Source of the DNA: Humidesulfovibrio sp.
GTDB taxonomy: Bacteria > Desulfobacterota > Desulfovibrionia > Desulfovibrionales > Desulfovibrionaceae
Direction: 5' to 3'
Length of the DNA stretch: 64,000 bases
Assembly (NCBI RefSeq): GCF_030689645.1
Contig: NZ_JAUYFU010000026.1
Location: 1 to 64,000, forward strand
The notes under the pieces were generated by a model. That model ran no database searches and had not been told where the DNA came from. It saw nothing but the letters and a program-made list of their open reading frames with translations. Below, piece by piece: positions 1 through 64,000 of this stretch. Each line of letters opens with the position of its first letter. Positions within the stretch are counted from its first letter, which is position 1. The position numbers were made by a program, and so were the translations under genes.

Positions 1-183
1 CCACAATGTCAGAACGGAATCGTTCACCAGGCAGGACAAGCAAAATTGGTGCCGCACCAAGGTGTGGCGCTGCAGCCACTGCTCGATTGACGCCGGCGCA
101 GGCTCCGATTATTCAACTTACGGTTGCGGTTATCCACGCGCCAAGGAGCGGGTGCCAAGCTGTCCACCCTGATGGGAGGAAAC

Positions 184-954
184 ATGATGCGCGGAAGACA
201 TCCGGAGTTGATCAAGCTTGCGGCCAGTGCTGCTGGAATGGACGCCACCCTTTCAAGACGGGGCTTCCTCCTGCTCTCGGCCTGTGCAGTGTCCAGCCTC
301 ACGGCCCTGGGCCTGTGCGAGGCCCTGGGGGCTGGCGCCCCGCTGGTGATCCTGGACAACGCCCAGGGCATGATCCTGGCCGACCCTTCCCGCTGCGTGG
401 GCTGCCAGCGCTGCGAACTGGCCTGCACGGAGTTCAACGACGGCCGCGCCCAGCCTTCCCTGTCCCGCATCAAGATCGACCGGGCCGCGAGCTTCGGGCC
501 GGAGGGGCCCACCGCAGGCACTGGCGTCGGCCCGGCCATGCAGGGAACCTGGGGCAACGGCCTGGTGGTCCAGGGCGTGTGCCGCCAGTGCCCGCACCCT
601 GTGCCCTGCGCCACGGCCTGCCCGGAGAACGCCATCGTGGCCGACCCCAGGACCGGGGCCCGGGTGGTGGACGCGAAGAAATGCGTGGGCTGCCGCCTGT
701 GCCAGCGAGCCTGCCCCTGGGACATGATCTCCTTTGACGAGGAGCGCCAGAAGGCCTCCAAATGTTTCTTGTGCAACGGCAAGCCCAAATGCGTGGAAGC
801 CTGCCCTTCCGCCGCCCTGCACTTCGTGCCCTGGCGGGACATCACCCGCGAGGGCCGCGCTGGAGCGGCAACCCTGACCGCGCTTTCAGCGGCCAAGACC
901 AAGGCTTGCGTAGACTGCCACGCGCCCTCCGGCAAGAAGCCAGCCCGTCGCTAA
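184..954 (+). CDS. Four-cluster 4Fe-4S ferredoxin subunit with Tat-like leader, partner of AOR-family enzyme
   Basis: Electron-transfer protein of 256 residues. Four cysteine clusters are visible: CVGCQRCELAC (from residue 71), CRQCPHPVPCATAC, CVGCRLCQRAC and CFLCNGKPKCVEAC. This is the DmsB/HybA/YdhY-type arrangement, expected to carry four 4Fe-4S clusters. The N-terminus has a twin-arginine motif (SRRGFLLLSA, Arg25-Arg26) followed by a hydrophobic stretch, suggesting Tat export or membrane anchoring. The ATG at 184 was chosen because GGGAGGA lies just upstream; an in-frame ATG at 124 has no such site. The next gene, 32 bp downstream, is an aldehyde-ferredoxin-oxidoreductase-family enzyme, so this subunit probably carries electrons to or from it, as in the E. 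coli ydhY-ydhV pair. The physiological substrate is unknown. Confidence 0.88.
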   Translation: MMRGRHPELIKLAASAAGMDATLSRRGFLLLSACAVSSLTALGLCEALGAGAPLVILDNAQGMILADPSRCVGCQRCELACTEFNDGRAQPSLSRIKIDRAASFGPEGPTAGTGVGPAMQGTWGNGLVVQGVCRQCPHPVPCATACPENAIVADPRTGARVVDAKKCVGCRLCQRACPWDMISFDEERQKASKCFLCNGKPKCVEACPSAALHFVPWRDITREGRAGAATLTALSAAKTKACVDCHAPSGKKPARR

Positions 955-986
955 AAACCAGGCCCCCATCTTTTGAGGAGTTCAAC

Positions 987-3104
987 ATGACCACGACCGA
1001 CGGAGGCTTTGCCGGAAAGGTGCTGCGGGTGGACCTGTCCACTGGGAAGATAAGCACCCAGGACACCAGGGAGAAGTATGGGGCGGTGCTCGGCGGCACC
1101 GGGCTGGGCTACCAGGTTCTCTGGGAGGAGGTCCCTGCGGGCACCAACGCCTTTGACCCAGGCAACAAGATCGTTTTCGCCACTGGGGTGCTTGCGGGCA
1201 CGGGCGTGCCCTGCAATGGCCGCACGGCTGTGACCTGTCTTTTCCCCACCTGCTGGCCCAAGCATCTGGTGGGCTCCGGCCACATGGGCGGAAACTTCGC
1301 GGCAAAGCTCAAATACGCGGGCTACGACGCCCTCATCGTGGAGGGCAAGGCCGACCGCCCCGTGTGGATCTTCATCCGCGACAACCGCGTAGAGCTGCGC
1401 GACGCCTCCCGCCTTTGGGGGTCCGGCATCCGCCGGGCCAACCTGGAGATCAGCCAGGAGATGGGCGCTGACTGCTCCGTGGCCGCCATTGGCCAGGCTG
1501 GGGAAAAGCTCGCGCCCATGGCCATCGTGTCCAACTCCCTGTCGCATTCCGCTGGCGGCGTGGGCGGAGTCATGGGCTCCAAGAACCTCAAGGCCATCGG
1601 CGTGCAGGGCAGCGGGGCCGTGCGCATAGCGGGCGACAAGGGCCAGTGGGAGCAGCTCATCAAATTCCACCTGTCCATCCTGGGCGGGAACAATCAGCAT
1701 GTGGTGCCAAGCTTCCCCACCCCGCAGTCCGAGTACTACAACCCCGGCTCGCGCTGGGTGGGCGAACCCGGCAAACGCTGGGGGGCCGCCGACCCGCCCG
1801 TGGAAATCACAGGCAACATCTTTGACTTGAACCGCATCGCCTATCGCACCAACACCGCAGCCTTCTTCCTGGGCGACGGCGCCTGGAAGCACACGGTTCG
1901 CGGCAACGGCTGCACGGCCTGCCCCATCCGCTGCCACACGGTTCTTAGCGTGCCTGCGGTGGAGGCCAAGTACGGCATCAAGAAATCGGCCCAGAACACC
2001 TGCGCAGGCCTGTTCTTTGGCAGAACCTTCTTCAAGTCCATGCCCGGCGGATTCAAGGGGCCGGAGTCCCTGGAGGCTTGCATGGTGGGCATGCACCTGG
2101 CCGACGACCTGGGCGTGTGGTGCAATTACGGCCAGCTCCAGCGCGACTTCCTCAAGCTCCAGCGCGAGGGGCTGCTCAAGGCCAAGCTGGGCGCAAAGGA
2201 ATACAACTCCATCGCCTGGGACAAGTTCGAGGCCGCCGACCCGGCGTTCCTGTTCGACATCCTGCCGCGCATCGGCGAGCGCCGGGGCGAGCTGGGCCAC
2301 GTGCTCAGCCAGGGCACGGCCGGGCTGTTCTCCCAGTGGGGCATCTCCGAGGAATACTGGAGCCGGGACCATAACGCCGTGTACTGGAAGATGGGCCACC
2401 CAAAGCACCACGCCAACGAAGACGACGGCCAGTGCGGGGTGATCATCAACACCCAGTACAACCGCGACTCCCAGTGCCACTCGCACTCGAACTTCGTTCG
2501 CAACGGCCTGCCCCTTGCGGTGCAGAAAAAGCTGGCTGCAGAAACCTGGGGCTCGCCCGACGCCGTGGACGCCGTGGGCGACTACACCCCCATGAACGTG
2601 CACAAGGCCAGGCGGGCGCGCTGGTCCCTGGTGCGCAAAGAGCTGCACGACTGCCTGGGCCTGTGCAACTGGATGGGGCCCTGGGTTGCCTCGCCCCTCA
2701 AAGAGCGCGGCTACCGCGGCGACGACAGCCTGGAGTCTCGGTTCTACAGCCTGGCAACCGGCCAGAAGGTGGACCGCGAAGGGCTGGACCTCATGGGCGA
2801 ACGCATTTTCACCCTGCACCGGGCCCTGACCATGCGCGACATGGGAGAGCCGGACATGCGCGCGCGCCACGACACCGTTCCGCCCTGGGTCTTTGAGGAC
2901 TTGAGCGGCGCCGCACCCTTCACCAAGGGCACCATCCGCATGGACAGGGCCGACATCGCTCTGGCCATGGACCTGTTCTACGAAGTCATGGGCTGGGACA
3001 AGGCCACAGGCGCGCCCACCAAGGAAGCTTACGCCCGGCTCGGCCTGTCGGATGTGGGCAAGACTCTGGCAGAATCGAATCTCGTGCCTGGGAGCAAGGC
3101 ATGA
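987..3104 (+). CDS. Aldehyde ferredoxin oxidoreductase family protein (YdhV-like tungsto/molybdoenzyme)
   Basis: Protein of 705 residues, the usual size for the AOR family, which binds a bis-pyranopterin tungsten or molybdenum cofactor and one 4Fe-4S cluster. The N-terminal half has the family pattern of a short strand (GKVLRVDLSTG) followed by Gly-rich segments (GGTGLGYQ, GGVGGVMGSKNLKA). The cluster ligands are seen as CTACPIRC near residue 310 and a distant Cys in DCLGLCNW near residue 555. The start at 987 follows GAGGAG; the longer in-frame extension overlaps the preceding gene. There is no signal peptide, so the enzyme looks cytoplasmic unless carried by the Tat leader of its neighbour. 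The substrate cannot be read from sequence: YdhV-type members are not proven aldehyde oxidases. Confidence 0.9.
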   Translation: MTTTDGGFAGKVLRVDLSTGKISTQDTREKYGAVLGGTGLGYQVLWEEVPAGTNAFDPGNKIVFATGVLAGTGVPCNGRTAVTCLFPTCWPKHLVGSGHMGGNFAAKLKYAGYDALIVEGKADRPVWIFIRDNRVELRDASRLWGSGIRRANLEISQEMGADCSVAAIGQAGEKLAPMAIVSNSLSHSAGGVGGVMGSKNLKAIGVQGSGAVRIAGDKGQWEQLIKFHLSILGGNNQHVVPSFPTPQSEYYNPGSRWVGEPGKRWGAADPPVEITGNIFDLNRIAYRTNTAAFFLGDGAWKHTVRGNGCTACPIRCHTVLSVPAVEAKYGIKKSAQNTCAGLFFGRTFFKSMPGGFKGPESLEACMVGMHLADDLGVWCNYGQLQRDFLKLQREGLLKAKLGAKEYNSIAWDKFEAADPAFLFDILPRIGERRGELGHVLSQGTAGLFSQWGISEEYWSRDHNAVYWKMGHPKHHANEDDGQCGVIINTQYNRDSQCHSHSNFVRNGLPLAVQKKLAAETWGSPDAVDAVGDYTPMNVHKARRARWSLVRKELHDCLGLCNWMGPWVASPLKERGYRGDDSLESRFYSLATGQKVDREGLDLMGERIFTLHRALTMRDMGEPDMRARHDTVPPWVFEDLSGAAPFTKGTIRMDRADIALAMDLFYEVMGWDKATGAPTKEAYARLGLSDVGKTLAESNLVPGSKA

Positions 3105-3691
3105 CGCCCGAGGAGACGACCGTGCTCGCGGAGGCGGCGGTTGAAGCCGTGCGCGAGGCCAGTCGCCAGGGGCGACTGGTGACGAGTCAGGACGTGCTCG
3201 CGGCGCTGGAGGCGGACGGGACCTTCCTCGCGCCCGTTGGTCTGGAATCGAAAGAACAGCCGCCCCTGGCCGAAGACCTCTGCGCCCTGCTGGCTGGAAT
3301 CCTTGCGGAGTCCCAGGAGATCGCCTCGTTTGAGAGCCTGTCCGGCGGCAGGACGCTGTACCACGCCCCCGCTCTGCTCAGCCGCACCTATGCCCGCATT
3401 CTGGACCGCAAAGGCTTCCCGCTTCAACTCATGGTGGAGGAGATCCGGTCCAACTCCCGAGATTACCCCCGGCCCGTGCCTGTGGAACTTTTCGAAGCGC
3501 CGCCCTTCGACCTGACCCCGGAGGAGATTGAACACGCCCTGAAAGCCTTGGCCGCAAGTCCCGACCACCAGGACATCACCTTCACCACCGCACCCACGGG
3601 GGCGCTGTACCTCTTCTCCACGCTCCACTTGGAGCGGGGCTATGCAACGTTCCTCGCGCAGCGGGCGGAATCCCTGGTCATGAACCCATAG
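3101..3691 (+). CDS. Hypothetical protein in the AOR operon
   Basis: Protein of 196 residues whose ATG overlaps the stop of the AOR-family gene by four bases (ATGA), so it is translationally coupled to it. I do not recognise a domain. It is acidic and mostly helical-looking, with no signal peptide, membrane segment, cysteine cluster or cofactor motif. The coupling suggests a role as an accessory or maturation factor or small subunit for the tungsto/molybdoenzyme. That role is inferred only from position. Confidence 0.75.
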   Translation: MTPEETTVLAEAAVEAVREASRQGRLVTSQDVLAALEADGTFLAPVGLESKEQPPLAEDLCALLAGILAESQEIASFESLSGGRTLYHAPALLSRTYARILDRKGFPLQLMVEEIRSNSRDYPRPVPVELFEAPPFDLTPEEIEHALKALAASPDHQDITFTTAPTGALYLFSTLHLERGYATFLAQRAESLVMNP

Positions 3692-3797
3692 GGCGCCACG
3701 CATAATCAATCCCCCCTGCCCGGCCGCCTCACCGAACAGTCATCCGCAAGGAAGAATGCGCGCGCAAAGAGGCGGAGCGAACGCACCCGCCAAGAAA

Positions 3798-6700
3798 TCA
3801 ACAATTCACCTGACAAATGGTGCTGCCGGACTTGGAGGGAAGCACGTCGATGCGCGCGTCGATGCGCTCCTTGAGTTCGGCCACGTGGGAGATGATGCCG
3901 ATGAGCCGCCCCGCGCTGTGCAGCTCCATCAGAGTATCGAGCGCATACTCCAACGTCTCTCCATCCAGAGAACCAAAGCCCTCATCGATGAAGATGCTGT
4001 CCAGGTGGCGACCGCCCTGCTGGGCCATGACAACGTCTGACAAGCCCAAAGCCAGCGCCAGCGCCGCCAGAAAGGATTCTCCGCCGGAGAGAGTGGAGGC
4101 CGGACGCGTCTCGCCAATGAAGGCGTCGGTCACATCCAAGTCCAGGCCGCCTGTTGAGCGGCCATCTCGAGCGACACCCGCCCTCACCAGCAGATAACGC
4201 CCCCGGCTCATGCGCAAAAGCCGCTCCGAGGCGGCGCGGGCGACCTCCTCAAAGAGCGCGGCCAGCACGTAGCGCTGAAGGGTCATACGCAGAGGGTTCA
4301 CCCCGCTCGCCAGTTCCGCCAAACGGCCAACCACGCGATACTGTGCCTCCAACTCCTTGGTGCGCTCGGCCTTTTCGCCAATGGCACGAAGCGATTCAAG
4401 CAATCCCTCCTGCTGGGTGCACAACTCGCCAAGCACCTGATTATGATGGGCAACCAAGGCCTGGGCCTCCTGCTGCGCCGCAACGAGCATCGGCATGTCC
4501 GGGCGCGTCTTCCCCTCGCAGGATGCCTCGGCCCTTGCCTGGCGATCCTTCGCTGCGGCGAGGGCCTCATTGAACTTCGCATGGCCCGTCCGCAGAGCCT
4601 CGGCCTGGGCGCGGGGCAGTTTGGCCTCCTGATATTCCTGCCGGGTGTGGAAACCATCCACAAGCAACCGCCGATCAAAGGTCTGCCGCTGCTCTGCAAG
4701 TTGCGCAGAGGCTGCGGCCTCAACCTGCTCCAGGCTTGTGCGCTCGCCTTGGCGGGTGTGGAGCGTTGATTCCAGTTCCGACAGCACGAACTGAGCCGCC
4801 TTGAACGCCTTCTCTGCGCTGGGGATGAGCCGGGCCAACTCTGCCAGGCGGGCCTGAATATTGGCCTCGGAGCTGGCCTCGCCGGAACCCGACATCTCGG
4901 CCTCGAAACGCTCCAGCATGCCGCAAGCGCTGCCCAGGGCACTGGCGGCTTCTGTCCGCGCCAACTCCGCAGCAACCTGCCGAGCCCGCAACTCCTGACG
5001 CGAGGCCTCCAGACTTTGGCGCTCGTCTCTGCACTTGGTCAGCCGCAGTTGTTGTCCGGCGACGCGGAGCTTTTCCTTGGCAAGAACCTGTAATCGGGAG
5101 GCCAGCTCCGTGGCGGAAGTCCCGGTTTCCTGCCCCAGGCTGGTCCGGCATTGCTCAAGCCCGCCAGCCAACTCAGCGAATTTTGTACGGGCCACCTCGG
5201 CCAAAGACCTAGCGGCGGCAAGAGCCTTCTCGCTGGTCAGCACCTGGGTCTCGGCCCGGTCAAGGTCGTCAGCATTTGGTTGGCCTTCCACATGCGCAGC
5301 GGGTTGCGGATGGTCAGCCGAACCGCAGACCGGGCAGGGAACACCCTTGACCAGCGCCGCCGCCAGACGTGAGGCTTGGCCCTCCATCAGGGCCTGCTGA
5401 GCCTCCTGGCGTTTCAGCAGTCCCTGGGTCAGCTCGGCCTCGCAGGTGGCGACTCCAGCCTCTGCCTGAGTCCGGGCATGCGCCGCCTGGATCTGATCGC
5501 GCAGCAGGCCGTCCAATTGAGTACGCTGCACCGCCAGCCCTTCCAGTCGCGAAATGTCCAGATCCAACCGGGCCAGGTCGCCGGCCTGAAGCGACAAGGT
5601 CTCGATCTCCCGCGTCAACTCGGCCATGCGCGCGTCGCAATCAGCCACCTGTGCTGCCGCCGACTCAGCCTGCGCACGGGCGTCATTGTCCCGCTGCTTG
5701 GCCTGATCGACCTGCTGGCGGGCAGCGTCGCGCTCACGCAACCGTTTGAGTTGGGCCACAAGCCGCTCCTGCTCGGCGGCGCGCTGGGGGGCTTTGGCCT
5801 GTTCCTGAAGGGCTTGCTCCATGACGCTTTGAGCGGCTGACCGCTGGCCGGAAAATGTTTCGATGTCTGCGGCCAGAATACGCAGGGCGCTGGCGCGATC
5901 TCTGGAGGTCTGTTCGCCTTGCGCCAGTGTTGCCTCCAGGTCCACATGATCGAGAGCCTTGAAAGCCCGCTCCGCCTTCTGGGACTGGACCTCCATGCGT
6001 GGCTGGTCGGCCTCAAGCCTCATCAAGGCTTCGGAGGCCAGCTCACGTTCGGTGAAATCCTTGTCCACGGCCTGGGCTTGAGCAGCCTTGGCCTGGGCTT
6101 CGGCCTGCACCAAGCGGGCGCTGGCAAGGGCTGCCTCCTGCTCCACGCTTCGAATCTTCAGCGCAGCCAAACGTGCTTCCAACTCGTTTACGTCCTGAGC
6201 CCCCTTGGCCGAAAGGATGGCTTCCATGCCCGAGCGCAGACTGTTCAGCATTTCAAGCAAGGCGCTGCGGCGGCGCTTCAGCGCCTCCTCTGCAAGCTTG
6301 TATTTCTCGGTGCCAAAGAGCTTTTGCAGAATCTTCTCCTTGTCATCGCTCTTGGCCAGCAAAAGCCGCCGGAACTCGCCTTGGGGCAAAACCATGACCT
6401 GCCGGAACTGCTCGCAGGTAAACCCCACCAGTTCCTCGATGCGCGCATCCACCTCGCCGACCTTGGAGAGACGCTCGCCCAATATAGCGCCCTCCGCGTC
6501 CACCTCGTACAGCTCCACGCGGTGCTGGCGCTCCACTGATTTTCCACGCGACAAGACGGACTGCGTCGGCTTGCGTTCGATGAAAAAACGTCGCTCACCC
6601 ACTTGAAAGCGCAACGACACCGTGCATTCATCCGAGGGCAGAGCCAACTGGGAGCGCAGAAAACGGTCATTCTGACGCTCGCGCGCCTCGCCGCTGGCCT

Positions 6701-6863
6701 TGCCATACAATGCGTAGCACAGGCCATCCAGAAGCGATGTCTTGCCAGCGCCGGTGGGTCCGTTGATGAGCAGGAAGGGGTTGGTGCCGGTACGGGTGAA
6801 ATCCACGGCCTGTTCGCCGGCAAAAGGACCAAAGGCGCGCAGGGTCAGCAACAGCGGCTTCAT
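3798..6863 (-). CDS. sbcC: SbcC, ATPase subunit of the SbcCD (Mre11-Rad50-like) DNA nuclease
   Basis: Rad50-type ATPase of 1021 residues. The Walker A segment NGPTGAGKTSLLDG lies near residue 35. Long Gln/Ala/Glu-rich coiled-coil arms follow, with the zinc hook CPVC (in GVPCPVCGSADHP) near residue 510. The C-terminal lobe carries the ABC signature LSGGESFLAALALALG and Walker B IFIDEGFGSLD. With SbcD it opens hairpins and protein-blocked DNA ends in the cytoplasm. Its start overlaps the sbcD stop by four bases, the normal sbcDC operon order. The family is about 1000-1050 residues long, so the gene is full length. It converges on the AOR operon with about 100 bp between them, in which I see no clear terminator. 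Confidence 0.96.
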   Translation of the reverse strand: MKPLLLTLRAFGPFAGEQAVDFTRTGTNPFLLINGPTGAGKTSLLDGLCYALYGKASGEARERQNDRFLRSQLALPSDECTVSLRFQVGERRFFIERKPTQSVLSRGKSVERQHRVELYEVDAEGAILGERLSKVGEVDARIEELVGFTCEQFRQVMVLPQGEFRRLLLAKSDDKEKILQKLFGTEKYKLAEEALKRRRSALLEMLNSLRSGMEAILSAKGAQDVNELEARLAALKIRSVEQEAALASARLVQAEAQAKAAQAQAVDKDFTERELASEALMRLEADQPRMEVQSQKAERAFKALDHVDLEATLAQGEQTSRDRASALRILAADIETFSGQRSAAQSVMEQALQEQAKAPQRAAEQERLVAQLKRLRERDAARQQVDQAKQRDNDARAQAESAAAQVADCDARMAELTREIETLSLQAGDLARLDLDISRLEGLAVQRTQLDGLLRDQIQAAHARTQAEAGVATCEAELTQGLLKRQEAQQALMEGQASRLAAALVKGVPCPVCGSADHPQPAAHVEGQPNADDLDRAETQVLTSEKALAAARSLAEVARTKFAELAGGLEQCRTSLGQETGTSATELASRLQVLAKEKLRVAGQQLRLTKCRDERQSLEASRQELRARQVAAELARTEAASALGSACGMLERFEAEMSGSGEASSEANIQARLAELARLIPSAEKAFKAAQFVLSELESTLHTRQGERTSLEQVEAAASAQLAEQRQTFDRRLLVDGFHTRQEYQEAKLPRAQAEALRTGHAKFNEALAAAKDRQARAEASCEGKTRPDMPMLVAAQQEAQALVAHHNQVLGELCTQQEGLLESLRAIGEKAERTKELEAQYRVVGRLAELASGVNPLRMTLQRYVLAALFEEVARAASERLLRMSRGRYLLVRAGVARDGRSTGGLDLDVTDAFIGETRPASTLSGGESFLAALALALGLSDVVMAQQGGRHLDSIFIDEGFGSLDGETLEYALDTLMELHSAGRLIGIISHVAELKERIDARIDVLPSKSGSTICQVNC

Positions 6864-8029
6864 ACGGACACCTCCGTGCTGCTCGTTGAGTTGTCGACAG
6901 AATGCTCGGCGCGAAGCATCTCGTCCACCACTGCCCGAAGCGCCTGCTCTTCGGCTTCATCAAGCTCGCTGTCAGCCACATGGCGGAAGAAGGCCGTGAT
7001 GATCTCCCACTCCGTCTTGCCGCGCACGGTGATGCCTTCCTGCCCGGCCAGGCCAATGTTCTGGTAGGCCGTGCGGGTGATATTCAACACGTTGGGGTAG
7101 GCCTGACGCAACTTGGCCGCATAGTCGAAGAGCGCACCCCGGTCCGTGAGTTCAATCCACAGGTAGTCCTCGCGGCTTTGATCTGCCGCCGCCGCTCCCA
7201 GAAGCTGGTCCAGATCGCCGGAGATGATTCGCAGGTCGCGGCGAGGGGCGAAGGGCAGCAGCTCGCGGGTGAAGGAGCCGTCGGCCCCAAGGTCGTAAAG
7301 GGCGGCGCTCTTCGAGTGGCTGGCCTCGGAGAAGGAGTATTTCAGCGGGCTGCCTGCGTAGAACACAGTGTCCGTCACCGCCTGGGGGCGATGCAGGTGC
7401 CCCAGCAGGGTGAGGCTGAAGCGGCTGAAGTGCGCCGGATCAACGTGGCAGGCGCCGCCAATGGACAAGGGCCGTTCAGATTCGCTGGTGGAGCCGCCCA
7501 GGGTGAAGCAGTGGGACAGGCACACGCTGCGGTGTGAACACGCGGGCAATCCGGCCATGACCCGGCCCAACGCCTCGCTGAAGTCCCCGGCGGGCAGGTC
7601 TTGCTCGTGCACCTTCAGCATGACAGGGGTAATGTAGGGGAGCGGGAAAAAAGTCACCTGACCGCTGGCGTCGTCCAGGGTCACAGGCACAATTTCACCA
7701 GGCAGGCCGGGGGCGATATGCAGGCCGCGACTGCTCAGCAGCTTGCCGCCAAAGGCCAGGCGCTCAGCGCTGTCGTGGTTGCCGGGCGTGAGCAGGACAC
7801 GCACGCCGAGGTCCAGCACCAGCCTCGACAGAAAATCGTCCATGAGTTGCGTTGCGGCAACCGGAGGGATGGCTCGGTCGTACACGTCGCCACTGATCGC
7901 GACAACATCGACCCTGCACTCGCGAACAATTGTCAGGGCCTGCTCCAGCACTTGCGCCTGGTCGTCGATCATGGAGACCTCATGGACCAGCTTACCGAGG
8001 TGCAGGTCGGCCAAGTGCAAAATTCGCAT
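6860..8029 (-). CDS. sbcD: SbcD, nuclease subunit of SbcCD
   Basis: Mre11-type calcineurin-like phosphoesterase of 389 residues. The metal-binding motifs appear in order: LADLHLGK at the N-terminus, ISGDVYD near residue 47, TPGNHDS near residue 82 and LLGHLHRPQ near residue 210. It makes the manganese-dependent exo/endonuclease of the SbcCD complex. The ATG at 8029 is preceded by CTGGAGTT on the minus strand. It is the first gene of a two-gene operon and overlaps sbcC by ATGA. Length and motif order are ordinary for the family. Confidence 0.96.
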   Translation of the reverse strand: MRILHLADLHLGKLVHEVSMIDDQAQVLEQALTIVRECRVDVVAISGDVYDRAIPPVAATQLMDDFLSRLVLDLGVRVLLTPGNHDSAERLAFGGKLLSSRGLHIAPGLPGEIVPVTLDDASGQVTFFPLPYITPVMLKVHEQDLPAGDFSEALGRVMAGLPACSHRSVCLSHCFTLGGSTSESERPLSIGGACHVDPAHFSRFSLTLLGHLHRPQAVTDTVFYAGSPLKYSFSEASHSKSAALYDLGADGSFTRELLPFAPRRDLRIISGDLDQLLGAAAADQSREDYLWIELTDRGALFDYAAKLRQAYPNVLNITRTAYQNIGLAGQEGITVRGKTEWEIITAFFRHVADSELDEAEEQALRAVVDEMLRAEHSVDNSTSSTEVSV

Positions 8030-8111
8030 GCGAACTCCAGATCGGGATATGATTGTTTCATCGGTTTAATTACAAGGCAACACTGCAACATCCACAGGCG
8101 CTGCGGCAAAC

Positions 8112-8138
8112 AAAAAAAGCCCCGCAAAGGCCGGGGCT
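8112..8138 (-). terminator. Rho-independent terminator after gpsA
   Basis: Read on the minus strand, a GC hairpin (AGCCCCGGCC and GGGGCT arms) is followed directly by seven T residues. It lies about 25 bp beyond the gpsA stop codon and separates gpsA from sbcDC. Confidence 0.85.
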
Positions 8139-8161
8139 CATTTCATCCGCAAGGCGATGGG

Positions 8162-9154
8162 CTACTCGCTCTTGAGCTCCCGGGCCATGAGGTCGCGCAC
8201 GGCCTGGGCCGGGTCCTTGTCCTCATACAGAATGCGATAGACCTGCTCGGTAAGGGGCAGCTCCACGCCCAGCTTGTGTGCCAGCTGGTACACGCTCTGG
8301 GTGGTGCGCACGCCCTCGGCCACGGTCTTGGTCTCGGCCAGGATGTCGGAGAGCTTCTTGCCCTGGCCCAGCTTCATGCCCACCGTGCGGTTGCGCGAGA
8401 GGTCGCCCGTGCAGGTGAGCACAAGGTCGCCCATGCCGGAGAGGCCCATGAAAGTCTTTTGCTTTGCCCCCATGACCTTGCCCAGGCGGCTCATCTCGGC
8501 CAAGCCGCGGGTGATGAGCGCCGCGCGGGCGTCGTGGCCGAAGCCCAGGCCGTCGGCAATGCCTGCGCCGATGGCCATGACGTTTTTCAGCGCGCCGCCC
8601 AGCTCTACGCCCAGGAAGTCCTGATTGGTGTAGACCCGGAAGGAGTCGGTGGAGAAAAGGGCCTGCAGCTCTCGGCCAAGCTTCTTGTCCGCGCAGCCCA
8701 GGCTCACGGTGGTGGGCAGGCCCAGGCTCACCTCTTTGGCGAAGCTGGGGCCGGAGAGCGCGGCGTAGCGCGGAGCCAGGGACTCCAGCGCCTCGGCCAC
8801 CACCTGGGACATAGGCGCCAGGGTGTTGTTCTCAATGCCCTTGCTGGCGCAGACCATGATGGGCTTCTTGGGCAGAATGTCGCGAAAGCTCTCAAGGCTT
8901 GCGCGCATGAACTGGCTGGGAACCACCAGCAGGAAAACCTTGGCCCCGGCAAAGGCCCGGGCCGGGTTCGAGTGCAGCTGGAGCGCCGGGGAAAGTTCAA
9001 GGTCGGGCAGAAACCAGGTGTTGCGGCCCTTTTCCTTCATCTCGGCCAAGAGTTCGGGCTCGCGGACCCAGAGAGTGGTGGGCACGCCCTTTTTTGCCAG
9101 AAGGTCGGCCAGGGTTGTGCCCCAGCTTCCCGCGCCGATGACGGCGGTCTTCAT
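8162..9154 (-). CDS. gpsA: Glycerol-3-phosphate dehydrogenase [NAD(P)+]
   Basis: Protein of 330 residues that reduces dihydroxyacetone phosphate to sn-glycerol-3-phosphate for phospholipid synthesis in the cytoplasm. The N-terminus carries the dinucleotide-binding motif GAGSWGTTLA. The catalytic-domain segments GPSFAKEV and GALKNVMAIGAG (with the family lysine) follow, then GLAEMSRLG and GLSGMGDLVLTC. The start at 9154 is preceded by AAGGAG on the minus strand; the in-frame extension to 9496 is unsupported and would run over the divergent gene. It is monocistronic and ends in a clear terminator. Confidence 0.97.
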   Translation of the reverse strand: MKTAVIGAGSWGTTLADLLAKKGVPTTLWVREPELLAEMKEKGRNTWFLPDLELSPALQLHSNPARAFAGAKVFLLVVPSQFMRASLESFRDILPKKPIMVCASKGIENNTLAPMSQVVAEALESLAPRYAALSGPSFAKEVSLGLPTTVSLGCADKKLGRELQALFSTDSFRVYTNQDFLGVELGGALKNVMAIGAGIADGLGFGHDARAALITRGLAEMSRLGKVMGAKQKTFMGLSGMGDLVLTCTGDLSRNRTVGMKLGQGKKLSDILAETKTVAEGVRTTQSVYQLAHKLGVELPLTEQVYRILYEDKDPAQAVRDLMARELKSE

Positions 9155-9377
9155 GCACTGCGCTCCTTGATTGAGGGGGGGGTGCCGCGGGCGCGAGGCT
9201 CGCGCGGCGCAACAGACGGTGTGAGCCTTCATACCTGCTGCCGCGGGGCGAGGCAACCCCCCAGGGCACGGCTCCAGATATCCAGGCGGGGCGAGTTGCA
9301 AGCGGCCCCGGCCTCGGATACAAGAACGCGTCCCGCAACCGTTTTTGCGGGCACCACCGAAACCAAGCGAGCAGCCC

Positions 9378-9884
9378 ATGAGCATGAGCGAGAAGTCCAA
9401 GAAGACCCCGGCCCCCGTGTTCACGGACACGGAAAAACGCATCCTGGCCCTGGCGGGCGCGGACCTGCCCGACTCGCCCACGCCCTTTGCCGACATCGCC
9501 GCTCAGACGGGCGCCACCGAGGCCGAGGTCCTTGCGCTCATCACGCGGCTGAAGGAGGACGGCGTCATCCGCCGCTTCGGGGCCACCCTGCGCCACCAGA
9601 AGGCTGGCTACGGGCACAACGCCATGGTGGCCTGGCGCGTGGACGACCCGGACGAGGCCCTGCGCGTGGGCGAGATGATGGCCGCACGGACCGAGATCAG
9701 CCATTGCTACATCCGCCGCACCTACCCACAGTGGAAGTACAACATCTACACCATGATCCACGGCAAGAACCCCGGCGACACCACCCGCGTCGTCGAGGAA
9801 ATCTCGCGCGATACGGGCGTCACGGACAACCAGACCCTGGCGTCATTGCGTGAGCTGAAAAAAACATCCATGCGCTACTTCTAA
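9378..9884 (+). CDS. AsnC/Lrp-like siroheme decarboxylase subunit (AhbA/AhbB type)
   Basis: Protein of 168 residues with an N-terminal winged helix ([11 protein letters not shown] to RFGATLRH) and a C-terminal Lrp/AsnC-like ligand domain. The segment [22 protein letters not shown] matches the conserved His/Tyr/Arg-rich stretch of siroheme decarboxylase subunits rather than ordinary Lrp regulators. AhbA and AhbB together convert siroheme to 12,18-didecarboxysiroheme in the alternative heme pathway of sulfate reducers and archaea. Placement 50 bp ahead of hemL, a tetrapyrrole gene, supports this. I cannot tell AhbA from AhbB, and the partner subunit is not in the window. The ATG at 9378 is preferred over the TTG at 9345; its ribosome site is weak. 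Confidence 0.82.
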
Positions 9885-9934
9885 CCACGGCCCCAAGCAG
9901 AGAGCCCAAGCCGCGAACGAACGGAGAACCCGCC

Positions 9935-11206
9935 ATGTCCACCAAGTCTGAAGCATATTTCCAGCGCGCCCAGAACATCCTGCCCGGTGGCGTCAACAGC
10001 CCGGTGCGCGCCTGCAAAAGCGTGGGCTGCGAGCCCCTGTTCATCAACCGCGCCAACGGCAGCCGCATGTGGACCGTGGACGGGACCGAACTCCTCGACT
10101 TCGTCATGAGTTGGGGCCCGATGCTGCTGGGACACGCCAACGCCGATGTGGAGAAGGCCGCCATCCAGGCGCTGCAGAACGGCGCAAGCTTCGGCGCCCC
10201 CTGCCCGGCTGAGGTGGAGCTGGGCGAACTCATCCGCGAGATCATGCCCGGCATGGAGATGGTGCGCATGGTCTCCAGCGGCACCGAGGCGACCATGAGC
10301 GCCGTGCGCCTGGCGCGCGGGTTCACGGGCCGGGCCAAGGTGCTCAAGTTCGACGGCTGCTACCACGGCCACAGCGACGGCTTTCTTGTGAGCGCTGGCA
10401 GCGGCGTGGCCACCCTGTGCATCCCCGGCACCCCGGGCGTGCCCGACGCCATCGCCAACCTGACGCTCTTGGCCCCGTACAACGATCTGGCCGCAGTGGA
10501 GGCCCAGTTCGCCGCCCACGGCGCGGACATCGCCTGCATCATCGTGGAGCCCGTCGCGGGCAACGTGGGCCTCATCCCCCCGGCCAAGGGCTTCCTTGAA
10601 GGCCTGCGCGAGATCTGCAACCGCTACGGCGCGCTGCTCATCTTCGACGAGGTCATCACCGGCTTCCGCGTGGCCCTTGGCGGCGCGCAGCAGCGCTTCG
10701 GCGTCACCCCGGACCTCACCACCCTGGGCAAAATCATCGGTGGCGGGTTTCCCGTTGGCTGCTACGGCGGCAAGCGCGCCGTCATGGAGCACATCGCGCC
10801 CAGCGGGCCGGTGTACCAGGCGGGCACGCTTTCGGGCAACCCCGTAGCCATGGCCGCTGGCATCGCCACCCTGAAGCAGCTGGCCAGAAGCGACTACGCC
10901 GGGCTCGAAAAGCGCACCAAGACCTTTGCCGAAAAACTGGCGGACATTCTGCGCGCCAAGGGCCGCGACGTGGTGCTGAACCAGATGGCGTCCATGTTCA
11001 CAATATTCCTCACCAGCACGCCGGTGACTGACTACGCAACAGCCAAGACCGCCGACGGCGCGGCTTACGGCGAGTTCTACCGCCAGATGCGCGCCCTTGG
11101 CGTGAACCTCGCGCCTTCGGGCTTCGAGTGCGCGTTCACGTCCTTCGCCCACACGGATGCGGACCTGGAAAAGGCCCTGGCCGCGGCGCAGCAGGTGAAG
11201 CTGTAG
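9935..11206 (+). CDS. hemL: Glutamate-1-semialdehyde 2,1-aminomutase
   Basis: PLP enzyme of 423 residues converting glutamate-1-semialdehyde to 5-aminolevulinate, the second step of the C5 tetrapyrrole pathway. The N-terminal signature [12 protein letters not shown] is present. The PLP phosphate and ring contacts are [10 protein letters not shown] and [11 protein letters not shown]. The Schiff-base lysine is in [14 protein letters not shown], near residue 266. Length is normal. A GGAGA site precedes the ATG. It is downstream of the siroheme decarboxylase-like gene, so both likely serve heme or siroheme supply. A strong terminator follows. Confidence 0.97.
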
Positions 11207-11246
11207 GGAAGCATCGGCAGGCGCACAGAGGCAAGCAGAAAGCAGA

Positions 11247-11276
11247 GCCCGTCGGAAGCGATTCCGGCGGGCTTTT
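11247..11276 (+). terminator. Rho-independent terminator after hemL
   Basis: An 11-bp stem (GCCCGTCGGAA pairing with TTCCGGCGGGC, one G-T pair) with a four-base loop is followed by TTTT. It lies about 40 bp past the hemL stop codon. Confidence 0.88.
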
Positions 11277-11417
11277 CCGCACCAACGGGCCTGGGTGACG
11301 TTCAGCTTGTGCGGCTCGCCCCCGCTATGATGCGTATTTCCCTGAAATCTACGTGAAAGTGCTGCCGCATCTTGGCGAAACCACGATTGAAAGGTACGTT
11401 GGCAACGGTAGGCGCGC

Positions 11418-11927
11418 ATGGCGTCTGAAGATAGAGACAAAACCGAAATCAGAGGTCCGCATATTTTGACGTCCGCTCCTGACAGCTTTTCCCCAGACGC
11501 CTTTGCGGCCCGCCTGCGTGACATTCGCAAGGCCACCGGTCGAACCGGGGCAGACATCGCCCAGCACGGAAACATCACCAAGCAGACCTTTTCAGGATAC
11601 CTGCACACAGGCAGGCTGCCCTCGGCAAGCGTGCTGGGCAGCTGGGTGTTGCGCCTGGGCATCAACGCCAACTGGCTGCTCACCGGGCAAGGCCCCATGC
11701 TCCTTGAACAAACTCTGCACTCTGCGGTTCCCGTGGTGGAGCGCATCTCCCGGCTCGTTGCGGAACTGCGCGAGACCGGCGCCGACGAGGCCGAGGTTCT
11801 GCACTCGCTGCTCGCAATGCTGCAGGAAGAATTGGCCCGGCTTGAGAACGACGACAGCCAGCCCAGCGACCTGGCAGCCCGGCCCGCCCTCGACTCCGCC
11901 GCTTCCCTCGGCGGCGCAAAAGCCTAG
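11418..11927 (+). CDS. Phage CI-like helix-turn-helix regulator
   Basis: Protein of 169 residues. Residues about 27-95 resemble the N-terminal DNA-binding domain of phage CI-type repressors: AARLRDIRKATGRTGADIA, then TKQTFSGYLHTGRLPS, then the characteristic INANWLLTGQGPM. The C-terminal half is an acidic helical stretch with no peptidase domain, so it lacks the self-cleavage module of full-length CI repressors. It stands alone between terminators, and I see no nearby phage genes. It may be a domesticated repressor or a small chromosomal regulator. No ribosome site as strong as those of its neighbours is seen. Confidence 0.75.
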   Translation: MASEDRDKTEIRGPHILTSAPDSFSPDAFAARLRDIRKATGRTGADIAQHGNITKQTFSGYLHTGRLPSASVLGSWVLRLGINANWLLTGQGPMLLEQTLHSAVPVVERISRLVAELRETGADEAEVLHSLLAMLQEELARLENDDSQPSDLAARPALDSAASLGGAKA

Positions 11928-12425
11928 CCGCACCTGCGGAGAACCGTCACCTACGCCTGTACGCACATCCTGCGAAACATGCCCAGCGCCCAGCGCCAAG
12001 CCTGCGGACCAACACTCCGCAGGCGCGCTGCCGCATCCTCTTGCTTGACGCTGGAACCCCGGAGACGGAAATTCGTCCTCAACGTCTCCTGTTTATCACG
12101 TTCCTTCAGGGCGCCGATGCCAGATGCGCCCCTGACTGAATCCTCAGCACGGCGGACGTAGATGTTCTCCCGGCGAAAGCGCCCTGCACAGCGGTGCCGG
12201 ATTGAACGCTGACCAGTTCGTGGACGGGTGCGATGCGGCATCGAGACTTACACGGGGCCGACTTGTGGGGTAACGGGGAATTTCGGAACAACAAGGGAGA
12301 GAAAGGAACGAGAAGGCTTGCAGCGGACGACCGTGAGCCAGTGAGCATGGTGTTGAGACAGTCTTGGCTGCGCAGCATGCCGGGGCGACGGTCAGCCCTC
12401 TGTGGCGCAACGCCTGTGACGCCCG
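11928..12425. other. Noncoding stretch
   Basis: About 500 bp with only short unsupported ORFs. A perfect 9-bp hairpin lies at 12000-12024. I see no RNA gene, promoter of good quality or mobile-element end. Confidence 0.5.
12000..12024. repeat. Perfect inverted repeat / hairpin
   Basis: Arms GCCTGCGGA and TCCGCAGGC enclose a seven-base loop. No T-run follows on either strand, so a Rho-independent terminator is unlikely. It could be an RNA stem at the end of the upstream regulator transcript. Confidence 0.6.
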
Positions 12426-13340
12426 CTACGGGTGCCCAAACTCCGCCTGAAGGCGGGCCAGCGCCTCCATCTCCCTATCATGATAGCGCTCCTTGTCTAT
12501 CAGCGTCGGCTGGCCGGTGGGCGGAACGTCGTGGTGCATGTACCGGTAGATGTCGAAATGTCCGCAGGTGTACCCGCGCACATGCACGTCCCGGAACCAT
12601 TGGCAGCCGACGTCCAGGATCTGCTTGCCGACGCTGAGAATGGCCCCGAAGGGCGTGACGCGCCCATGAGGCGCTGTGATGCCCCGAGCCTTCTGCATGT
12701 CGATGAGCGCGCACCACTCGTTGACCCGGCATTCCGGGAGCGGCCAGGGCTGCGTCTCAAACATCCTGTGCATGCGGGGCAGATGGTAGGCCCTCATGAG
12801 CGACCCCTCGGGGGCGCGGGTCTTCATATAGAGGTCGCGCAGCTCAGGGAAGGTGGGGCGATACTGCATGTAGGCTTCCGAACCGCACTTGCCCGTAAAG
12901 GACGCCGGGCAATACCAGCACTGACCGATGTGCCCAATGGCGATGTGCTCGCCCATGGCCTCCAGCATGGGGCCGATGACGTCCTGGCGAAAAACCGCGT
13001 CGTTGTGGATGATCAGAACGTGGTCCTTGTCGGTCTGCTCCCAACCGAACTGGTAACGAATGGCGTGGCGGCGCTCCGTATCTTCGAGTTCTCCAAGATC
13101 CAGGCCAAAGCAGTAGTTCCACTGCTTGGGCATCATGTAGACGATCTTGTCCTTCAGCCGCTCCCTGACGAACTCATGGTGCCCGCCCGCCATCTGGACG
13201 TTGCGGGTGTCCGTGTTCTCTTCAACAAAGTAAATTTTGTCGATGTGCTGTCCGCTCGCCCGGTCAAGGGAGAGCAAGGCCAGGGCAGTCTGGTGCACCT
13301 TGCCGCAAACGTTGATCAAAACATCAACCTTTCTGTCCAC
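12426..13340 (-). CDS. Hypothetical protein, possible glycosyltransferase of GT-A type
   Basis: Protein of 304 residues. It starts like a nucleotide-sugar-binding fold (KVDVLINVCGKVHQTALALLSL) and has an acidic motif in VLIIHNDAVFRQDVI near residue 115. This is the position where GT-A glycosyltransferases place their Asp-x-Asp metal site, although here the motif is NDA. Several Trp/Tyr/His-rich segments follow (QCWYCPASF, CGHFDIYRYMHH). There is no signal peptide or membrane segment. It is a single gene, divergent from a GH5 glucanase, so a role in glycan handling is plausible but inferred. A non-enzymatic sugar-binding protein is possible. Confidence 0.6.
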   Translation of the reverse strand: MDRKVDVLINVCGKVHQTALALLSLDRASGQHIDKIYFVEENTDTRNVQMAGGHHEFVRERLKDKIVYMMPKQWNYCFGLDLGELEDTERRHAIRYQFGWEQTDKDHVLIIHNDAVFRQDVIGPMLEAMGEHIAIGHIGQCWYCPASFTGKCGSEAYMQYRPTFPELRDLYMKTRAPEGSLMRAYHLPRMHRMFETQPWPLPECRVNEWCALIDMQKARGITAPHGRVTPFGAILSVGKQILDVGCQWFRDVHVRGYTCGHFDIYRYMHHDVPPTGQPTLIDKERYHDREMEALARLQAEFGHP

Positions 13341-13786
13341 TCTCTCACCAGCCTTGGCGTTGGGGCGCTTCCTGGTCCATCAGCATGCATACCTGACTGA
13401 ACATATACAAATTTTCACCACACTCAGATATCCGTGTCAAGAGAACGGCTGATTCTGGAATAGACAGGCGGCTGTCTCTTGCTCTTCACGCCCTCGATGA
13501 ACAGCTCCTTGACCGAGGAGAGCTCCGTCCGCCCACTTCGCCCTTCCTGTGCGGGCTGCCGGAGGCCTCTGACTCGCCCGTGACCGGGCCGATGGTCATT
13601 GCCGCGCTCCAACCCGCATTGCATGGGGTAGCCATGTTCCTCCGGGCCAAGCTGTTGCTGTTGCAATGGCTGTTAATCTTGAGGTAAAAGGAAATTGCAC
13701 ATGACTTGTCCTCCTGCGCAGGTCTTTACCCATCGACGGGACCTGCACGCTTTCGAAACCGCGCCGATGGACCAGCGAGGAACGCC
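13341..13786. other. Noncoding stretch between divergent genes
   Basis: About 445 bp separating the glycosyltransferase-like gene and the glucanase gene; promoters of both should lie here. A short hairpin is present at 13462-13477 (AGACAG/CTGTCT). On the minus strand, about 13440-13510 reads as a protein-like tail (LFIEGVKSKRQPPVYSRI) without a credible upstream part, perhaps a decayed gene end. Confidence 0.45.
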
Positions 13787-14908
13787 ATGCCCAATGCCCC
13801 TGCCCAATCACCCCACCCTGCCCACCTGCGCGGCGTGAACCTTGGCGGCTGGCTGCTGCTCGAAAAATGGATGACCCCAAGCCTGTTCGCAGGGCTTGAG
13901 GCCACGGATGAAACCACTTGGTGCGCCGAACTGGGCCATCAGGCCCCTGCGCGCCTGCGCGCCCACTGGGAAAGCTTCATCACGCGCGAGGACTTTGCCT
14001 GGCTTGCAGGCGTCGGCGTAAACTCCGTGCGCATCCCCGTCGGGCACTGGATCTTCGGACCGCCGTACCCCTACCACGCCAAATACGGCGCCAACCCGCA
14101 CCCCTTTGTGGAGGGCGGCCTCGACGTCCTCGACCGCGCGTTTAAGTGGGCGACGGAATTCGGCATTTGCGTCATCATCGACTTCCACGCCGCCCCTGGC
14201 TGCCAGAACGGCTTTGACAACGGCGGCATCAAGGACGTGGTTGAATGGCACACGCGGGAGGAATACATCGCGCATTCGGTCCTCGTGCTGGGTCGGCTGG
14301 CCGAACGCTATGGCGCCGAGCCCGCCCTGTACGGCATCGAGCTGCTCAACGAGCCGCGCTGGGACATCCCGACGGAGGTGCTCACGGCTTTCAACCTGCG
14401 CGCCTACGACGCCATCCGGGAGCACTGCCCGCCAGAACGCGTGGCCATCGTTTTCCACGACGGTTTCCGCTCGCACCGCGAATACCTTGGCTTCATGCAG
14501 CCGCCGCAGCACCAGAACGTCATATTCGACATCCACCGCTACCAGTGCTTCAGCCGCGAGGACCTCGACATGGACATCAACGGCCACATGCACAAGGCCG
14601 GGGTGCTATGGGCCGAGGAAGCCCGCGACATCCACCGCGAGCTGAAGCTGCCTGCCATAGTGGGAGAATGGAGCCTGGGGCTTAACCTGGAGGTGGTTTC
14701 TCTCTGGGCTGAGGGGCCCTACGACCATGCCCTGACCCATATGGACGATTTCCAGCGGGACGTGGCCTACCGGGCCTATGCCGCAGCGCAACTGCTTACG
14801 TACGAGCAGTATCGCGGCTGGTTCTTCTGGAGCTACCGCACCGAGACCACGCCGGAATGGTGCTTCCGCGAATGCGTGGAGAGAGGCTGGCTGCCGCCGC
14901 GCTTCTAG
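13787..14908 (+). CDS. GH5 glycoside hydrolase, exo-beta-1,3-glucanase-like
   Basis: Protein of 373 residues with a (beta/alpha)8 glycoside hydrolase family 5 layout. The N-terminal RGVNLGGWLLLEKWMTPSLF is the hallmark of exo-beta-1,3-glucanase-like GH5 members (yeast EXG1 type). The acid/base glutamate is in ELLNEPRWD near residue 187, and the nucleophile glutamate is in IVGEWSLG near residue 293. WFFWSYRTE near the C-terminus is the usual substrate Trp region. The start at 13787 follows GAGGAA; the upstream in-frame codons are unsupported. No signal peptide is seen, so the enzyme seems cytoplasmic, which is unusual for a polysaccharide hydrolase and may mean a small oligosaccharide substrate. 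Its stop shares CTAG with the convergent ABC gene. Confidence 0.88.
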   Translation: MPNAPAQSPHPAHLRGVNLGGWLLLEKWMTPSLFAGLEATDETTWCAELGHQAPARLRAHWESFITREDFAWLAGVGVNSVRIPVGHWIFGPPYPYHAKYGANPHPFVEGGLDVLDRAFKWATEFGICVIIDFHAAPGCQNGFDNGGIKDVVEWHTREEYIAHSVLVLGRLAERYGAEPALYGIELLNEPRWDIPTEVLTAFNLRAYDAIREHCPPERVAIVFHDGFRSHREYLGFMQPPQHQNVIFDIHRYQCFSREDLDMDINGHMHKAGVLWAEEARDIHRELKLPAIVGEWSLGLNLEVVSLWAEGPYDHALTHMDDFQRDVAYRAYAAAQLLTYEQYRGWFFWSYRTETTPEWCFRECVERGWLPPRF

Positions 14909-16710
14909 CGGTCGTTGCCGTTTCCGCGCCGCCGTTCGCCAAACAGGAGCTTGGTCTCGCTCAAACGGTTCAGGACCAGCGTGCGGTTGTGCAGTCTCTT
15001 GAGGCCTGGGTGAAAGCTGATGTTCAGGAGGGTCGCCTCTGGCAGCTCGCGGCCAAGCATCTCCAGAATCTGCCGTTCTCCCTCGGGATCAAAGGCGTCG
15101 GTGGCCTCCTCCAGGAAGACCCAGGCCGGCCGCTGGAGCAGGACACGCGCAAAACCCAGTTGCTGCTGAGCGCGTTGCGGCAGCGCCTGCTCCCAGTTGT
15201 CCCGCTCATCCAGTCGGGGGACAAGCCGGAGCAGCCCAACGCGTTCAAGGGCGCTGGTGATTTCTGCGGAAGAAAAGGCTGCCGCAGGACGCGGGTAGCT
15301 GATAGTTTCCCGCAGGGAGCCTTCCGGCAGAAGGGGCCGCTGGGCCAGGAACAACATGTCGCCCGCTCCGGGCAGCGAAACCCGCCCGCCGCCCCAGGGC
15401 CAAAGTCCGCCGAGAACCTTGAACAGGCTCCCGGTCACTGCCGGGTCCCCGGTTATCAGGACCCGTTCGCCGCTGTAGATGTCAACGCTGAACTTCTCGA
15501 TCAGGACACGGCCCGACGGCTCGGCGATGCAGAGGTCCTCGATCACCAGGCGGTCGCCGGACGTCCGCTCCAGAACAATGCTTGAGCATCCCGCCGTCTT
15601 GGCCCTGGCGTCCATCTGCTCCATGTCCTCGTAGAGCGACAGGACGCGTTCAGCCGAGGCGCGGCAACGCGCGATTTCACCGATGCTGTCCACCGGCCAG
15701 GAGAGGGAGGACGTGAGCTGCTGGAACGCTTGCGCGGACTGCATCAGCGCACCGAGGGTCATGGCCCCGTAGATGTACTGGGGGGCGGCGAGGAGGATAG
15801 GCAGCACCGGCAGCAGCGAGCCATACACTGTCCCGAATGAGACGAGGCCCAGGTACGCGAAGGATTGCTTTTGCCAGTCGCGCATGACCTGGCTGAAACG
15901 CACGGATGAGCCTTCGCGCTCCCGCGGTTCGCCCCGCATGAGCGCTATGGATTCCGAGTGCTCCCGCACCCGTGACAGGCCGAAACGAAAGGTGGCTTCT
16001 GCGGTCTGCAGGGCGTTGGTCGTCCGCACCAGCGGGCGGCCGACAACCCAGCCGAAGGCGCTGCCCAGGCCTGCATACAAAAAGGCCACCGGCACCATGT
16101 AGCCCGGCACGTTGACATTGAACCCCGGCACGTTGACAGAGCCCGACACCGTCCACAGGATGTTGACGAAAAGGCTGAAGATCAAAACGCTGAAGGTCAG
16201 CGAATGGGCAAGCCCGATGGCGCTTTCCGTGGCGATGCGGATGTCCTCGGCGATGCGTTGGTCAGGATTGTCATGTTCGCCAGGGGTGAAGAGCAGCCGG
16301 TAGTGGTGGGCGTCTTCCATCCATCTTCCCACCAACTGGTCGGTCAGCCAGGCGCGCCAGTCGATTTGCAGCCAGCGCTTGACCATGAGGTGCGAGGCTG
16401 TGACGACGAGGGAACACGCGATAATTCCGGCAAATATTGTAATCTGGATGACGACGCCGCGAACGGAGCGCTGCTCAAGGGCGTCATAAAGCGCCCTGTT
16501 CCAGTAATTCCCCACTACGGCGAGCCCGACCTGCGCCATGGTGAGCAGCAGCAGCAAAAGGGTCGCGCCCCGCACCTTGGCACGCCGCTCGCAATGCCAG
16601 TACGGGCCGGCAAGGCGAAGCACCTGCTGGAGAAAGCTTTTCCGGGTGCCGAGCGTACAGCTTGGAGAGGCGGTCGGTGCAGAGTTCGGAGTAGGGTCTG
16701 TCATTGCCAT
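14905..16710 (-). CDS. SbmA/ALD-type ABC transporter half with degenerate ATPase domain
   Basis: Protein of about 601 residues. The N-terminal half has the ABC_membrane_2 fold: an initial hydrophobic helix at LLLLLLTMAQVGLAVVGNYW, the conserved NPDQRIAEDI, then several more membrane helices. The C-terminal half is an ABC nucleotide-binding domain by position, but its key motifs are broken. Where relatives have a G-x-S-G-x-G-K-S Walker A followed by GLWPWG, this protein reads GDPAVTGSLFKVLGGLWPWG, lacking the lysine. The signature reads LPQRAQQQLGFAR, and Walker B has Glu in place of Asp (VFLEEATDAFD). ATP hydrolysis is therefore doubtful. The start is uncertain: ATG at 16710 or 16704, neither with a clear ribosome site. 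Confidence 0.8.
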   Translation of the reverse strand: MAMTDPTPNSAPTASPSCTLGTRKSFLQQVLRLAGPYWHCERRAKVRGATLLLLLLTMAQVGLAVVGNYWNRALYDALEQRSVRGVVIQITIFAGIIACSLVVTASHLMVKRWLQIDWRAWLTDQLVGRWMEDAHHYRLLFTPGEHDNPDQRIAEDIRIATESAIGLAHSLTFSVLIFSLFVNILWTVSGSVNVPGFNVNVPGYMVPVAFLYAGLGSAFGWVVGRPLVRTTNALQTAEATFRFGLSRVREHSESIALMRGEPREREGSSVRFSQVMRDWQKQSFAYLGLVSFGTVYGSLLPVLPILLAAPQYIYGAMTLGALMQSAQAFQQLTSSLSWPVDSIGEIARCRASAERVLSLYEDMEQMDARAKTAGCSSIVLERTSGDRLVIEDLCIAEPSGRVLIEKFSVDIYSGERVLITGDPAVTGSLFKVLGGLWPWGGGRVSLPGAGDMLFLAQRPLLPEGSLRETISYPRPAAAFSSAEITSALERVGLLRLVPRLDERDNWEQALPQRAQQQLGFARVLLQRPAWVFLEEATDAFDPEGERQILEMLGRELPEATLLNISFHPGLKRLHNRTLVLNRLSETKLLFGERRRGNGNDR

Positions 16711-17101
16711 ATGGGTTAAGGCTGCGGGCGGGGCTGACCCCTGATGAAAACGAACGAAATCAGCGCACAATGCGAGCTTCTTTCCACAGCATACCAGGGA
16801 ATTTGTCCAGACCACAAGCAAAAGCTATAGGCCATTCGGCTTGCTCATGAATTTTCTCCTCGCATTGTACTTGGTTGCGCCAACCAGGAGAACAAATCAG
16901 CCTTGAACGGCGCGGCAAATGCCAGAATTTCCAGCATTGGCCTATCTGCGGCCAGACTCGCTCCTGCGGCCAGCGCGACTGTTTCAACGCTCGGCGTCTG
17001 CGCAGCCCGCCGCCGCCCCGATCAAGCTCCATTGACAAACACCGCTAAGTATAATTTAGTATTTCTTCATCTTCCTAAATCCACACAACCATCAGGACAG
17101 G
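16711..17101. other. Noncoding stretch between divergent genes
   Basis: About 390 bp between the ABC gene and the coiled-coil/cyclase operon. The end near 17030-17100 is AT-rich and holds a candidate promoter. No supported ORF or RNA is seen elsewhere. Confidence 0.5.
17032..17062 (+). promoter_or_regulatory. Candidate sigma-70-type promoter for the cyclase operon
   Basis: A consensus TTGACA at 17032-17037 is followed by an AT-rich stretch. TATAAT occurs at 17050 but only 12 bp away, which is too close. TAGTAT at 17057-17062 (19 bp) or TTTAGT at 17055 (17 bp) would fit better as the -10 element. The first gene starts 40 bp downstream. Confidence 0.45.
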
Positions 17102-17557
17102 ATGAGCATGGCCCACAGACCTGCACCAGCCGATGAGCTGAGCGTCTTGCATGCCGAGAACCGCCACCTGAAGGACAGCATCGCGGCCATGCGCCAGGCC
17201 ATGGAGGCTCTGGTGCTCGACAAGAACGCAACGGTGCAGCAGGCCGTGGCCGCCTCCCGGGACGAACTCAAGAACATGCGCGAAACCATCGCGGCCCTGC
17301 GCGACGCCCTGGAGGCGCTGCATGGTGAGCGCGACCGCCAGGTTCAAGAAGCCGTGGCACGGGGCAAGGTCGAGAACAACGACTTGCAAGCCGCCATCCA
17401 GGCCATGCGCGAACAGCTAGAACTGGAGATGCTGGCCGAACGCGAACGCTTCAGCATTGCGCGCCGGGGCTACGAGGATGAGCTTGCTCAACTGCGCAAG
17501 ACCGTGGTGGCCCTGCGCGAAGCCCTTGAGGCAAAGGTCGTGGCCCATGCCAGGTAG
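17102..17557 (+). CDS. Coiled-coil protein with four exact 36-residue repeats
   Basis: Protein of 151 residues that is almost entirely predicted helix. Four repeats start at MRQAMEAL, LRDALEAL, MREQLELE and LREALEAK, each exactly 36 residues after the last. Each repeat is preceded by an LK/LQ-x-x-I-x-A-type segment and followed by an acidic-basic stretch with VQ-x-AVA. No membrane segment, signal peptide or enzymatic motif is seen. The C-terminus overlaps the start of the cyclase gene by 11 bp, so the two are translationally coupled and the protein may scaffold or cluster the cyclase. ATG codons at 17102 and 17108 are both possible; CAGGACAGG just upstream suits 17108. I do not recognise a family. 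Confidence 0.82.
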   Translation: MSMAHRPAPADELSVLHAENRHLKDSIAAMRQAMEALVLDKNATVQQAVAASRDELKNMRETIAALRDALEALHGERDRQVQEAVARGKVENNDLQAAIQAMREQLELEMLAERERFSIARRGYEDELAQLRKTVVALREALEAKVVAHAR

Positions 17558-19850
17558 CGCCAAGCCCCGGCCCAAAGCCGCACCGCGGCCCCTTGACGCG
17601 CCTTCAGCCGCAGCAAAGGCCCACCATCAAAGCAGGCCGGAGATGCTGCTTGAGGTGTCGCACCGCCTGGCCGGCCTGGACACCCTGGACGAGATGCTCC
17701 AGGCTATGATGGAGATGGTCTGCTGGGAACTGGGCGCCGAACGCGGCTCGCTGTTCCTGAACGACCCTGAAAACGGCGAGCTGTACTCCATCGTGGCGCA
17801 GGGGAACCAGCGCCGCCGCATCCGCATATTAAACACCTCCGGCGTGGCGGGCCGGGTGTTCACCACAGGCCGGGGCATGGTGGTGGCCGAGGCCTACAAG
17901 AACAAGCATTTCAACAAGGAAGTGGACCGCCAGACCGGCTATGTGACGCGCAACATCATCTGCGCGCCCATACGCACGGTCAAGGGCGAGCTCATCGGCG
18001 TGGCCCAGGTCCTGAACAAGAAGGACGGGGCCTTTTCGCGGGACGACCTCAAGCTGCTTGAGGCCATCGCCATGCAGGCGGCCATTGCGCTGTCCAGCGC
18101 CATATACATGGAGAAGATGCAGGTCTCCAGGGCGAAAGAGCTTGAGTTCCTGAACGTGGTGGCCGACGTGACCTCGGAGATTGAGCTGGGCACGCTTTTG
18201 CGCAAGGTCATGGGCGAGGCCACCAAGATGCTCTGCGCCGAGCGCTCCACCCTGTTTCTGAACGACGAGAAGACAAACGAGCTCTGGTCCATGGTGGGCG
18301 AAGGCATCGCCGCCACTCAAATCCGTTTTCCCAACCACCTGGGCATTGCGGGAGCCGTGTTCACCAGCGGCCGCTCGGTGAACATCCCCCACGCCTACGC
18401 CGACCTGCGCTTCAACCCGGCCTTTGACAAAAAGACGGGATTCTTCACGCGCTCCATCTTGTGCACCCCGGTGGTGACCAAAGAGGGCAAGGTCATCGGC
18501 GTGACCCAGGTTCTGAACCGGCACGGCGGCCCCTTCACCGCAGAGGACGAGTCCCGGCTCAAGGCCTTCACCGCGCAGATCTCCATCGCGCTGGAAAACG
18601 CCAAGCTCTTCAGCGATGTGCAGAGCATGCGCAATTACAACGAAAGCATGCTCCAGAGCATGAGCAACGGCGTCATCACCCTGGATGACGAGGGACGCAT
18701 CAAGACCTGCAACGCAGCCGGACTGCGCATTCTCTCGGCCAGCGGCCAGGAGCTCCTGGGCAGGCCCTTTGCAGAACTCTTCACCGGAGGCAACGCCTGG
18801 CTGGCGGACAAGGTGGCGGCGGTGGACGCCACCCAGGCGCCGGACATCGTCGTGGACGCGGAACTCAACTTCGGGAGCCAGAGCGTCTCGGTCAACGTCA
18901 CGGTGCTGCCGCTCTTGAGCGGAGAGCAGCAGAAGCTCGGAACCATGCTCATGGTGGAGGACATCTCCAGCGAAAAGCGCATGAAGTCCACCATGAGCAG
19001 GTACATGGACCCCAAGCTGGCCGATCAGCTCATGGCCGGGGGCGAGGACATCCTGGGCGGCAAGACGGTGGAGGCCACGGTGCTCTTCTCAGACATCCGA
19101 AGCTTCACCACCCTGACCGAGACCCTGGGCGCGCAAGGCACGGTGAGCTTTCTCAACGACTACTTCACCCTCATGATGGACTGCATCCAGGCCGAGGCCG
19201 GCATGCTCGACAAGTTCATCGGCGACGCAATCATGGCGGTGTTCGGCGTGCCCCTGTCCCACGAAGACGACGAGGACAGGGCCCTGCGCTGCGCCATCGC
19301 CATGATACGCGCCCTGCAAGGCTTCAACGCTCAGCGGGCCGCTGCGGGCAGCAAGCCCATAGACATCGGCATCGGCCTGAACACGGCCCAGGTGGTCTCG
19401 GGCAACATCGGCTCGCCCAAGCGCATGGACTACACCATCATCGGCGACGGGGTGAACCTGGCTGCGCGGCTGGAGTCGGCCTGCAAGCAGTACAGCGCGC
19501 GCATCCTCATCAGCGAGTTCACCCAGGCCCGGCTTAAGGGCATCTACCGCCTCCGCGACGTGGACGACGTGGTGGTCAAGGGCAAGACCGAACCCGTGCG
19601 GATTTTTGAGGTGCTGGATTACCACACCGACGAGAGCTTCCCCAACCTCATGGAGGCCACGGGACACTTCCAGGAGGGCCGCAAATCCTACCGCGCCGGA
19701 AATTTCGCCAAGGCTTGCCGCTCCTTTGCCGAGAGCCTGCGTCTGAACCCGGCTGACAAGCTCTCCGCCACCTACGTCGAACGCTGCGAAACCCTGTCCA
19801 CCGCCGATCCAAAGGATTGGAACGGGGTGTGGACCATGACCAGCAAATAG
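17547..19850 (+). CDS. Class III adenylate/guanylate cyclase with two GAF domains and a PAS domain
   Basis: Cytoplasmic protein of 767 residues. Two GAF domains (about residues 30-190 and 205-350) are followed by a PAS domain (from SMRNYNESMLQSMSNG, about 365-475), a class III cyclase domain (about 505-690) and a C-terminal TPR-like helix pair (FQEGRKSYRAGNFAKACRSF). Catalytic metal aspartates are in LFSDIRSFT and DKFIGDAIMAVFG. The lysine of DKFIGD and the YTIIGDGVNLAARLES motif fit adenylate rather than guanylate specificity, though this is not proof. The start at 17547 lies inside the coiled-coil gene end and is preceded by AAAGG. GAF domains suggest control by a small ligand, possibly a cyclic nucleotide. 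PilZ, HDOD and MBL-fold genes follow. Confidence 0.93.
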   Translation: MPGSAKPRPKAAPRPLDAPSAAAKAHHQSRPEMLLEVSHRLAGLDTLDEMLQAMMEMVCWELGAERGSLFLNDPENGELYSIVAQGNQRRRIRILNTSGVAGRVFTTGRGMVVAEAYKNKHFNKEVDRQTGYVTRNIICAPIRTVKGELIGVAQVLNKKDGAFSRDDLKLLEAIAMQAAIALSSAIYMEKMQVSRAKELEFLNVVADVTSEIELGTLLRKVMGEATKMLCAERSTLFLNDEKTNELWSMVGEGIAATQIRFPNHLGIAGAVFTSGRSVNIPHAYADLRFNPAFDKKTGFFTRSILCTPVVTKEGKVIGVTQVLNRHGGPFTAEDESRLKAFTAQISIALENAKLFSDVQSMRNYNESMLQSMSNGVITLDDEGRIKTCNAAGLRILSASGQELLGRPFAELFTGGNAWLADKVAAVDATQAPDIVVDAELNFGSQSVSVNVTVLPLLSGEQQKLGTMLMVEDISSEKRMKSTMSRYMDPKLADQLMAGGEDILGGKTVEATVLFSDIRSFTTLTETLGAQGTVSFLNDYFTLMMDCIQAEAGMLDKFIGDAIMAVFGVPLSHEDDEDRALRCAIAMIRALQGFNAQRAAAGSKPIDIGIGLNTAQVVSGNIGSPKRMDYTIIGDGVNLAARLESACKQYSARILISEFTQARLKGIYRLRDVDDVVVKGKTEPVRIFEVLDYHTDESFPNLMEATGHFQEGRKSYRAGNFAKACRSFAESLRLNPADKLSATYVERCETLSTADPKDWNGVWTMTSK

Positions 19851-19862
19851 CATGGAGCGCAC

Positions 19863-20189
19863 GTGACGGCACACTGCACAGCCACCCCTCCCGCCCCAGG
19901 CGGCCCCGACAACCGGAGCCACGCCCGGCGCGCTGTGCGCATCACCGGACGCCTGTTCAGTGATGGCGTCTGGCAGGATTGCGAGGTCATCAACGTCTCC
20001 GCAGGCGGGGCGAAGCTGCACGTGGTCAGCGCCTGCCGCCCGGGACAGGAGCTGCGCCTGGAGATCGAACTCTGCGGCCAGCTCCCCGGAGTTGCCGCCT
20101 GGGTGCGTGGAGACGAACTGGGCATCAAATTCACTGGCGACCCCGCCGAAACCGCCGCAGCCCTCATCGGCCTTGCAACCTACGGCTAA
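19863..20189 (+). CDS. PilZ domain protein
   Basis: Single-domain protein of 108 residues, started by GTG 12 bp after the cyclase stop. It has the PilZ features: an Arg-rich N-terminal motif (HARRAVRI, in the place of RxxxR), then NVSAGGAKLHV (the D/N-x-S-x-x-G motif) and a terminal beta strand (LGIKF). PilZ domains bind cyclic di-GMP and pass the signal to pili, flagella or polysaccharide machinery. The arginine motif is RRAVR rather than a strict R-x-x-x-R with preceding Gln, but two usable arginines remain. Lying in one operon with a nucleotide cyclase, it may read a second messenger. Confidence 0.82.
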   Translation: MTAHCTATPPAPGGPDNRSHARRAVRITGRLFSDGVWQDCEVINVSAGGAKLHVVSACRPGQELRLEIELCGQLPGVAAWVRGDELGIKFTGDPAETAAALIGLATYG

Positions 20190-20317
20190 GGCCATGACTC
20201 CGTTGCGACGCGAACGCGAGCCAATGGGCAAAGCCATTGAATTTCCGCGTCTCCCTTGATATCAGCCGCCGGTGGCCAGCCGCCGATGAGCATCCAATAC
20301 CAGGAAACAGGAGCACC

Positions 20318-21169
20318 ATGACGCACAGGCCAAGCATCGACGCCACCCTCGCGCTGGTGGACAACATCCCCGCTTTCTCAAAAAGCGTCACCCGCGTGCT
20401 TCATCTGGCGTCGGACCTGAACTGCAGCGCCCGCGACCTGCTGGAGGTCGTCTCCACAGACCCCGTGCTCACCATGAAGGTTCTGCGCCTGGTGAATTCC
20501 GCCTATTTTGGCCGTTCGCAAAAGGTCACCTCGGTCCATCAGGCAATGGTGACGCTGGGCCTGAACACTCTGAAAAATGTCGCGCTCTCCCTGGCCATGC
20601 TCGGCGCCCTGCCAAAGAAAAGCAGCTCCGGCTTCGACATCGACGCGCTCTGGGAGCACAGCCTGGCCGTGGGCCTGGCCGCCCGGCGGCTGGCCCGGCA
20701 GCAGAACCTGAGCCGCACCGAGGCCGAGGACTGCTTTGTGGCCGGCCTGCTGCACGATGTGGGCAAGCTGGTCCTGGCCCAGTTCCGACCGCAGGAGTTC
20801 GCCGATGCCCTGGACGAAGCCCGGCAGCAGGGCCGTCCGCTCCACGAGGCCGAGCGCGCCAGCATCGGCGTCGACCACGCGGAACTCGGCGCAGCCCTGG
20901 CCCGGCGCTGGGAACTGCCGCCCGCCCTGGTCAATGCGCTGGCCGGACACCATGACCCGGAAGCCGCGCCCGCGCCCATGACCGATGTGATCTTCGCCGC
21001 GAACCAGGTGGCGAAGCGGTTGACTCTCGGAGACTCCGGCGACATGCAAACCCTGCCCTTCCCGAGCGGCCTGGCGGAGCGCCTGGGCCTGGACGCCGGG
21101 GCCGCCACAGCGCTCATGCCCGACCTTGGCGATGAGCTGGAACGTTCGCGCATCCTCCTGAAACTCTAG
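20318..21169 (+). CDS. HDOD domain signalling protein
   Basis: Protein of 283 residues. The HDOD domain spans about residues 10-205 (NIPAFSKSVTRVLHLASD, then STDPVLTMKVLRLVNSAYFG, the usual helix pattern). It carries an intact HD-like metal motif GLLHDVGKLVLAQF near residue 145. HDOD proteins are phosphodiesterase-like but often act as signalling adaptors. The start at 20318 follows ACAGGAG; the upstream in-frame codons are rejected. It belongs to the cyclase operon, 128 bp after the PilZ gene and 19 bp before the MBL-fold gene. Confidence 0.88.
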   Translation: MTHRPSIDATLALVDNIPAFSKSVTRVLHLASDLNCSARDLLEVVSTDPVLTMKVLRLVNSAYFGRSQKVTSVHQAMVTLGLNTLKNVALSLAMLGALPKKSSSGFDIDALWEHSLAVGLAARRLARQQNLSRTEAEDCFVAGLLHDVGKLVLAQFRPQEFADALDEARQQGRPLHEAERASIGVDHAELGAALARRWELPPALVNALAGHHDPEAAPAPMTDVIFAANQVAKRLTLGDSGDMQTLPFPSGLAERLGLDAGAATALMPDLGDELERSRILLKL

Positions 21170-21188
21170 CTAAAGGACAGGTTTCACC

Positions 21189-22070
21189 ATGCGGCTCGTC
21201 TTCTGGGGAACCCGCGGCTCCATCGCAGCGCCCGGCCCCGACACTGTTGTGTTCGGCGGCAACACCACCTGCCTTGAAATCGACACGGGCAGCGGGGAGC
21301 GCATCATTCTGGACGCAGGCACCGGCATCCGGGCCTTGGGCCTGAAGCTTGCGCAACACATGCCCCTGCGCTGCTCCATCTTCATCACCCACACCCACTG
21401 GGACCACATCCAGGGCCTTCCCTTCTTCGTGCCGCTCTTCGTGCCGGGAAACAGCATCGACATCCACGGCCCCTTTGATCCTGTGGGCCTGAAGGACATC
21501 CAGGACGTGCTCTCCGGCCAGATGGCCTATCCCTACTTTCCGGTCAGCAGCGCGGAGCTCAAGGCCAACATCGCCTACAAGACCCTCTCCGAGGGCCAGA
21601 GCGTGCAGATCGGCGAGGCAGAGGTCACTGGGCTGCTCATGAACCATCCGGTTATCTCCCTTGGCTACAAGGTTTCCTGCGGGGGCAAGAGCATCTTCTT
21701 CACCGGCGATCACGAGGACTACGGCAACATCTATGCCCCCGGCGACCAGTTCTATGACGAATACGAGGAGATCATCGCGGAGCGCCGCGCCCGGCAGGCG
21801 GATTTCCTGCGCGGGGTGGACGTGCTGGTGAGCGACTGCATGTATGCCGACGACGAGCTGCGCCTGAAGGCTGGCTGGGGCCACTCCAGCCCGACCACCT
21901 GCGCCCGCCTGGCGCGTAGCGCAGGAATTCCACGACTCGTCCTGACGCATTTCGATCCCACCAGAAATGACGAGGCGCTGCGGCTCTTTGAACGCGCCGC
22001 GCGCGAGGCGCACCAGGGGCCGGACCTGTCCATCGAACTGGCCAGAGAAGGAATGGTCATAGATCTCTAG
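21189..22070 (+). CDS. Metallo-beta-lactamase-fold hydrolase
   Basis: Protein of 293 residues with the MBL metal motif THTHWDHIQG near residue 70. Further ligands are in MNHPVISLGY, FFTGDHEDYG and LVLTHFDPTRND. The N-terminus (RLVFWGTRGSIAAPGPDT, then FGGNTTCLEI) resembles the PhnP/RNase Z-like subgroup (COG1235 type), whose members cleave phosphodiesters including cyclic ones. It lacks a signal peptide and so should be cytoplasmic. Being the last gene of a cyclase-PilZ-HDOD operon, it could be the phosphodiesterase that removes the cyclase product. That is inference only. Confidence 0.85.
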   Translation: MRLVFWGTRGSIAAPGPDTVVFGGNTTCLEIDTGSGERIILDAGTGIRALGLKLAQHMPLRCSIFITHTHWDHIQGLPFFVPLFVPGNSIDIHGPFDPVGLKDIQDVLSGQMAYPYFPVSSAELKANIAYKTLSEGQSVQIGEAEVTGLLMNHPVISLGYKVSCGGKSIFFTGDHEDYGNIYAPGDQFYDEYEEIIAERRARQADFLRGVDVLVSDCMYADDELRLKAGWGHSSPTTCARLARSAGIPRLVLTHFDPTRNDEALRLFERAAREAHQGPDLSIELAREGMVIDL

Positions 22071-22177
22071 CAACAGCCGCTGTCGGACCCCGCTCCCCGA
22101 AAACTTGCAAGAGGCACTGAAGAACCAAAAGCACGCTCTGTTCCAAACCGCAACGACGACTGCTTTGCCTTTCTCTA

Positions 22178-22194
22178 ATCCATGATTTATGGAT
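22178..22194. promoter_or_regulatory. Inverted repeat, putative binding site of the NtrC-type regulator (site 1)
   Basis: ATCCAT-GATTT-ATGGAT, a perfect 6-bp-arm repeat with five-base spacer, 25 bp ahead of the regulator start codon. It has the same geometry as three repeats in the tad control region, suggesting autoregulation. Confidence 0.65.
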
Positions 22195-22219
22195 GAAGAA
22201 AACGATTGAGGAGCGCGCA

Positions 22220-23611
22220 ATGGGACACACCAGCGGCAAGATCCTGCTCATTGAGGACAACGAGGCCTTCCGGGACATGCTCCGGGAAAGCCTGCAGGAG
22301 TTCGGGCATGAGGTCGCCGTTGTCCGCACCGCCGAGCAGGGCATCGAACTGGTACAATCCGGAGGGTTCGACCTGGTCATCACCGATGTTCGCCTTCCCG
22401 GGATGTCGGGAGTTGACGCCCTGCACATGCTCCGAGAGGCAGCCCCCAGCACGGAGGTCATCGTCATGACCGCGTTCTCGGATCATGACACCGCCTTGGA
22501 CGCCATCCGGCAGGGCGCATATGACTTCTTCTCCAAGCCCTTTCGCCTTGAGGAAATGCAGACCGTGGTCAACCGGGCTTTGGAGAAGCACAGCCTCAAG
22601 CAGGAGATAGGCATCCTGCGCGAAGCCCTGTCCTCCAACCGGACCGGCCGCCAGGCCATTGGTCAAAGCCCGGCGATGCAGGCCGTGCACTCCTTTGTCA
22701 AACGGGTCGCCCCGCTGGACACCTCGGTGCTCATCCTAGGCGAATCCGGCACGGGCAAGGAGGTTGTCGCGGACCTTATTCATGAAGCCAGCAGGCGGGC
22801 AGGCGGTCCTTTCATCAAGCTGAACTGCGCGGGCATCCCGGAAAACCTGCTTGAAAGCGAGCTGTTCGGACACGAGAAAGGCGCGTTCACCGGAGCCATC
22901 CATTCAAAGCCAGGGCGCTTTGAACTGGCCCAGGGAGGCACGCTGCTCCTGGACGAGATCGGCGACATGCCCTTGACCCTGCAGCCCAAACTCTTGAGGG
23001 CGGTTGAGCAGAAGCAGGCGGAACGCATCGGTGGCACAAAACCGGTGCAATATGATGTCCGCATCGTGGCCGCAACCAATGCCGACCTTGCGCGGCGCGT
23101 CGCAGACAAGTCTTTCCGCGAGGATCTGTACTACCGCCTCAATGTGGCCACCATCCACCTGCCGCCCCTGCGTGAACGGAAAGAGGACATCGCCCTCCTG
23201 GCGGCGCATTTTCTCCAGGCATTCAACCAGCGGACCGGCGCGAGCATACCGCCCCTGGGCCAGGCCTCCGTGGACCGTCTCAATGCATACAATTGGCCGG
23301 GCAACGTGCGGCAATTGGCCAATGTGGTGGAGCGCGCCGCAATCTTCAGCCGCTCTGGGATCATCACCGCAGCCGATGTGGAACTCGCCATCTCCGATGG
23401 AGCCCAGCCGGCCCCGGCAGGCGAAAGCGGCAGCCCCCTGCCCCTGCGCCAGACCCTCCAGGATGTGGAGCGCAGCCTCATCGTCTCCGCCCTGCGCCGC
23501 ACGGGCGGCATCCAAACCTTGGCGGCCAAGGCCCTGGGCATCACGCCCACCAATCTCTGGAACAAGATCCAGAAGCATGGCATCACCGCCGATGAGAGTC
23601 TCCCCAACTAG
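22220..23611 (+). CDS. NtrC-family sigma-54-dependent response regulator, probable tad pilus activator
   Basis: Protein of 463 residues with receiver, AAA+ and Fis-type DNA-binding domains. The receiver has the acidic pair in LLIEDNEAF, phosphoacceptor Asp in ITDVRLPGMSG and Lys in FSKPF. The AAA+ domain has Walker A GESGTGKE, the sigma-54 contact loop GAFTGA, Walker B LLLDEIGDM and the arginine-finger region FREDLYYRL. The C-terminal helix-turn-helix is GGIQTLAAKALGITPTNLWNKI. The start at 22220 follows GAGGAG. The tad promoter 350 bp downstream of its stop is a sigma-54 consensus with three repeats like the one ahead of this gene, so it very likely activates the pilus operon. The hybrid kinase at the far end of the locus is its likely partner. 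Confidence 0.94.
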   Translation: MGHTSGKILLIEDNEAFRDMLRESLQEFGHEVAVVRTAEQGIELVQSGGFDLVITDVRLPGMSGVDALHMLREAAPSTEVIVMTAFSDHDTALDAIRQGAYDFFSKPFRLEEMQTVVNRALEKHSLKQEIGILREALSSNRTGRQAIGQSPAMQAVHSFVKRVAPLDTSVLILGESGTGKEVVADLIHEASRRAGGPFIKLNCAGIPENLLESELFGHEKGAFTGAIHSKPGRFELAQGGTLLLDEIGDMPLTLQPKLLRAVEQKQAERIGGTKPVQYDVRIVAATNADLARRVADKSFREDLYYRLNVATIHLPPLRERKEDIALLAAHFLQAFNQRTGASIPPLGQASVDRLNAYNWPGNVRQLANVVERAAIFSRSGIITAADVELAISDGAQPAPAGESGSPLPLRQTLQDVERSLIVSALRRTGGIQTLAAKALGITPTNLWNKIQKHGITADESLPN

Positions 23612-23621
23612 CCCCCCAATC

Positions 23622-23638
23622 ATCCATAAATAATGGAC
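23622..23638. promoter_or_regulatory. Inverted repeat, putative enhancer site 2
   Basis: ATCCAT-AAATA-ATGGAC: perfect TCCAT/ATGGA arms with five-base spacer, 11 bp after the regulator stop codon. Centre about 355 bp upstream of the predicted tad transcription start. Confidence 0.65.
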
Positions 23639-23662
23639 ACAGGGCCCACGGCCCCGCACGCG

Positions 23663-23679
23663 CTCCACAATCTGTGGAT
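23663..23679. promoter_or_regulatory. Inverted repeat, putative enhancer site 3
   Basis: CTCCAC-AATCT-GTGGAT: TCCAC/GTGGA arms with the same five-base spacer. It starts 41 bp (about four helical turns) after the start of site 2, so the two would lie on the same DNA face. Confidence 0.65.
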
Positions 23680-23820
23680 TCAAAATCATACCAGTCAAGC
23701 AAACCACACGATTCAGGGTAGTTATAGCGACATGCCATAAGCAGACAGAGGCTCATAGAGCGGATGTCTGAGATTTTCGATGGTCCTTTCCTCGGAATGT
23801 GTCCCAAAAAGGCAGCCACA

Positions 23821-23837
23821 GTCCACTTTCTGTGGAT
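23821..23837. promoter_or_regulatory. Inverted repeat, putative enhancer site 4
   Basis: GTCCAC-TTTCT-GTGGAT: TCCAC/GTGGA arms with five-base spacer, centred about 130 bp upstream of the -24 element, a normal enhancer distance for NtrC-type activators. Confidence 0.65.
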
Positions 23838-23883
23838 TCCACCTCCCCGCCAGATGTGCGCATCTCAAAACGCTTGAGAAAAC

Positions 23884-23916
23884 ATTGCTGCCACAACCCA
23901 CTGTCCGGGCAGCAAT
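23884..23916. repeat. Inverted repeat in the tad control region
   Basis: Arms ATTGCTGCC and GGCAGCAAT, 9 bp each and perfect, are separated by 15 bp. It lies between enhancer site 4 and the promoter. It may be a second protein site or an extruding hairpin; the binding protein is unknown. Confidence 0.5.
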
Positions 23917-23934
23917 TCCCTACCAGTGTTGTCT

Positions 23935-23950
23935 GCATTCCCGGGAATGC
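23935..23950. promoter_or_regulatory. Perfect 16-bp palindrome abutting the sigma-54 promoter
   Basis: GCATTCCC-GGGAATGC has no spacer and ends 8 bp before the first base of the -24 element. Its sequence differs from the TCCAY repeats, so it should bind a different regulator, perhaps a repressor of pilus expression. Confidence 0.6.
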
Positions 23951-23958
23951 CCAAAAAC

Positions 23959-23974
23959 TGGCACGCTGGTTGCT
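23959..23974 (+). promoter_or_regulatory. Sigma-54 (-24/-12) promoter of the tad pilus operon
   Basis: TGGCACG-CTGG-TTGCT matches the consensus TGGCACR-N4-TTGCW at every defined position. The -24 GG is at 23960-23961 and the -12 GC at 23972-23973, putting transcription start near 23985, about 47 bp ahead of the pilin ATG. Confidence 0.9.
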
Positions 23975-24031
23975 CAAGGGACAGCATGAATCGGCCAATA
24001 GTGGCCACAAACAAAGCCCCAGGAGGACACC

Positions 24032-24208
24032 ATGTTGACCAGACTCATGACCCTGATCCGTGACGACGAAGGCGCTACCGCTCTGGAGTATGGACTCATC
24101 GCCGCCCTCATCGCCGCTGTCATCGTCGGCGCTGTCACCGCCCTTGGCACCCGCGTCCAGGGAACCTTCCAGACTATCACCAACGCCATGCCCGGAGCTG
24201 GCGGCTAA
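24032..24208 (+). CDS. flp: Flp/Fap-type major pilin precursor
   Basis: Small protein of 58 residues, the expected size for a Flp pilin. It has a short charged leader ending in DDEG, then ATALEYGLIAALIAAVIV with the class-defining Glu-Tyr at mature positions 5-6. Prepilin peptidase should cut between Gly14 and Ala15, leaving a hydrophobic helix and a short Thr/Gly-rich tail. AGGAGG precedes the ATG. It is the first gene after the sigma-54 promoter and the only Flp pilin seen. A stable hairpin separates it from the downstream assembly genes. Confidence 0.93.
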   Translation: MLTRLMTLIRDDEGATALEYGLIAALIAAVIVGAVTALGTRVQGTFQTITNAMPGAGG

Positions 24209-24281
24209 CTCCGGCCCGGACAGAATCTGACCGGCAACAGGCCATGCGAAACATTTCTGAAATGCTGCTGAACCCAGGATA

Positions 24282-24323
24282 CCGGGCAGGACGTGGACTT
24301 CTTCCCCACGCGAACCTGCCCGG
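24282..24323 (+). repeat. Long stable hairpin between pilin and tadV
   Basis: Outer arms CCGGGCAGG and CCTGCCCGG pair perfectly, and an inner stem CGTGG/CCACG extends the structure. No T-run follows. It probably protects or partly attenuates the transcript so that pilin is made in excess over the assembly proteins. Confidence 0.7.
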
Positions 24324-24360
24324 ACCCTGAAGCCGCACAGGAAACGACAAGGGAGGCACC

Positions 24361-24909
24361 ATGAATCCGATAATCTTCACCACCGTGTGCCTTGCCCTGG
24401 CCGCAGCAACCTGCATCGACCTCCGTTCCCAGCGCATTCCCAACGCGCTGACAATCCCCACCGCCCTCGCCGCCCTGGCGTTCCACGCGCTGAACCAGGG
24501 ACCCGCTGGTTTCTGGTTCAGCGCGGGGGGACTGGGCCTCGGATTCGGGCTCATGCTCGCCCCCTTTCTTTTCGGGGTCATGGGTGGCGGCGACCTGAAG
24601 CTTATGGCTGCCGTTGGCGCCTGGCTCGGGCCGCAGGCCGTCTTCACCGCATTTCTGGCAACGAGCATCGCAGGCGGGCTTTATGCCCTCGCAGTGCTCG
24701 CGCAACGACGAGATGTCCTGCGCAGCGTCTTTCTGCGCTTCACCAGCGCGCTGTACGCAACTGCAGGCACGGGCGAATTTCATTACAGACCCGCCCCCGG
24801 GGCCGAGACGCTCCCCAGGCTGTGCTACGGCCTGGCCATTTCCTTGGGAACCCTGGCCGTCATGATCCACCGCGTGCTTGAACACGGCTGGCTCGGCCAG
24901 GCCTGGTGA
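24361..24909 (+). CDS. tadV: Prepilin peptidase TadV/CpaA (A24 family)
   Basis: Membrane aspartyl protease of 182 residues that cleaves Flp prepilin and the TadE/F pseudopilins. The two catalytic aspartates are in CIDLRSQRIPN (near residue 20) and MGGGDLKLMAAVG (near residue 79), both in the A24 family context. Several hydrophobic helices surround them. Like other Tad peptidases it lacks the N-terminal methylase domain of PilD. It carries a longer C-terminal section than the minimal 150-residue forms. Its stop lies 10 bp before cpaB. Confidence 0.92.
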   Translation: MNPIIFTTVCLALAAATCIDLRSQRIPNALTIPTALAALAFHALNQGPAGFWFSAGGLGLGFGLMLAPFLFGVMGGGDLKLMAAVGAWLGPQAVFTAFLATSIAGGLYALAVLAQRRDVLRSVFLRFTSALYATAGTGEFHYRPAPGAETLPRLCYGLAISLGTLAVMIHRVLEHGWLGQAW

Positions 24910-24919
24910 GGGGGACCAC

Positions 24920-25729
24920 ATGAACACGTCACTGAAGTCCACTGCCCAACTCGGCCTGGCCCTGGTTCTGGCTCTTTCAGCCGGAATCCTGGTGTACCAA
25001 TGGCTTCGGACCGCCGCATCCCCAGGGCAGGCCCAGGTGCAGCAGACCGCACAACTGGTGGTGGCCGCGCGCAACATCCCCGCAGGAACGCGGCTTGAGC
25101 CTGCCATGCTTCGGACCGTGGACTATCCCGCCAGCCTGCTGCCGGAGCAGCGATACGCCTCTGCGCAGGAACTGGCTGGCCGCATGCTGGCCACCGGCGT
25201 CAGCGCCAACGAACCCATCACCCCGTCCAGGCTCACCGGCGAGGCCGGAGCAGGCGGCATCAGCGCGGTCATCACCCCCGGCAAGCGGGCCATGGCGGTC
25301 CGCGGCAACAAGGTCATGGGCCTTGCCGGATTCATCCGCCCAGGCAACATGGTGGATGTTCTGGTGACGCTGGCCCTGGACGAGAACTCCAAGCGGAACA
25401 CGACCAAGGTGGTGCTGGAGAACATTCCCGTGTTGGCGACCGGCACCCAGATGACCACGGACAAGGAAGAATCACCTTCACAGGTGGACATTTACACCCT
25501 GGAACTGACCCCGGAGGAGAGCGAAAAGCTTGCTCTGGCATCGACCCAGGGAACGCTGCACTTCGCGCTGCGCAACGCTTCGGACACGGAGATCGTGCTC
25601 ACCGACGGGGCTGACGCCAAGTCAGCCATGGCGTCGTACCGAACACGACGCGTGGCCCAGGCCCCTGGCGGCACAGGCATCACCGTGGAGCTCATCAACG
25701 GCGCACAGCGCACTAAGGTAAGCTTCTAG
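24920..25729 (+). CDS. cpaB: Tad pilus assembly protein CpaB/RcpC
   Basis: Protein of 269 residues with an N-terminal membrane anchor (LGLALVLALSAGILVYQWL), a SAF-type domain (VVAARNIPAGTRLEPAMLRTVDYPA) and the CpaB core (MAVRGNKVMGLAGFIRPGNMVDVLVTL). It acts in the periplasm beside the secretin. The start at 24920 follows GAGGGGGA; the longer in-frame ORF would overlap tadV. Confidence 0.92.
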   Translation: MNTSLKSTAQLGLALVLALSAGILVYQWLRTAASPGQAQVQQTAQLVVAARNIPAGTRLEPAMLRTVDYPASLLPEQRYASAQELAGRMLATGVSANEPITPSRLTGEAGAGGISAVITPGKRAMAVRGNKVMGLAGFIRPGNMVDVLVTLALDENSKRNTTKVVLENIPVLATGTQMTTDKEESPSQVDIYTLELTPEESEKLALASTQGTLHFALRNASDTEIVLTDGADAKSAMASYRTRRVAQAPGGTGITVELINGAQRTKVSF

Positions 25730-25745
25730 AAAGGCAGGTCGCATC

Positions 25746-27173
25746 ATGAACGCCACGTCGAGCATTCTCGCAGCAGCACTCATATCCCTGGTTCTTGCGG
25801 GCCAGGCTCTGGCGCAGCCGCCTCCCCAGGCGCAGGCCGCCAAGGTCAACATAAGCCAGACCAATCCGCCCCTGGAGCTCACGGTCGGCAAGTCCATCGT
25901 TCTGACCAGCGACCAGGACATCCGCCGGATCTCCCTGGCCTCGCCCGATTCCGTCGATGTGCTCCTGCTCTCCCAGCGCCAAGTGTACCTGACTGGCAAG
26001 GCTCCCGGCGCAACGAACCTGACCCTCTGGGGGCCGGGCGACGCAGTCATGGCCGTGTACGACCTGAATGTCACGCCCGACCAGTCGCAGCTCAAGAACA
26101 TGATCTTCACCGTGCTGCCCAACGAGCGCGGCATCCGCGTATCCAGCAGCGGCCGCAACATCATCCTTTCGGGCCATGTGTCCAGCGCCACCCGCATGGC
26201 GGCGGCAGTCTCCCTCGCCGAAACCGTGACCCCGGGCAAGGTGCAGAACCTCATGAGCGTCGGCGGCGTGCAGCAGGTCATGCTCGAGGTTCGCATCGCC
26301 GAGATGAGCCGCACGGTGCTCCAGCGCTTCGGCATCAATTTCAACCTCATGACCGGCGGCAACGCCGTCCAGTCCATGCTCGGCGGGCTCACCAAGCTCT
26401 CCGGCGGCGTCATGACCCCCACGGACAACATCGGGGCCATCGTCACGCCCAACCTCGGCAGCTCCGCATCGCTCACAGCCTTCATCGACGCCCTGAAGGC
26501 CAACGGACTGGTCAAGGTGCTGGCCGAGCCGAATCTCATCTGCCTTTCCGGAAAGTCGGCCAGCTTCCTGGCCGGCGGCGAAATCCCCATCCCCATCCCC
26601 CAGGGCCTGGGCACCGTGGCCATCGAGTACAAGCCCTTCGGCGTGGGCCTCAACTTCACGCCCATCGTGCTTGATTCGGGCCGCATCAGCATCCAGGTGA
26701 ACCCCGAGGTCTCAGAGCTGGACAGCTCCCTCGGCGTCACCATCAACAGCTGGCAAATCCCCGGCCTGACCACCCGCCGGGTAAGCACCACCATCGAACT
26801 GGGGAACGGCCAGAGCTTCGCCATCGCCGGGCTCATCAAGGACACCTCCCGCGAGTCCATCAACAAGTACCCCGGCCTGGGCGACCTGCCGGTTCTCGGA
26901 GCGCTGTTCCGCAGCAGCGAGTACCGCAAGAACGAGACCGAACTGGTGATCATCGTCACCCCGCACCTGGTGAAGCCCCTGGACATGGCCCAGCAGACGC
27001 TGCCCACGGACGGGTTCCGCGAGCCCACCCCCTCCGAGTTTTTCGGCAAGGGCGAGATGGAAGGCAAGGCCGACGCAGGGCAAAAGCCCAGCCAGCGGCC
27101 CGCGCCCAGCAAGAACGACACGTCTTCCCGCACCGGCGGCAGCGCTGAAACAGCCGCGCCGCAGGCTCAGTAG
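25746..27173 (+). CDS. cpaC: Tad outer-membrane secretin CpaC/RcpA
   Basis: Secretin of 475 residues forming the outer-membrane channel. A signal peptide (ILAAALISLVLAGQALAQ) is followed by the pilus-secretin N domain (ELTVGKSIVLTSDQDIRRISLASPDSVDV), a BON-like segment and the secretin core. The core motif VKVLAEPNLICLSGKSASFLAGGEIPIP and the terminal GDLPVLGALFRS...ETELVIIVTPHLV are typical. The C-terminal tail after residue 430 is low-complexity and polar. It follows cpaB by 16 bp. Confidence 0.95.
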   Translation: MNATSSILAAALISLVLAGQALAQPPPQAQAAKVNISQTNPPLELTVGKSIVLTSDQDIRRISLASPDSVDVLLLSQRQVYLTGKAPGATNLTLWGPGDAVMAVYDLNVTPDQSQLKNMIFTVLPNERGIRVSSSGRNIILSGHVSSATRMAAAVSLAETVTPGKVQNLMSVGGVQQVMLEVRIAEMSRTVLQRFGINFNLMTGGNAVQSMLGGLTKLSGGVMTPTDNIGAIVTPNLGSSASLTAFIDALKANGLVKVLAEPNLICLSGKSASFLAGGEIPIPIPQGLGTVAIEYKPFGVGLNFTPIVLDSGRISIQVNPEVSELDSSLGVTINSWQIPGLTTRRVSTTIELGNGQSFAIAGLIKDTSRESINKYPGLGDLPVLGALFRSSEYRKNETELVIIVTPHLVKPLDMAQQTLPTDGFREPTPSEFFGKGEMEGKADAGQKPSQRPAPSKNDTSSRTGGSAETAAPQAQ

Positions 27174-27189
27174 CCAAGGAGTGTTGACC

Positions 27190-27474
27190 ATGAACATGCG
27201 CACCGCTCTCATCCTGGCCCTGCTGACGGCTCTCGCCGCTGGCTGCGCCGCCGAAAGGCCGCCCCTGGCGGACACGTGGGGACTCTCTGTGCGAATGGCG
27301 GTGGAGAACCAGAAGCTCGACCCGGCACCGGCCAGCCTTGAGCCTGTGACGGGCCTGGACGGCGCGTACGTCCAGGGCGCCATGGACGCCTACCGCAAGA
27401 GTTCCACACCGGACGCCAGACAGGACACGGCCAAGGCCATTGACACCATCGTCGTCACAAAGGGGGGAAAGTGA
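27190..27474 (+). CDS. Small Tad-locus lipoprotein
   Basis: Protein of 94 residues with a lipoprotein signal peptide (ALILALLTALAAGC, lipobox Cys near residue 18). The mature part has TWGLSVRMAVENQKLDP and GLDGAYVQGAMDAYRKS. This resembles small lipoproteins encoded in Tad loci elsewhere, which share a xxGxAVRxxxxxQxxxP and GLDGxxAxxAxxxY pattern. It may be a secretin pilotin or outer-membrane accessory. The ATG at 27190 follows AAGGAG; GTG at 27181 is in frame but lies in the ribosome-site region. The stop overlaps the next start by one base. Confidence 0.82.
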   Translation: MNMRTALILALLTALAAGCAAERPPLADTWGLSVRMAVENQKLDPAPASLEPVTGLDGAYVQGAMDAYRKSSTPDARQDTAKAIDTIVVTKGGK

Positions 27475-27881
27475 TGTCCTCTCAACAACCACACACGCAC
27501 CGCAGCGCCCAGGCAGGCAACATCTCGGTCGAGGCCGCGTTTCTGCTGCCGATCCTGATGGTCCTTGTTTTGGCCTTCATCGACATCAGCAGGTATTATT
27601 GGACCCATACAGTTGTCAGCTCTGCCTCAGCCGAGGCAGCACGCCTGGCCGTCCTGTTCGAACCCGCCGACAGCGCCGTCACCGCCTGCGCCGTAAACCG
27701 CGTGCGCAACGGCGGCATCAGCGCCGTCCCCACGGTGCAGATCGGGCAGAGAGCAGCAAACCAGCCGGTCAGCGTCACCGTGAGCGTCGGCTTCGATTTT
27801 CTGACCCTGTCCCAGATCTCCCCTGACATCCTGGGCCATCGGACCATCTCCGCCACCTCGGTGATGATCCACCAGCCCTAA
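27474..27881 (+). CDS. tadE: TadE-family pseudopilin
   Basis: Protein of 135 residues with a polar leader, then the TadE motif GNISVEAAFLLPILMVLVLAFIDISRYYW, a prepilin-like segment with the conserved Glu. A periplasmic region of beta strands follows. TadE-like proteins are processed by the TadV peptidase and are needed for Flp pilus assembly. AGGGGGG precedes ATG 27474; GTG 27471 is an alternative. It is 12 bp ahead of a second TadE-like gene. Confidence 0.88.
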   Translation: MSSQQPHTHRSAQAGNISVEAAFLLPILMVLVLAFIDISRYYWTHTVVSSASAEAARLAVLFEPADSAVTACAVNRVRNGGISAVPTVQIGQRAANQPVSVTVSVGFDFLTLSQISPDILGHRTISATSVMIHQP

Positions 27882-27892
27882 GGAGGCTCGCC

Positions 27893-28282
27893 ATGAACGA
27901 CAACCGCAACAGCCAAAACGGGTCCGCGACTCTGGAGTTCGCGCTGGGCGTGGCTCTTGTGCTCATGCCCCTGCTCCTTGGGATGGTGGACTTCAGCCGC
28001 TACCTGAGCGTTGACCACACCATTTCACGCGCCGCCCACGAGGGAGCCTTCATGGCCGCCCGCGGCGCAGACCCCTCGCAGACGGTGCGCAACTATGTAA
28101 GCCAGGCCGGTCTCGACGCCGCCAAGGTCACGGTGAGCACCAGCCCGCCCCTGCTGACCTCGACCAGAGGTGAAGCCATGAAGGTGACCGTGAGCTACGA
28201 CCTGACCAGCTACGCGCTGGTTTCGTGGGGCGCCCTGTTTCCGCAGGGGATAAGCGCCGCGGCCATCGCCCGGCACGAATAG
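27893..28282 (+). CDS. tadF: TadE/TadF-family pseudopilin
   Basis: Protein of 129 residues with the pseudopilin start NGSATLEFALGVALVLMPLLLGMVDFSRYL and a short periplasmic domain (KVTVSYDLTSYALVSWG). AGGAGG precedes the ATG. It is a paralogue of the preceding gene, as usual for the TadE/TadF pair; the assignment to TadF rather than a second TadE is by order. Confidence 0.85.
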   Translation: MNDNRNSQNGSATLEFALGVALVLMPLLLGMVDFSRYLSVDHTISRAAHEGAFMAARGADPSQTVRNYVSQAGLDAAKVTVSTSPPLLTSTRGEAMKVTVSYDLTSYALVSWGALFPQGISAAAIARHE

Positions 28283-28296
28283 CCAGGAGGCACGCA

Positions 28297-29484
28297 ATGA
28301 ATGCGAACACTTTGCGCAATCTGTACCGCGATGAGCGGGGAGTGACCGGCGTCATCATGGCGCTGCTCCTCGTCGCCCTGGCGGGCATAGCCGCGCTGGC
28401 GGTGGACATGGCGTCCATGCATGTGCGCCGCAGCAGCCTGCAGACATCCGCGGACGCCGCAGCCATGGCCGGAGCCAATGGCCTCATCTCCTACGGCAAC
28501 GACCTGACCAAGGTTCGGGCCCTGATGCTGGACTATGCCCGCAGAAATCTGGACAGCCAGGACGCCCCGACCGTGGCCGTCCAGGAAGCGGACATAATTT
28601 TCTACAAGAACGGCGCGCCCGACACCCAGTCGCCCAACCAGGTGGAGGTCACCGTGCGCCGCGCCAAGTCCCGCAGCAACCCCGTGAACCTGTTCTTCGG
28701 ACGGGCCGTGAACGTCAATCAGGCGGATCTTTCGGCCTCGGCGCGGGCTGGCGTCATCAACGCAGCGTCCAGCAAGTGCCTCAAGCCCTGGTCCGTGGCC
28801 ACCAAGTTCACCTGGAACGACCACGCGGACACGGCGAACTCCGGCTATTCCGGCAATGGCGTGCTTGATGTGGCCAGTGCGGCTGAGATGGGCTCGATTC
28901 AGGTGCAGGGTTATGGCGCAGCCGATCTTGGCACCCAGGTGCTCCTGAAGGTGGGCGACCCCCAGTACACCATCGTGCCCAGCCAATACAACGCCATCAC
29001 CTACCCGCCGCTGGACAAGGGTGCTCCCGTCTCCGGCGCTTCGGAATACAGGACCAACATCGCCGGGTGCGAGGGCTCGAACGTGACGGTTGTCGAACCT
29101 GGAGACAGGCTGCAGACCGAGCCCGGCAACATGACAGGCCCCACCCGGCAAGGCATGGACGATCTGCTGGCCCAGGATCCCGGAGCCTATTGGGACACCG
29201 GCACACGCTCCATCAAGGGCAGCTCGTACAAGGATCCGCAACTGAGCCCCCGCGTGGTGCTCATCCCCTTCTACAACCCGGCGGAGCCGCCGATATCAGG
29301 CCGCAGCTACGTCACCGTGCACCAGCTCGGCGCGGTGTTCATCGAAGGCATCGACAACAAGGGCGATGTGACAGGCAGATTCATCAAGACCGTTCCGCAT
29401 TCGCCCAAGGACACGGGAACAGGCAACGGCATGCTCTCCGTGGCCAGGCTCATCGAGGACTCCAGCCGCGGCGCTGGCAAGTAG
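28297..29484 (+). CDS. tadG: TadG-like pilus assembly protein
   Basis: Protein of 395 residues. The N-terminus DERGVTGVIMALLLVALAGIAALAVDMASMHVRRSSLQTSADAAAMAG is the Tad/TadG membrane-anchor domain. The long extracytoplasmic part includes a Cys pair (KCLKPW and AGCEGS) and VILIPFYNP-like strands, but no evident von Willebrand A MIDAS motif, which full-size TadG proteins often have. AGGAGG precedes the ATG at 28297; the longer in-frame ORF is rejected because it overlaps tadF. Confidence 0.86.
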   Translation: MNANTLRNLYRDERGVTGVIMALLLVALAGIAALAVDMASMHVRRSSLQTSADAAAMAGANGLISYGNDLTKVRALMLDYARRNLDSQDAPTVAVQEADIIFYKNGAPDTQSPNQVEVTVRRAKSRSNPVNLFFGRAVNVNQADLSASARAGVINAASSKCLKPWSVATKFTWNDHADTANSGYSGNGVLDVASAAEMGSIQVQGYGAADLGTQVLLKVGDPQYTIVPSQYNAITYPPLDKGAPVSGASEYRTNIAGCEGSNVTVVEPGDRLQTEPGNMTGPTRQGMDDLLAQDPGAYWDTGTRSIKGSSYKDPQLSPRVVLIPFYNPAEPPISGRSYVTVHQLGAVFIEGIDNKGDVTGRFIKTVPHSPKDTGTGNGMLSVARLIEDSSRGAGK

Positions 29485-29501
29485 GAACAAGGGAGGCAGC
29501 C

Positions 29502-30695
29502 ATGGCAGCGCAAAAGGCGACAGTCGTCATCCAGACCACCAGCGAAAGCCTGCGGAACGAGCTTGCCGCGGCCATTGGCAGCAATTCCAGCATCGAGGTG
29601 CTGCAGCCCGCCGCCGCGCCAAGGGCCGACGCTGTGCTCCTGCCCATCGGCCCGGACGCCCTGGCGGACATCGCCCTGGCCGGGCGCATGCTGCAGGAAG
29701 GCCGTGCGCGCCAGATCATCCTGGTCGGCCCGGCCCCGAGCCCGGAAATGCTGCTGGCGGCCATGCACGCAGGCATTGGCGAATACCTGCCAGAGCCCCT
29801 GCAACCGGCCGGTCTGACAACGGCTCTGGAGCGCCTGCGCTCCCGCAGCGGCAAGCCCCTCGCCGCCGCCGAAGCCCAAAGCGGGCGCACCATCCTCGTG
29901 CTCGGCTCCAAGGGCGGCGTGGGCACCACGACAATCGCCGTGAACTTGGCCGACGGCATGCACAGGCTGTGCGCCGCACCCACAGCCCTCATCGACCTGG
30001 CGCAGCCCCAGGGAGACGCCCCGATTTTTCTGGACTTGGACCACGCCTACACCTGGGCCGATGTGGCGGCCAACATGAGCCGCCTTGACGCCACCTATCT
30101 GGAGAGCGTCATGGCCCGCCACCACTCCGGCCTGGCCGTGCTCGCCGCACCCGGATACAGCGCTGAACCGACCATGAACCCGGCGGTGCTGCGCCAGATC
30201 CTCGCGCTCATGCGCGGCATGTACGCCTTTGTGGTCATCGACGCGGGCACCGGGCAGGACGACGCGGCCCTGGAGGCTCTGGAACTGGCGGACGAAGTGC
30301 TGCTGGTGCTTGATCTTTCCCTGCCTTGCCTTGCGCGCGCCAAGCGTTTTCTGGAGGCCGTGCGCTCCAGCCAGCCTGAACTGGCGGCCAAGATCCGGCT
30401 CGTGGCCAACCGCAAGGCCTCCGACTCGGACATCGGCATTGGCGAGGCCGAGGGCATCCTCAGGACCAGCGTTTCCTGGTCCGTGCTGAACGACTACAAG
30501 ACCGCGCTCACAGCCATCAACCAGGGCAAGACCCTGGCGGAAACAGACCCAAGGTCGGACATCGCCAGAGGCGTTGCGGCCATTGCGCGCGACCTGGCGA
30601 AGAGCACCCCGGCAGAGCCCGACAGCTTCGGTTCCCTCTGGTCACGGCTACGCAACATGCCGCTGGGCTTCAATCTCGCCCGGCGCAACGGATGA
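29502..30695 (+). CDS. cpaE: CpaE/TadZ-like pilus localisation ATPase
   Basis: Protein of 397 residues. The N-terminal 120 residues form an atypical receiver-like domain ([20 protein letters not shown], then [16 protein letters not shown]). The C-terminal part is a MinD/ParA-family ATPase with [19 protein letters not shown], where the usual P-loop Lys-Ser is Thr-Thr, as in other CpaE proteins. It directs the pilus machine to its cell site. GGGAGG precedes ATG 29502. It ends one base before the GATG segment in which cpaF begins. Confidence 0.92.
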
Positions 30696-30703
30696 GGTGC
30701 GCC

Positions 30704-32098
30704 ATGGACCTTGCTGCACGACTTCAAAGAAGCGCCACGCCTCGAAGCATCCCGCTGGCCACGGACCCCATGCCCACCCCCGCGCCCGTGCGCGCGGAAA
30801 CGCGCCAAACCCCGGCAGCAGACCAATACCACGAGATCAAGAACCGCATCCACGACCGGCTCATCGACGTGCTGGACCTGGCCCTGCTCGACACGCTCTC
30901 ACCGGACGAGATGCACCAGGAAGTCGCCCGGGTGGTGGAACGCATCCTGTGGGATGAATTCGCCCAGGAACCGCTCAACGCCTCGGAGCGCAAGACGCTG
31001 CTGCGCGAGATCCAGGACGAGGTGCTGGGCCTGGGGCCTTTGGAGCCGTTCATCAAGGACCCCACGGTCAACGACATCCTGGTCAACGGCTACCGCAACA
31101 TCTACGTCGAGCGCCGGGGCATTCTGGAGCGGGCGGATGCCCGGTTCAAGGATGACGACCACCTTCGCAAGATCATCGACCGCATCGTGTCCCGCGTGGG
31201 CCGCCGGGTGGACGAATCCTCGCCCATGGTGGACGCGCGCCTGGCCGACGGCTCCCGCGTCAACGCCATCATCCCGCCGCTGGCCATCGACGGCCCGGCC
31301 CTTTCCATCCGCAAGTTCTCCAAGGACCCGCTGGAGCTGGACGACCTGATCCGCTTCGGCGCTCTGCCCCCCCACGTGGGCGAGGTTCTGCAAGGCATCG
31401 TGCGCTGCAGCCTGAACGTGCTCATCTCCGGCGGAACCGGCTCCGGCAAGACCACCATGCTCAACGTGCTTTCGCGCTTCATCCCCGAGGAGGAGCGCAT
31501 CGTCACCATCGAGGACGCTGCGGAGCTTCAGCTCAAGCAGGCCCATGTGGTTCGCCTGGAAACCAGGCCCATGAACATCGAAGGACGCGGAGAAGTGACC
31601 CAGCGCGAGCTGGTCAAGAACTGCCTGCGCATGCGGCCGGACCGCATCATCATCGGCGAAGTGCGCGGGGCCGAGGCCCTGGACATGCTCCAGGCCATGA
31701 ACACCGGTCACGACGGATCGCTGGCCACCATCCACGCCAACACCCCCCGCGACGCCCTCATGCGCCTGGAGACCATGGTCGCCATGTCGGGGCTGAACAT
31801 CTCGGACGTGTCGCTCAAGCGCTACATAAGCTCGGCCATCGACGTCATCATCCAGGTCTCCCGCCTCATGGACGGGACGCGCAAGGTCATAAGCTTCCAG
31901 GAGATCACTGGAATGGAAGGCGAGATGATCACCATGCAGGAGATCTTCGCCTACGAGCAGTCCGGCCTGGACAGCCAGGGCAAGGTCCAGGGGCGGTTCG
32001 TGTCGCGCGGGATCCGGCCCAAGTTCTCCGACCGGCTGGCGGCCCATGGCGTCACCCTGGACCAGCACCTCTTCACCCCCCTTGGCGGGGCCTCATAA
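30704..32098 (+). CDS. cpaF: Tad pilus assembly ATPase CpaF/TadA
   Basis: Hexameric secretion ATPase of the VirB11/PilT family, 464 residues. An N-terminal helical domain ([44 protein letters not shown]) is followed by Walker [12 protein letters not shown] near residue 247, the Asp/Glu box EDAAELQL, Walker [16 protein letters not shown] and the His box [13 protein letters not shown]. It drives pilus extension in the cytoplasm. ATG 30704 is preferred because GAGGTG precedes it; ATG 30692 is four codons upstream. Confidence 0.95.
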
Positions 32099-32108
32099 GG
32101 AGGCGGCC

Positions 32109-33074
32109 ATGCCTCTGCTCATCGCCGTTCTCGCCACCCTGGCCGTTCTTCTCCTGTGCCTGTTCCTGCTCGGCGTGGCCCAGTCTGGCTCCACCGAACG
32201 CCGCCAGCGCGTGGACTCCAGACTCGCTGCCCTGGCCATGGCTGGCCCGGATGTTTCGACCCAGGACATCGTCCGCCGCACCGTCTACAGTGAGGTGCCC
32301 TGGCTCCACCGCTTCCTGTCCGGGCTCAACTGGACGCGCGCCTTCGACAAGTCCCTGCGCCAGGCCGGCATCAAGGGATTCGCCGGGGTTTACATCCTCG
32401 CGGCGGCGCTGATCTTCTGCGTCACCCTGGCCCTCATCCAGCTCATCACCGGCTCGATTCTGGCCGGAATCATCGGCGGCCTGGCCCTGTGCCCCGCGCC
32501 CTTCCTGCGGGTGCGTAGGCAGCGGGCCAAGCGCATGGCGGCCTTCGGGCGCCAACTGCCCGACGCCCTGGATCTCATCGCCCGCGCGCTCAAGGCCGGC
32601 AACACGTTCTCCGGCGGCATGCGCATGGTGGCAGACGAGTTCCCCGACCCCATCGGACCGGAGTTCGGCATCACCCTGGACGAGATCAATTTCGGCGTGG
32701 ACACGGGAAAGGCCCTGGAAAGCATGCTGAGCCGCGTGGACTGCCCGGATTTGCGGTTCTTCGTGGTTTCGGTGAACATCCAGCGCGAAACGGGCGGCAA
32801 CCTGTCTGAGATCGTCGGCAACACCGCCAGCCTCATCCGCGAACGCTTCAAGCTGCTTGGCCGGGTCCGCATCCTTTCCGCCGAGGGCAGGCTCTCGGCC
32901 ATGGTGCTTCTGGCCATGCCCTTCGCCATCGCTTTCGTCATCTACCTGATCAACCCGGACTACATGTCGCTGCTGTTCACCGAGCCCCTGGGCCGGATGC
33001 TGATCGCCGCAAACCTGGTGCTCATGGCCATCGGCACCCTGTGCATCCGCAAGATGGTCAACTTCCGAATCTAG
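32109..33074 (+). CDS. tadB: Tad inner-membrane platform protein TadB
   Basis: Protein of 321 residues with an N-terminal membrane helix (LLIAVLATLAVLLLCLFLLGVA), a second hydrophobic pair and the T2SF domain (FGRQLPDALDLIARALKAGNTFSGGMRMVADEFPDPIGPEFG). Two C-terminal helices follow. It pairs with TadC and CpaF in the inner membrane. AAGGAGG precedes the ATG, overlapping the cpaF stop region. Confidence 0.93.
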   Translation: MPLLIAVLATLAVLLLCLFLLGVAQSGSTERRQRVDSRLAALAMAGPDVSTQDIVRRTVYSEVPWLHRFLSGLNWTRAFDKSLRQAGIKGFAGVYILAAALIFCVTLALIQLITGSILAGIIGGLALCPAPFLRVRRQRAKRMAAFGRQLPDALDLIARALKAGNTFSGGMRMVADEFPDPIGPEFGITLDEINFGVDTGKALESMLSRVDCPDLRFFVVSVNIQRETGGNLSEIVGNTASLIRERFKLLGRVRILSAEGRLSAMVLLAMPFAIAFVIYLINPDYMSLLFTEPLGRMLIAANLVLMAIGTLCIRKMVNFRI

Positions 33075-33082
33075 GAGGCTCT

Positions 33083-34045
33083 ATGAACGCCGGTACGCTC
33101 ATCCCCTTCGCCGCCTCCACCCTGGCCTTCGCGGCAGTGCTGCTTTTGGCCCTGGGCCTGCGCAACGCCCGGCGCGGCAGCGCGCACAGCGCGCAGCTTC
33201 AGGGCAAGATCGCCCGCCTTGGCGGCGGTTCCCTGTACCAAACCGGCCACCCGGCCCCGATGACGCAAATGTCACAGCGCGTGCAAAGGCTGTTTCAGGG
33301 ACTCGGGCGTTTCCTGGGCCCCAAGGGACAGGAGGACGTCGACCAGGTGCGGCAGAGCCTCATGCGCGCGGGCCTGCGCAAGCAAAACGCCGCATTGATC
33401 TTCCACGGGTCCAAGGCTGTTCTAGCCCTGGCGCCGCCAGTTCTCTTCCTCGGCGTGGCGCTTTTGCTGCCCAAGACGCCCAGCACCCAGGTCATGGTCA
33501 TCGGCGCTCTGGCCCTGGCCCTTGCAGGCAACTACCTGCCCAACGCCTGGCTGCGCAGCAAGGTGGCCGAGCGCCGGAACCAGCTGCTGTGCGAACTGCC
33601 GGACGCCCTGGACCTGCTCGTGGTCTGCGTGGAGTCCGGCATGGGACTCGACCAGGCCATACACCGGGTGAGTGAAGAGTTGATGTCCACGGCCCCGGGC
33701 ATCTGCGGCGAACTGCGCACCATGACCTTGGAGATGCGCGCAGGGCGTCAGCGCCAGCAAAGCCTCAAGGACCTGGCGGAACGCACCGGGCTGGAGGATG
33801 TGCAGAGCCTGGTGACCCTGCTCATCCAGGCGGACCTGTTCGGCATCAGCGTGGCCCGGACGCTGCGCGTGTATTCGGAGACCCTGCGCACCGGCCGCTT
33901 CCAGCGCGCCGAGGAGATGGCCGCCAAGCTGCCTACCAAGCTCATGTTCCCGCTCATCGTGTGCATCTTCCCGGCCCTGCTCGTGGTCATCATGGGTCCG
34001 GCGGCCATCCAGCTCATGCAAGTGTTCAGCCGCATGGGGCAGTAA
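33083..34045 (+). CDS. tadC: Tad inner-membrane platform protein TadC
   Basis: Protein of 320 residues with the same T2SF fold as TadB (LLCELPDALDLLVVCVESGMGLDQAIHRVSEEL, then ADLFGISVARTLRVYSETLR) and hydrophobic helices at both ends. It is the last structural gene of the pilus locus. AGGAGG precedes the ATG 9 bp after tadB. The hybrid histidine kinase gene begins 105 bp downstream. Confidence 0.93.
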   Translation: MNAGTLIPFAASTLAFAAVLLLALGLRNARRGSAHSAQLQGKIARLGGGSLYQTGHPAPMTQMSQRVQRLFQGLGRFLGPKGQEDVDQVRQSLMRAGLRKQNAALIFHGSKAVLALAPPVLFLGVALLLPKTPSTQVMVIGALALALAGNYLPNAWLRSKVAERRNQLLCELPDALDLLVVCVESGMGLDQAIHRVSEELMSTAPGICGELRTMTLEMRAGRQRQQSLKDLAERTGLEDVQSLVTLLIQADLFGISVARTLRVYSETLRTGRFQRAEEMAAKLPTKLMFPLIVCIFPALLVVIMGPAAIQLMQVFSRMGQ

Positions 34046-34149
34046 GTTCAGGCCGAAGCCACCGGGCACTTGTTTCGCCAGCCACAAGCATGGTAGCCTC
34101 GCGCGTGGCCCGGGGCACACGCCCCCGCACATATCGAGGAGGCCAAGCC

Positions 34150-35721
<1,572 letters not shown>

Positions 35722-35913
35722 ACTGCCTGAAGGAATCCCAATCCGCCCTGCCCGAGCCCGGCAGAGCAGGCCCCGCCTCGGCGCGAGTGTGCCGCCTGCC
35801 TTGCCGTTGCCCTTGCGCAATGCGAGGCGCCCGGCTATCCCAAGCCCTTGGCCGCATGGCCTGTGCGGCCCCGAGATACGCCGCTCGCTGTTTTTAACTC
35901 AAGGAAGCACCCA

Positions 35914-38061
<2,148 letters not shown>

Positions 38062-38081
38062 CAGGCTGCGGAGATCTGCGC

Positions 38082-38108
38082 AAGGGACCGGGTGCGCCCC
38101 GGCCCCTT
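38082..38108. terminator. Hairpin between convergent tex and BMP genes, possible terminator
   Basis: AAGGGACCGGG pairs with CCCCGGCCCCTT, one mismatch, four-base loop. It lacks a T-run on either side, so termination is uncertain, but its place between convergent stops is suggestive. Confidence 0.4.
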
Positions 38109-38136
38109 GGCCTGAAGTCTGTGGAAGAGCGCGGGC

Positions 38137-39270
38137 CTACTGCGGCAGGCTGCCGGAAACGCCCTGGACGAACCAGCCCATGGACAGCAGCTCCGCGTCC
38201 GTGGCCTTTCCGCCCTGCTTCACGCGCTCCACGCCGGACTGATCCCGAATTGGACCGGCAAAACTCATGTCCTGTCCCTTGACCATCTGGGCCTTGAGCG
38301 CCAGGACCTTGCTCGCCACGGTCTTAGGCACGGCCTTGCCAAAGGGCGCCAGGGCCACGCCGCCCGCCTCGAAACCGGTGAACACCTGGTCGTTTCGCCA
38401 GGTTCCGGCCCGAACCTTCTTGACGATATCCACATACACCGGCCCCCAGTTGAAAGTGGTGGAGGTCAGGGTGCAAGGCGCGCCATACTTGAGCGAGTCG
38501 GTGCCGTAGCCGATGGCGGGCACGCCCTTGGCGCAGGCGGCGCGGGAGGACTCCGAGGTGTCGGCCATCTCGCGGATGAGGTCGTGCTTGCCTTCAACCA
38601 GAGCCAGAGCCTGGGCGGTCTCGTTCTTGGCGTCGCGCCAGGATTTGAGCCACACCACGGTGTTGACCTTGCCAGCGTCGAAGGAGGTGCGCGACTCCAC
38701 AAGACCGCGCGTCAGCCCCAGGGTGAAGGCGTTGATGCCGCGCACCACTTCCGCAATGGGCTGGGTGGCAACGGTGCCCACGTTCCTGTAGCCCATAAGC
38801 CCGGCCAGATAGCCCGCCAGGTATTCGCCCTGCTCGATGCGCACCATGTAGGTGCCCAAGTTGGGCCGGGTCTTGAAGCCGGAGCAGTGCATGAACTTCA
38901 CGTTGGGATATTCGGCCGCCACTGCATACATGGGCTCCATGTACATGAAGGTGGTGCCGAAAATGAGGTCGTAGCCCTGACGCGCATAGTCGCGCATCAC
39001 GCGCTCGGCCTCGGCCGGGGACTGCACGTTCTCGGTGTAGGCCACCTCAACCTGTCCGCCCAGAGTCTTCTTCAGGTGCTGGATGCCGTCGTAATGGGCC
39101 TCGTTCCAGCCCTGGTCATTGATGGACTCCAGCAGCACGAAGGCTATACGGGTTTTCTTGGCCGAAGCCTGAGCTGGTGAAGCCGCCAGGGCCAACCCGC
39201 ACAGGGTCAGCGAGAACAGGGACAGCATGACCAGGGACAGAAAGGTGGTGAACAGGCGTTTCGAGCGCAT
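38137..39270 (-). CDS. BMP-family ABC transporter substrate-binding protein
   Basis: Periplasmic protein of 377 residues. The signal peptide runs to about LCGLALAAS; the mature protein starts KKTRIAFVLLESINDQGWNEAHYDGIQHL. The BMP pattern of two lobes is seen in YDLIFGTTFMYMEPMYAVAAEYPNVKFMHCSG and NVGTVATQPIAEVVRGINAFTLGL. The family (PnrA/Med type) usually binds nucleosides or similar ligands for an ABC importer. No permease or ATPase gene lies beside it, so either the transporter is elsewhere or the protein acts as a receptor. ATG 39270 follows GGAGGAG on the minus strand. Confidence 0.9.
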   Translation of the reverse strand: MRSKRLFTTFLSLVMLSLFSLTLCGLALAASPAQASAKKTRIAFVLLESINDQGWNEAHYDGIQHLKKTLGGQVEVAYTENVQSPAEAERVMRDYARQGYDLIFGTTFMYMEPMYAVAAEYPNVKFMHCSGFKTRPNLGTYMVRIEQGEYLAGYLAGLMGYRNVGTVATQPIAEVVRGINAFTLGLTRGLVESRTSFDAGKVNTVVWLKSWRDAKNETAQALALVEGKHDLIREMADTSESSRAACAKGVPAIGYGTDSLKYGAPCTLTSTTFNWGPVYVDIVKKVRAGTWRNDQVFTGFEAGGVALAPFGKAVPKTVASKVLALKAQMVKGQDMSFAGPIRDQSGVERVKQGGKATDAELLSMGWFVQGVSGSLPQ

Positions 39271-39449
39271 GCGGCTCCTCCGGAGATGATTATGGCTAAC
39301 ATTACGGCTTGTTGGCACAGGAGGGCAACACGCCCACCTTGCGATGGACCATAACTCACAGGCATCGCCCGGCGCAACCCCGCAATCGGAGACGCGAGCC
39401 TCTGCCGAACTGCCGTCGTTCGTCCAAGCTTATTGGCAAAACAAAAAAT

Positions 39450-39465
39450 GCACTGTACGTAGTGC
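39450..39465. promoter_or_regulatory. Inverted repeat in the PTS promoter region
   Basis: GCACT-GTACGT-AGTGC, 5-bp perfect arms, 52 bp ahead of the PTS start codon. A TTGGCA at 39433 could be a -35 element with the repeat over the -10 region, so it may be an operator. No regulator gene is adjacent. Confidence 0.4.
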
Positions 39466-39516
39466 CTTGCCCCTAGCCACATGCGTGGTTCCCTATACTC
39501 TTCTGGAGGAGCGCTG

Positions 39517-42063
39517 ATGCCCACCGCCACACGCCGTCTGGAAATTCTTGCGCCGCTGTCCGGCATCCTTGTGCCCCTTTCCACAGTTCCAGACCCTGTG
39601 TTCGCCCAGAAGATGGTAGGCGACGGCGTGTCCATGGACCCCACCTCCGCAGAGGTCCTCGCTCCGCTTTCCGGCGTGGTGACGCAGTTGCACGAGTCCC
39701 ACCACGCCCTGACCATCACCGGGGACGGGGTGGATGTGCTGATCCATGTGGGCATCGACACTGTGCTGCTGCGCGGGGCGGGCTTCACCCCCAGGGTGGC
39801 CAAGGGCGACACGGTGCTTGTCGGCCAGCCTGTCCTATCCTTCGACGCCGACCTTGTGGCAGGCAAGGCCAAAAGCCTGCTCACGCAGATCGTGGTGGCG
39901 AACATGGAAGGCGTTCTGGGGCTGGTTCCGGCCTCGGGCCTTGTGCGCGCAGGGCAGGATGTGGTCCTGACCATCGAGCTTGCACCGCAGGCGGTCCAAG
40001 CAGAAGTCAGCAAGGCGAACGCACCCCTGGCTCAGGCCGAGGGCGTCCTCTCCGAGCCAGTGGCGATCCCCAACCCTGTGGGCATGCACGCCCGGCCCGC
40101 CGCCATCCTGGCCGCCCAGGCCAAGACCTACAACGCGGACATCCGGCTCATCCGCGGCACCGACGAGGCGAACGCCAAGAGCATCGTGGCCATCCTGGGC
40201 CTGTCGCTGCGCAAGGATGAAGCCGTGCGCATCAGGGCCACAGGACCCGATGCCGCAAGGGCCATGGACGCGCTGTCCCAGCTTCTGGCCGATGGCTGCG
40301 GCGAAAAGGCCGAAGACGCTCCGGCCCAGGCCGCGCCGCCTGCGCCAAAGGCTGCCGCACCTCGTCCGGCAAGCCTTGCCGAGGGGGAGTTCGCAGGGGT
40401 TTCGGCCTCCCCTGGCCTGGCCGTGGGCCGGGTGCTGCAATACCGCCAGGGCGACATCGAAGTGCTGGAACAGGGCGAAGGCCTTGTGAAGGAGCTGGAC
40501 CGGCTGGAGCAGGCGCTGCGCGCTGCGCGCCTACAGGTGGATGACCTGCGCCGCCAGGCCGGAAATTCCCCGCGCGCGCAGATTCTTGGCGCGCACCACG
40601 AACTTTTGGACGACCCCGACCTGACCGGCAGGGCCACGGCACGGCTGGAGAACGGCAAAAGCGCGGGCTTCGCCTGGCGCGAGGCGTACACTGCCTATGC
40701 CTCCCAGCTGGAAGGACTGGATAATCCGTTGCTGCGCGAGCGCGCTGGCGACATCCGCGACGTGGGCCGCCGCGTCCTGGGCCTGCTGGCTGGCGCGGCT
40801 CCGGCCCTGGCCATCACCCAGCCGGAGACCATCCTCATCGCGCATGAGCTCAGCCCGTCGGACACCGCCGCCCTGGACCGCACCAAGGTGCTGGGGTTCT
40901 GCACCGCCACCGGCGGCGGCACCAGCCATGTAGCCATCCTGGCGCGCTCCCTCGGCATCCCAGCCATCTGCGGCATCGACGAAGCCGCCCTGGACCTGCC
41001 CGACGGCACCCTGGTGGTGCTGGACGGCAGCGCGGGCGTGCTCAAACGCGATCCGAACGAGGCCGAACTGGCCCAGGCGCAGTCGCGTATGGCCGAGCAG
41101 TCCGCCCGGCGCGAGGCCGAGCTGGCCGCAGCCGGGGCCGACGCCCGCACGGCGGACGGGCACCGCGTGGAGGTGGCGGCCAACGTGCGCAACGGCCAGG
41201 AAGCGCAGGACGCCGCAGCCGCCGGGGGCGAAGGCGTGGGCCTTTTGCGTTCGGAATTTTTGTTCGACAAGCGCGACAGCGCCCCGGACGAAGAAGAGCA
41301 GTTCGCCGCCTATGCCGAGGTGGCCCGCGCCTTCGGCCCCGACCGCCGCGTGGTCATCCGCACCCTGGACGTCGGCGGCGACAAGCCCCTTTCCTACTTG
41401 CCTCTCCCGCGCGAGGACAACCCTTTCCTGGGCATCCGGGGAATCCGGGTGAGCCTGGAGCACCCGGACCTGTTCCGCACCCAGTTGCGCGCCATCCTGC
41501 GCACCGCCCCCCTGTGCGGCCTGCACATCATGTTCCCCATGATCGCCGGGGTGGATGAGCTGCGCGAGGCCAGGCGCCATCTGGATGAGGAACGGGCCGC
41601 CCTGGGCCTGGAAGCTCCGGTGAAGGTGGGGGTGATGATCGAGGTGCCCTCCGCTGCGCTGCTGGCCGAGGCCATCGCCCCGGAGGCGGACTTCTTCTCC
41701 ATCGGCTCCAACGACCTGACCCAGTACACCCTGGCCATGGACCGCGGCCACCCAAAGCTCGCCCAAAAGGCCGACGCCCTGCACCCGGCTGTGCTGCGGC
41801 TCATCGGCATGACGGCGCAGGCCGCGCGCAAGCACGGCAAGTGGACCGGAGTATGCGGCGGCGTGGCCTCGGACGTGGCCGCCGTGCCCGTGCTCATCGG
41901 CCTGGGGGTGGACGAGCTGTCCGTCTCCGTGCCTGCAATCCCGGCGGTGAAGGCGGCAGTTGGCCGCCACACCCTGGCCCAGTGCCGGGAGCTGGCCCAA
42001 GAGGTGCTGGCCCTGTCCACAGCAGCCGAGGTCCGCGCCCGGCTGGCCGCCCTGCCGCAGTAA
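39517..42063 (+). CDS. nagF: PTS EIIA-HPr-EI fusion protein (NagF type)
   Basis: Protein of 848 residues joining three phosphotransferase domains. EIIA (Glc type, residues about 10-150) has its active His in [10 protein letters not shown]. HPr (about 178-260) has phospho-His in [11 protein letters not shown]. Enzyme I (about 295-848) has phospho-His in [21 protein letters not shown], the PEP-binding loop [11 protein letters not shown] and [17 protein letters not shown]. It carries phosphate from PEP to the EIICB partner encoded 17 bp downstream. The architecture and order match the N-acetylglucosamine PTS nagF-nagE of Pseudomonas, but substrate is not proven and no nagA/nagB is in the window. 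TGGAGGAG precedes ATG 39517. Confidence 0.92.
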
Positions 42064-42080
42064 CCCCACAGGAGCCGAAG

Positions 42081-43880
42081 ATGCTGAAGTCAGCTTTCTC
42101 TTCCCTGCAAAAAATCGGCAAGGCGCTCATGCTGCCCGTGGCGGTGCTGCCTGTGGCGGGCCTGCTCCTGGGCATCGGCGCGGCGAACTTCGAATGGATG
42201 CCGCCCCTGGTCTCCGCCTTGATGAAGAATTCCGGCGACGTGATCTTCGGCAACCTGCCCCTGATCTTCGCCATCGGCGTTGCCCTCGGCTTCACGGAGA
42301 ACGACGGCGTCTCGGCCATCGCCGCGGCCATCGGCTACGTGGTGCTGCTGGCCACCCTCGGCGTCATGGCGAAGGTGTGGGGAGCGGAAACCTCCACCAT
42401 CATGGGCATCAAGAGCATCCAGACAGGAGTCTTCGGCGGCATTCTGGCCGGCGGGCTGGCCGCAGCCATGTTCAAGCGCTTCTATCACATCAATCTGCCG
42501 ACATACTTCGCCTTCTTCGCAGGCAAGCGCTTTGTGCCCATCATCACGGCCCTGGCGGCCATCCTGCTCGGCATAGCGCTCTCCGTGGTCTGGCCGCCGG
42601 TCCAGAACGCAATCAACGCCTTTTCGCACTGGGCGGCTGTGAGCGACCCGCGCACGGCGGCCTCCTTGTACGGCTTTGTGGAACGCCTGCTCATCCCCTT
42701 CGGCCTGCACCACATCTGGAACGTGCCCTTCTTTTTTGAGATGGGCAGCTACACCGACGCTTCCGGCGTTGTGGTCCACGGCGACATCAACCGTTTCTTC
42801 GCGGGCGACCCCACGGCAGGCATCCTGGCCGGAGCCTTCCTGTTCAAGATGTTCGGCCTGCCTGCCGCGGCCATCGCCATGTGGCACGCGGCCCGGCCCG
42901 AACGGCGCGTGGCTGTGGGCGGTTTGATGCTCTCCGCCGCGCTCACCTCGCTGCTCACCGGCATCACCGAGCCCATTGAGTTCTCTTTCCTGTTCGTGGC
43001 CCCGGTGCTGTATTTCCTGCATGCGCTGCTGGCCGCCAGCACGCAATTCGTGGCCAACACGCTGGGCATGCACATGGGCTTCACTTTCTCCCAGGGCGGC
43101 ATCGATTTCGTGGTGTTCAACGCTTTGGGCCGCTTCGCCCAGAAGTGGTGGCTGGTGTTGGTGCTTGGTCCGGTCTACGCGGGGGTGTACTACGGCGTGT
43201 TCCGCGCAGCCATCTCCTGGCTGAATCTCAAGACTCCGGGCCGCGAAGACGTTGAAGCCGCCGACGGTGGCGCAGCGGCAGAGCCAGCCCCTGGCGCGGG
43301 CGGGCGCGCCCTGGACCTGGTGCTGGCCTTTGGCGGGCGCAAAAACATCGTGAGCCTGGACGCCTGCATCACGCGGCTGCGGGTTGAGGTCGCCGACCCG
43401 GCCCGCGTGGACCAGAAGCGCCTGAAGCAGCTTGGCGCAGCCGGGGTGATGATGGTGGGCGATGCGGTGCAGGCCATCTTCGGCCCGCTGTCGGAGAACT
43501 TCAAGACCGACATGCAGGAGTACCTGCAACACGCCGGGGCAGAGGCCGATGGCCCCGCAGGACTGGCATCCGGCGGCCCGGCGCCTTCAGCTGCCCCCAA
43601 GGTTGCGGCAGCCGATGCTGCTGGAGCCCTGGACCCGCAACTGACGGAAACGGCGGCGCGCATCCTGGCAGCCCTGGGCGGCAGCACCAATATCCGCAGT
43701 CTCTCACCTGTCGCGGCCACCCGCCTGCGCGTGGAGCTGACCGACGCGGCCCACTTCGACCAGCAAGCCGCTGGAAACGCCGGAGTGGCCGCCGTAATGC
43801 AGGCCGCGCCCGGAGTGCTGCACCTCATCGTGGGCCTGCACGCGGCCAAACTGGCCCAGGCCATGCGCTCGGCCGGGTGA
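42081..43880 (+). CDS. nagE: PTS EIICB sugar permease (GlcNAc/glucose type) with a second, inactive EIIB
   Basis: Protein of 599 residues. EIIC (about 1-390) is a multi-helix membrane domain with [14 protein letters not shown] and the family motif [16 protein letters not shown] first EIIB domain (about 410-485) has phospho-Cys429 in [13 protein letters not shown]. After a Pro/Ala linker, a second EIIB-like domain (about 535-598) reads [13 protein letters not shown], with Ala at the Cys position, so it cannot be phosphorylated there. The substrate is N-acetylglucosamine or glucose by family; EIIA comes from the fused upstream protein. GGAG precedes the ATG. Confidence 0.9.
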
Positions 43881-44050
43881 AGGGCAGCCATGGCATGACG
43901 CGCGTGGTGAAGAATCATGCGCCAGGTATTCCCTCGCACGGCTCTGACGCTTTAGAGAACAGGGCAGCATCTCAGCGCTAGCGTCGAGACGGCGGCTCAA
44001 CAATCCCAAGCGCCAGCAGTCCCTACTACCACGCTAAAACCAACCCCAGC

Positions 44051-45163
44051 CTAGCCCAGCCCCTTGCGGAAGAACCAGCCGGCCAGGGCCAGGGTAGCCA
44101 CGGCGATGACCAGAAGCGGCCAGATGGTGTCGAGGACGGTCAAAAGCGGCATTCCTTTCAGCATGATGCCGCGCACGGCCACCAGAAAGTGCCGCAGCGG
44201 GTTGGCCAGGGACACGATCTGCAATAGCTTCGGCATGGTCTCGATGGGCGTTGCGAAGCCGGAAAGCAGCGTGGCGGGCATCATGAAGGTGAAGGTGCCC
44301 AGGATGGCCTGCTGCTGCGTGTTGCACAAGGATGAGATGAAGAGCCCAAAGCCCACCACAGAGAACAGGTAGAGCACCATGCTCAGGGCCAGCACCCAAA
44401 GCGAGCCCTGGCAGGGGATGCCAAAGGCCAGTATAGCCACAGCCACGATAAGCACGCTCTCCACCACGCCAAGGATCATGGCCGGCAGGGTTTTGCCCGC
44501 AAGAATCTCACCCGGCGACAAGGGCGAGACCAGCAGTTGGTCGAAGGTGCCCAGCTCCCGCTCCCGCGCCACGGAAAGCGCCGTAACGATGAGCCCCACC
44601 ACCATGGTCAGCATGCCTATGAGGTTCGGCACCGTGAACCACAGATAGTCGAGGTTCGGGTTGAACCAGTTGCGCGCAACGAGCGTGGCTGGCGGGGGCG
44701 GCAAATTGTAGCGCGCCACCAGGTCACGGTTGTACTGTTCAACTATCCGCTGGGCGTAGCCCTGCACTATCTGCGCTGCGTTGCTGCGGCGTCCGTCGAG
44801 GAGGAACTGCACCTCAGCCGGGCGTCCGGCGGCCACATCGCGCGAGAAATTCTGGTCGATGACCAGCACGGCCATGGCCTTCTCATCCTCCAGGGTCGGG
44901 GCCACGTCCTCCTGTCCGCGCAGGGGGAACACCTTGGTGAAGGAGGGCGAGCCACGGAAGCGTTGCGCCAGCTCCACAGCGGCCTTGCCGCCGTCCTTGT
45001 CCAGCAGGGCCAGCTCGATGTTCTTGACCTCCAGCGTGGCGGCAAAGGCGAAGATGGTCAGCTGCAGGATGGGCGGCAGAATAAGCACCACGCGGCTCTT
45101 GCGGTCGCGCAGAACGGCCAGCAGCTCCTTGATGACCAGCGCTTTGATGCGGGCGTAGTTCAT
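44051..45163 (-). CDS. ybhR: ABC-2 type exporter permease, YbhR-like
   Basis: Membrane protein of 370 residues: one N-terminal helix (VVLILPPILQLTIFAFAA), a large periplasmic domain, then five C-terminal helices with the ABC-2 signature region SVARERELGTFDQLLVSPLSPGEILAGKTLP. It forms the channel with the YbhS-like protein, whose stop it overlaps by ATGA. It is the last gene of a five-gene operon laid out as E. coli cecR-ybhGFSR, an exporter linked to drug and cation tolerance. Confidence 0.92.
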   Translation of the reverse strand: MNYARIKALVIKELLAVLRDRKSRVVLILPPILQLTIFAFAATLEVKNIELALLDKDGGKAAVELAQRFRGSPSFTKVFPLRGQEDVAPTLEDEKAMAVLVIDQNFSRDVAAGRPAEVQFLLDGRRSNAAQIVQGYAQRIVEQYNRDLVARYNLPPPPATLVARNWFNPNLDYLWFTVPNLIGMLTMVVGLIVTALSVARERELGTFDQLLVSPLSPGEILAGKTLPAMILGVVESVLIVAVAILAFGIPCQGSLWVLALSMVLYLFSVVGFGLFISSLCNTQQQAILGTFTFMMPATLLSGFATPIETMPKLLQIVSLANPLRHFLVAVRGIMLKGMPLLTVLDTIWPLLVIAVATLALAGWFFRKGLG

Positions 45164-46287
45164 GCCACCTTCCTCGCTGTGTTCTTGAGGGTCAGGCCCA
45201 GCAGCACCGCGGCGATGAGCGCCATGCCGCCCATGTTCGGCAGCAGCAGCGGCCAGGCATCGCCCACCAGGAACAAGGTCTTGAGGCAGGACACATAGTA
45301 GCGCGCCGCAATGGCGCGGGACAAAAGCTGGATGGGCAGCGGCATGCCAGAGGGCTCGAACACGTAGCCGGACAGGAAGTAGGCGGGCAGAAAGGCAGCC
45401 AGGATGGCGGCCTGCGCAGCCACGAACTGGTTGCGCGCCACCGAGGAGATGAACAAGCCCAAGCCCAGGGCCGAAATCATGAAAACCGCGGACACGGCCA
45501 TGAGCGCCAGAATGCTGCCCCGAAACGGCACATGGAACAAGAGCAGGGTTATGCCCAGGCAGATGAACATGGCCGCCATGCCCAGCAGGAAGTACGGCAC
45601 CAGCTTGCCCAACAGCATCTCAAAGGGGCCAACGGGCGTGGCCAGCATGGCCTCCATTGTGCCGCGCTCCCATTCGCGGGCCACAACCAAGGCGGTCAGA
45701 AGCGCGCCGATGAGCGTCAGGTTGATGGCCATGCCGCCGGGCAGCAGGCTGTTCAGGCTCACCAGCTCCTGGTTGAACCAGGTGCGCGGCGCCAGATGCA
45801 CGGGCTGGGCGAACTTGGCCCCCTTGCTCTCCGCACGCACATCCATCCACGATAGCCAGACACCCTGCGCGTAATTCTGAAGAAACTGCGCTGTGTTGGG
45901 CACGGAGCCGTCGGCGATGATCTGAAAGGGCACGCTGGCCGAAGCCTGGGCCATGTCGCGGCTGAAGGTCTGCGGAATGACCACAATCCCGGCCACCTTG
46001 CCGGAGGTCATGTCATCGGCGAACTCCCGGCGGTCGCGCCCCACGCGGGCGTCGAAATACTTGGTGGCCAGGAACGAGGCCGCCAAGTCCTGGGCCTCGG
46101 GCGAGGAGTCCTCAATGACCAGGCCGATGCGCAAGTGATCGAGGTCTAGATTGGTGGAATAGCCGGAAAGCAGGGTCAGGAAGATCGGCAGGATGAATCC
46201 GATGAGGATGGACGAGGGGTCGCGGACGATCTGCAGCATCTCCTTGACCATGATGGCCGAAAGCCGCCGGGCGGCCAGACTTCTCAT
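45160..46287 (-). CDS. ybhS: ABC-2 type exporter permease, YbhS-like
   Basis: Membrane protein of 375 residues with the same layout as its neighbour: an N-terminal helix (ILIGFILPIFLTLLSGYS), a periplasmic domain, and a C-terminal helix bundle with VVAREWERGTMEAMLATPVGPFEMLLGKL. The start overlaps the stop of the ATPase gene by four bases, and the stop overlaps the start of the YbhR-like gene, so the subunits are translated together. Confidence 0.92.
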   Translation of the reverse strand: MRSLAARRLSAIMVKEMLQIVRDPSSILIGFILPIFLTLLSGYSTNLDLDHLRIGLVIEDSSPEAQDLAASFLATKYFDARVGRDRREFADDMTSGKVAGIVVIPQTFSRDMAQASASVPFQIIADGSVPNTAQFLQNYAQGVWLSWMDVRAESKGAKFAQPVHLAPRTWFNQELVSLNSLLPGGMAINLTLIGALLTALVVAREWERGTMEAMLATPVGPFEMLLGKLVPYFLLGMAAMFICLGITLLLFHVPFRGSILALMAVSAVFMISALGLGLFISSVARNQFVAAQAAILAAFLPAYFLSGYVFEPSGMPLPIQLLSRAIAARYYVSCLKTLFLVGDAWPLLLPNMGGMALIAAVLLGLTLKNTARKVA

Positions 46288-48098
46288 GCCGCAACCTCTC
46301 TGTTCAGGCCCTGCGCCTGGTCCTGATCGTCCTTCTCAACCAGAGTCACGAAGGCGTCCTCCAGGCTGGGCTCTATCAAATCCGGCCCGCGCACCCCGTC
46401 CTTCAGGTCGTCGGGGGAGCCCATGGCGATGACGCGCCCCCGGTACACCAGGCCGATGCGGTCGCAGTACTCGGCCTCGTCCATGAAGTGCGTGGTGACC
46501 ATCACCGTGACGCCGCGCTCCACCATGCCATTGATGTGCGTCCAGAACTCGCGGCGAGTGATGGGGTCCACGCCGGAGGTGGGCTCGTCGAGAAAGAGCA
46601 CGGCGGGCTCATGCATCACCGCGCAGGCTAGCGCCAGCCGCTGCTTGAAGCCCAGGGGCAGCTCATCGGCGGAGGCGGAGAGGTGCGGCGAAAGGCCGAA
46701 TGTTTCGATCATGCCCTCCACCGCCCGTTTGCGCACAGCGCCCTCAAGGCCGTAGACCCCGGAGAAGAAATCCAGGTTCTGGCGGACGGATAAGGTGCCG
46801 TAGAGGGAGAACTTCTGGGCCATGTAGCCGATGCGCTCCCGCGCCGCCCCCTTGCTCTTGCCCAACACAAGGCCGTCCACCAGCGCCTGGCCCGCCGTGG
46901 GCTTGAGCAGCCCGCACATCATCTTGAAGGTCGTGGACTTGCCAGCGCCGTTGGGGCCGAGCAGACCGAAGATCTCGCCCTGGCGGATGGCGAAGGTGAT
47001 GTCGCGCGCGGCGGTGAAGTCGCCGAAGCGCTTGGTGAGCCCCCGCGCCTCCACCAGGCTGTTCTCGTTGGGCGGCTTGTTGGCCATGCGCTCCGCCAGG
47101 GCCGAAACCCCGCCCGGCCCCCCGCCCAGAATGTCCAGAAAGGCGTCTTCGAAACGCGGCGCAACCTGCACAAGCTCAGCCTGCGGCCCGGCGCGCATGG
47201 CGGAAAGATCCGGCAAGGGCGCATCCTTGGCCAGCACCAGGCGCACATGACGGCCCTGAATGACCCCATCGATGATGCCCGGCAATCCCAGAGCGCGGCG
47301 CAGCACGCCCCGGCGGCTGCCGCCCTTGGGGTCCGAGGCTCCACGCACCTGCACCACGCGGCCCTGCACGCGGCCCGTCAGGTCTGTCGGCTTGCCGACA
47401 AACAGCATTTTCCCGCCGGAGAGCAGCAGCACCTCGTCGCAGCCCTCGGCCTCATCCAGGTACGAGGTGCTCCAGACCACGCCGATGCCGTCGTCGGCCA
47501 GCTCGCGCACCATGCGCCACAACTCGCGCCTTGAGATGGGGTCCACTCCCACGCTGGGCTCGTCGAGCAGGAGCAGCTCAGGCCTTTTGATCATGGCGCA
47601 GGCCAGGCCGAGCTTCTGCTTCATGCCGCCGGAAAGCCGTCCGGCCAGGCGCGAGGTGAAGGAGGCTAGGCCCGTGAAGCCCAGCAGCCGGTCAAAGGTG
47701 GCGGCGCGCTCCGCTGCGGGCAGGCCGCGCACCTCGGCATAGAGCCGCAGGTTCTCGGCCACGGTGAGGTCTTCGTACAAGCCGAACTTCTGCGGCATGT
47801 AGCCGATGCGCGCGTGCAGCTCCCGCGATTGCGTGGCCGGATTCAGGCCCAGCACCCTGAGGCTGCCCTGGCTCGCGTCCACAAGCCCGGCCAGGAGCCG
47901 CATGAGTGTGGTCTTGCCAGCCCCGTCCGGCCCCACCAGTCCGGTGATGAGTCCTGGCCGGATGCTCGCGGTGATGCCCTCCAGCGCAAGGGTGGCGGAA
48001 GAACCGTAGCGCATTGCCAGCCCCTGCGCTTCGATGAGGACCGAGGCCGGGCTTGCGGGCGCGCTGACCAGCCTTGCGTCTAAAGGCTGGGCGCTCAT
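46284..48098 (-). CDS. ybhF: Tandem ABC exporter ATPase, YbhF-like
   Basis: Protein of 604 residues with two ABC domains in one chain. The first has Walker A GPDGAGKTTL, signature LSGGMKQKL and Walker B LLLLDEPSVGVDP. The second, after residue about 335, has GPNGAGKSTT, the altered signature LPLGFKQRL and LFLDEPTSGVDP. ATG 48098 overlaps the stop of the membrane-fusion gene by four bases; the long in-frame extension is rejected. It powers the two permeases encoded downstream. Confidence 0.95.
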   Translation of the reverse strand: MSAQPLDARLVSAPASPASVLIEAQGLAMRYGSSATLALEGITASIRPGLITGLVGPDGAGKTTLMRLLAGLVDASQGSLRVLGLNPATQSRELHARIGYMPQKFGLYEDLTVAENLRLYAEVRGLPAAERAATFDRLLGFTGLASFTSRLAGRLSGGMKQKLGLACAMIKRPELLLLDEPSVGVDPISRRELWRMVRELADDGIGVVWSTSYLDEAEGCDEVLLLSGGKMLFVGKPTDLTGRVQGRVVQVRGASDPKGGSRRGVLRRALGLPGIIDGVIQGRHVRLVLAKDAPLPDLSAMRAGPQAELVQVAPRFEDAFLDILGGGPGGVSALAERMANKPPNENSLVEARGLTKRFGDFTAARDITFAIRQGEIFGLLGPNGAGKSTTFKMMCGLLKPTAGQALVDGLVLGKSKGAARERIGYMAQKFSLYGTLSVRQNLDFFSGVYGLEGAVRKRAVEGMIETFGLSPHLSASADELPLGFKQRLALACAVMHEPAVLFLDEPTSGVDPITRREFWTHINGMVERGVTVMVTTHFMDEAEYCDRIGLVYRGRVIAMGSPDDLKDGVRGPDLIEPSLEDAFVTLVEKDDQDQAQGLNREVAA

Positions 48099-49171
48099 TG
48101 CCCGGACGTCCTGGTTGCGTTCGACACCGGGGCGGCTGCCGGGGCCGGCGTGGACGAAGCCGAAGTGGACGGAGCCGAGGCCGAAGCGGCCGCAGGGGCG
48201 GCGATCACTGTCACCGGCATGCCCTGGCGGATGCCCTGGTCCGGGTCGTCCACCACGATGCGCAGGCGATACACCAGGTCCGTGCGCAGAGCCTCGGTCT
48301 CCACGTTCTTGGGCGTGAACTCCGCAACGGGCGAAATGAAGCCCACCGTGCCGGAGTATGGCTTGTCCGGGCGGCTGTCGGAGTAGACATTCACGGCCAT
48401 GCCCAGATGGACCTTGCCCAGGGAGGGCTCCGGCACGTAGGCGCGCACCCAAACGGGCTTGTTGAGCGACAGGACGAGGACGTTGGCCCCAGCCGCAGCC
48501 ATGGCCCCGGGCTCGCGCACGCGGGACAGTACCTGGCCGTCGGAGGGGGCGATGATCTCAGTATCCGCAAGGTCGGTCATGGCAGCAGCCACGGAGGCCT
48601 CGGCCGCGCGCAGCTGAGCCTCCGCGCCTAGCACTTCCTCGGCACGAAATCCGGAGGCTTGCAGTTGCAGTCCCTTGCGGGCGCTCTGCAGCTGGGCCAG
48701 CAGGGCGTCGCGCTGGGCCACGGCGTCATCGCGCTCCTGGGCGGAGATAGCCCCGCTCTTGAGCAGCTCCTCGCGGCGCCGGGCAACGCGCACGGCGTTC
48801 TCCACCTGGGCCTCCACCTGGTCCACCGTGGCCCTGGCCTGGGCCACTTCCTCAAGGCGGTAGCCCGCCCGGAACTTGGACATGTTGGCGGCGGCCACGT
48901 CGCGGTCGCCCACGGCCTTGGCCAGGGCGTCGCGGTAGCGCTGGGCGTCCAGCACGGCAAGCACATCGCCCGCCTTCACCGTGTCGCCCTCGTCCACGCG
49001 CACCTCGGCCACCCGGCCCGGAACGCGGAACGAAAGCTCCACCTCGCGAATGTCCACGTTGCCGTAGAGCTTGAGGGCCTTGCCCGCATCGCCGTTCTTG
49101 CGCACCACGGCCCACGTGACCCCGCAGGCCACGGCCAGGGCTAAAATCAGCAGAATCCGCTTCCTGTTCAT
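48095..49171 (-). CDS. ybhG: HlyD-family membrane fusion protein, YbhG-like
   Basis: Protein of 358 residues with an N-terminal membrane anchor (ILLILALAVACGVTWAVV), a lipoyl-like domain split around a coiled-coil hairpin (VDIREVELSFRVPGRVAEVRVDEGDTVKAGDVLAVLD, then APSDGQVLSRVREPGAMAAAG) and a beta-barrel. The C-terminus is an Ala/Ser/Pro-rich tail. It bridges the inner-membrane ABC exporter to the outer membrane. Both ends overlap neighbours by ATGA. Confidence 0.93.
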   Translation of the reverse strand: MNRKRILLILALAVACGVTWAVVRKNGDAGKALKLYGNVDIREVELSFRVPGRVAEVRVDEGDTVKAGDVLAVLDAQRYRDALAKAVGDRDVAAANMSKFRAGYRLEEVAQARATVDQVEAQVENAVRVARRREELLKSGAISAQERDDAVAQRDALLAQLQSARKGLQLQASGFRAEEVLGAEAQLRAAEASVAAAMTDLADTEIIAPSDGQVLSRVREPGAMAAAGANVLVLSLNKPVWVRAYVPEPSLGKVHLGMAVNVYSDSRPDKPYSGTVGFISPVAEFTPKNVETEALRTDLVYRLRIVVDDPDQGIRQGMPVTVIAAPAAASASAPSTSASSTPAPAAAPVSNATRTSGQ

Positions 49172-49881
49172 ATGCCGGCCTCCGTCTGTGCAGGTTGCGC
49201 GGGCCCCTCAGGCAATGCGGACGCGCAGCCCGCAACAATGGCCTCCACCTGCTGGATGCACAGGCGCGTGATGGTCTCCAAATGCTCATCGGTCAGTTTG
49301 TCGCCGCCCACTACCCTCAAGATGCCGGTCATGCCCACGCGGAAGATGACCATCTGCCCCATGACCGCAAGGGCGCGCAGGCGCAGCTCCAGGGAATCCG
49401 GCACCCCCAGCAGCCTGCCCATGAGGGCGGTCCAGACCCCATGGACCTTGGCGAAGAAGCCGTCGTGAAACAGGCCGAAGGCCGCTGTGGGCGCGATCTG
49501 CTCCTGCATCATGATCTGGCTGAAGGAGCGCGACTCCGGGCTTCCGAGCATCACGGAGACCATGGTGCGCACGAGCTGGCGCATGGCCTCCAGTAGTTCC
49601 TCGCGCCCGGCCTTGGGGTTGCCGCAGGTGGCCATAACGCAGAGCATGCCAGGCCCTATCTCGGTCAACTTGACGCGCACGATGTGCTCAAGCATTGCGC
49701 GATACAGCCCTTCCTTGCCCCCGAAATGATACGGAATGGCCGAAAGATTCACCCCGGCCGCCTGGGCCAGCGCGCGGGTGCTGGTGGCCTCGAACCCGTG
49801 CAGGCCGAAGAGCTTCAAACCCGCTTCAATGAGCCTGCTGCGGGTTTCCTTTTCGGTGCCTTGTGCTTGCTGTCGCTTCAT
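49168..49881 (-). CDS. cecR: TetR-family regulator, CecR-like
   Basis: Protein of 237 residues. The N-terminal TetR domain (RSRLIEAGLKLFGLHGFEATSTRALAQAAGVNLSAIPYHFGGKEGLYRAML) is followed by a ligand-binding helical domain (QIMMQEQIAPTAAFGLFHDGFFAKVHGVW) of the CecR/DUF1956 type. It is the first gene of the exporter operon and lies 25 bp from a perfect 22-bp palindrome, so it most likely represses its own operon until a toxic ligand binds. AGGAG precedes the ATG on the minus strand. Confidence 0.93.
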   Translation of the reverse strand: MKRQQAQGTEKETRSRLIEAGLKLFGLHGFEATSTRALAQAAGVNLSAIPYHFGGKEGLYRAMLEHIVRVKLTEIGPGMLCVMATCGNPKAGREELLEAMRQLVRTMVSVMLGSPESRSFSQIMMQEQIAPTAAFGLFHDGFFAKVHGVWTALMGRLLGVPDSLELRLRALAVMGQMVIFRVGMTGILRVVGGDKLTDEHLETITRLCIQQVEAIVAGCASALPEGPAQPAQTEAGI

Positions 49882-49906
49882 ATGGTCTCCTGACGCCTGG
49901 CGCTAC

Positions 49907-49928
49907 AATTCATTCGTTCGAATGAATT
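49907..49928. promoter_or_regulatory. Perfect palindromic operator of the cecR-ybhGFSR operon
   Basis: Arms AATTCATTCG and CGAATGAATT around a two-base TT centre, 22 bp in all, just upstream of the TetR-family gene. Size and symmetry are those of a TetR dimer site. Confidence 0.85.
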
Positions 49929-50119
49929 AATACTTACACACAAGAGAGTCAAGCCATTGGGTCCGACTTCTCAATCAACGATGAAGGGCCAGGCGGCCAG
50001 CGCGCGTCGAAGCAAGCAGGATCAACGCAGCCCCCCGGAAGAGCCGTCAAGAGACTCTCTGGCGGGCTTTGGCCGCAAAGGCCATCCAGAGAGGACGCAG
50101 GATCTTCGAGAGGAGGGAG

Positions 50120-51514
50120 TCAGGAGGGCACAGGGGGGCGGGACAGCCTTCTGCCCGAAAGCAGTTGCTCCATGCCTTCCATCATGGTCTCGATGTCGCC
50201 GGTGAAGTAGGTCTGAAAAATCCGGCTCAAGGCTGCCTTGAGTTCGGCCTCGCCGCTGCCCGCCGTCTTGTCATACAGATCCTGCGAAATGCGCAGGAAA
50301 GCGTCGAGCACCAGGGGATCGAACTGCACGCCGCGCCCCAGTTCCAGCAGGCGCATGGCCTCCTCGAAGGCGAAGGGCTCCTTGTACGGGCGGCGGGATG
50401 TCAGGGCGTCGAAGACATCCGCCACGGCGAATAACCGCGCGCCAAGGGGGATATCCACGCCCGCCTTGCCCTGGTCGTACCCTGACCCGTCGTAGTGCTC
50501 ATGATGTCCGCTGATGACATCCACGGCATCGGAAAGCCAGCTGGCCTGGGACACGATGTCGCGCCCGTGCTGCACATGGACCTGCATCTCGCGGTATTCC
50601 TCGTCCGTCAGGGCTCCGGGCTTGAGCAGCACCGCGTCGCGGATGCCGATCTTGCCCACGTCGTGCAGCATGGCGCCCTTAATCAATGGGCGGATGGCCT
50701 CGGCTGGAAGCTCCAGGGCCTCGGCCAGACGCACGGAATAAATGGTCACGCGGTAGTTGTGCCGGTCCGTGTCGCTGTCGCGCTTGGCGATGGCGCTGCC
50801 GAGCACGCGCAGGGTCTCCAGGTTGGCCTCCTGCAAGTGCACGGAAAGATCCGTGGCGCGCCGCAGAAGCCGGATGATGACGGGATAGAGCAAAAGCGAG
50901 GTGGCCAGCACCACCAGCACCACCATGCCGATAGTGCGCGCCATGCTGCTGGCGATGTCCTCCACAACCTTGTCGGACACGGCGTAGATGCTCTCGGCGT
51001 AGGCGGCCACCCTGCCCCGGCTGTCGTTCAGCGAGACGGCCAGATGCAGGTGCGGCTTGCCGCCGATGCGCACAAGAGCCCGGCTTTGCACTGCTTCGCC
51101 AGGGGCGAAGGCGAAGCGGTGCGCATCCAGATAGGCGGCCACTTCGTGGGCGAACTGGTAGCTTGTGGCGGTGCGCTGGGCCAGAATTCTTGAATCAGCG
51201 TCGAGGATGCGCGCTGAAACGGTGTAGCCCAGAGTCGCCCGCCGCGCGCCGCCGGAAAGCGAGTCCAGCCCAGCCTGAATGCCCCTTGCATCCAGGCTGG
51301 GCTGGTCTAAAAGGGGCAGAATCACACTGCGGAAATCCTCGGCCCCGCGCAGGGAACTCTCAATAATGGCGTCATCGTACCGCGTGTAAAGCTGCACATA
51401 GACCGCCCCGGCCAGAAGCACGCAGATGAGCGCCGTCATGCCCAGCAGGCGCCGCAAGAGCAGCCGGTGCACCGAGACGGTGAGCCCCGTGCGCGGCCCC
51501 AGTGAATCAGCCAT
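50120..51514 (-). CDS. Membrane-bound HD-GYP cyclic-di-GMP phosphodiesterase
   Basis: Protein of 464 residues. A membrane helix (LLGMTALICVLLAGAVYVQL) is followed by a periplasmic sensor region, a second helix (TIGMVVLVVLATSLLLYPVI) and a cytoplasmic HD-GYP domain. Metal ligands are in MLHDVGKIGIRD and SGHHEHYDGSGYD. The final motif reads GYD where GYP is usual. Such enzymes hydrolyse cyclic di-GMP. The ATG overlaps the stop of the RND pump gene by eight bases, so it is coupled to efflux-pump translation. No clear HAMP domain is visible. Confidence 0.88.
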   Translation of the reverse strand: MADSLGPRTGLTVSVHRLLLRRLLGMTALICVLLAGAVYVQLYTRYDDAIIESSLRGAEDFRSVILPLLDQPSLDARGIQAGLDSLSGGARRATLGYTVSARILDADSRILAQRTATSYQFAHEVAAYLDAHRFAFAPGEAVQSRALVRIGGKPHLHLAVSLNDSRGRVAAYAESIYAVSDKVVEDIASSMARTIGMVVLVVLATSLLLYPVIIRLLRRATDLSVHLQEANLETLRVLGSAIAKRDSDTDRHNYRVTIYSVRLAEALELPAEAIRPLIKGAMLHDVGKIGIRDAVLLKPGALTDEEYREMQVHVQHGRDIVSQASWLSDAVDVISGHHEHYDGSGYDQGKAGVDIPLGARLFAVADVFDALTSRRPYKEPFAFEEAMRLLELGRGVQFDPLVLDAFLRISQDLYDKTAGSGEAELKAALSRIFQTYFTGDIETMMEGMEQLLSGRRLSRPPVPS

Positions 51515-54500
51515 GCCGGGTGGTCGCCTCCTGCTGGTCGGCCTTCGCGCCTGGCTCCCCGGCTACCGGCTTCTTGCCGAAGCGGTCCGACAAACCCTGG
51601 ATGACGCTGTACAGCACCGGAATGAGCACCACGCCCAAGACCACTGCCATGAGCATGCCACCGAACACCGCAGTGCCCATGGTGTTGCGCGCGGCAGCGC
51701 CCGCGCCGCTGGCCAGGGCCAGGGGCACCACGCCCAGGATGAAGGCGAAGCTCGTCATGAGGATGGGCCGGAAGCGCGCCAGCGCGCCTTCCAGTGCGGC
51801 TTCGTTTGTGGAAAGCCCCTCTTCTCGCTTCATCTTGGCGAACTCGACGATGAGAATGGCGTTCTTGGCCGCCAGGCCGATGAGCACCACCAGACCTATC
51901 TGCGCGTAGACGTTGTTGTCGTAGCCCCGCAGCAACTGCGCGCTCATGGCGCCCAGCACGCTGGTGGGGATGGACAGGATGACGGCAAAGGGGATGGACC
52001 AGGACTCGTACTGCGCTGCCAGCACCAGGAAGACCATCAACAGCCCCATGCCGAAGGCGATGACGGCCTGGGAACCGGCCTGCTTCTCCTGGAAGGCGAT
52101 GCCTGTCCATTCCATGCCATAGCCTTGGGGCGCGGTCTTGGCCACAGCCTGCTCCACTGCGTTGATGAGATCGCCGGAGCTGTATCCGGGCGCCGCGCCG
52201 GAGGTGAACTCAACCGAACGATACAGGTTGTACCGGCGGATGTACTCCGGTCCCTTTATGTATGTGCCCAGGCCCAGGGTGCTTAGCGGCATCATGTTGC
52301 CCGCGCCGTTGCGCACGAAGAACCGCGCGATGTCTTCTTCCGTGGAGCGATACTGGGGCTCGGCCTGGAGCATCACCCGGTATGTGCGCCCGAACCTGTT
52401 GAAGTCGTTGACGTACTTTCCGCCGAGCATGATTTGCAGCGTGCTGAACACATCGTTCAAAACAACGCCCTGCGACTTCACCTTGTCGCGATCCACATCA
52501 AAGTAGTACTGCGGGACGTTGACGCTGAAGTCTGTGAACATGCCGCCCACAGACTTGGATTCCATGGCGGTCTTCCACAAAATGGCGGAGTTCTTGCCCA
52601 GTTCAGCTATGGACTTGCTGCTGCGGTCCTGCAGCTCGAACTGATAGCCGCCGGTGCTGCCCATGCCGGGCACTGTGGGGGGCGGAATGCAGAGAATGCG
52701 CGCCTCGGGCATCTGGTTGAAGGCGGCCTGGGCGCGCTTGATGCTGGCAGGCAGCGAGAGTTCCTTGGTCTTGCGCTCCTCCCAGGGCTTCAGCACCACG
52801 AACACGCAGGAGGTGTAGGAGCTGTAGCCGTTGGTCAGAATGTTCAGACCACCCATGACGATGGTGTCGGCCACTGCCGGGTCCTTGAGGAGCACGTCCT
52901 CAATCTTGCGCACCACCGCATCGTTTCGCTTGAGCGAGGCTGCCTCGGGCAAGTTCACGCTCATGATGTAGTAGCCCATGTCCTCGCTGGGCACAAAGCC
53001 CGTGGGCAGAACCTTGATGACGCCTCCGGTGGCGGCCACGACGCCCAGGAGCCCCAAAAGCACGATGGCCGACATGCGGATGCCCTTCTTCACCAACGCG
53101 CCGTATCCTCTGGTGAACGTGTCGAAGCCGCGGTTGAACGCGCCGAAGAACCGGGCCAGGATGCCCGTCTTCGTGGTGCCGGGCCGCAGCAGCAGGGCGC
53201 ACAGGGCCGGGCTCAAGGTCAGGGCGTTGATGGCCGAGATGGCCACGGACACGGCCACGGTGACGGCGAACTGCTGATACAGCCGGCCCGTGGTGCCGCT
53301 CATGAAGGCAGCGGGCAGAAACACGCTCATGAGCACCAGGGAAATTGCCACGATGGGCCCGGCCACTTCGGACATGGCGCTCTTGGTGGCCTCGATGGGC
53401 GATAGCTTTTCATGATCAATCTTATGTTGCACCGCCTCCACCACCACGATGGCGTCATCCACGACAATGCCGATGGCGAGCACCATGGCGAAGAGCGTTA
53501 TGGTGTTGATGGAGAACCCCAGGAGCGGGAAGAAGGCGAAGGTTCCTATGAGCGCCACGGGCACGGTTATCATGGGAATCAACGTGGCGCGCCAGTCCTG
53601 CAGGAAGATGAACACAACGATGAGCACCAGGACCACCGCCTCAAGCAGCGTGTGCAGCACGCTCTCGATGGAGGCGCTTACGAAGCGGGTGGTGTCGAAG
53701 GGCACCTTGTACTCTATGCCCTCTGGAAAGGCCTTGGCGCGGTCGGCCATGACGGCGCGCACCTGCTTGGCAAGGTCCATGGCGTTGGCGCCGGGCAGCT
53801 GGTAGATGACGAGGCTGGAGGTGGGCTTGGCGTTGAGGCGCGAAAATCCCCGGTAGCTTTCCGATCCCAGCTCCACGCGGCCCACGTCCCTCACGCGGAC
53901 GATATTGCCCCCTGTGCCCGCGCGCAGGATGATGTTCCCGAACTCTTCCGGCTCTACCAGGCGGCCCTTCACCTGCACAGTGATCTGGTTGAGCACGTTG
54001 TCCGGCGCGGGCTGCTGACCCAGCTGGCCGCCAGGGGCCTGCACGTTCTGCTCGGAAAGGGCGTTCGCCACATCCACTGCCGTAAGACCTAGCTGCGACA
54101 GCTTGTTCGGGTCCAGCCACACGCGCATGCCGTAGGTCAGGTTCGCGATGAGGGTCACATTGCCCACGCCGGGAATGCGGCTGATGGCGTCCACAATATT
54201 GATGCGCGCGTAGTTCTCAAGAAACAGCGAATCGTACATGCCATTGGGCGAGGTTAGGTTCACCACCAACACGATGTCCGGCGACTGCTTCATGACCGAG
54301 ACGCCTGACTTGGTCACGTCGCTCGGCAGGCTGGACTGGGCCAGCTGCACGCGGTTCTGCACGTCCACCGTCGCCAGCTCAAGGTCGCGGTCGGCCTCGA
54401 AGGAGACGTTCAGCACCAGGCGGCCATCATTGGAGCTCACGGAGTTCATGTACAGCATGCCCTGGGCGCCGTTGATCTGCTGCTCTATGGGCGCAGCCAC

Positions 54501-54683
54501 GGTCTCCTCCACAACCTGCGCGCTGGCGCCGTTGTAGCTGGCCGTGACCTGGACCGTGGAGGGCGAGATGCGGCTTGGGAACTGCGACACAGGGAGAATA
54601 GCAATGCAAAGCCCGCCCACGATGGTGATGATGATGGAGATGACTGCGGAGAATATGGGGCGTTGGATGAAGAAATTGACCAT
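51507..54683 (-). CDS. RND efflux pump inner-membrane transporter (AcrB/HAE1 type)
   Basis: Protein of 1058 residues, normal for hydrophobe/amphiphile efflux transporters. The N-terminus FFIQRPIFSAVISIIITIVGGLCIAILPV is typical. The proton-relay aspartates are in IGIVVDDAIVVVEAVQ. Two large periplasmic loops and twelve membrane helices follow the family pattern. It takes drugs or other amphiphiles from the periplasm and inner membrane with the adaptor encoded upstream. No TolC-like channel gene is in the window. Confidence 0.95.
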   Translation of the reverse strand: MVNFFIQRPIFSAVISIIITIVGGLCIAILPVSQFPSRISPSTVQVTASYNGASAQVVEETVAAPIEQQINGAQGMLYMNSVSSNDGRLVLNVSFEADRDLELATVDVQNRVQLAQSSLPSDVTKSGVSVMKQSPDIVLVVNLTSPNGMYDSLFLENYARINIVDAISRIPGVGNVTLIANLTYGMRVWLDPNKLSQLGLTAVDVANALSEQNVQAPGGQLGQQPAPDNVLNQITVQVKGRLVEPEEFGNIILRAGTGGNIVRVRDVGRVELGSESYRGFSRLNAKPTSSLVIYQLPGANAMDLAKQVRAVMADRAKAFPEGIEYKVPFDTTRFVSASIESVLHTLLEAVVLVLIVVFIFLQDWRATLIPMITVPVALIGTFAFFPLLGFSINTITLFAMVLAIGIVVDDAIVVVEAVQHKIDHEKLSPIEATKSAMSEVAGPIVAISLVLMSVFLPAAFMSGTTGRLYQQFAVTVAVSVAISAINALTLSPALCALLLRPGTTKTGILARFFGAFNRGFDTFTRGYGALVKKGIRMSAIVLLGLLGVVAATGGVIKVLPTGFVPSEDMGYYIMSVNLPEAASLKRNDAVVRKIEDVLLKDPAVADTIVMGGLNILTNGYSSYTSCVFVVLKPWEERKTKELSLPASIKRAQAAFNQMPEARILCIPPPTVPGMGSTGGYQFELQDRSSKSIAELGKNSAILWKTAMESKSVGGMFTDFSVNVPQYYFDVDRDKVKSQGVVLNDVFSTLQIMLGGKYVNDFNRFGRTYRVMLQAEPQYRSTEEDIARFFVRNGAGNMMPLSTLGLGTYIKGPEYIRRYNLYRSVEFTSGAAPGYSSGDLINAVEQAVAKTAPQGYGMEWTGIAFQEKQAGSQAVIAFGMGLLMVFLVLAAQYESWSIPFAVILSIPTSVLGAMSAQLLRGYDNNVYAQIGLVVLIGLAAKNAILIVEFAKMKREEGLSTNEAALEGALARFRPILMTSFAFILGVVPLALASGAGAAARNTMGTAVFGGMLMAVVLGVVLIPVLYSVIQGLSDRFGKKPVAGEPGAKADQQEATTRHG

Positions 54684-54730
54684 TCCGGGCTCCCTTGTGG
54701 CGGTGCGTGCGCCTGGTGAATACAGCCTGA

Positions 54731-54763
54731 GAAAACGGCCGGGGGAGAATGAGCGCCCCCGGC
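54731..54763 (-). terminator. Intercistronic hairpin with T-run between adaptor and RND genes
   Basis: On the minus strand GCCGGGGG pairs with CCCCCGGC around a 10-base loop and is followed by CGTTTTC. It lies between adaptor stop and transporter start, so it may act as a partial terminator lowering transporter expression, or as an mRNA stabiliser. Confidence 0.55.
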
Positions 54764-54776
54764 GCGTGTCGCTAGG

Positions 54777-56021
54777 CTACTTCGTTGCCGGGGCTGGCTG
54801 CGCAGCAGGTGACGCAGGTGCTGCTGGTGCAGCCGCGGCAGCAGGTGCGGCAGGGTTGGCCGGCGCCGCTGCGGAAGCCGGGGTCGCGGTCACAGGAGAG
54901 CCGGTACGCACCTTCTGCCAGCCGTCGATGATGACGGTATCGCCGGGGAGCAGGCCCTGCATGACCACGTAGGAGCCCTCCACGCGGGGGCCAAGGGTCA
55001 CTGGCCGGCTTTCGGCCTTGGCATCCTTGCCCACCACGAACACGAACTTGGTTCCCTGCACATCGCTGACGGCCTGCTCGGGCAACAGGGTGGCGTTGTC
55101 CACCTCGCCCATCTGCAAGCGCACCTTGGCGAACAAGCCGGGCTTGATCAGGCCCTCGGGGTTGGGAAACACGGCGCGCACAGGCAGGGTGCCGGTTGTG
55201 GGGTCCACGGCGCGGTCAGCCATGTCGACGCGGCCTTCGTGGGGGAACACGCTTCCGTCAGCCAGGGTGACGGAGCACTTGAAGGGGTTGAGCGGCAGCC
55301 CCTTGGCCTTTGCCTCCATATAATCCTTGGCCACCATCAGGTATTCGCGTTCGCTGATGCTGAAGGTGACGGTGAAGGAATCCGTGGCGGAGATGGTCGC
55401 CAGCAGGCTGTTCTGGCCCGGACCAACGAGGTCGCCCACCTTGAAATTACTCTTGCCGATGCGCCCGGACTGCGGCGCGACAACCTTGGTGTAGCCCAGG
55501 TTGGTGCGCGCCTCGCTGGCCGTGGCGGAGGAGGCGGCGACGCTGGCGGCCAACTGGCGCTCGTTGGTCACCTTGGCGTCGTATTCCTGCTGGCTCACGG
55601 CGCCCTGCTTCACCAGGGCCTCGAACCGCTGGCGCTCCTTGCGCGCGTAGTCGAGGGAAGCCCTGTCCTTGGCCACGTCGGCGCTGGTCCTGGCCAGGGT
55701 GTTCTGCTGCTCAACGGGATCAATGACAAAGAGCAGATCCCCGGCCTTGACCAGGGAGCCTTCCTTGAAATTGATCTTCTTGAGGAAGCCGTTGATGCGC
55801 GCCTGAAGCTCCACCGTTGACTCAGAGTCCGTGCGGCCCGTGAACTCTCCCACCAGGGGCACGGTTTTGGACTGAATGACCGCAGTGGTGACGGGAACGG
55901 GGGTTTCCTGGCCGGGCTTATCATCCTTGCCGCAACCACACAGGCTAACCGCCAGCAAAAGCAGGAGGGCAATGCGAGAAACGTGAGGCAGCTGTAACGC
56001 GGAGCGGGTACGCTTCGTCAT
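54777..56021 (-). CDS. RND efflux periplasmic adaptor lipoprotein (AcrA/MexA type)
   Basis: Protein of 414 residues. A lipoprotein signal (IALLLLLAVSLCGC, lipidated Cys near residue 26) is followed by the barrel-sandwich and hairpin layout (VPLVGEFTGRTDSESTVELQARINGFL, FKEGSLVKAGDLLFVID, then YTKVVAPQSGRIGKSNFKVGDLVGPG). The last 35 residues are an Ala/Pro-rich repeat of low complexity. AGGAGG precedes ATG 56021 on the minus strand. It is the first gene of the pump operon. Its promoter region has two CGTAT repeats (56085-56100) that could bind an unlinked regulator. Confidence 0.93.
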   Translation of the reverse strand: MTKRTRSALQLPHVSRIALLLLLAVSLCGCGKDDKPGQETPVPVTTAVIQSKTVPLVGEFTGRTDSESTVELQARINGFLKKINFKEGSLVKAGDLLFVIDPVEQQNTLARTSADVAKDRASLDYARKERQRFEALVKQGAVSQQEYDAKVTNERQLAASVAASSATASEARTNLGYTKVVAPQSGRIGKSNFKVGDLVGPGQNSLLATISATDSFTVTFSISEREYLMVAKDYMEAKAKGLPLNPFKCSVTLADGSVFPHEGRVDMADRAVDPTTGTLPVRAVFPNPEGLIKPGLFAKVRLQMGEVDNATLLPEQAVSDVQGTKFVFVVGKDAKAESRPVTLGPRVEGSYVVMQGLLPGDTVIIDGWQKVRTGSPVTATPASAAAPANPAAPAAAAAPAAPASPAAQPAPATK

Positions 56022-56233
56022 GGGTGGTCCTCCTGAAGATTGCGCCGATGCTCGCCTGCAAGCGAACCTGCGACCTGATGTATTACGTATAGTTCGTATG
56101 CCACGACATGAGCTTACGATCAAGGGGGACTACCGACCAAACATGCCACCATCTGAAAATTAATGCACAAACCGATGTGCGGTTTCGTGTTCACAACCAT
56201 GTACGTTGCGTTCCAGAAACGCTTTCCAACTCT

Positions 56234-56263
56234 TTGACAACAGGGCGAGATGAGGTGTATTGT
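56234..56263 (+). promoter_or_regulatory. Candidate sigma-70-type promoter for the pseudo-receiver/NtrC operon
   Basis: TTGACA at 56234-56239, 18 bp spacer, TATTGT at 56258-56263. The next ATG is at 56270, so the leader would be very short or absent. Confidence 0.55.
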
Positions 56264-56269
56264 TAACAA

Positions 56270-56656
56270 ATGTCAGATTTGAATCCGCACCAACACTCCA
56301 TCCTCGTCCTGGATGACGAACTGCGCATGCGGGAAGCGCTCTCGGACTTCCTCTCCGACATGGACTACAGGCCCACGGCAGTTGGCACCGCCCAGCAGGC
56401 ATTGGATGCTCTGCGAAGCCAACACTTCACCATCGCCATTGTTGCCGTACGCCTGCCGGACATGGACGGCATCACGTTCATGACGCAGGCCCGCGCCATC
56501 CAGCCGCGCCTGCGCTGCATCATCCACACGGGCTCCCTGGACCTCCTTTCCGGCTGCGACCTGTCTGAAAACGGCGTCGAGGCCGTGCTCATCAAACCCG
56601 TCACCGACATGAACCGCTTCCTCGACGTCATCAACGGCCTGCCCGGAACACCCTGA
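56270..56656 (+). CDS. Stand-alone receiver-domain protein lacking the phosphoacceptor Asp
   Basis: Protein of 128 residues consisting of one CheY-like domain. The acidic pair (LVLDDELRM), the Thr/Ser site (IIHTGS) and the conserved Lys (LIKPV) are present. The segment that should hold the phosphorylated Asp reads IVAVRLPDMDG, with Ala59 in its place. Compare ITDVRLPGMSG in the regulator at 22.2 kb. It therefore cannot be phosphorylated in the usual way and may be a constitutive or ligand-driven binding module. The next gene, two bases downstream, is an NtrC-family regulator whose receiver is intact. Confidence 0.88.
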   Translation: MSDLNPHQHSILVLDDELRMREALSDFLSDMDYRPTAVGTAQQALDALRSQHFTIAIVAVRLPDMDGITFMTQARAIQPRLRCIIHTGSLDLLSGCDLSENGVEAVLIKPVTDMNRFLDVINGLPGTP

Positions 56657-56658
56657 GC

Positions 56659-58050
56659 ATGCAGCCGCAATCCCCCGCCCCCCTGCTCGTCGTTGAGGAC
56701 GAGCCCATGCTCCGACTCACCCTGGGCGACCACCTGCGCGACCGCGGCTTCGAAGTGCTGGAAGCCGGAGACGGCGCAACGGGGCTGGAGCTTTTCCGCC
56801 AGCGCAAACCGGCCCTGGTGACCCTGGACCTGCGCATGTCGCCCATGGACGGCCACGCCGTCCTCGCCGCCATCCGCCAAATTGATCTTGAAGTCCCGGT
56901 GATCATCGTCTCCGGCCAGGGGCAGATGGACGACGTCATCCGCGCCCTGCGCGCCGGAGCATTTGACTACCTGCAGAAGCCCATCACCGACATGGCCATT
57001 CTGGACCACGCAGTGGACCGGGCGCTGGAGCGCGTTGCGCTGAAGCGCGGCAACGCCATGCTCTCGCGCTCTTTCCTGGCCGATGGCCCGCAGCGCCCGG
57101 AAGACTTCGCCGAACTTCTGACCGCGAGCCCGCGCATGCGCGACATCTTCCGCTACTGCGAAGCCGTGGCCCAAAGCCCGGAACCTGTGCTCATCACCGG
57201 CGAAACCGGCGTGGGCAAGGAACTGCTGGCCCAGGCCCTGCACCGGTCCAGCCGCAGGCCCGGCCCCTTTGTGGCGGTGAACGTGGCCGGACTGGACGAC
57301 CAGGCCTTTTCCGACACGCTCTTCGGACACGTGAAAGGCGCCTTCACCGGTGCGGACCGCCCGCGCGAGGGCTTCATGGAAAAAGCTGCCGGCGGCACCC
57401 TGTTCCTGGACGAAGTGGGCGACCTGGGCCAGCAGGCCCAAATCCGCCTGCTGCGGGTGTTGCAGGAACGGGAGTACCACCCGCTCGGCTCGGACGGCGT
57501 GCGGCCCCTGCGCGCGCGCATCCTGGCCGCCACCAACAGGCGCCTGGAGGAGCTGCGCCAAAGCCAGACCTTTCGCAGCGATTTTTTCTTCCGCCTGGCC
57601 ACCCACGCAGTGGCCCTGCCCCCCCTGCGCGAGCGGTCCGAGGACATTGCGCTGCTGCTGCGCAACTTTCTGGACCAGGCCTGCCGCGCCCTGGGCCGCC
57701 AAGCCCCGGACTGCTCCCCGGATCTTGCCGCGCGGCTGCGCGCCTATGGCTTTCCCGGCAACGTGCGCGAGCTCAAGGCCCTGGCCCACGACGCCCTTGG
57801 CCGGTGCGCCCCGGGGCGGCCCCTCGGCCCGGAGGCCTTCCCGGTGCTGTGCGGCCTGCCCGATCAGGAACCCGCCAAAGCCGCGCACCAGGACATCTTC
57901 ACCACCCAGCCCGCTCTGCCCACCATCCGCGCCGCCACAGACGCCCTGGTGGCCGAGGCCCTGCGCCGCGCAAGCGGTGTGCAGAAGACCGCCGCCGCGC
58001 TACTGGGCATCAGCCCCCAATCGTTGAGCGAACGCCTGAAACGCCATTAA
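56659..58050 (+). CDS. NtrC-family sigma-54-dependent response regulator
   Basis: Protein of 463 residues. The receiver has VVEDEPML, phosphoacceptor in VTLDLRMSPMDG and Lys in LQKPI. The AAA+ domain has Walker A GETGVGKE, GAFTGA, Walker B LFLDEVGDL and the region RSDFFFRLA. The C-terminal helix-turn-helix is VQKTAAALLGISPQSLSERLKRH. It follows the pseudo-receiver gene by two bases. The region just downstream holds two matching repeats and a sigma-54 promoter ahead of an HD-GYP response regulator, the likely target. Confidence 0.93.
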   Translation: MQPQSPAPLLVVEDEPMLRLTLGDHLRDRGFEVLEAGDGATGLELFRQRKPALVTLDLRMSPMDGHAVLAAIRQIDLEVPVIIVSGQGQMDDVIRALRAGAFDYLQKPITDMAILDHAVDRALERVALKRGNAMLSRSFLADGPQRPEDFAELLTASPRMRDIFRYCEAVAQSPEPVLITGETGVGKELLAQALHRSSRRPGPFVAVNVAGLDDQAFSDTLFGHVKGAFTGADRPREGFMEKAAGGTLFLDEVGDLGQQAQIRLLRVLQEREYHPLGSDGVRPLRARILAATNRRLEELRQSQTFRSDFFFRLATHAVALPPLRERSEDIALLLRNFLDQACRALGRQAPDCSPDLAARLRAYGFPGNVRELKALAHDALGRCAPGRPLGPEAFPVLCGLPDQEPAKAAHQDIFTTQPALPTIRAATDALVAEALRRASGVQKTAAALLGISPQSLSERLKRH

Positions 58051-58079
58051 CCCTGCCCCACCGCCTCCGCAAAAAATCA

Positions 58080-58115
58080 GAATCAGGATTTCCTGATTCC
58101 ATCAGCTTTTCCTGA
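58080..58115. promoter_or_regulatory. Two copies of a palindromic element, putative enhancer of the HD-GYP operon
   Basis: The first copy is a perfect palindrome, arms GAATCAGGA and TCCTGATTC with TT centre (58080-58099). The second, TCAGCTTTTCCTGA (58102-58115), repeats its 14-bp core with two mismatches, 19 bp on. They lie about 150-180 bp upstream of the sigma-54 promoter, a typical enhancer distance. Confidence 0.6.
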
Positions 58116-58261
58116 CCCAAAAACAACTCACTGTATTTATACATCTTTCAGTGCAACCAAGCACCAAGCCGCTCAGGAATCCCGAATCTCCGAAGACACA
58201 TCCCCCGCTCCGCATACGGCCAACCACCTGTAAAAACACACATTTCAAGCACGCTCAACCT

Positions 58262-58277
58262 TGGCACGCAACTTGAG
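58262..58277 (+). promoter_or_regulatory. Near-consensus sigma-54 promoter of the HD-GYP/CheW operon
   Basis: TGGCACG-CAAC-TTGAG: perfect -24 half; the -12 half has TTGA where TTGC is the consensus. Spacing is correct. It lies 42 bp ahead of the response-regulator ATG. Confidence 0.65.
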
Positions 58278-58318
58278 TATCTGCCACCAGATCCACCTGC
58301 GAACAAGGAAGCACCAGC

Positions 58319-59362
58319 ATGGCCAAGATCCTGTGCATCGACGACGAACCCCTCATGCGCCTGACCACATGCGACTTTCTGTCCGACATTGGGCACGAGG
58401 TGCTGGACGCCGACACCGGCGGCCTAGGGCTCGAGATGTTCAGGCTGCACAGGCCGGACATCGTCCTCTCCGACCTGCGCATGCCCGGCGGCGACGGATT
58501 CCTCGTGGTGGCCCACCTGGCGGAGGAGTCGCCCGACACTCCGGTGCTCATCATCTCTGGCACGGGCACGGTGGAGGAGGCCGTGAAGACCATGCGCATG
58601 GGCGCCTGGGACTACCTGACCAAGCCCCTGAGCGACATGCTCCTGCTTGGCACGACAGTGGACAAGCTGCTTGCCAAGGCGCGCGACCGCAAGAACTCGC
58701 GGCAGTATCAGCAAGGATTGGAGAGCCGGAACCAAGAGCTTGAGAGCGAGATCGTGAGCTGGTCGCGCAGGCACCAGGACACAGTGCAACGGCTGGAGAC
58801 GGCGCTTCAGACCAGCATCAACTCCCTGAACCTGGCGGTGAAGGAGAAGGATCCATACACAGCCGGCCACAATGAGCGTGTGGCGCGGGTAGCTGTAGAC
58901 ATCGGCCAGGCTATGGGCCTTGGCAAGGACGAGCTGGACACCCTGCTCATCGCCGGACTTCTGCACGACATCGGCAAGATCGGCGTGCATGAGGCCATCC
59001 TCAACAAGCGCAGCTCCCTGAGCGCAAGCGAATTCGAGCAGATCAAGAGCCACGCCATCGGCGGCCACCGCATTCTGGAGAACATACCCTTCGACGGCCC
59101 CGTGGCCGAGGCCGTGCGCCAGCATCACGAACGCTTCGACGGCACGGGGTATCCCGAGGCCCTGTCGGGCGAGTCCATTCTTCTGGAAGCGCGCATCCTG
59201 GCCGTGGCGGACGTCTACGAAGCCCTCACCTCGAACCGGCCCTACCGCCCCGGGCTTGCCCCGGCGGACGCCGCAGCCCATGTGCTTGAGCGCTCTGGAA
59301 CACATTTCTGCCCGCGGTGCGTGGACGCCTTCGCGCGGGTGCTTTCCCTACAGAACACCTAG
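58319..59362 (+). CDS. Response regulator with HD-GYP output (cyclic-di-GMP phosphodiesterase)
   Basis: Protein of 347 residues. The receiver (1-120) has CIDDEPLM, phosphoacceptor in VLSDLRMPGGDG and Lys in LTKPL. A coiled linker (about 125-165) leads to an HD-GYP domain with GLLHDIGKIGV and HHERFDGTGYP, the full catalytic set for cyclic-di-GMP hydrolysis. It should lower cyclic di-GMP when phosphorylated. AAGGAAG precedes the ATG. It heads an operon with a PilZ-like gene, cheW and a chemoreceptor. Confidence 0.93.
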   Translation: MAKILCIDDEPLMRLTTCDFLSDIGHEVLDADTGGLGLEMFRLHRPDIVLSDLRMPGGDGFLVVAHLAEESPDTPVLIISGTGTVEEAVKTMRMGAWDYLTKPLSDMLLLGTTVDKLLAKARDRKNSRQYQQGLESRNQELESEIVSWSRRHQDTVQRLETALQTSINSLNLAVKEKDPYTAGHNERVARVAVDIGQAMGLGKDELDTLLIAGLLHDIGKIGVHEAILNKRSSLSASEFEQIKSHAIGGHRILENIPFDGPVAEAVRQHHERFDGTGYPEALSGESILLEARILAVADVYEALTSNRPYRPGLAPADAAAHVLERSGTHFCPRCVDAFARVLSLQNT

Positions 59363-59371
59363 GAGGACCAG

Positions 59372-59725
59372 ATGATCGAGACAGACGACAGACCGGCGTT
59401 GCGGGTTTTGGCATACGGGCACAACCAGCCCTGCCAGCTTTCCGGTCTTGCCGAGCACAAGGCTGAACTCATCTCCATGGGCGGAGACAATGCCCGCCTG
59501 CGCCTGCGCGCCCCGGCGAAGACGCTGCTGCGCCACGGGGAACGCTGCGTGCTGCGCCACACCATCACGCTGGACGGCGTGTCTCTGCCGCCGACCCCCT
59601 GCGTTGTGGAATGGCTGAACGGCCAAGAGGCCGGCGTGACCTTTGACACCGCCCAGAACTTCAGCATGCTTGCGCTGCAACAGGTAATCGCACGGGGCCT
59701 GCTGACACGAGAGGAGGCGGCATGA
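59372..59725 (+). CDS. Small protein, possible divergent PilZ domain
   Basis: Protein of 117 residues. A central ISMGGDNARLRLRAP segment resembles the S-x-x-G part of PilZ, and the late strand EAGVTF resembles its closing strand. The N-terminal R-x-x-x-R motif is missing, so cyclic-di-GMP binding is doubtful. It sits between an HD-GYP regulator (9 bp) and cheW (ATGA overlap), a place that fits a PilZ-like adaptor. Without a profile search the family is uncertain. Confidence 0.65.
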   Translation: MIETDDRPALRVLAYGHNQPCQLSGLAEHKAELISMGGDNARLRLRAPAKTLLRHGERCVLRHTITLDGVSLPPTPCVVEWLNGQEAGVTFDTAQNFSMLALQQVIARGLLTREEAA

Positions 59726-60216
59726 CCACCGTCGCAGCCAACATCTCCGGGGACTCCTTGCTCCAGCTCGTCACCTTCAAGGTGGCGGAGGAGGAGTATG
59801 GGGTGGACATCCTCTCGGTGCAGGAAATCATCCGCCACACCGGCATAACCAAGGTGCCCAGCGCCCCGTCCTTTGTGGAAGGCATCCTGAACCTGCGCGG
59901 CAAGGTCATCCCCATCATCGACATGCGCAAGCGCTTCGGACTGGAGACCAAGGCCCCCGACGGCCAGACGCGCATCGTGGTCTTCGCCCTCGCAAGCGGC
60001 GTGGTGGGCTGCCTGGTGGACTCGGTCTCCGAGGTGCTGCGCCTGCCTTCATCAATGGTCGATGCGCCGCCAGCCGTGGTTTCCGGGGTGGACTCCAAGT
60101 ACATCCTCGGCGTGGGAAGGCTCGATGACCGGCTGCTCATCCTGCTGGATTCAGCCCAAGTTCTTACCGTCGAAGAGCTTGACTCTCTCAAGGGACACGC
60201 TATACGTACACAATAA
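59722..60216 (+). CDS. cheW: CheW chemotaxis coupling protein
   Basis: Protein of 164 residues with the CheW fold: [23 protein letters not shown], then [25 protein letters not shown] and [22 protein letters not shown]. It links chemoreceptors to a CheA kinase. The ATG overlaps the upstream stop by four bases. A chemoreceptor gene follows by 74 bp, but no cheA is in the window, so the pair must plug into a kinase encoded elsewhere. Confidence 0.94.
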
Positions 60217-60230
60217 CACTAAAGTGTACG
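60205..60230. repeat. Inverted repeat spanning the cheW stop codon
   Basis: CGTACAC and GTGTACG arms, 7 bp and perfect, separated by 12 bp of AT-rich sequence that includes the cheW TAA. No T-run follows. It may be an operator for the chemoreceptor gene or an RNA stem protecting the upstream message. Confidence 0.45.
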
Positions 60231-60290
60231 CAACAACGCGACGATACAACCACAGCGAATACTGTTCACCGCAACCAGGAGCGAACCGTC

Positions 60291-62060
60291 ATGAACACCC
60301 TGCGAAATCTCCAGCTTCGCACCAAGCTGCTTGCAAGCTTTATTCTCACCGCGCTCATCACTCTGGGCGTGGGCTTCTACGGAAGCAACAAAATGCACGA
60401 AATCGACAACAACGACACCAGGCTGTACGAGGAGGCCACCGCTCCACTGGGCCTGATCGCCGACGTCTCCACCAGCTTCCAGCGCATCCGCGTCAACGCC
60501 CTTGTGGCTGTTCACGCCAAGGACAAGGCTGAAGCTACAGACGCGGTAGAGAGCATCAAGAAGTTCAGGGCCGTCATCAAGGATAACGTCGAGAAATTTG
60601 AGAAGACGCTTACCACCAGCGAAGAAAAAAAGTTGTTTGGCGAACTGCAGGAACAGCGCAAGCTCTATATCACAGTGCTGGACAAGCTCATCGCCCTGGT
60701 CCTTGAAGGCAAGTCCGCAGAGGCCAGCGCGCTGATGACCGGCGATGTTCGCACCGTAGCTCGGGCCTACCAGGACTCCATCGACAAGCTCATGGACCTT
60801 AAGATGGCGCAGGCCAAGCAGCTTTCAGACGGCAACACTGCGAATGCGACCGCCGCCTCCAATATGATGTACATCGTCATGGCGCTGGCCTTCGTCACCG
60901 CCGTGGGCCTGGGCTTCATCATCACCACCAACGTGTCGGGACAGTTGGGCGAGGATCCAGGCTACCTGCATGAGGTGGCGGGCAAGATCGCCGGGGGCGA
61001 CCTGGACGTGGCCTTCCGCGCTCAAAAGAAGGCGGGCGGCGTTTACGAAGTAATGCAAAACATGGTGAAGACCATGAAGGCCAAGATCGCCGAAGCCGAC
61101 CAGAAGACCGCCGAGGCCGCCGAACAGGCGCGCCTGGCCCAGATCGCCACCAAGGAAGCCAACGAGGCCAAGGCTCTGGCCGAACGCGCCAAGGCCGAGG
61201 GCATGATGCAGGCAGCGACTCAGCTGGAGAAGGTCGTGGAGATCATCAGCTCCGCCTCTGAGGAGCTCTCGGCCCAGATCGAGCAGTCCAGCCGCGGCAC
61301 CGAAGTGCAAAGCCAGCGCGTGGCCGAAACCGCCACGGCCATGGAAGAAATGAACGCAACCGTGCTTGAGGTGGCCAAGAACGCCTCCCAGGCCGCCGAT
61401 TCCTCGCACAACGCCCGCAACAAGGCCGTGGAGGGCGCGAAGGTCGTTGCCCACGCGGTGGAGAGCATCACCGCCGTGCAGACCAAGTCCGTGATCCTCA
61501 AGGAGGACATGGCGGTGCTGGGCAAGCAGGCCGAGGGCATCGGCCAGATCATGAACGTCATCAGCGACATCGCCGACCAGACCAACCTGCTGGCGCTGAA
61601 CGCCGCCATTGAGGCCGCCAGAGCTGGCGACGCAGGCCGCGGATTCGCAGTGGTGGCCGACGAGGTGCGCAAGCTGGCCGAGAAGACCATGACCGCCACC
61701 AAGGAAGTGGGCGACGCCATCCGCGGCATCCAGGAAGGTGCGCGCAAGAACCTGGACAACGTGGAGCACTCGGTGGTCACCATCGAGCAGGCCACCAGCC
61801 TGGCCAACGAGTCCGGCGTTGCCCTGAAGGAGATCGTGGCCCTGGTGGAGACCTCCACGGACCAGGTGCGGTCCATCGCCGCGGCCAGCGAAGAGCAGTC
61901 CGCCGCCAGCGAGGAGATCAACCGCAGCATCGAGGACATCAACCGCATCTCCGGCGAGACCGCCAGCGCCATGAACCAGTCGGCCCAGGCCGTTGGCGAC
62001 TTGGCCAGCCAGGCCCAGAGCCTGCGCGCCCTCATCGAGAAGATGAAGAGCGGCGCGTAG
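60291..62060 (+). CDS. Methyl-accepting chemotaxis protein
   Basis: Receptor of 589 residues. A membrane helix near residues 11-30 is followed by a four-helix-bundle periplasmic domain ([26 protein letters not shown], 4HB_MCP type), a second helix ([20 protein letters not shown]), a HAMP-like segment and a long signalling domain. The hairpin tip is [50 protein letters not shown], seen in shorter pieces around residue 430. It transmits a small-molecule signal to CheA through CheW encoded just upstream. CAGGAGCG precedes the ATG. Confidence 0.95.
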
Positions 62061-62110
62061 CCGGCGCACAAGTACCAGACAGCGCGGCGTTGAGCCGTGG
62101 TCAAAAGAAA

Positions 62111-62148
62111 CAAAGCCCCGCCCGGATGAACGTCCAGGCGGGGCTTTT
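62111..62148. terminator. Bidirectional Rho-independent terminator
   Basis: GCCCCGCC pairs with GGCGGGGC around a 14-base loop. TTTT follows on the plus strand, and AAA flanking on the other side gives a T-run on the minus strand. It serves the convergent chemoreceptor and histidine kinase genes. Confidence 0.88.
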
Positions 62149-62152
62149 CGCG

Positions 62153-64000
62153 TCAACTGGCTGCGGTCGGGGGGGGCGCGACATCGGCAGCAACAGCGGC
62201 CTGGACGTGGCGGCGCGACAGCGGCAGTTTTATGGTGAAACGCGTGCCGTGGCCCAATTCAGAGACAACGCGCATCTCGCCGCGATGTGTGGCGGTGATA
62301 ATGAAATAAGACACGGAAAGCCCGAGGCCAGTGCCCTCGCCCACCTTCTTGGTGGTGTAGAAGGGCTCGAACACCCGCCCCAACTGGTCCGGGGGAATGC
62401 CGGGGCCGTTGTCCTCCACCTCAATGACGGCATGCTCGCCAACCTTATTCACGCGCACGACGATGGCCGGGCCCACAGTCTTGGCCTCGGCCATGGCCTG
62501 GGCCGCGTTTCGCAGCAGGTTCAACAGCACCTGCTCGATCTCCGAGGGAATGCACGGGATGGACGGCAGCGCCTCGGAAAACTCCAGGCGCACGTCGATC
62601 TGTCTGAAGTCGTACTTCTTCTTCAGGTCGTAGTCCTTCTCCGCCAGGGAAACGGCCTGGCGCACCAGCGCCTCTGCATCCTGATCCACTATGCCGGAGT
62701 CGCTGCGGCGGCTGAAGTTCAACATGTGGCGCACGATCTCCGCTGCGCGCTGCCCGGCCTCGCGGATGCCTTCCAGGTAGCGCAGGATGTTGCGGCGCTC
62801 CATATACTCATGCACTGCCTCAAGCTCCACGCCCAGTAATGCGGCCTCCTTGCGGTTGGCCGGTATCGACGGGTCCAGACGGCGCTGCACTCCGAGCACG
62901 GACTGGAAGATTATGCCCAGGGGGTTGTTGATCTCATGCGCCATGCCTGCGGCCAGGCCGCCAAGGGACGTCATCTTTTCCGCCTGCACCATGCTCTGCT
63001 GCACCAGCTTCATCTCGGTTATGTCTCGGATGAGGCTGATCAGGCAGGTTTCCCCGGCGATGTCGATGAGCTGTGCGGAATTGAGGGCATTGCGAACCAC
63101 GCCGTCCTTGCGCCGCAGCAGGAATTCAAAGTCCACCACCTTGCCCAGACTTTCAAGCTGCGACAGAAACAAAAGCCTCTGGGCCGGGTCCACCCAGAGA
63201 CCGAGGGTCTGCGTGCCGCGCCCCAGGGCTTCCTCGACAGAATAGCCGGTCAGGGGCTCAAAGGCCTCGTTGGCGTCCATGAAGATGCTGTCCGGAAGAC
63301 TCACAATCGAAATACAATACGGCGCCAGGGAAAACACCTTGGAGAACTTCTCCTCCGACTGCCTGAGCATGTCTTCAGCCTGCCTGCGCGCCGTCACATC
63401 GCGCAGGAGCGCCAGCAGGTAGCGCGTGTCGCCCACGTCCATGGGCGTCAGCGAAACCTCCACGTCAATAGACGCTCCATCAGCCCGGCGGCTGACCCAA
63501 TCGAACCTGAGGCGCTGGCCGGAGGCGGCCTGTTCCAGCACATGCTCCATGGCGTCGACGCTGTCTGTCCCGTCCGGCTGCCTTGGCGGCGAGAGGGACG
63601 CGGGGGTCTTGCCCATGAGCAGTGATTTGCCGCAGCCGAAAAGGGTTATGGCGCTGCGGTTGCAGTCCACAATGCGCTGGCCGTCCAGAACAAGGATAGT
63701 GTCCTCGGCGGACTCGAACAGGGTGCGGTACATCTTTTCGCTGGCGGACAGCGCAAGTTCCGCGTTCTTGCGCGCGCTGATGTCCTGGAGAATGCCCAGC
63801 ATCTGCACGGGCCGGCCCGATTCGCCGGGCAGGAACACACCGCTTTCGTGCACGTATATGTAATGGCCGTCATGGTGGCGCAGGCGATAGTCTGCCTGAA
63901 ACTTGCCGCAAGCGAAGTGCGCCTCGGCCAGCTGCCGCAGCACGTCCGGGGCGTCGTCCGGGTGCAGCATGTCCGCCCACTTGTGCAGCGGCCCGTGCAG
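62153..64000 (-). CDS. PAS-domain sensor histidine kinase (N-terminus beyond window)
   Basis: At least 616 residues; the reading frame is open to the window edge, so the start is missing. Three PAS domains are visible: a partial one (WADMLHPDD... to LGILQDISARKNAE), one around YRTLFESAEDTILVLDG and one around FSKVFSLAPYCISIVSLPD. HisKA follows with phospho-His in LAAGMAHEINNPLGI, then HATPase_c with N box NLLRNAAQAM, G1 DNGPGIPP and G2 GTGLGLSVSY. No membrane helix is seen in the visible part, so it is probably a cytoplasmic sensor. No response regulator is adjacent on its strand. Confidence 0.9.
   Translation of the reverse strand: MHGPLHKWADMLHPDDAPDVLRQLAEAHFACGKFQADYRLRHHDGHYIYVHESGVFLPGESGRPVQMLGILQDISARKNAELALSASEKMYRTLFESAEDTILVLDGQRIVDCNRSAITLFGCGKSLLMGKTPASLSPPRQPDGTDSVDAMEHVLEQAASGQRLRFDWVSRRADGASIDVEVSLTPMDVGDTRYLLALLRDVTARRQAEDMLRQSEEKFSKVFSLAPYCISIVSLPDSIFMDANEAFEPLTGYSVEEALGRGTQTLGLWVDPAQRLLFLSQLESLGKVVDFEFLLRRKDGVVRNALNSAQLIDIAGETCLISLIRDITEMKLVQQSMVQAEKMTSLGGLAAGMAHEINNPLGIIFQSVLGVQRRLDPSIPANRKEAALLGVELEAVHEYMERRNILRYLEGIREAGQRAAEIVRHMLNFSRRSDSGIVDQDAEALVRQAVSLAEKDYDLKKKYDFRQIDVRLEFSEALPSIPCIPSEIEQVLLNLLRNAAQAMAEAKTVGPAIVVRVNKVGEHAVIEVEDNGPGIPPDQLGRVFEPFYTTKKVGEGTGLGLSVSYFIITATHRGEMRVVSELGHGTRFTIKLPLSRRHVQAAVAADVAPPPTAAS

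Follow-up and report, generated by a model that had tools for sequence, protein, structure and literature searches.

An exact 36-residue-repeat protein encoded directly upstream of GAF-GAF-PAS class III nucleotide cyclases: a candidate partner of the enzyme

Coiled-coil elements tied to cyclases and separate proteins that act on class III cyclases have both been described. The S-helix (Anantharaman, Balaji and Aravind 2006, PMC1592074) is a heptad coiled coil of about 40 residues with an ERT signature in its central heptad, and it nearly always has a domain of the same chain on either side. The activation of CyaB in Pseudomonas aeruginosa is dependent on FimV and FimL, and FimV is a large membrane LysM/TPR protein that is not encoded with the cyclase. 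Cyclases of the Anabaena CyaB1/CyaB2 type carry tandem GAF, PAS and cyclase domains in a single chain, and coiled coils of non-heptad periodicity (hendecad 11/3, 18/5 and similar) are also described. The locus compared here with these systems encodes a protein of tandem 36-residue units (the rod, P0001) directly upstream of a cyclase. The exact units, the hydrophobic residues on one face with an acidic face opposite, the change of copy number by whole units and the linkage of the two genes are all shown by the sequences. The favoured explanation, held with moderate confidence, is that the rod is a straight, self-associating coiled coil that serves as a dedicated partner, either scaffold or regulatory subunit, of the downstream cyclase; the binding, the oligomer state and the effect on cAMP are inferred. 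The window is the whole 64,000-nucleotide stretch of Humidesulfovibrio sp. DNA that was analysed, and its relevant features are the following:

17102–17557, forward strand: 36-residue-repeat coiled-coil protein (rod, P0001), 151 aa (open reading frame, translation, repeat test, orthologues)
17153–17260, forward strand: rod repeat unit 1, residues 18–53, in profile phase (profile scan and register)
17261–17368, forward strand: rod repeat unit 2, residues 54–89 (profile scan and register)
17369–17476, forward strand: rod repeat unit 3, residues 90–125 (register between units 2 and 4, spacing 72; repeat test)
17477–17554, forward strand: rod repeat unit 4, residues 126–151, the first 26 residues of a unit (profile scan)
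17547–19850, forward strand: GAF-GAF-PAS-class III nucleotide cyclase, 767 aa (Pfam, orthologues, alignment)
17547–17642, forward strand: cyclase N-terminal low-complexity tail, net charge +4, predicted disordered (charge; model pLDDT)
17685–18092, forward strand: GAF domain 1, residues 47–182 (Pfam PF01590)
18186–18593, forward strand: GAF domain 2 (two GAF stretches in Pfam; position by alignment to locus L055)
18642–18980, forward strand: PAS domain (Pfam PF08448/PF00989)
19071–19592, forward strand: class III cyclase catalytic domain (Pfam PF00211; best solved relative P. aeruginosa CyaB, 3r5g)

The motifs MRQAMEAL, LRDALEAL, MREQLELE and LREALEAK start at rod residues 30, 66, 102 and 138, exactly 36 residues apart. 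When P0001 was compared with itself at lags of 3–99 residues (BLOSUM62, weighted by compared residues), the highest self-similarity was found at lag 36, followed by lag 72, and the lag-36 value was matched by 0/2000 full shuffles and by 0/2000 shuffles preserving the hydrophobic pattern. Unit 3 was the most divergent, falling below the 9-bit cut yet remaining in register. The DNA of the first three units is only 41–56% alike from one unit to another, so the repeat is old and has been maintained at the protein level. The rod stop codon (17555–17557) and the cyclase ATG (17547) overlap by 11 bp. The rod frame is a real gene, as shown by its conservation in orthologues without internal indels and by an excess of changes at third codon positions; in a single example, the comparison with locus L011, the differences at codon positions 1, 2 and 3 numbered 24, 20 and 45, respectively. 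The P0001 monomer was modelled by AlphaFold2 as a single continuous helix over residues 9–150 (mean pLDDT 93.1), although a long helix of high pLDDT is expected of nearly any such sequence and a monomer run does not address the oligomer state.

The unit consensus derived from 287 units of the first 68 loci was D-E-I-x-Q-L-K-x-T-x-x-A-L-R-D-E-L-E-x-L-R-F-E-K-E-x-A-V-Q-E-A-V-A-A-S-x, with R14 conserved in 98%, L6 in 94%, E2 in 92% and L13 in 91% of them. The hydrophobic columns were positions 3, 6, 10, 13, 17 and 20, then 28 and 31/32, and the most conserved residues (E2, L6, L13, R14, L17 and E18) lie within or next to this core stripe. Over 142 distinct rod proteins, the number used in all averages, the hydrophobic period was 3.60 (5–95% range 3.59–3.60), and the power at period 3.50 was 6% of the 3.60 peak, so that neither P0001 nor these 142 proteins pass the period-3.5 test of an ordinary heptad coiled coil. 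A period of 36/10, equal to 18/5 or 3.6, entails little or no supercoil. With 100 degrees allotted to each residue, the hydrophobic stripe faces 264 degrees and the acidic residues, on the opposite side, 97 degrees; net charge was negative in 139/142 rods. Off the stripe, at 40 degrees, is position 22, which is hydrophobic in 57% of units and by our geometric reading would form an outward knob once per unit. The original prediction of four exact 36-residue repeats and of an 11 bp overlap with the cyclase start was upheld by the repeat starts, the lag test and the shuffles and by the coordinates, respectively. Its claim that one surface recurs along one face also held, in that, at 100 degrees per residue, the hydrophobic residues gather on a single side, with no experimental data on either helix or oligomer state. 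The proposed division into two heptads and two hendecads held only in part; ten turns in 36 residues are confirmed, and the columns read more readily as three heptads plus a 15-residue stretch, either layout summing to the same length.

Spacings between detected units were counted over all 147 profile-positive loci (143 distinct genomes, second copies included), and the 544 spacings were found to be 36 (539), 72 (4) or 108 (1) residues and no other. Homologues of different periodicity, which would have refuted the original prediction, were thus not encountered, with all 544 spacings in register and the period at 3.60. In the lag test the top lag was 36 in 134/140 rods and 72 in the other 6, two of the 142 proteins being too short. 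Copy number counted by register was 2 (6 proteins), 3 (16), 4 (42), 5 (42), 6 (25), 7 (4), 8 (5), 9 (1) and 10 (1). These numbers are lower bounds; five of the six two-unit rods lie at contig ends (L138, L174, L175, L176 and L179) and a third unit is visible by eye in the sixth (L119), while the L055 rod shows five units by threshold and six by eye. The longest rod-type open frame among the profile matches listed has 484 residues (L230; G408:C133, contig positions 12856–14211) and lies near a contig end, the cyclase of that genome beginning another contig. Closely related loci differ by whole units: the cyclases of L072, L073 and L074 are 97, 89 and 84% identical to the L055 cyclase, and their rods have 6, 7 and 8 units, respectively. 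Pairs of units reach 94% likeness in DNA (≥90% in 2 and ≥80% in 36 of 894 compared pairs), and turnover by recombination seems to be ongoing. Whole-unit changes are also expected from recombination between 108-bp repeats, so that exact spacing alone need not imply selection for a ruler. Constraint is better argued from the lack of small indels among the 544 spacings, though without another coiled-coil family of similar divergence as a baseline.

These data bear on a first rival, which sees in the rod a structural element, either forming filaments or bound to a pole or the membrane, that brings the cyclase to a place in the cell, the number of units setting the properties of the filament and the contact perhaps being made by one end only. 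In its favour are the variation in unit number, from 2 to 10 detected at the same gene position, and the precedent of Pseudomonas polar hub proteins, which act on cyclases, as FimV does with CyaB; a polar hub and a diguanylate cyclase are treated in PMC7033161. Against it, between-protein identity over the first 19 residues rose from 0.46 in the last unit to 0.465 in the penultimate and 0.52–0.525 in the two before, and was 0.49 in the first detected. The last unit, considered as a specially conserved contact end, was therefore rejected, a like-for-like comparison placing it lowest; one fixed contact end is disfavoured, and this rival was judged less likely than before. Furthermore, a comparison of 16 loci, spanning up to 16 kb each and 21 kb in the window, showed three other gene families recurring, each in 4 loci, and no further gene was kept with the pair in more than 4/16. 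The recruiting filament is accordingly regarded as unlikely.

The surroundings of the pair were also inspected. In the window, a glycosyl hydrolase family 5 (cellulase-like) gene (13706–14908, forward strand) and an ABC transporter gene with ABC_membrane_2 and SbmA/BacA matches (14905–16821, reverse strand, divergent to the rod gene) lie upstream. Downstream of the cyclase are PilZ, HDOD, metallo-beta-lactamase-fold and sigma-54 response-regulator genes (19863–23611, forward strand), which recur in fewer than 4 of the 16 loci, followed by Flp/Tad-type pilus genes for a type IV leader peptidase, RcpC/CpaB and secretin (24361–27173, forward strand). In L011, L012, L013 and L014 the ABC transporter is replaced upstream by a gene with the motif NDTHSNLEPVDTG, which we take to be 5'-nucleotidase-like. 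A gene with the motif HxDCDAFxASVEK, taken to be DNA polymerase IV-like, stands beside the pair in some alphaproteobacterial loci, namely four of the 16 compared (L231, L232, L233 and L234) and L055.

Within Desulfovibrionaceae the rod was matched at E 1e-3 in 9/288 genomes. One of these matches (G245; E 8e-4, 34% identity over 67 residues) was rejected as a coiled coil matching by chance, with none of the rod motifs searched present in its 10 kb locus (L019), which leaves eight genomes; the rod profile at 1e-6 likewise matched 8/348 genomes of the order. A close cyclase (81–100% identical) was present in the identical 8/288 family genomes, with the rod gene directly upstream in 8/8 and a 4-bp overlap in five, and at genus level rod and cyclase occurred in the same 6/15 genomes. 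Six full orthologues and one truncated by a contig end align to units 1–4 of the window rod without an internal gap. Close rods in named records belong to Humidesulfovibrio and another Desulfovibrionaceae MAG, the rest being labelled only as delta- or proteobacteria. The rod gene of G011 spans a contig break, and it was judged from homology searches and locus reading and left out of the profile scan. Ten other family genomes carry a sister cyclase of 51–55% identity, and the profile scan found no unit upstream in 10/10.

Beyond the family, a contig search of named genomes with P0001 alone gave no match, and the same search with the rod profile gave ten loci. Three of these are distant, from MAGs labelled Rhodospirillales, Rhizobiaceae group and Betaproteobacteria, and in each a rod of 36-residue units, 5 or 6 of them when counted by eye against 4 in the window, immediately precedes a GAF-GAF-PAS-cyclase. 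In the alignment all three rods extend further at the C-terminus, and that of L055 also has one insert of 36 columns. Relatives of the three distant genomes were then searched with the cyclase alone at E 1e-250, with 97/200, 44/299 and 4/201 genomes positive, so that lineages outside Desulfovibrionaceae entered through a rod match and the genomes inside them were chosen by cyclase alone. The 1e-250 cut was our own choice, and partner-less cyclases of intermediate similarity could be hidden by it. A search of plasmids with the cyclase at 1e-100 gave no match.

In the first 68 loci the top upstream lag was 36 in 68/68, the frame being the one that scored highest at lag 36. These loci served to train a 36-position profile, which was then applied to 152 loci, namely the same 68, a further 77 that had no part in the training and 7 from the close family. 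At least two units were found in 147, four had too little sequence and one (L196) was sub-threshold, with three anchors exactly 36 apart (z 4.4) in a separate open reading frame; L105, without a unit in the first 68-locus profile step, where another frame had probably been picked, was positive in the full scan. Removal of four second copies (L068, L069 and one each of L070/L131 and L071/L101) left 148 genomes, G351 and G352 being inferred from equal contig numbers and coordinates to be G008 and G019. Subtraction of those with short upstream sequence (L140, L161, L162 and L177) left 144, seven of them from Desulfovibrionaceae, and 143 of the 144 had at least two units by profile. Four genomes whose cyclase lacks its 5' end at a contig end were excluded (G353, G367, G370 and G623). 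A fused rod-cyclase was considered; the scan counted separate open reading frames only and was positive in 147/148 loci with enough upstream sequence, the remaining one (L196) also having a separate frame. The rod gene is therefore present upstream of every cyclase of the clade with readable upstream sequence. The original prediction had proposed a profile search with the 36-residue unit and had counted a gene not kept beside cyclases as its refutation; the search was run, with units upstream in 147/152 loci, and that refutation did not occur.

Co-occurrence was determined in 200 relatives of G348, of which 94 had both genes, 3 the cyclase only, 8 the rod only and 95 neither (102 rod profile matches). 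In the three cyclase-only genomes the cyclase is cut at a contig end; in six of the eight rod-only genomes a downstream cyclase runs off the contig, and in the other two the rod lies at a contig edge. This leaves no clear case of either gene alone in this set. A six-frame scan of 386,392 residues returned 12 segments with units, each of which was the rod gene. A quick tree of 81 cyclases separated the 72 rod-partnered enzymes from nine of the ten rod-less ones by a fully supported branch.

Cyclase starts lay within 60 nt of the rod stop in 132/141 loci and overlapped it in 81/141, with the nearest in-frame start taken, and, independently of start choice, the first conserved motif of the cyclase lay a median of 113 nt beyond the rod stop. 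The frames thus overlap or touch in most loci by the start rule used, as would be expected under a second rival, in which the rod makes no contact with the cyclase and its frame merely couples or sets the translation of the enzyme. Sixteen rods of different lineages nevertheless align over about 130 columns at 32–61% identity to the first row without internal gaps, and an arginine is 98% conserved in each unit; a leader peptide would need neither, and this rival is considered very unlikely.

The cyclase has tandem GAF, PAS_4/PAS and Guanylate_cyc domains in the order of the CyaB1/CyaB2 type, all exceeding the Pfam cut-offs. Its motifs LDKFIGD and RMDYTIIG align with IDKFVGD and RMDYTIIG of P. 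aeruginosa CyaB (3r5g), and K556 and T630, which we take to be the ATP-specific purine-binding Lys and Thr of class IIIb, are invariant in nine aligned rows. This match at the ATP-selecting residues suggests that the product is probably cAMP, an inference from sequence alone. The NKFDE motif, which we take to be the nucleotide-binding GAF motif and which was read in an alignment to PDE5, is incomplete: GAF2 has N, F and D with Pro replacing K, GAF1 is without N and K, and E was not placed. The AlphaFold2 model of the cyclase was poor (mean pLDDT 65.3) and was used only for the tail, with a pLDDT of about 32 over residues 1–20 and below 50 over 1–28, and for the tandem-GAF match.

Tail charge was positive in 121/142 rod-partnered cyclases, against −4 to +1 in sister tails (n = 10). 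The remaining 21 were not positive, one of them without a start candidate, and tail and start were picked by a rule favouring starts close to the rod stop; the charge argument for a contact between rod and tail is therefore weak. The ten sister cyclases (L038–L047) have instead a conserved helical-looking N-terminal region of about 50 residues (HRLxQxDIRxxL...), differing from that of the partnered clade, and it is possible that this region is a built-in counterpart of the separate rod. This feature, together with the one-to-one linkage, the closely spaced frames and the interface-like location of the most conserved unit residues in or beside the core stripe, supports a third rival, in which the rod is an allosteric subunit whose helix, packed on the signalling helices of the cyclase dimer, keeps the enzyme switched on or off, the repeat number being nearly neutral. 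An allosteric subunit would have no need for 4 to 10 equivalent units or for exact 36-residue spacing over the full length; it remains a possibility.

Under the favoured explanation of a dedicated scaffold or regulatory partner, the rod would dimerise or form a higher oligomer through its conserved stripe. It would bind near the N-terminus of the cyclase, contacting the tail, which is mostly basic and predicted to be disordered, and the helix that precedes GAF1; in the rod-less sisters a helical N-terminal region stands in place of these two elements. The combination of an acidic rod with a mostly basic tail, where the sisters look helical, makes the N-terminus the likely contact, by inference and without binding data. 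The rod would thereby determine at what site, at what density or in what state the cyclase produces cAMP. As the same face returns every 36 residues (about 5.4 nm), added units would supply more equivalent sites and not a new surface. A bolder reading, regarded as unlikely and not excluded, is that the rod is a molecular ruler with one identical docking face per ten-turn unit, on which cyclase dimers would be lined up about 5.4 nm apart and the size of the cAMP array tuned by the bacteria in whole units.

An unannotated and genetically linked partner means that assays of the cyclase alone may miss half of the machine, which changes how a widespread class of cyclases should be studied. The rod is also a clean natural case of a fixed non-heptad unit that varies in number and not in length, making selection on coiled-coil phase directly testable and offering a ready-made straight helical ruler for design.

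With regard to described families, P0001 reached no Pfam cut-off (25 of 34 matching families viewed). The rods of L057 and L056 passed Ax_dynein_light by 2.6 bits and Mis12 by 1.2 bits, respectively, both eukaryotic coiled-coil models that were barely exceeded, and the L055 rod passed none. Generic coiled-coil families (best DUF6779, Ax_dynein_light and Mis12) were rejected, as none was above cut-off in more than one of four rods; no NCBIfam family was found for the rods tested, and solved structural relatives by sequence were also rejected (best E 0.17). The claim that no named family has this design thus held, no Pfam or NCBIfam family being consistent across rods. To our knowledge no tandem family in which a unit fixed at 36 residues varies in copy number has been named, and none was found in the open-access literature searched. 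No description of a rod-cyclase pair was found there either (titles and abstract starts; open-licence papers only). The gcyB/gcyC hypothetical proteins of the Rhodospirillum centenum guanylyl cyclase cluster (PMC4681086) were considered; the relevant sections describe no repeat rod, and, with no sequence compared, they are not excluded.

Among the known systems, the cyclase resembles Anabaena CyaB1/CyaB2 in its domains; CyaB2 (1ykd) was closest to the tandem GAF part of the poor model, and the GAFs of 1ykd, PDE5 and PDE2 match by sequence. It differs in its incomplete NKFDE motif and in the rod, no such partner being mentioned for CyaB1/CyaB2 in the relevant sections of PMC4411481. CyaB under FimV and FimL is likewise a class III cyclase under a separate hub or scaffold protein, but unlike FimV the rod is encoded with its cyclase (no sequence comparison was made). 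The S-helix is similarly a coiled-coil element tied to cyclases and other signalling enzymes, whereas the rod is a protein in its own right, its 36-residue units being non-heptad and lacking ERT. It fails the S-helix heptad test (about 5 heptads) by the period and power given above, and ERT is absent from the unit consensus DEIxQLKxTxxALRDELE, the rod being a separate open reading frame in the 147 profile-positive loci. The rod shares the geometric idea of the non-heptad coiled coils, and the rod-cyclase pair is best placed as an undescribed variant of a non-heptad coiled coil and cyclase partner, outside the S-helix family.
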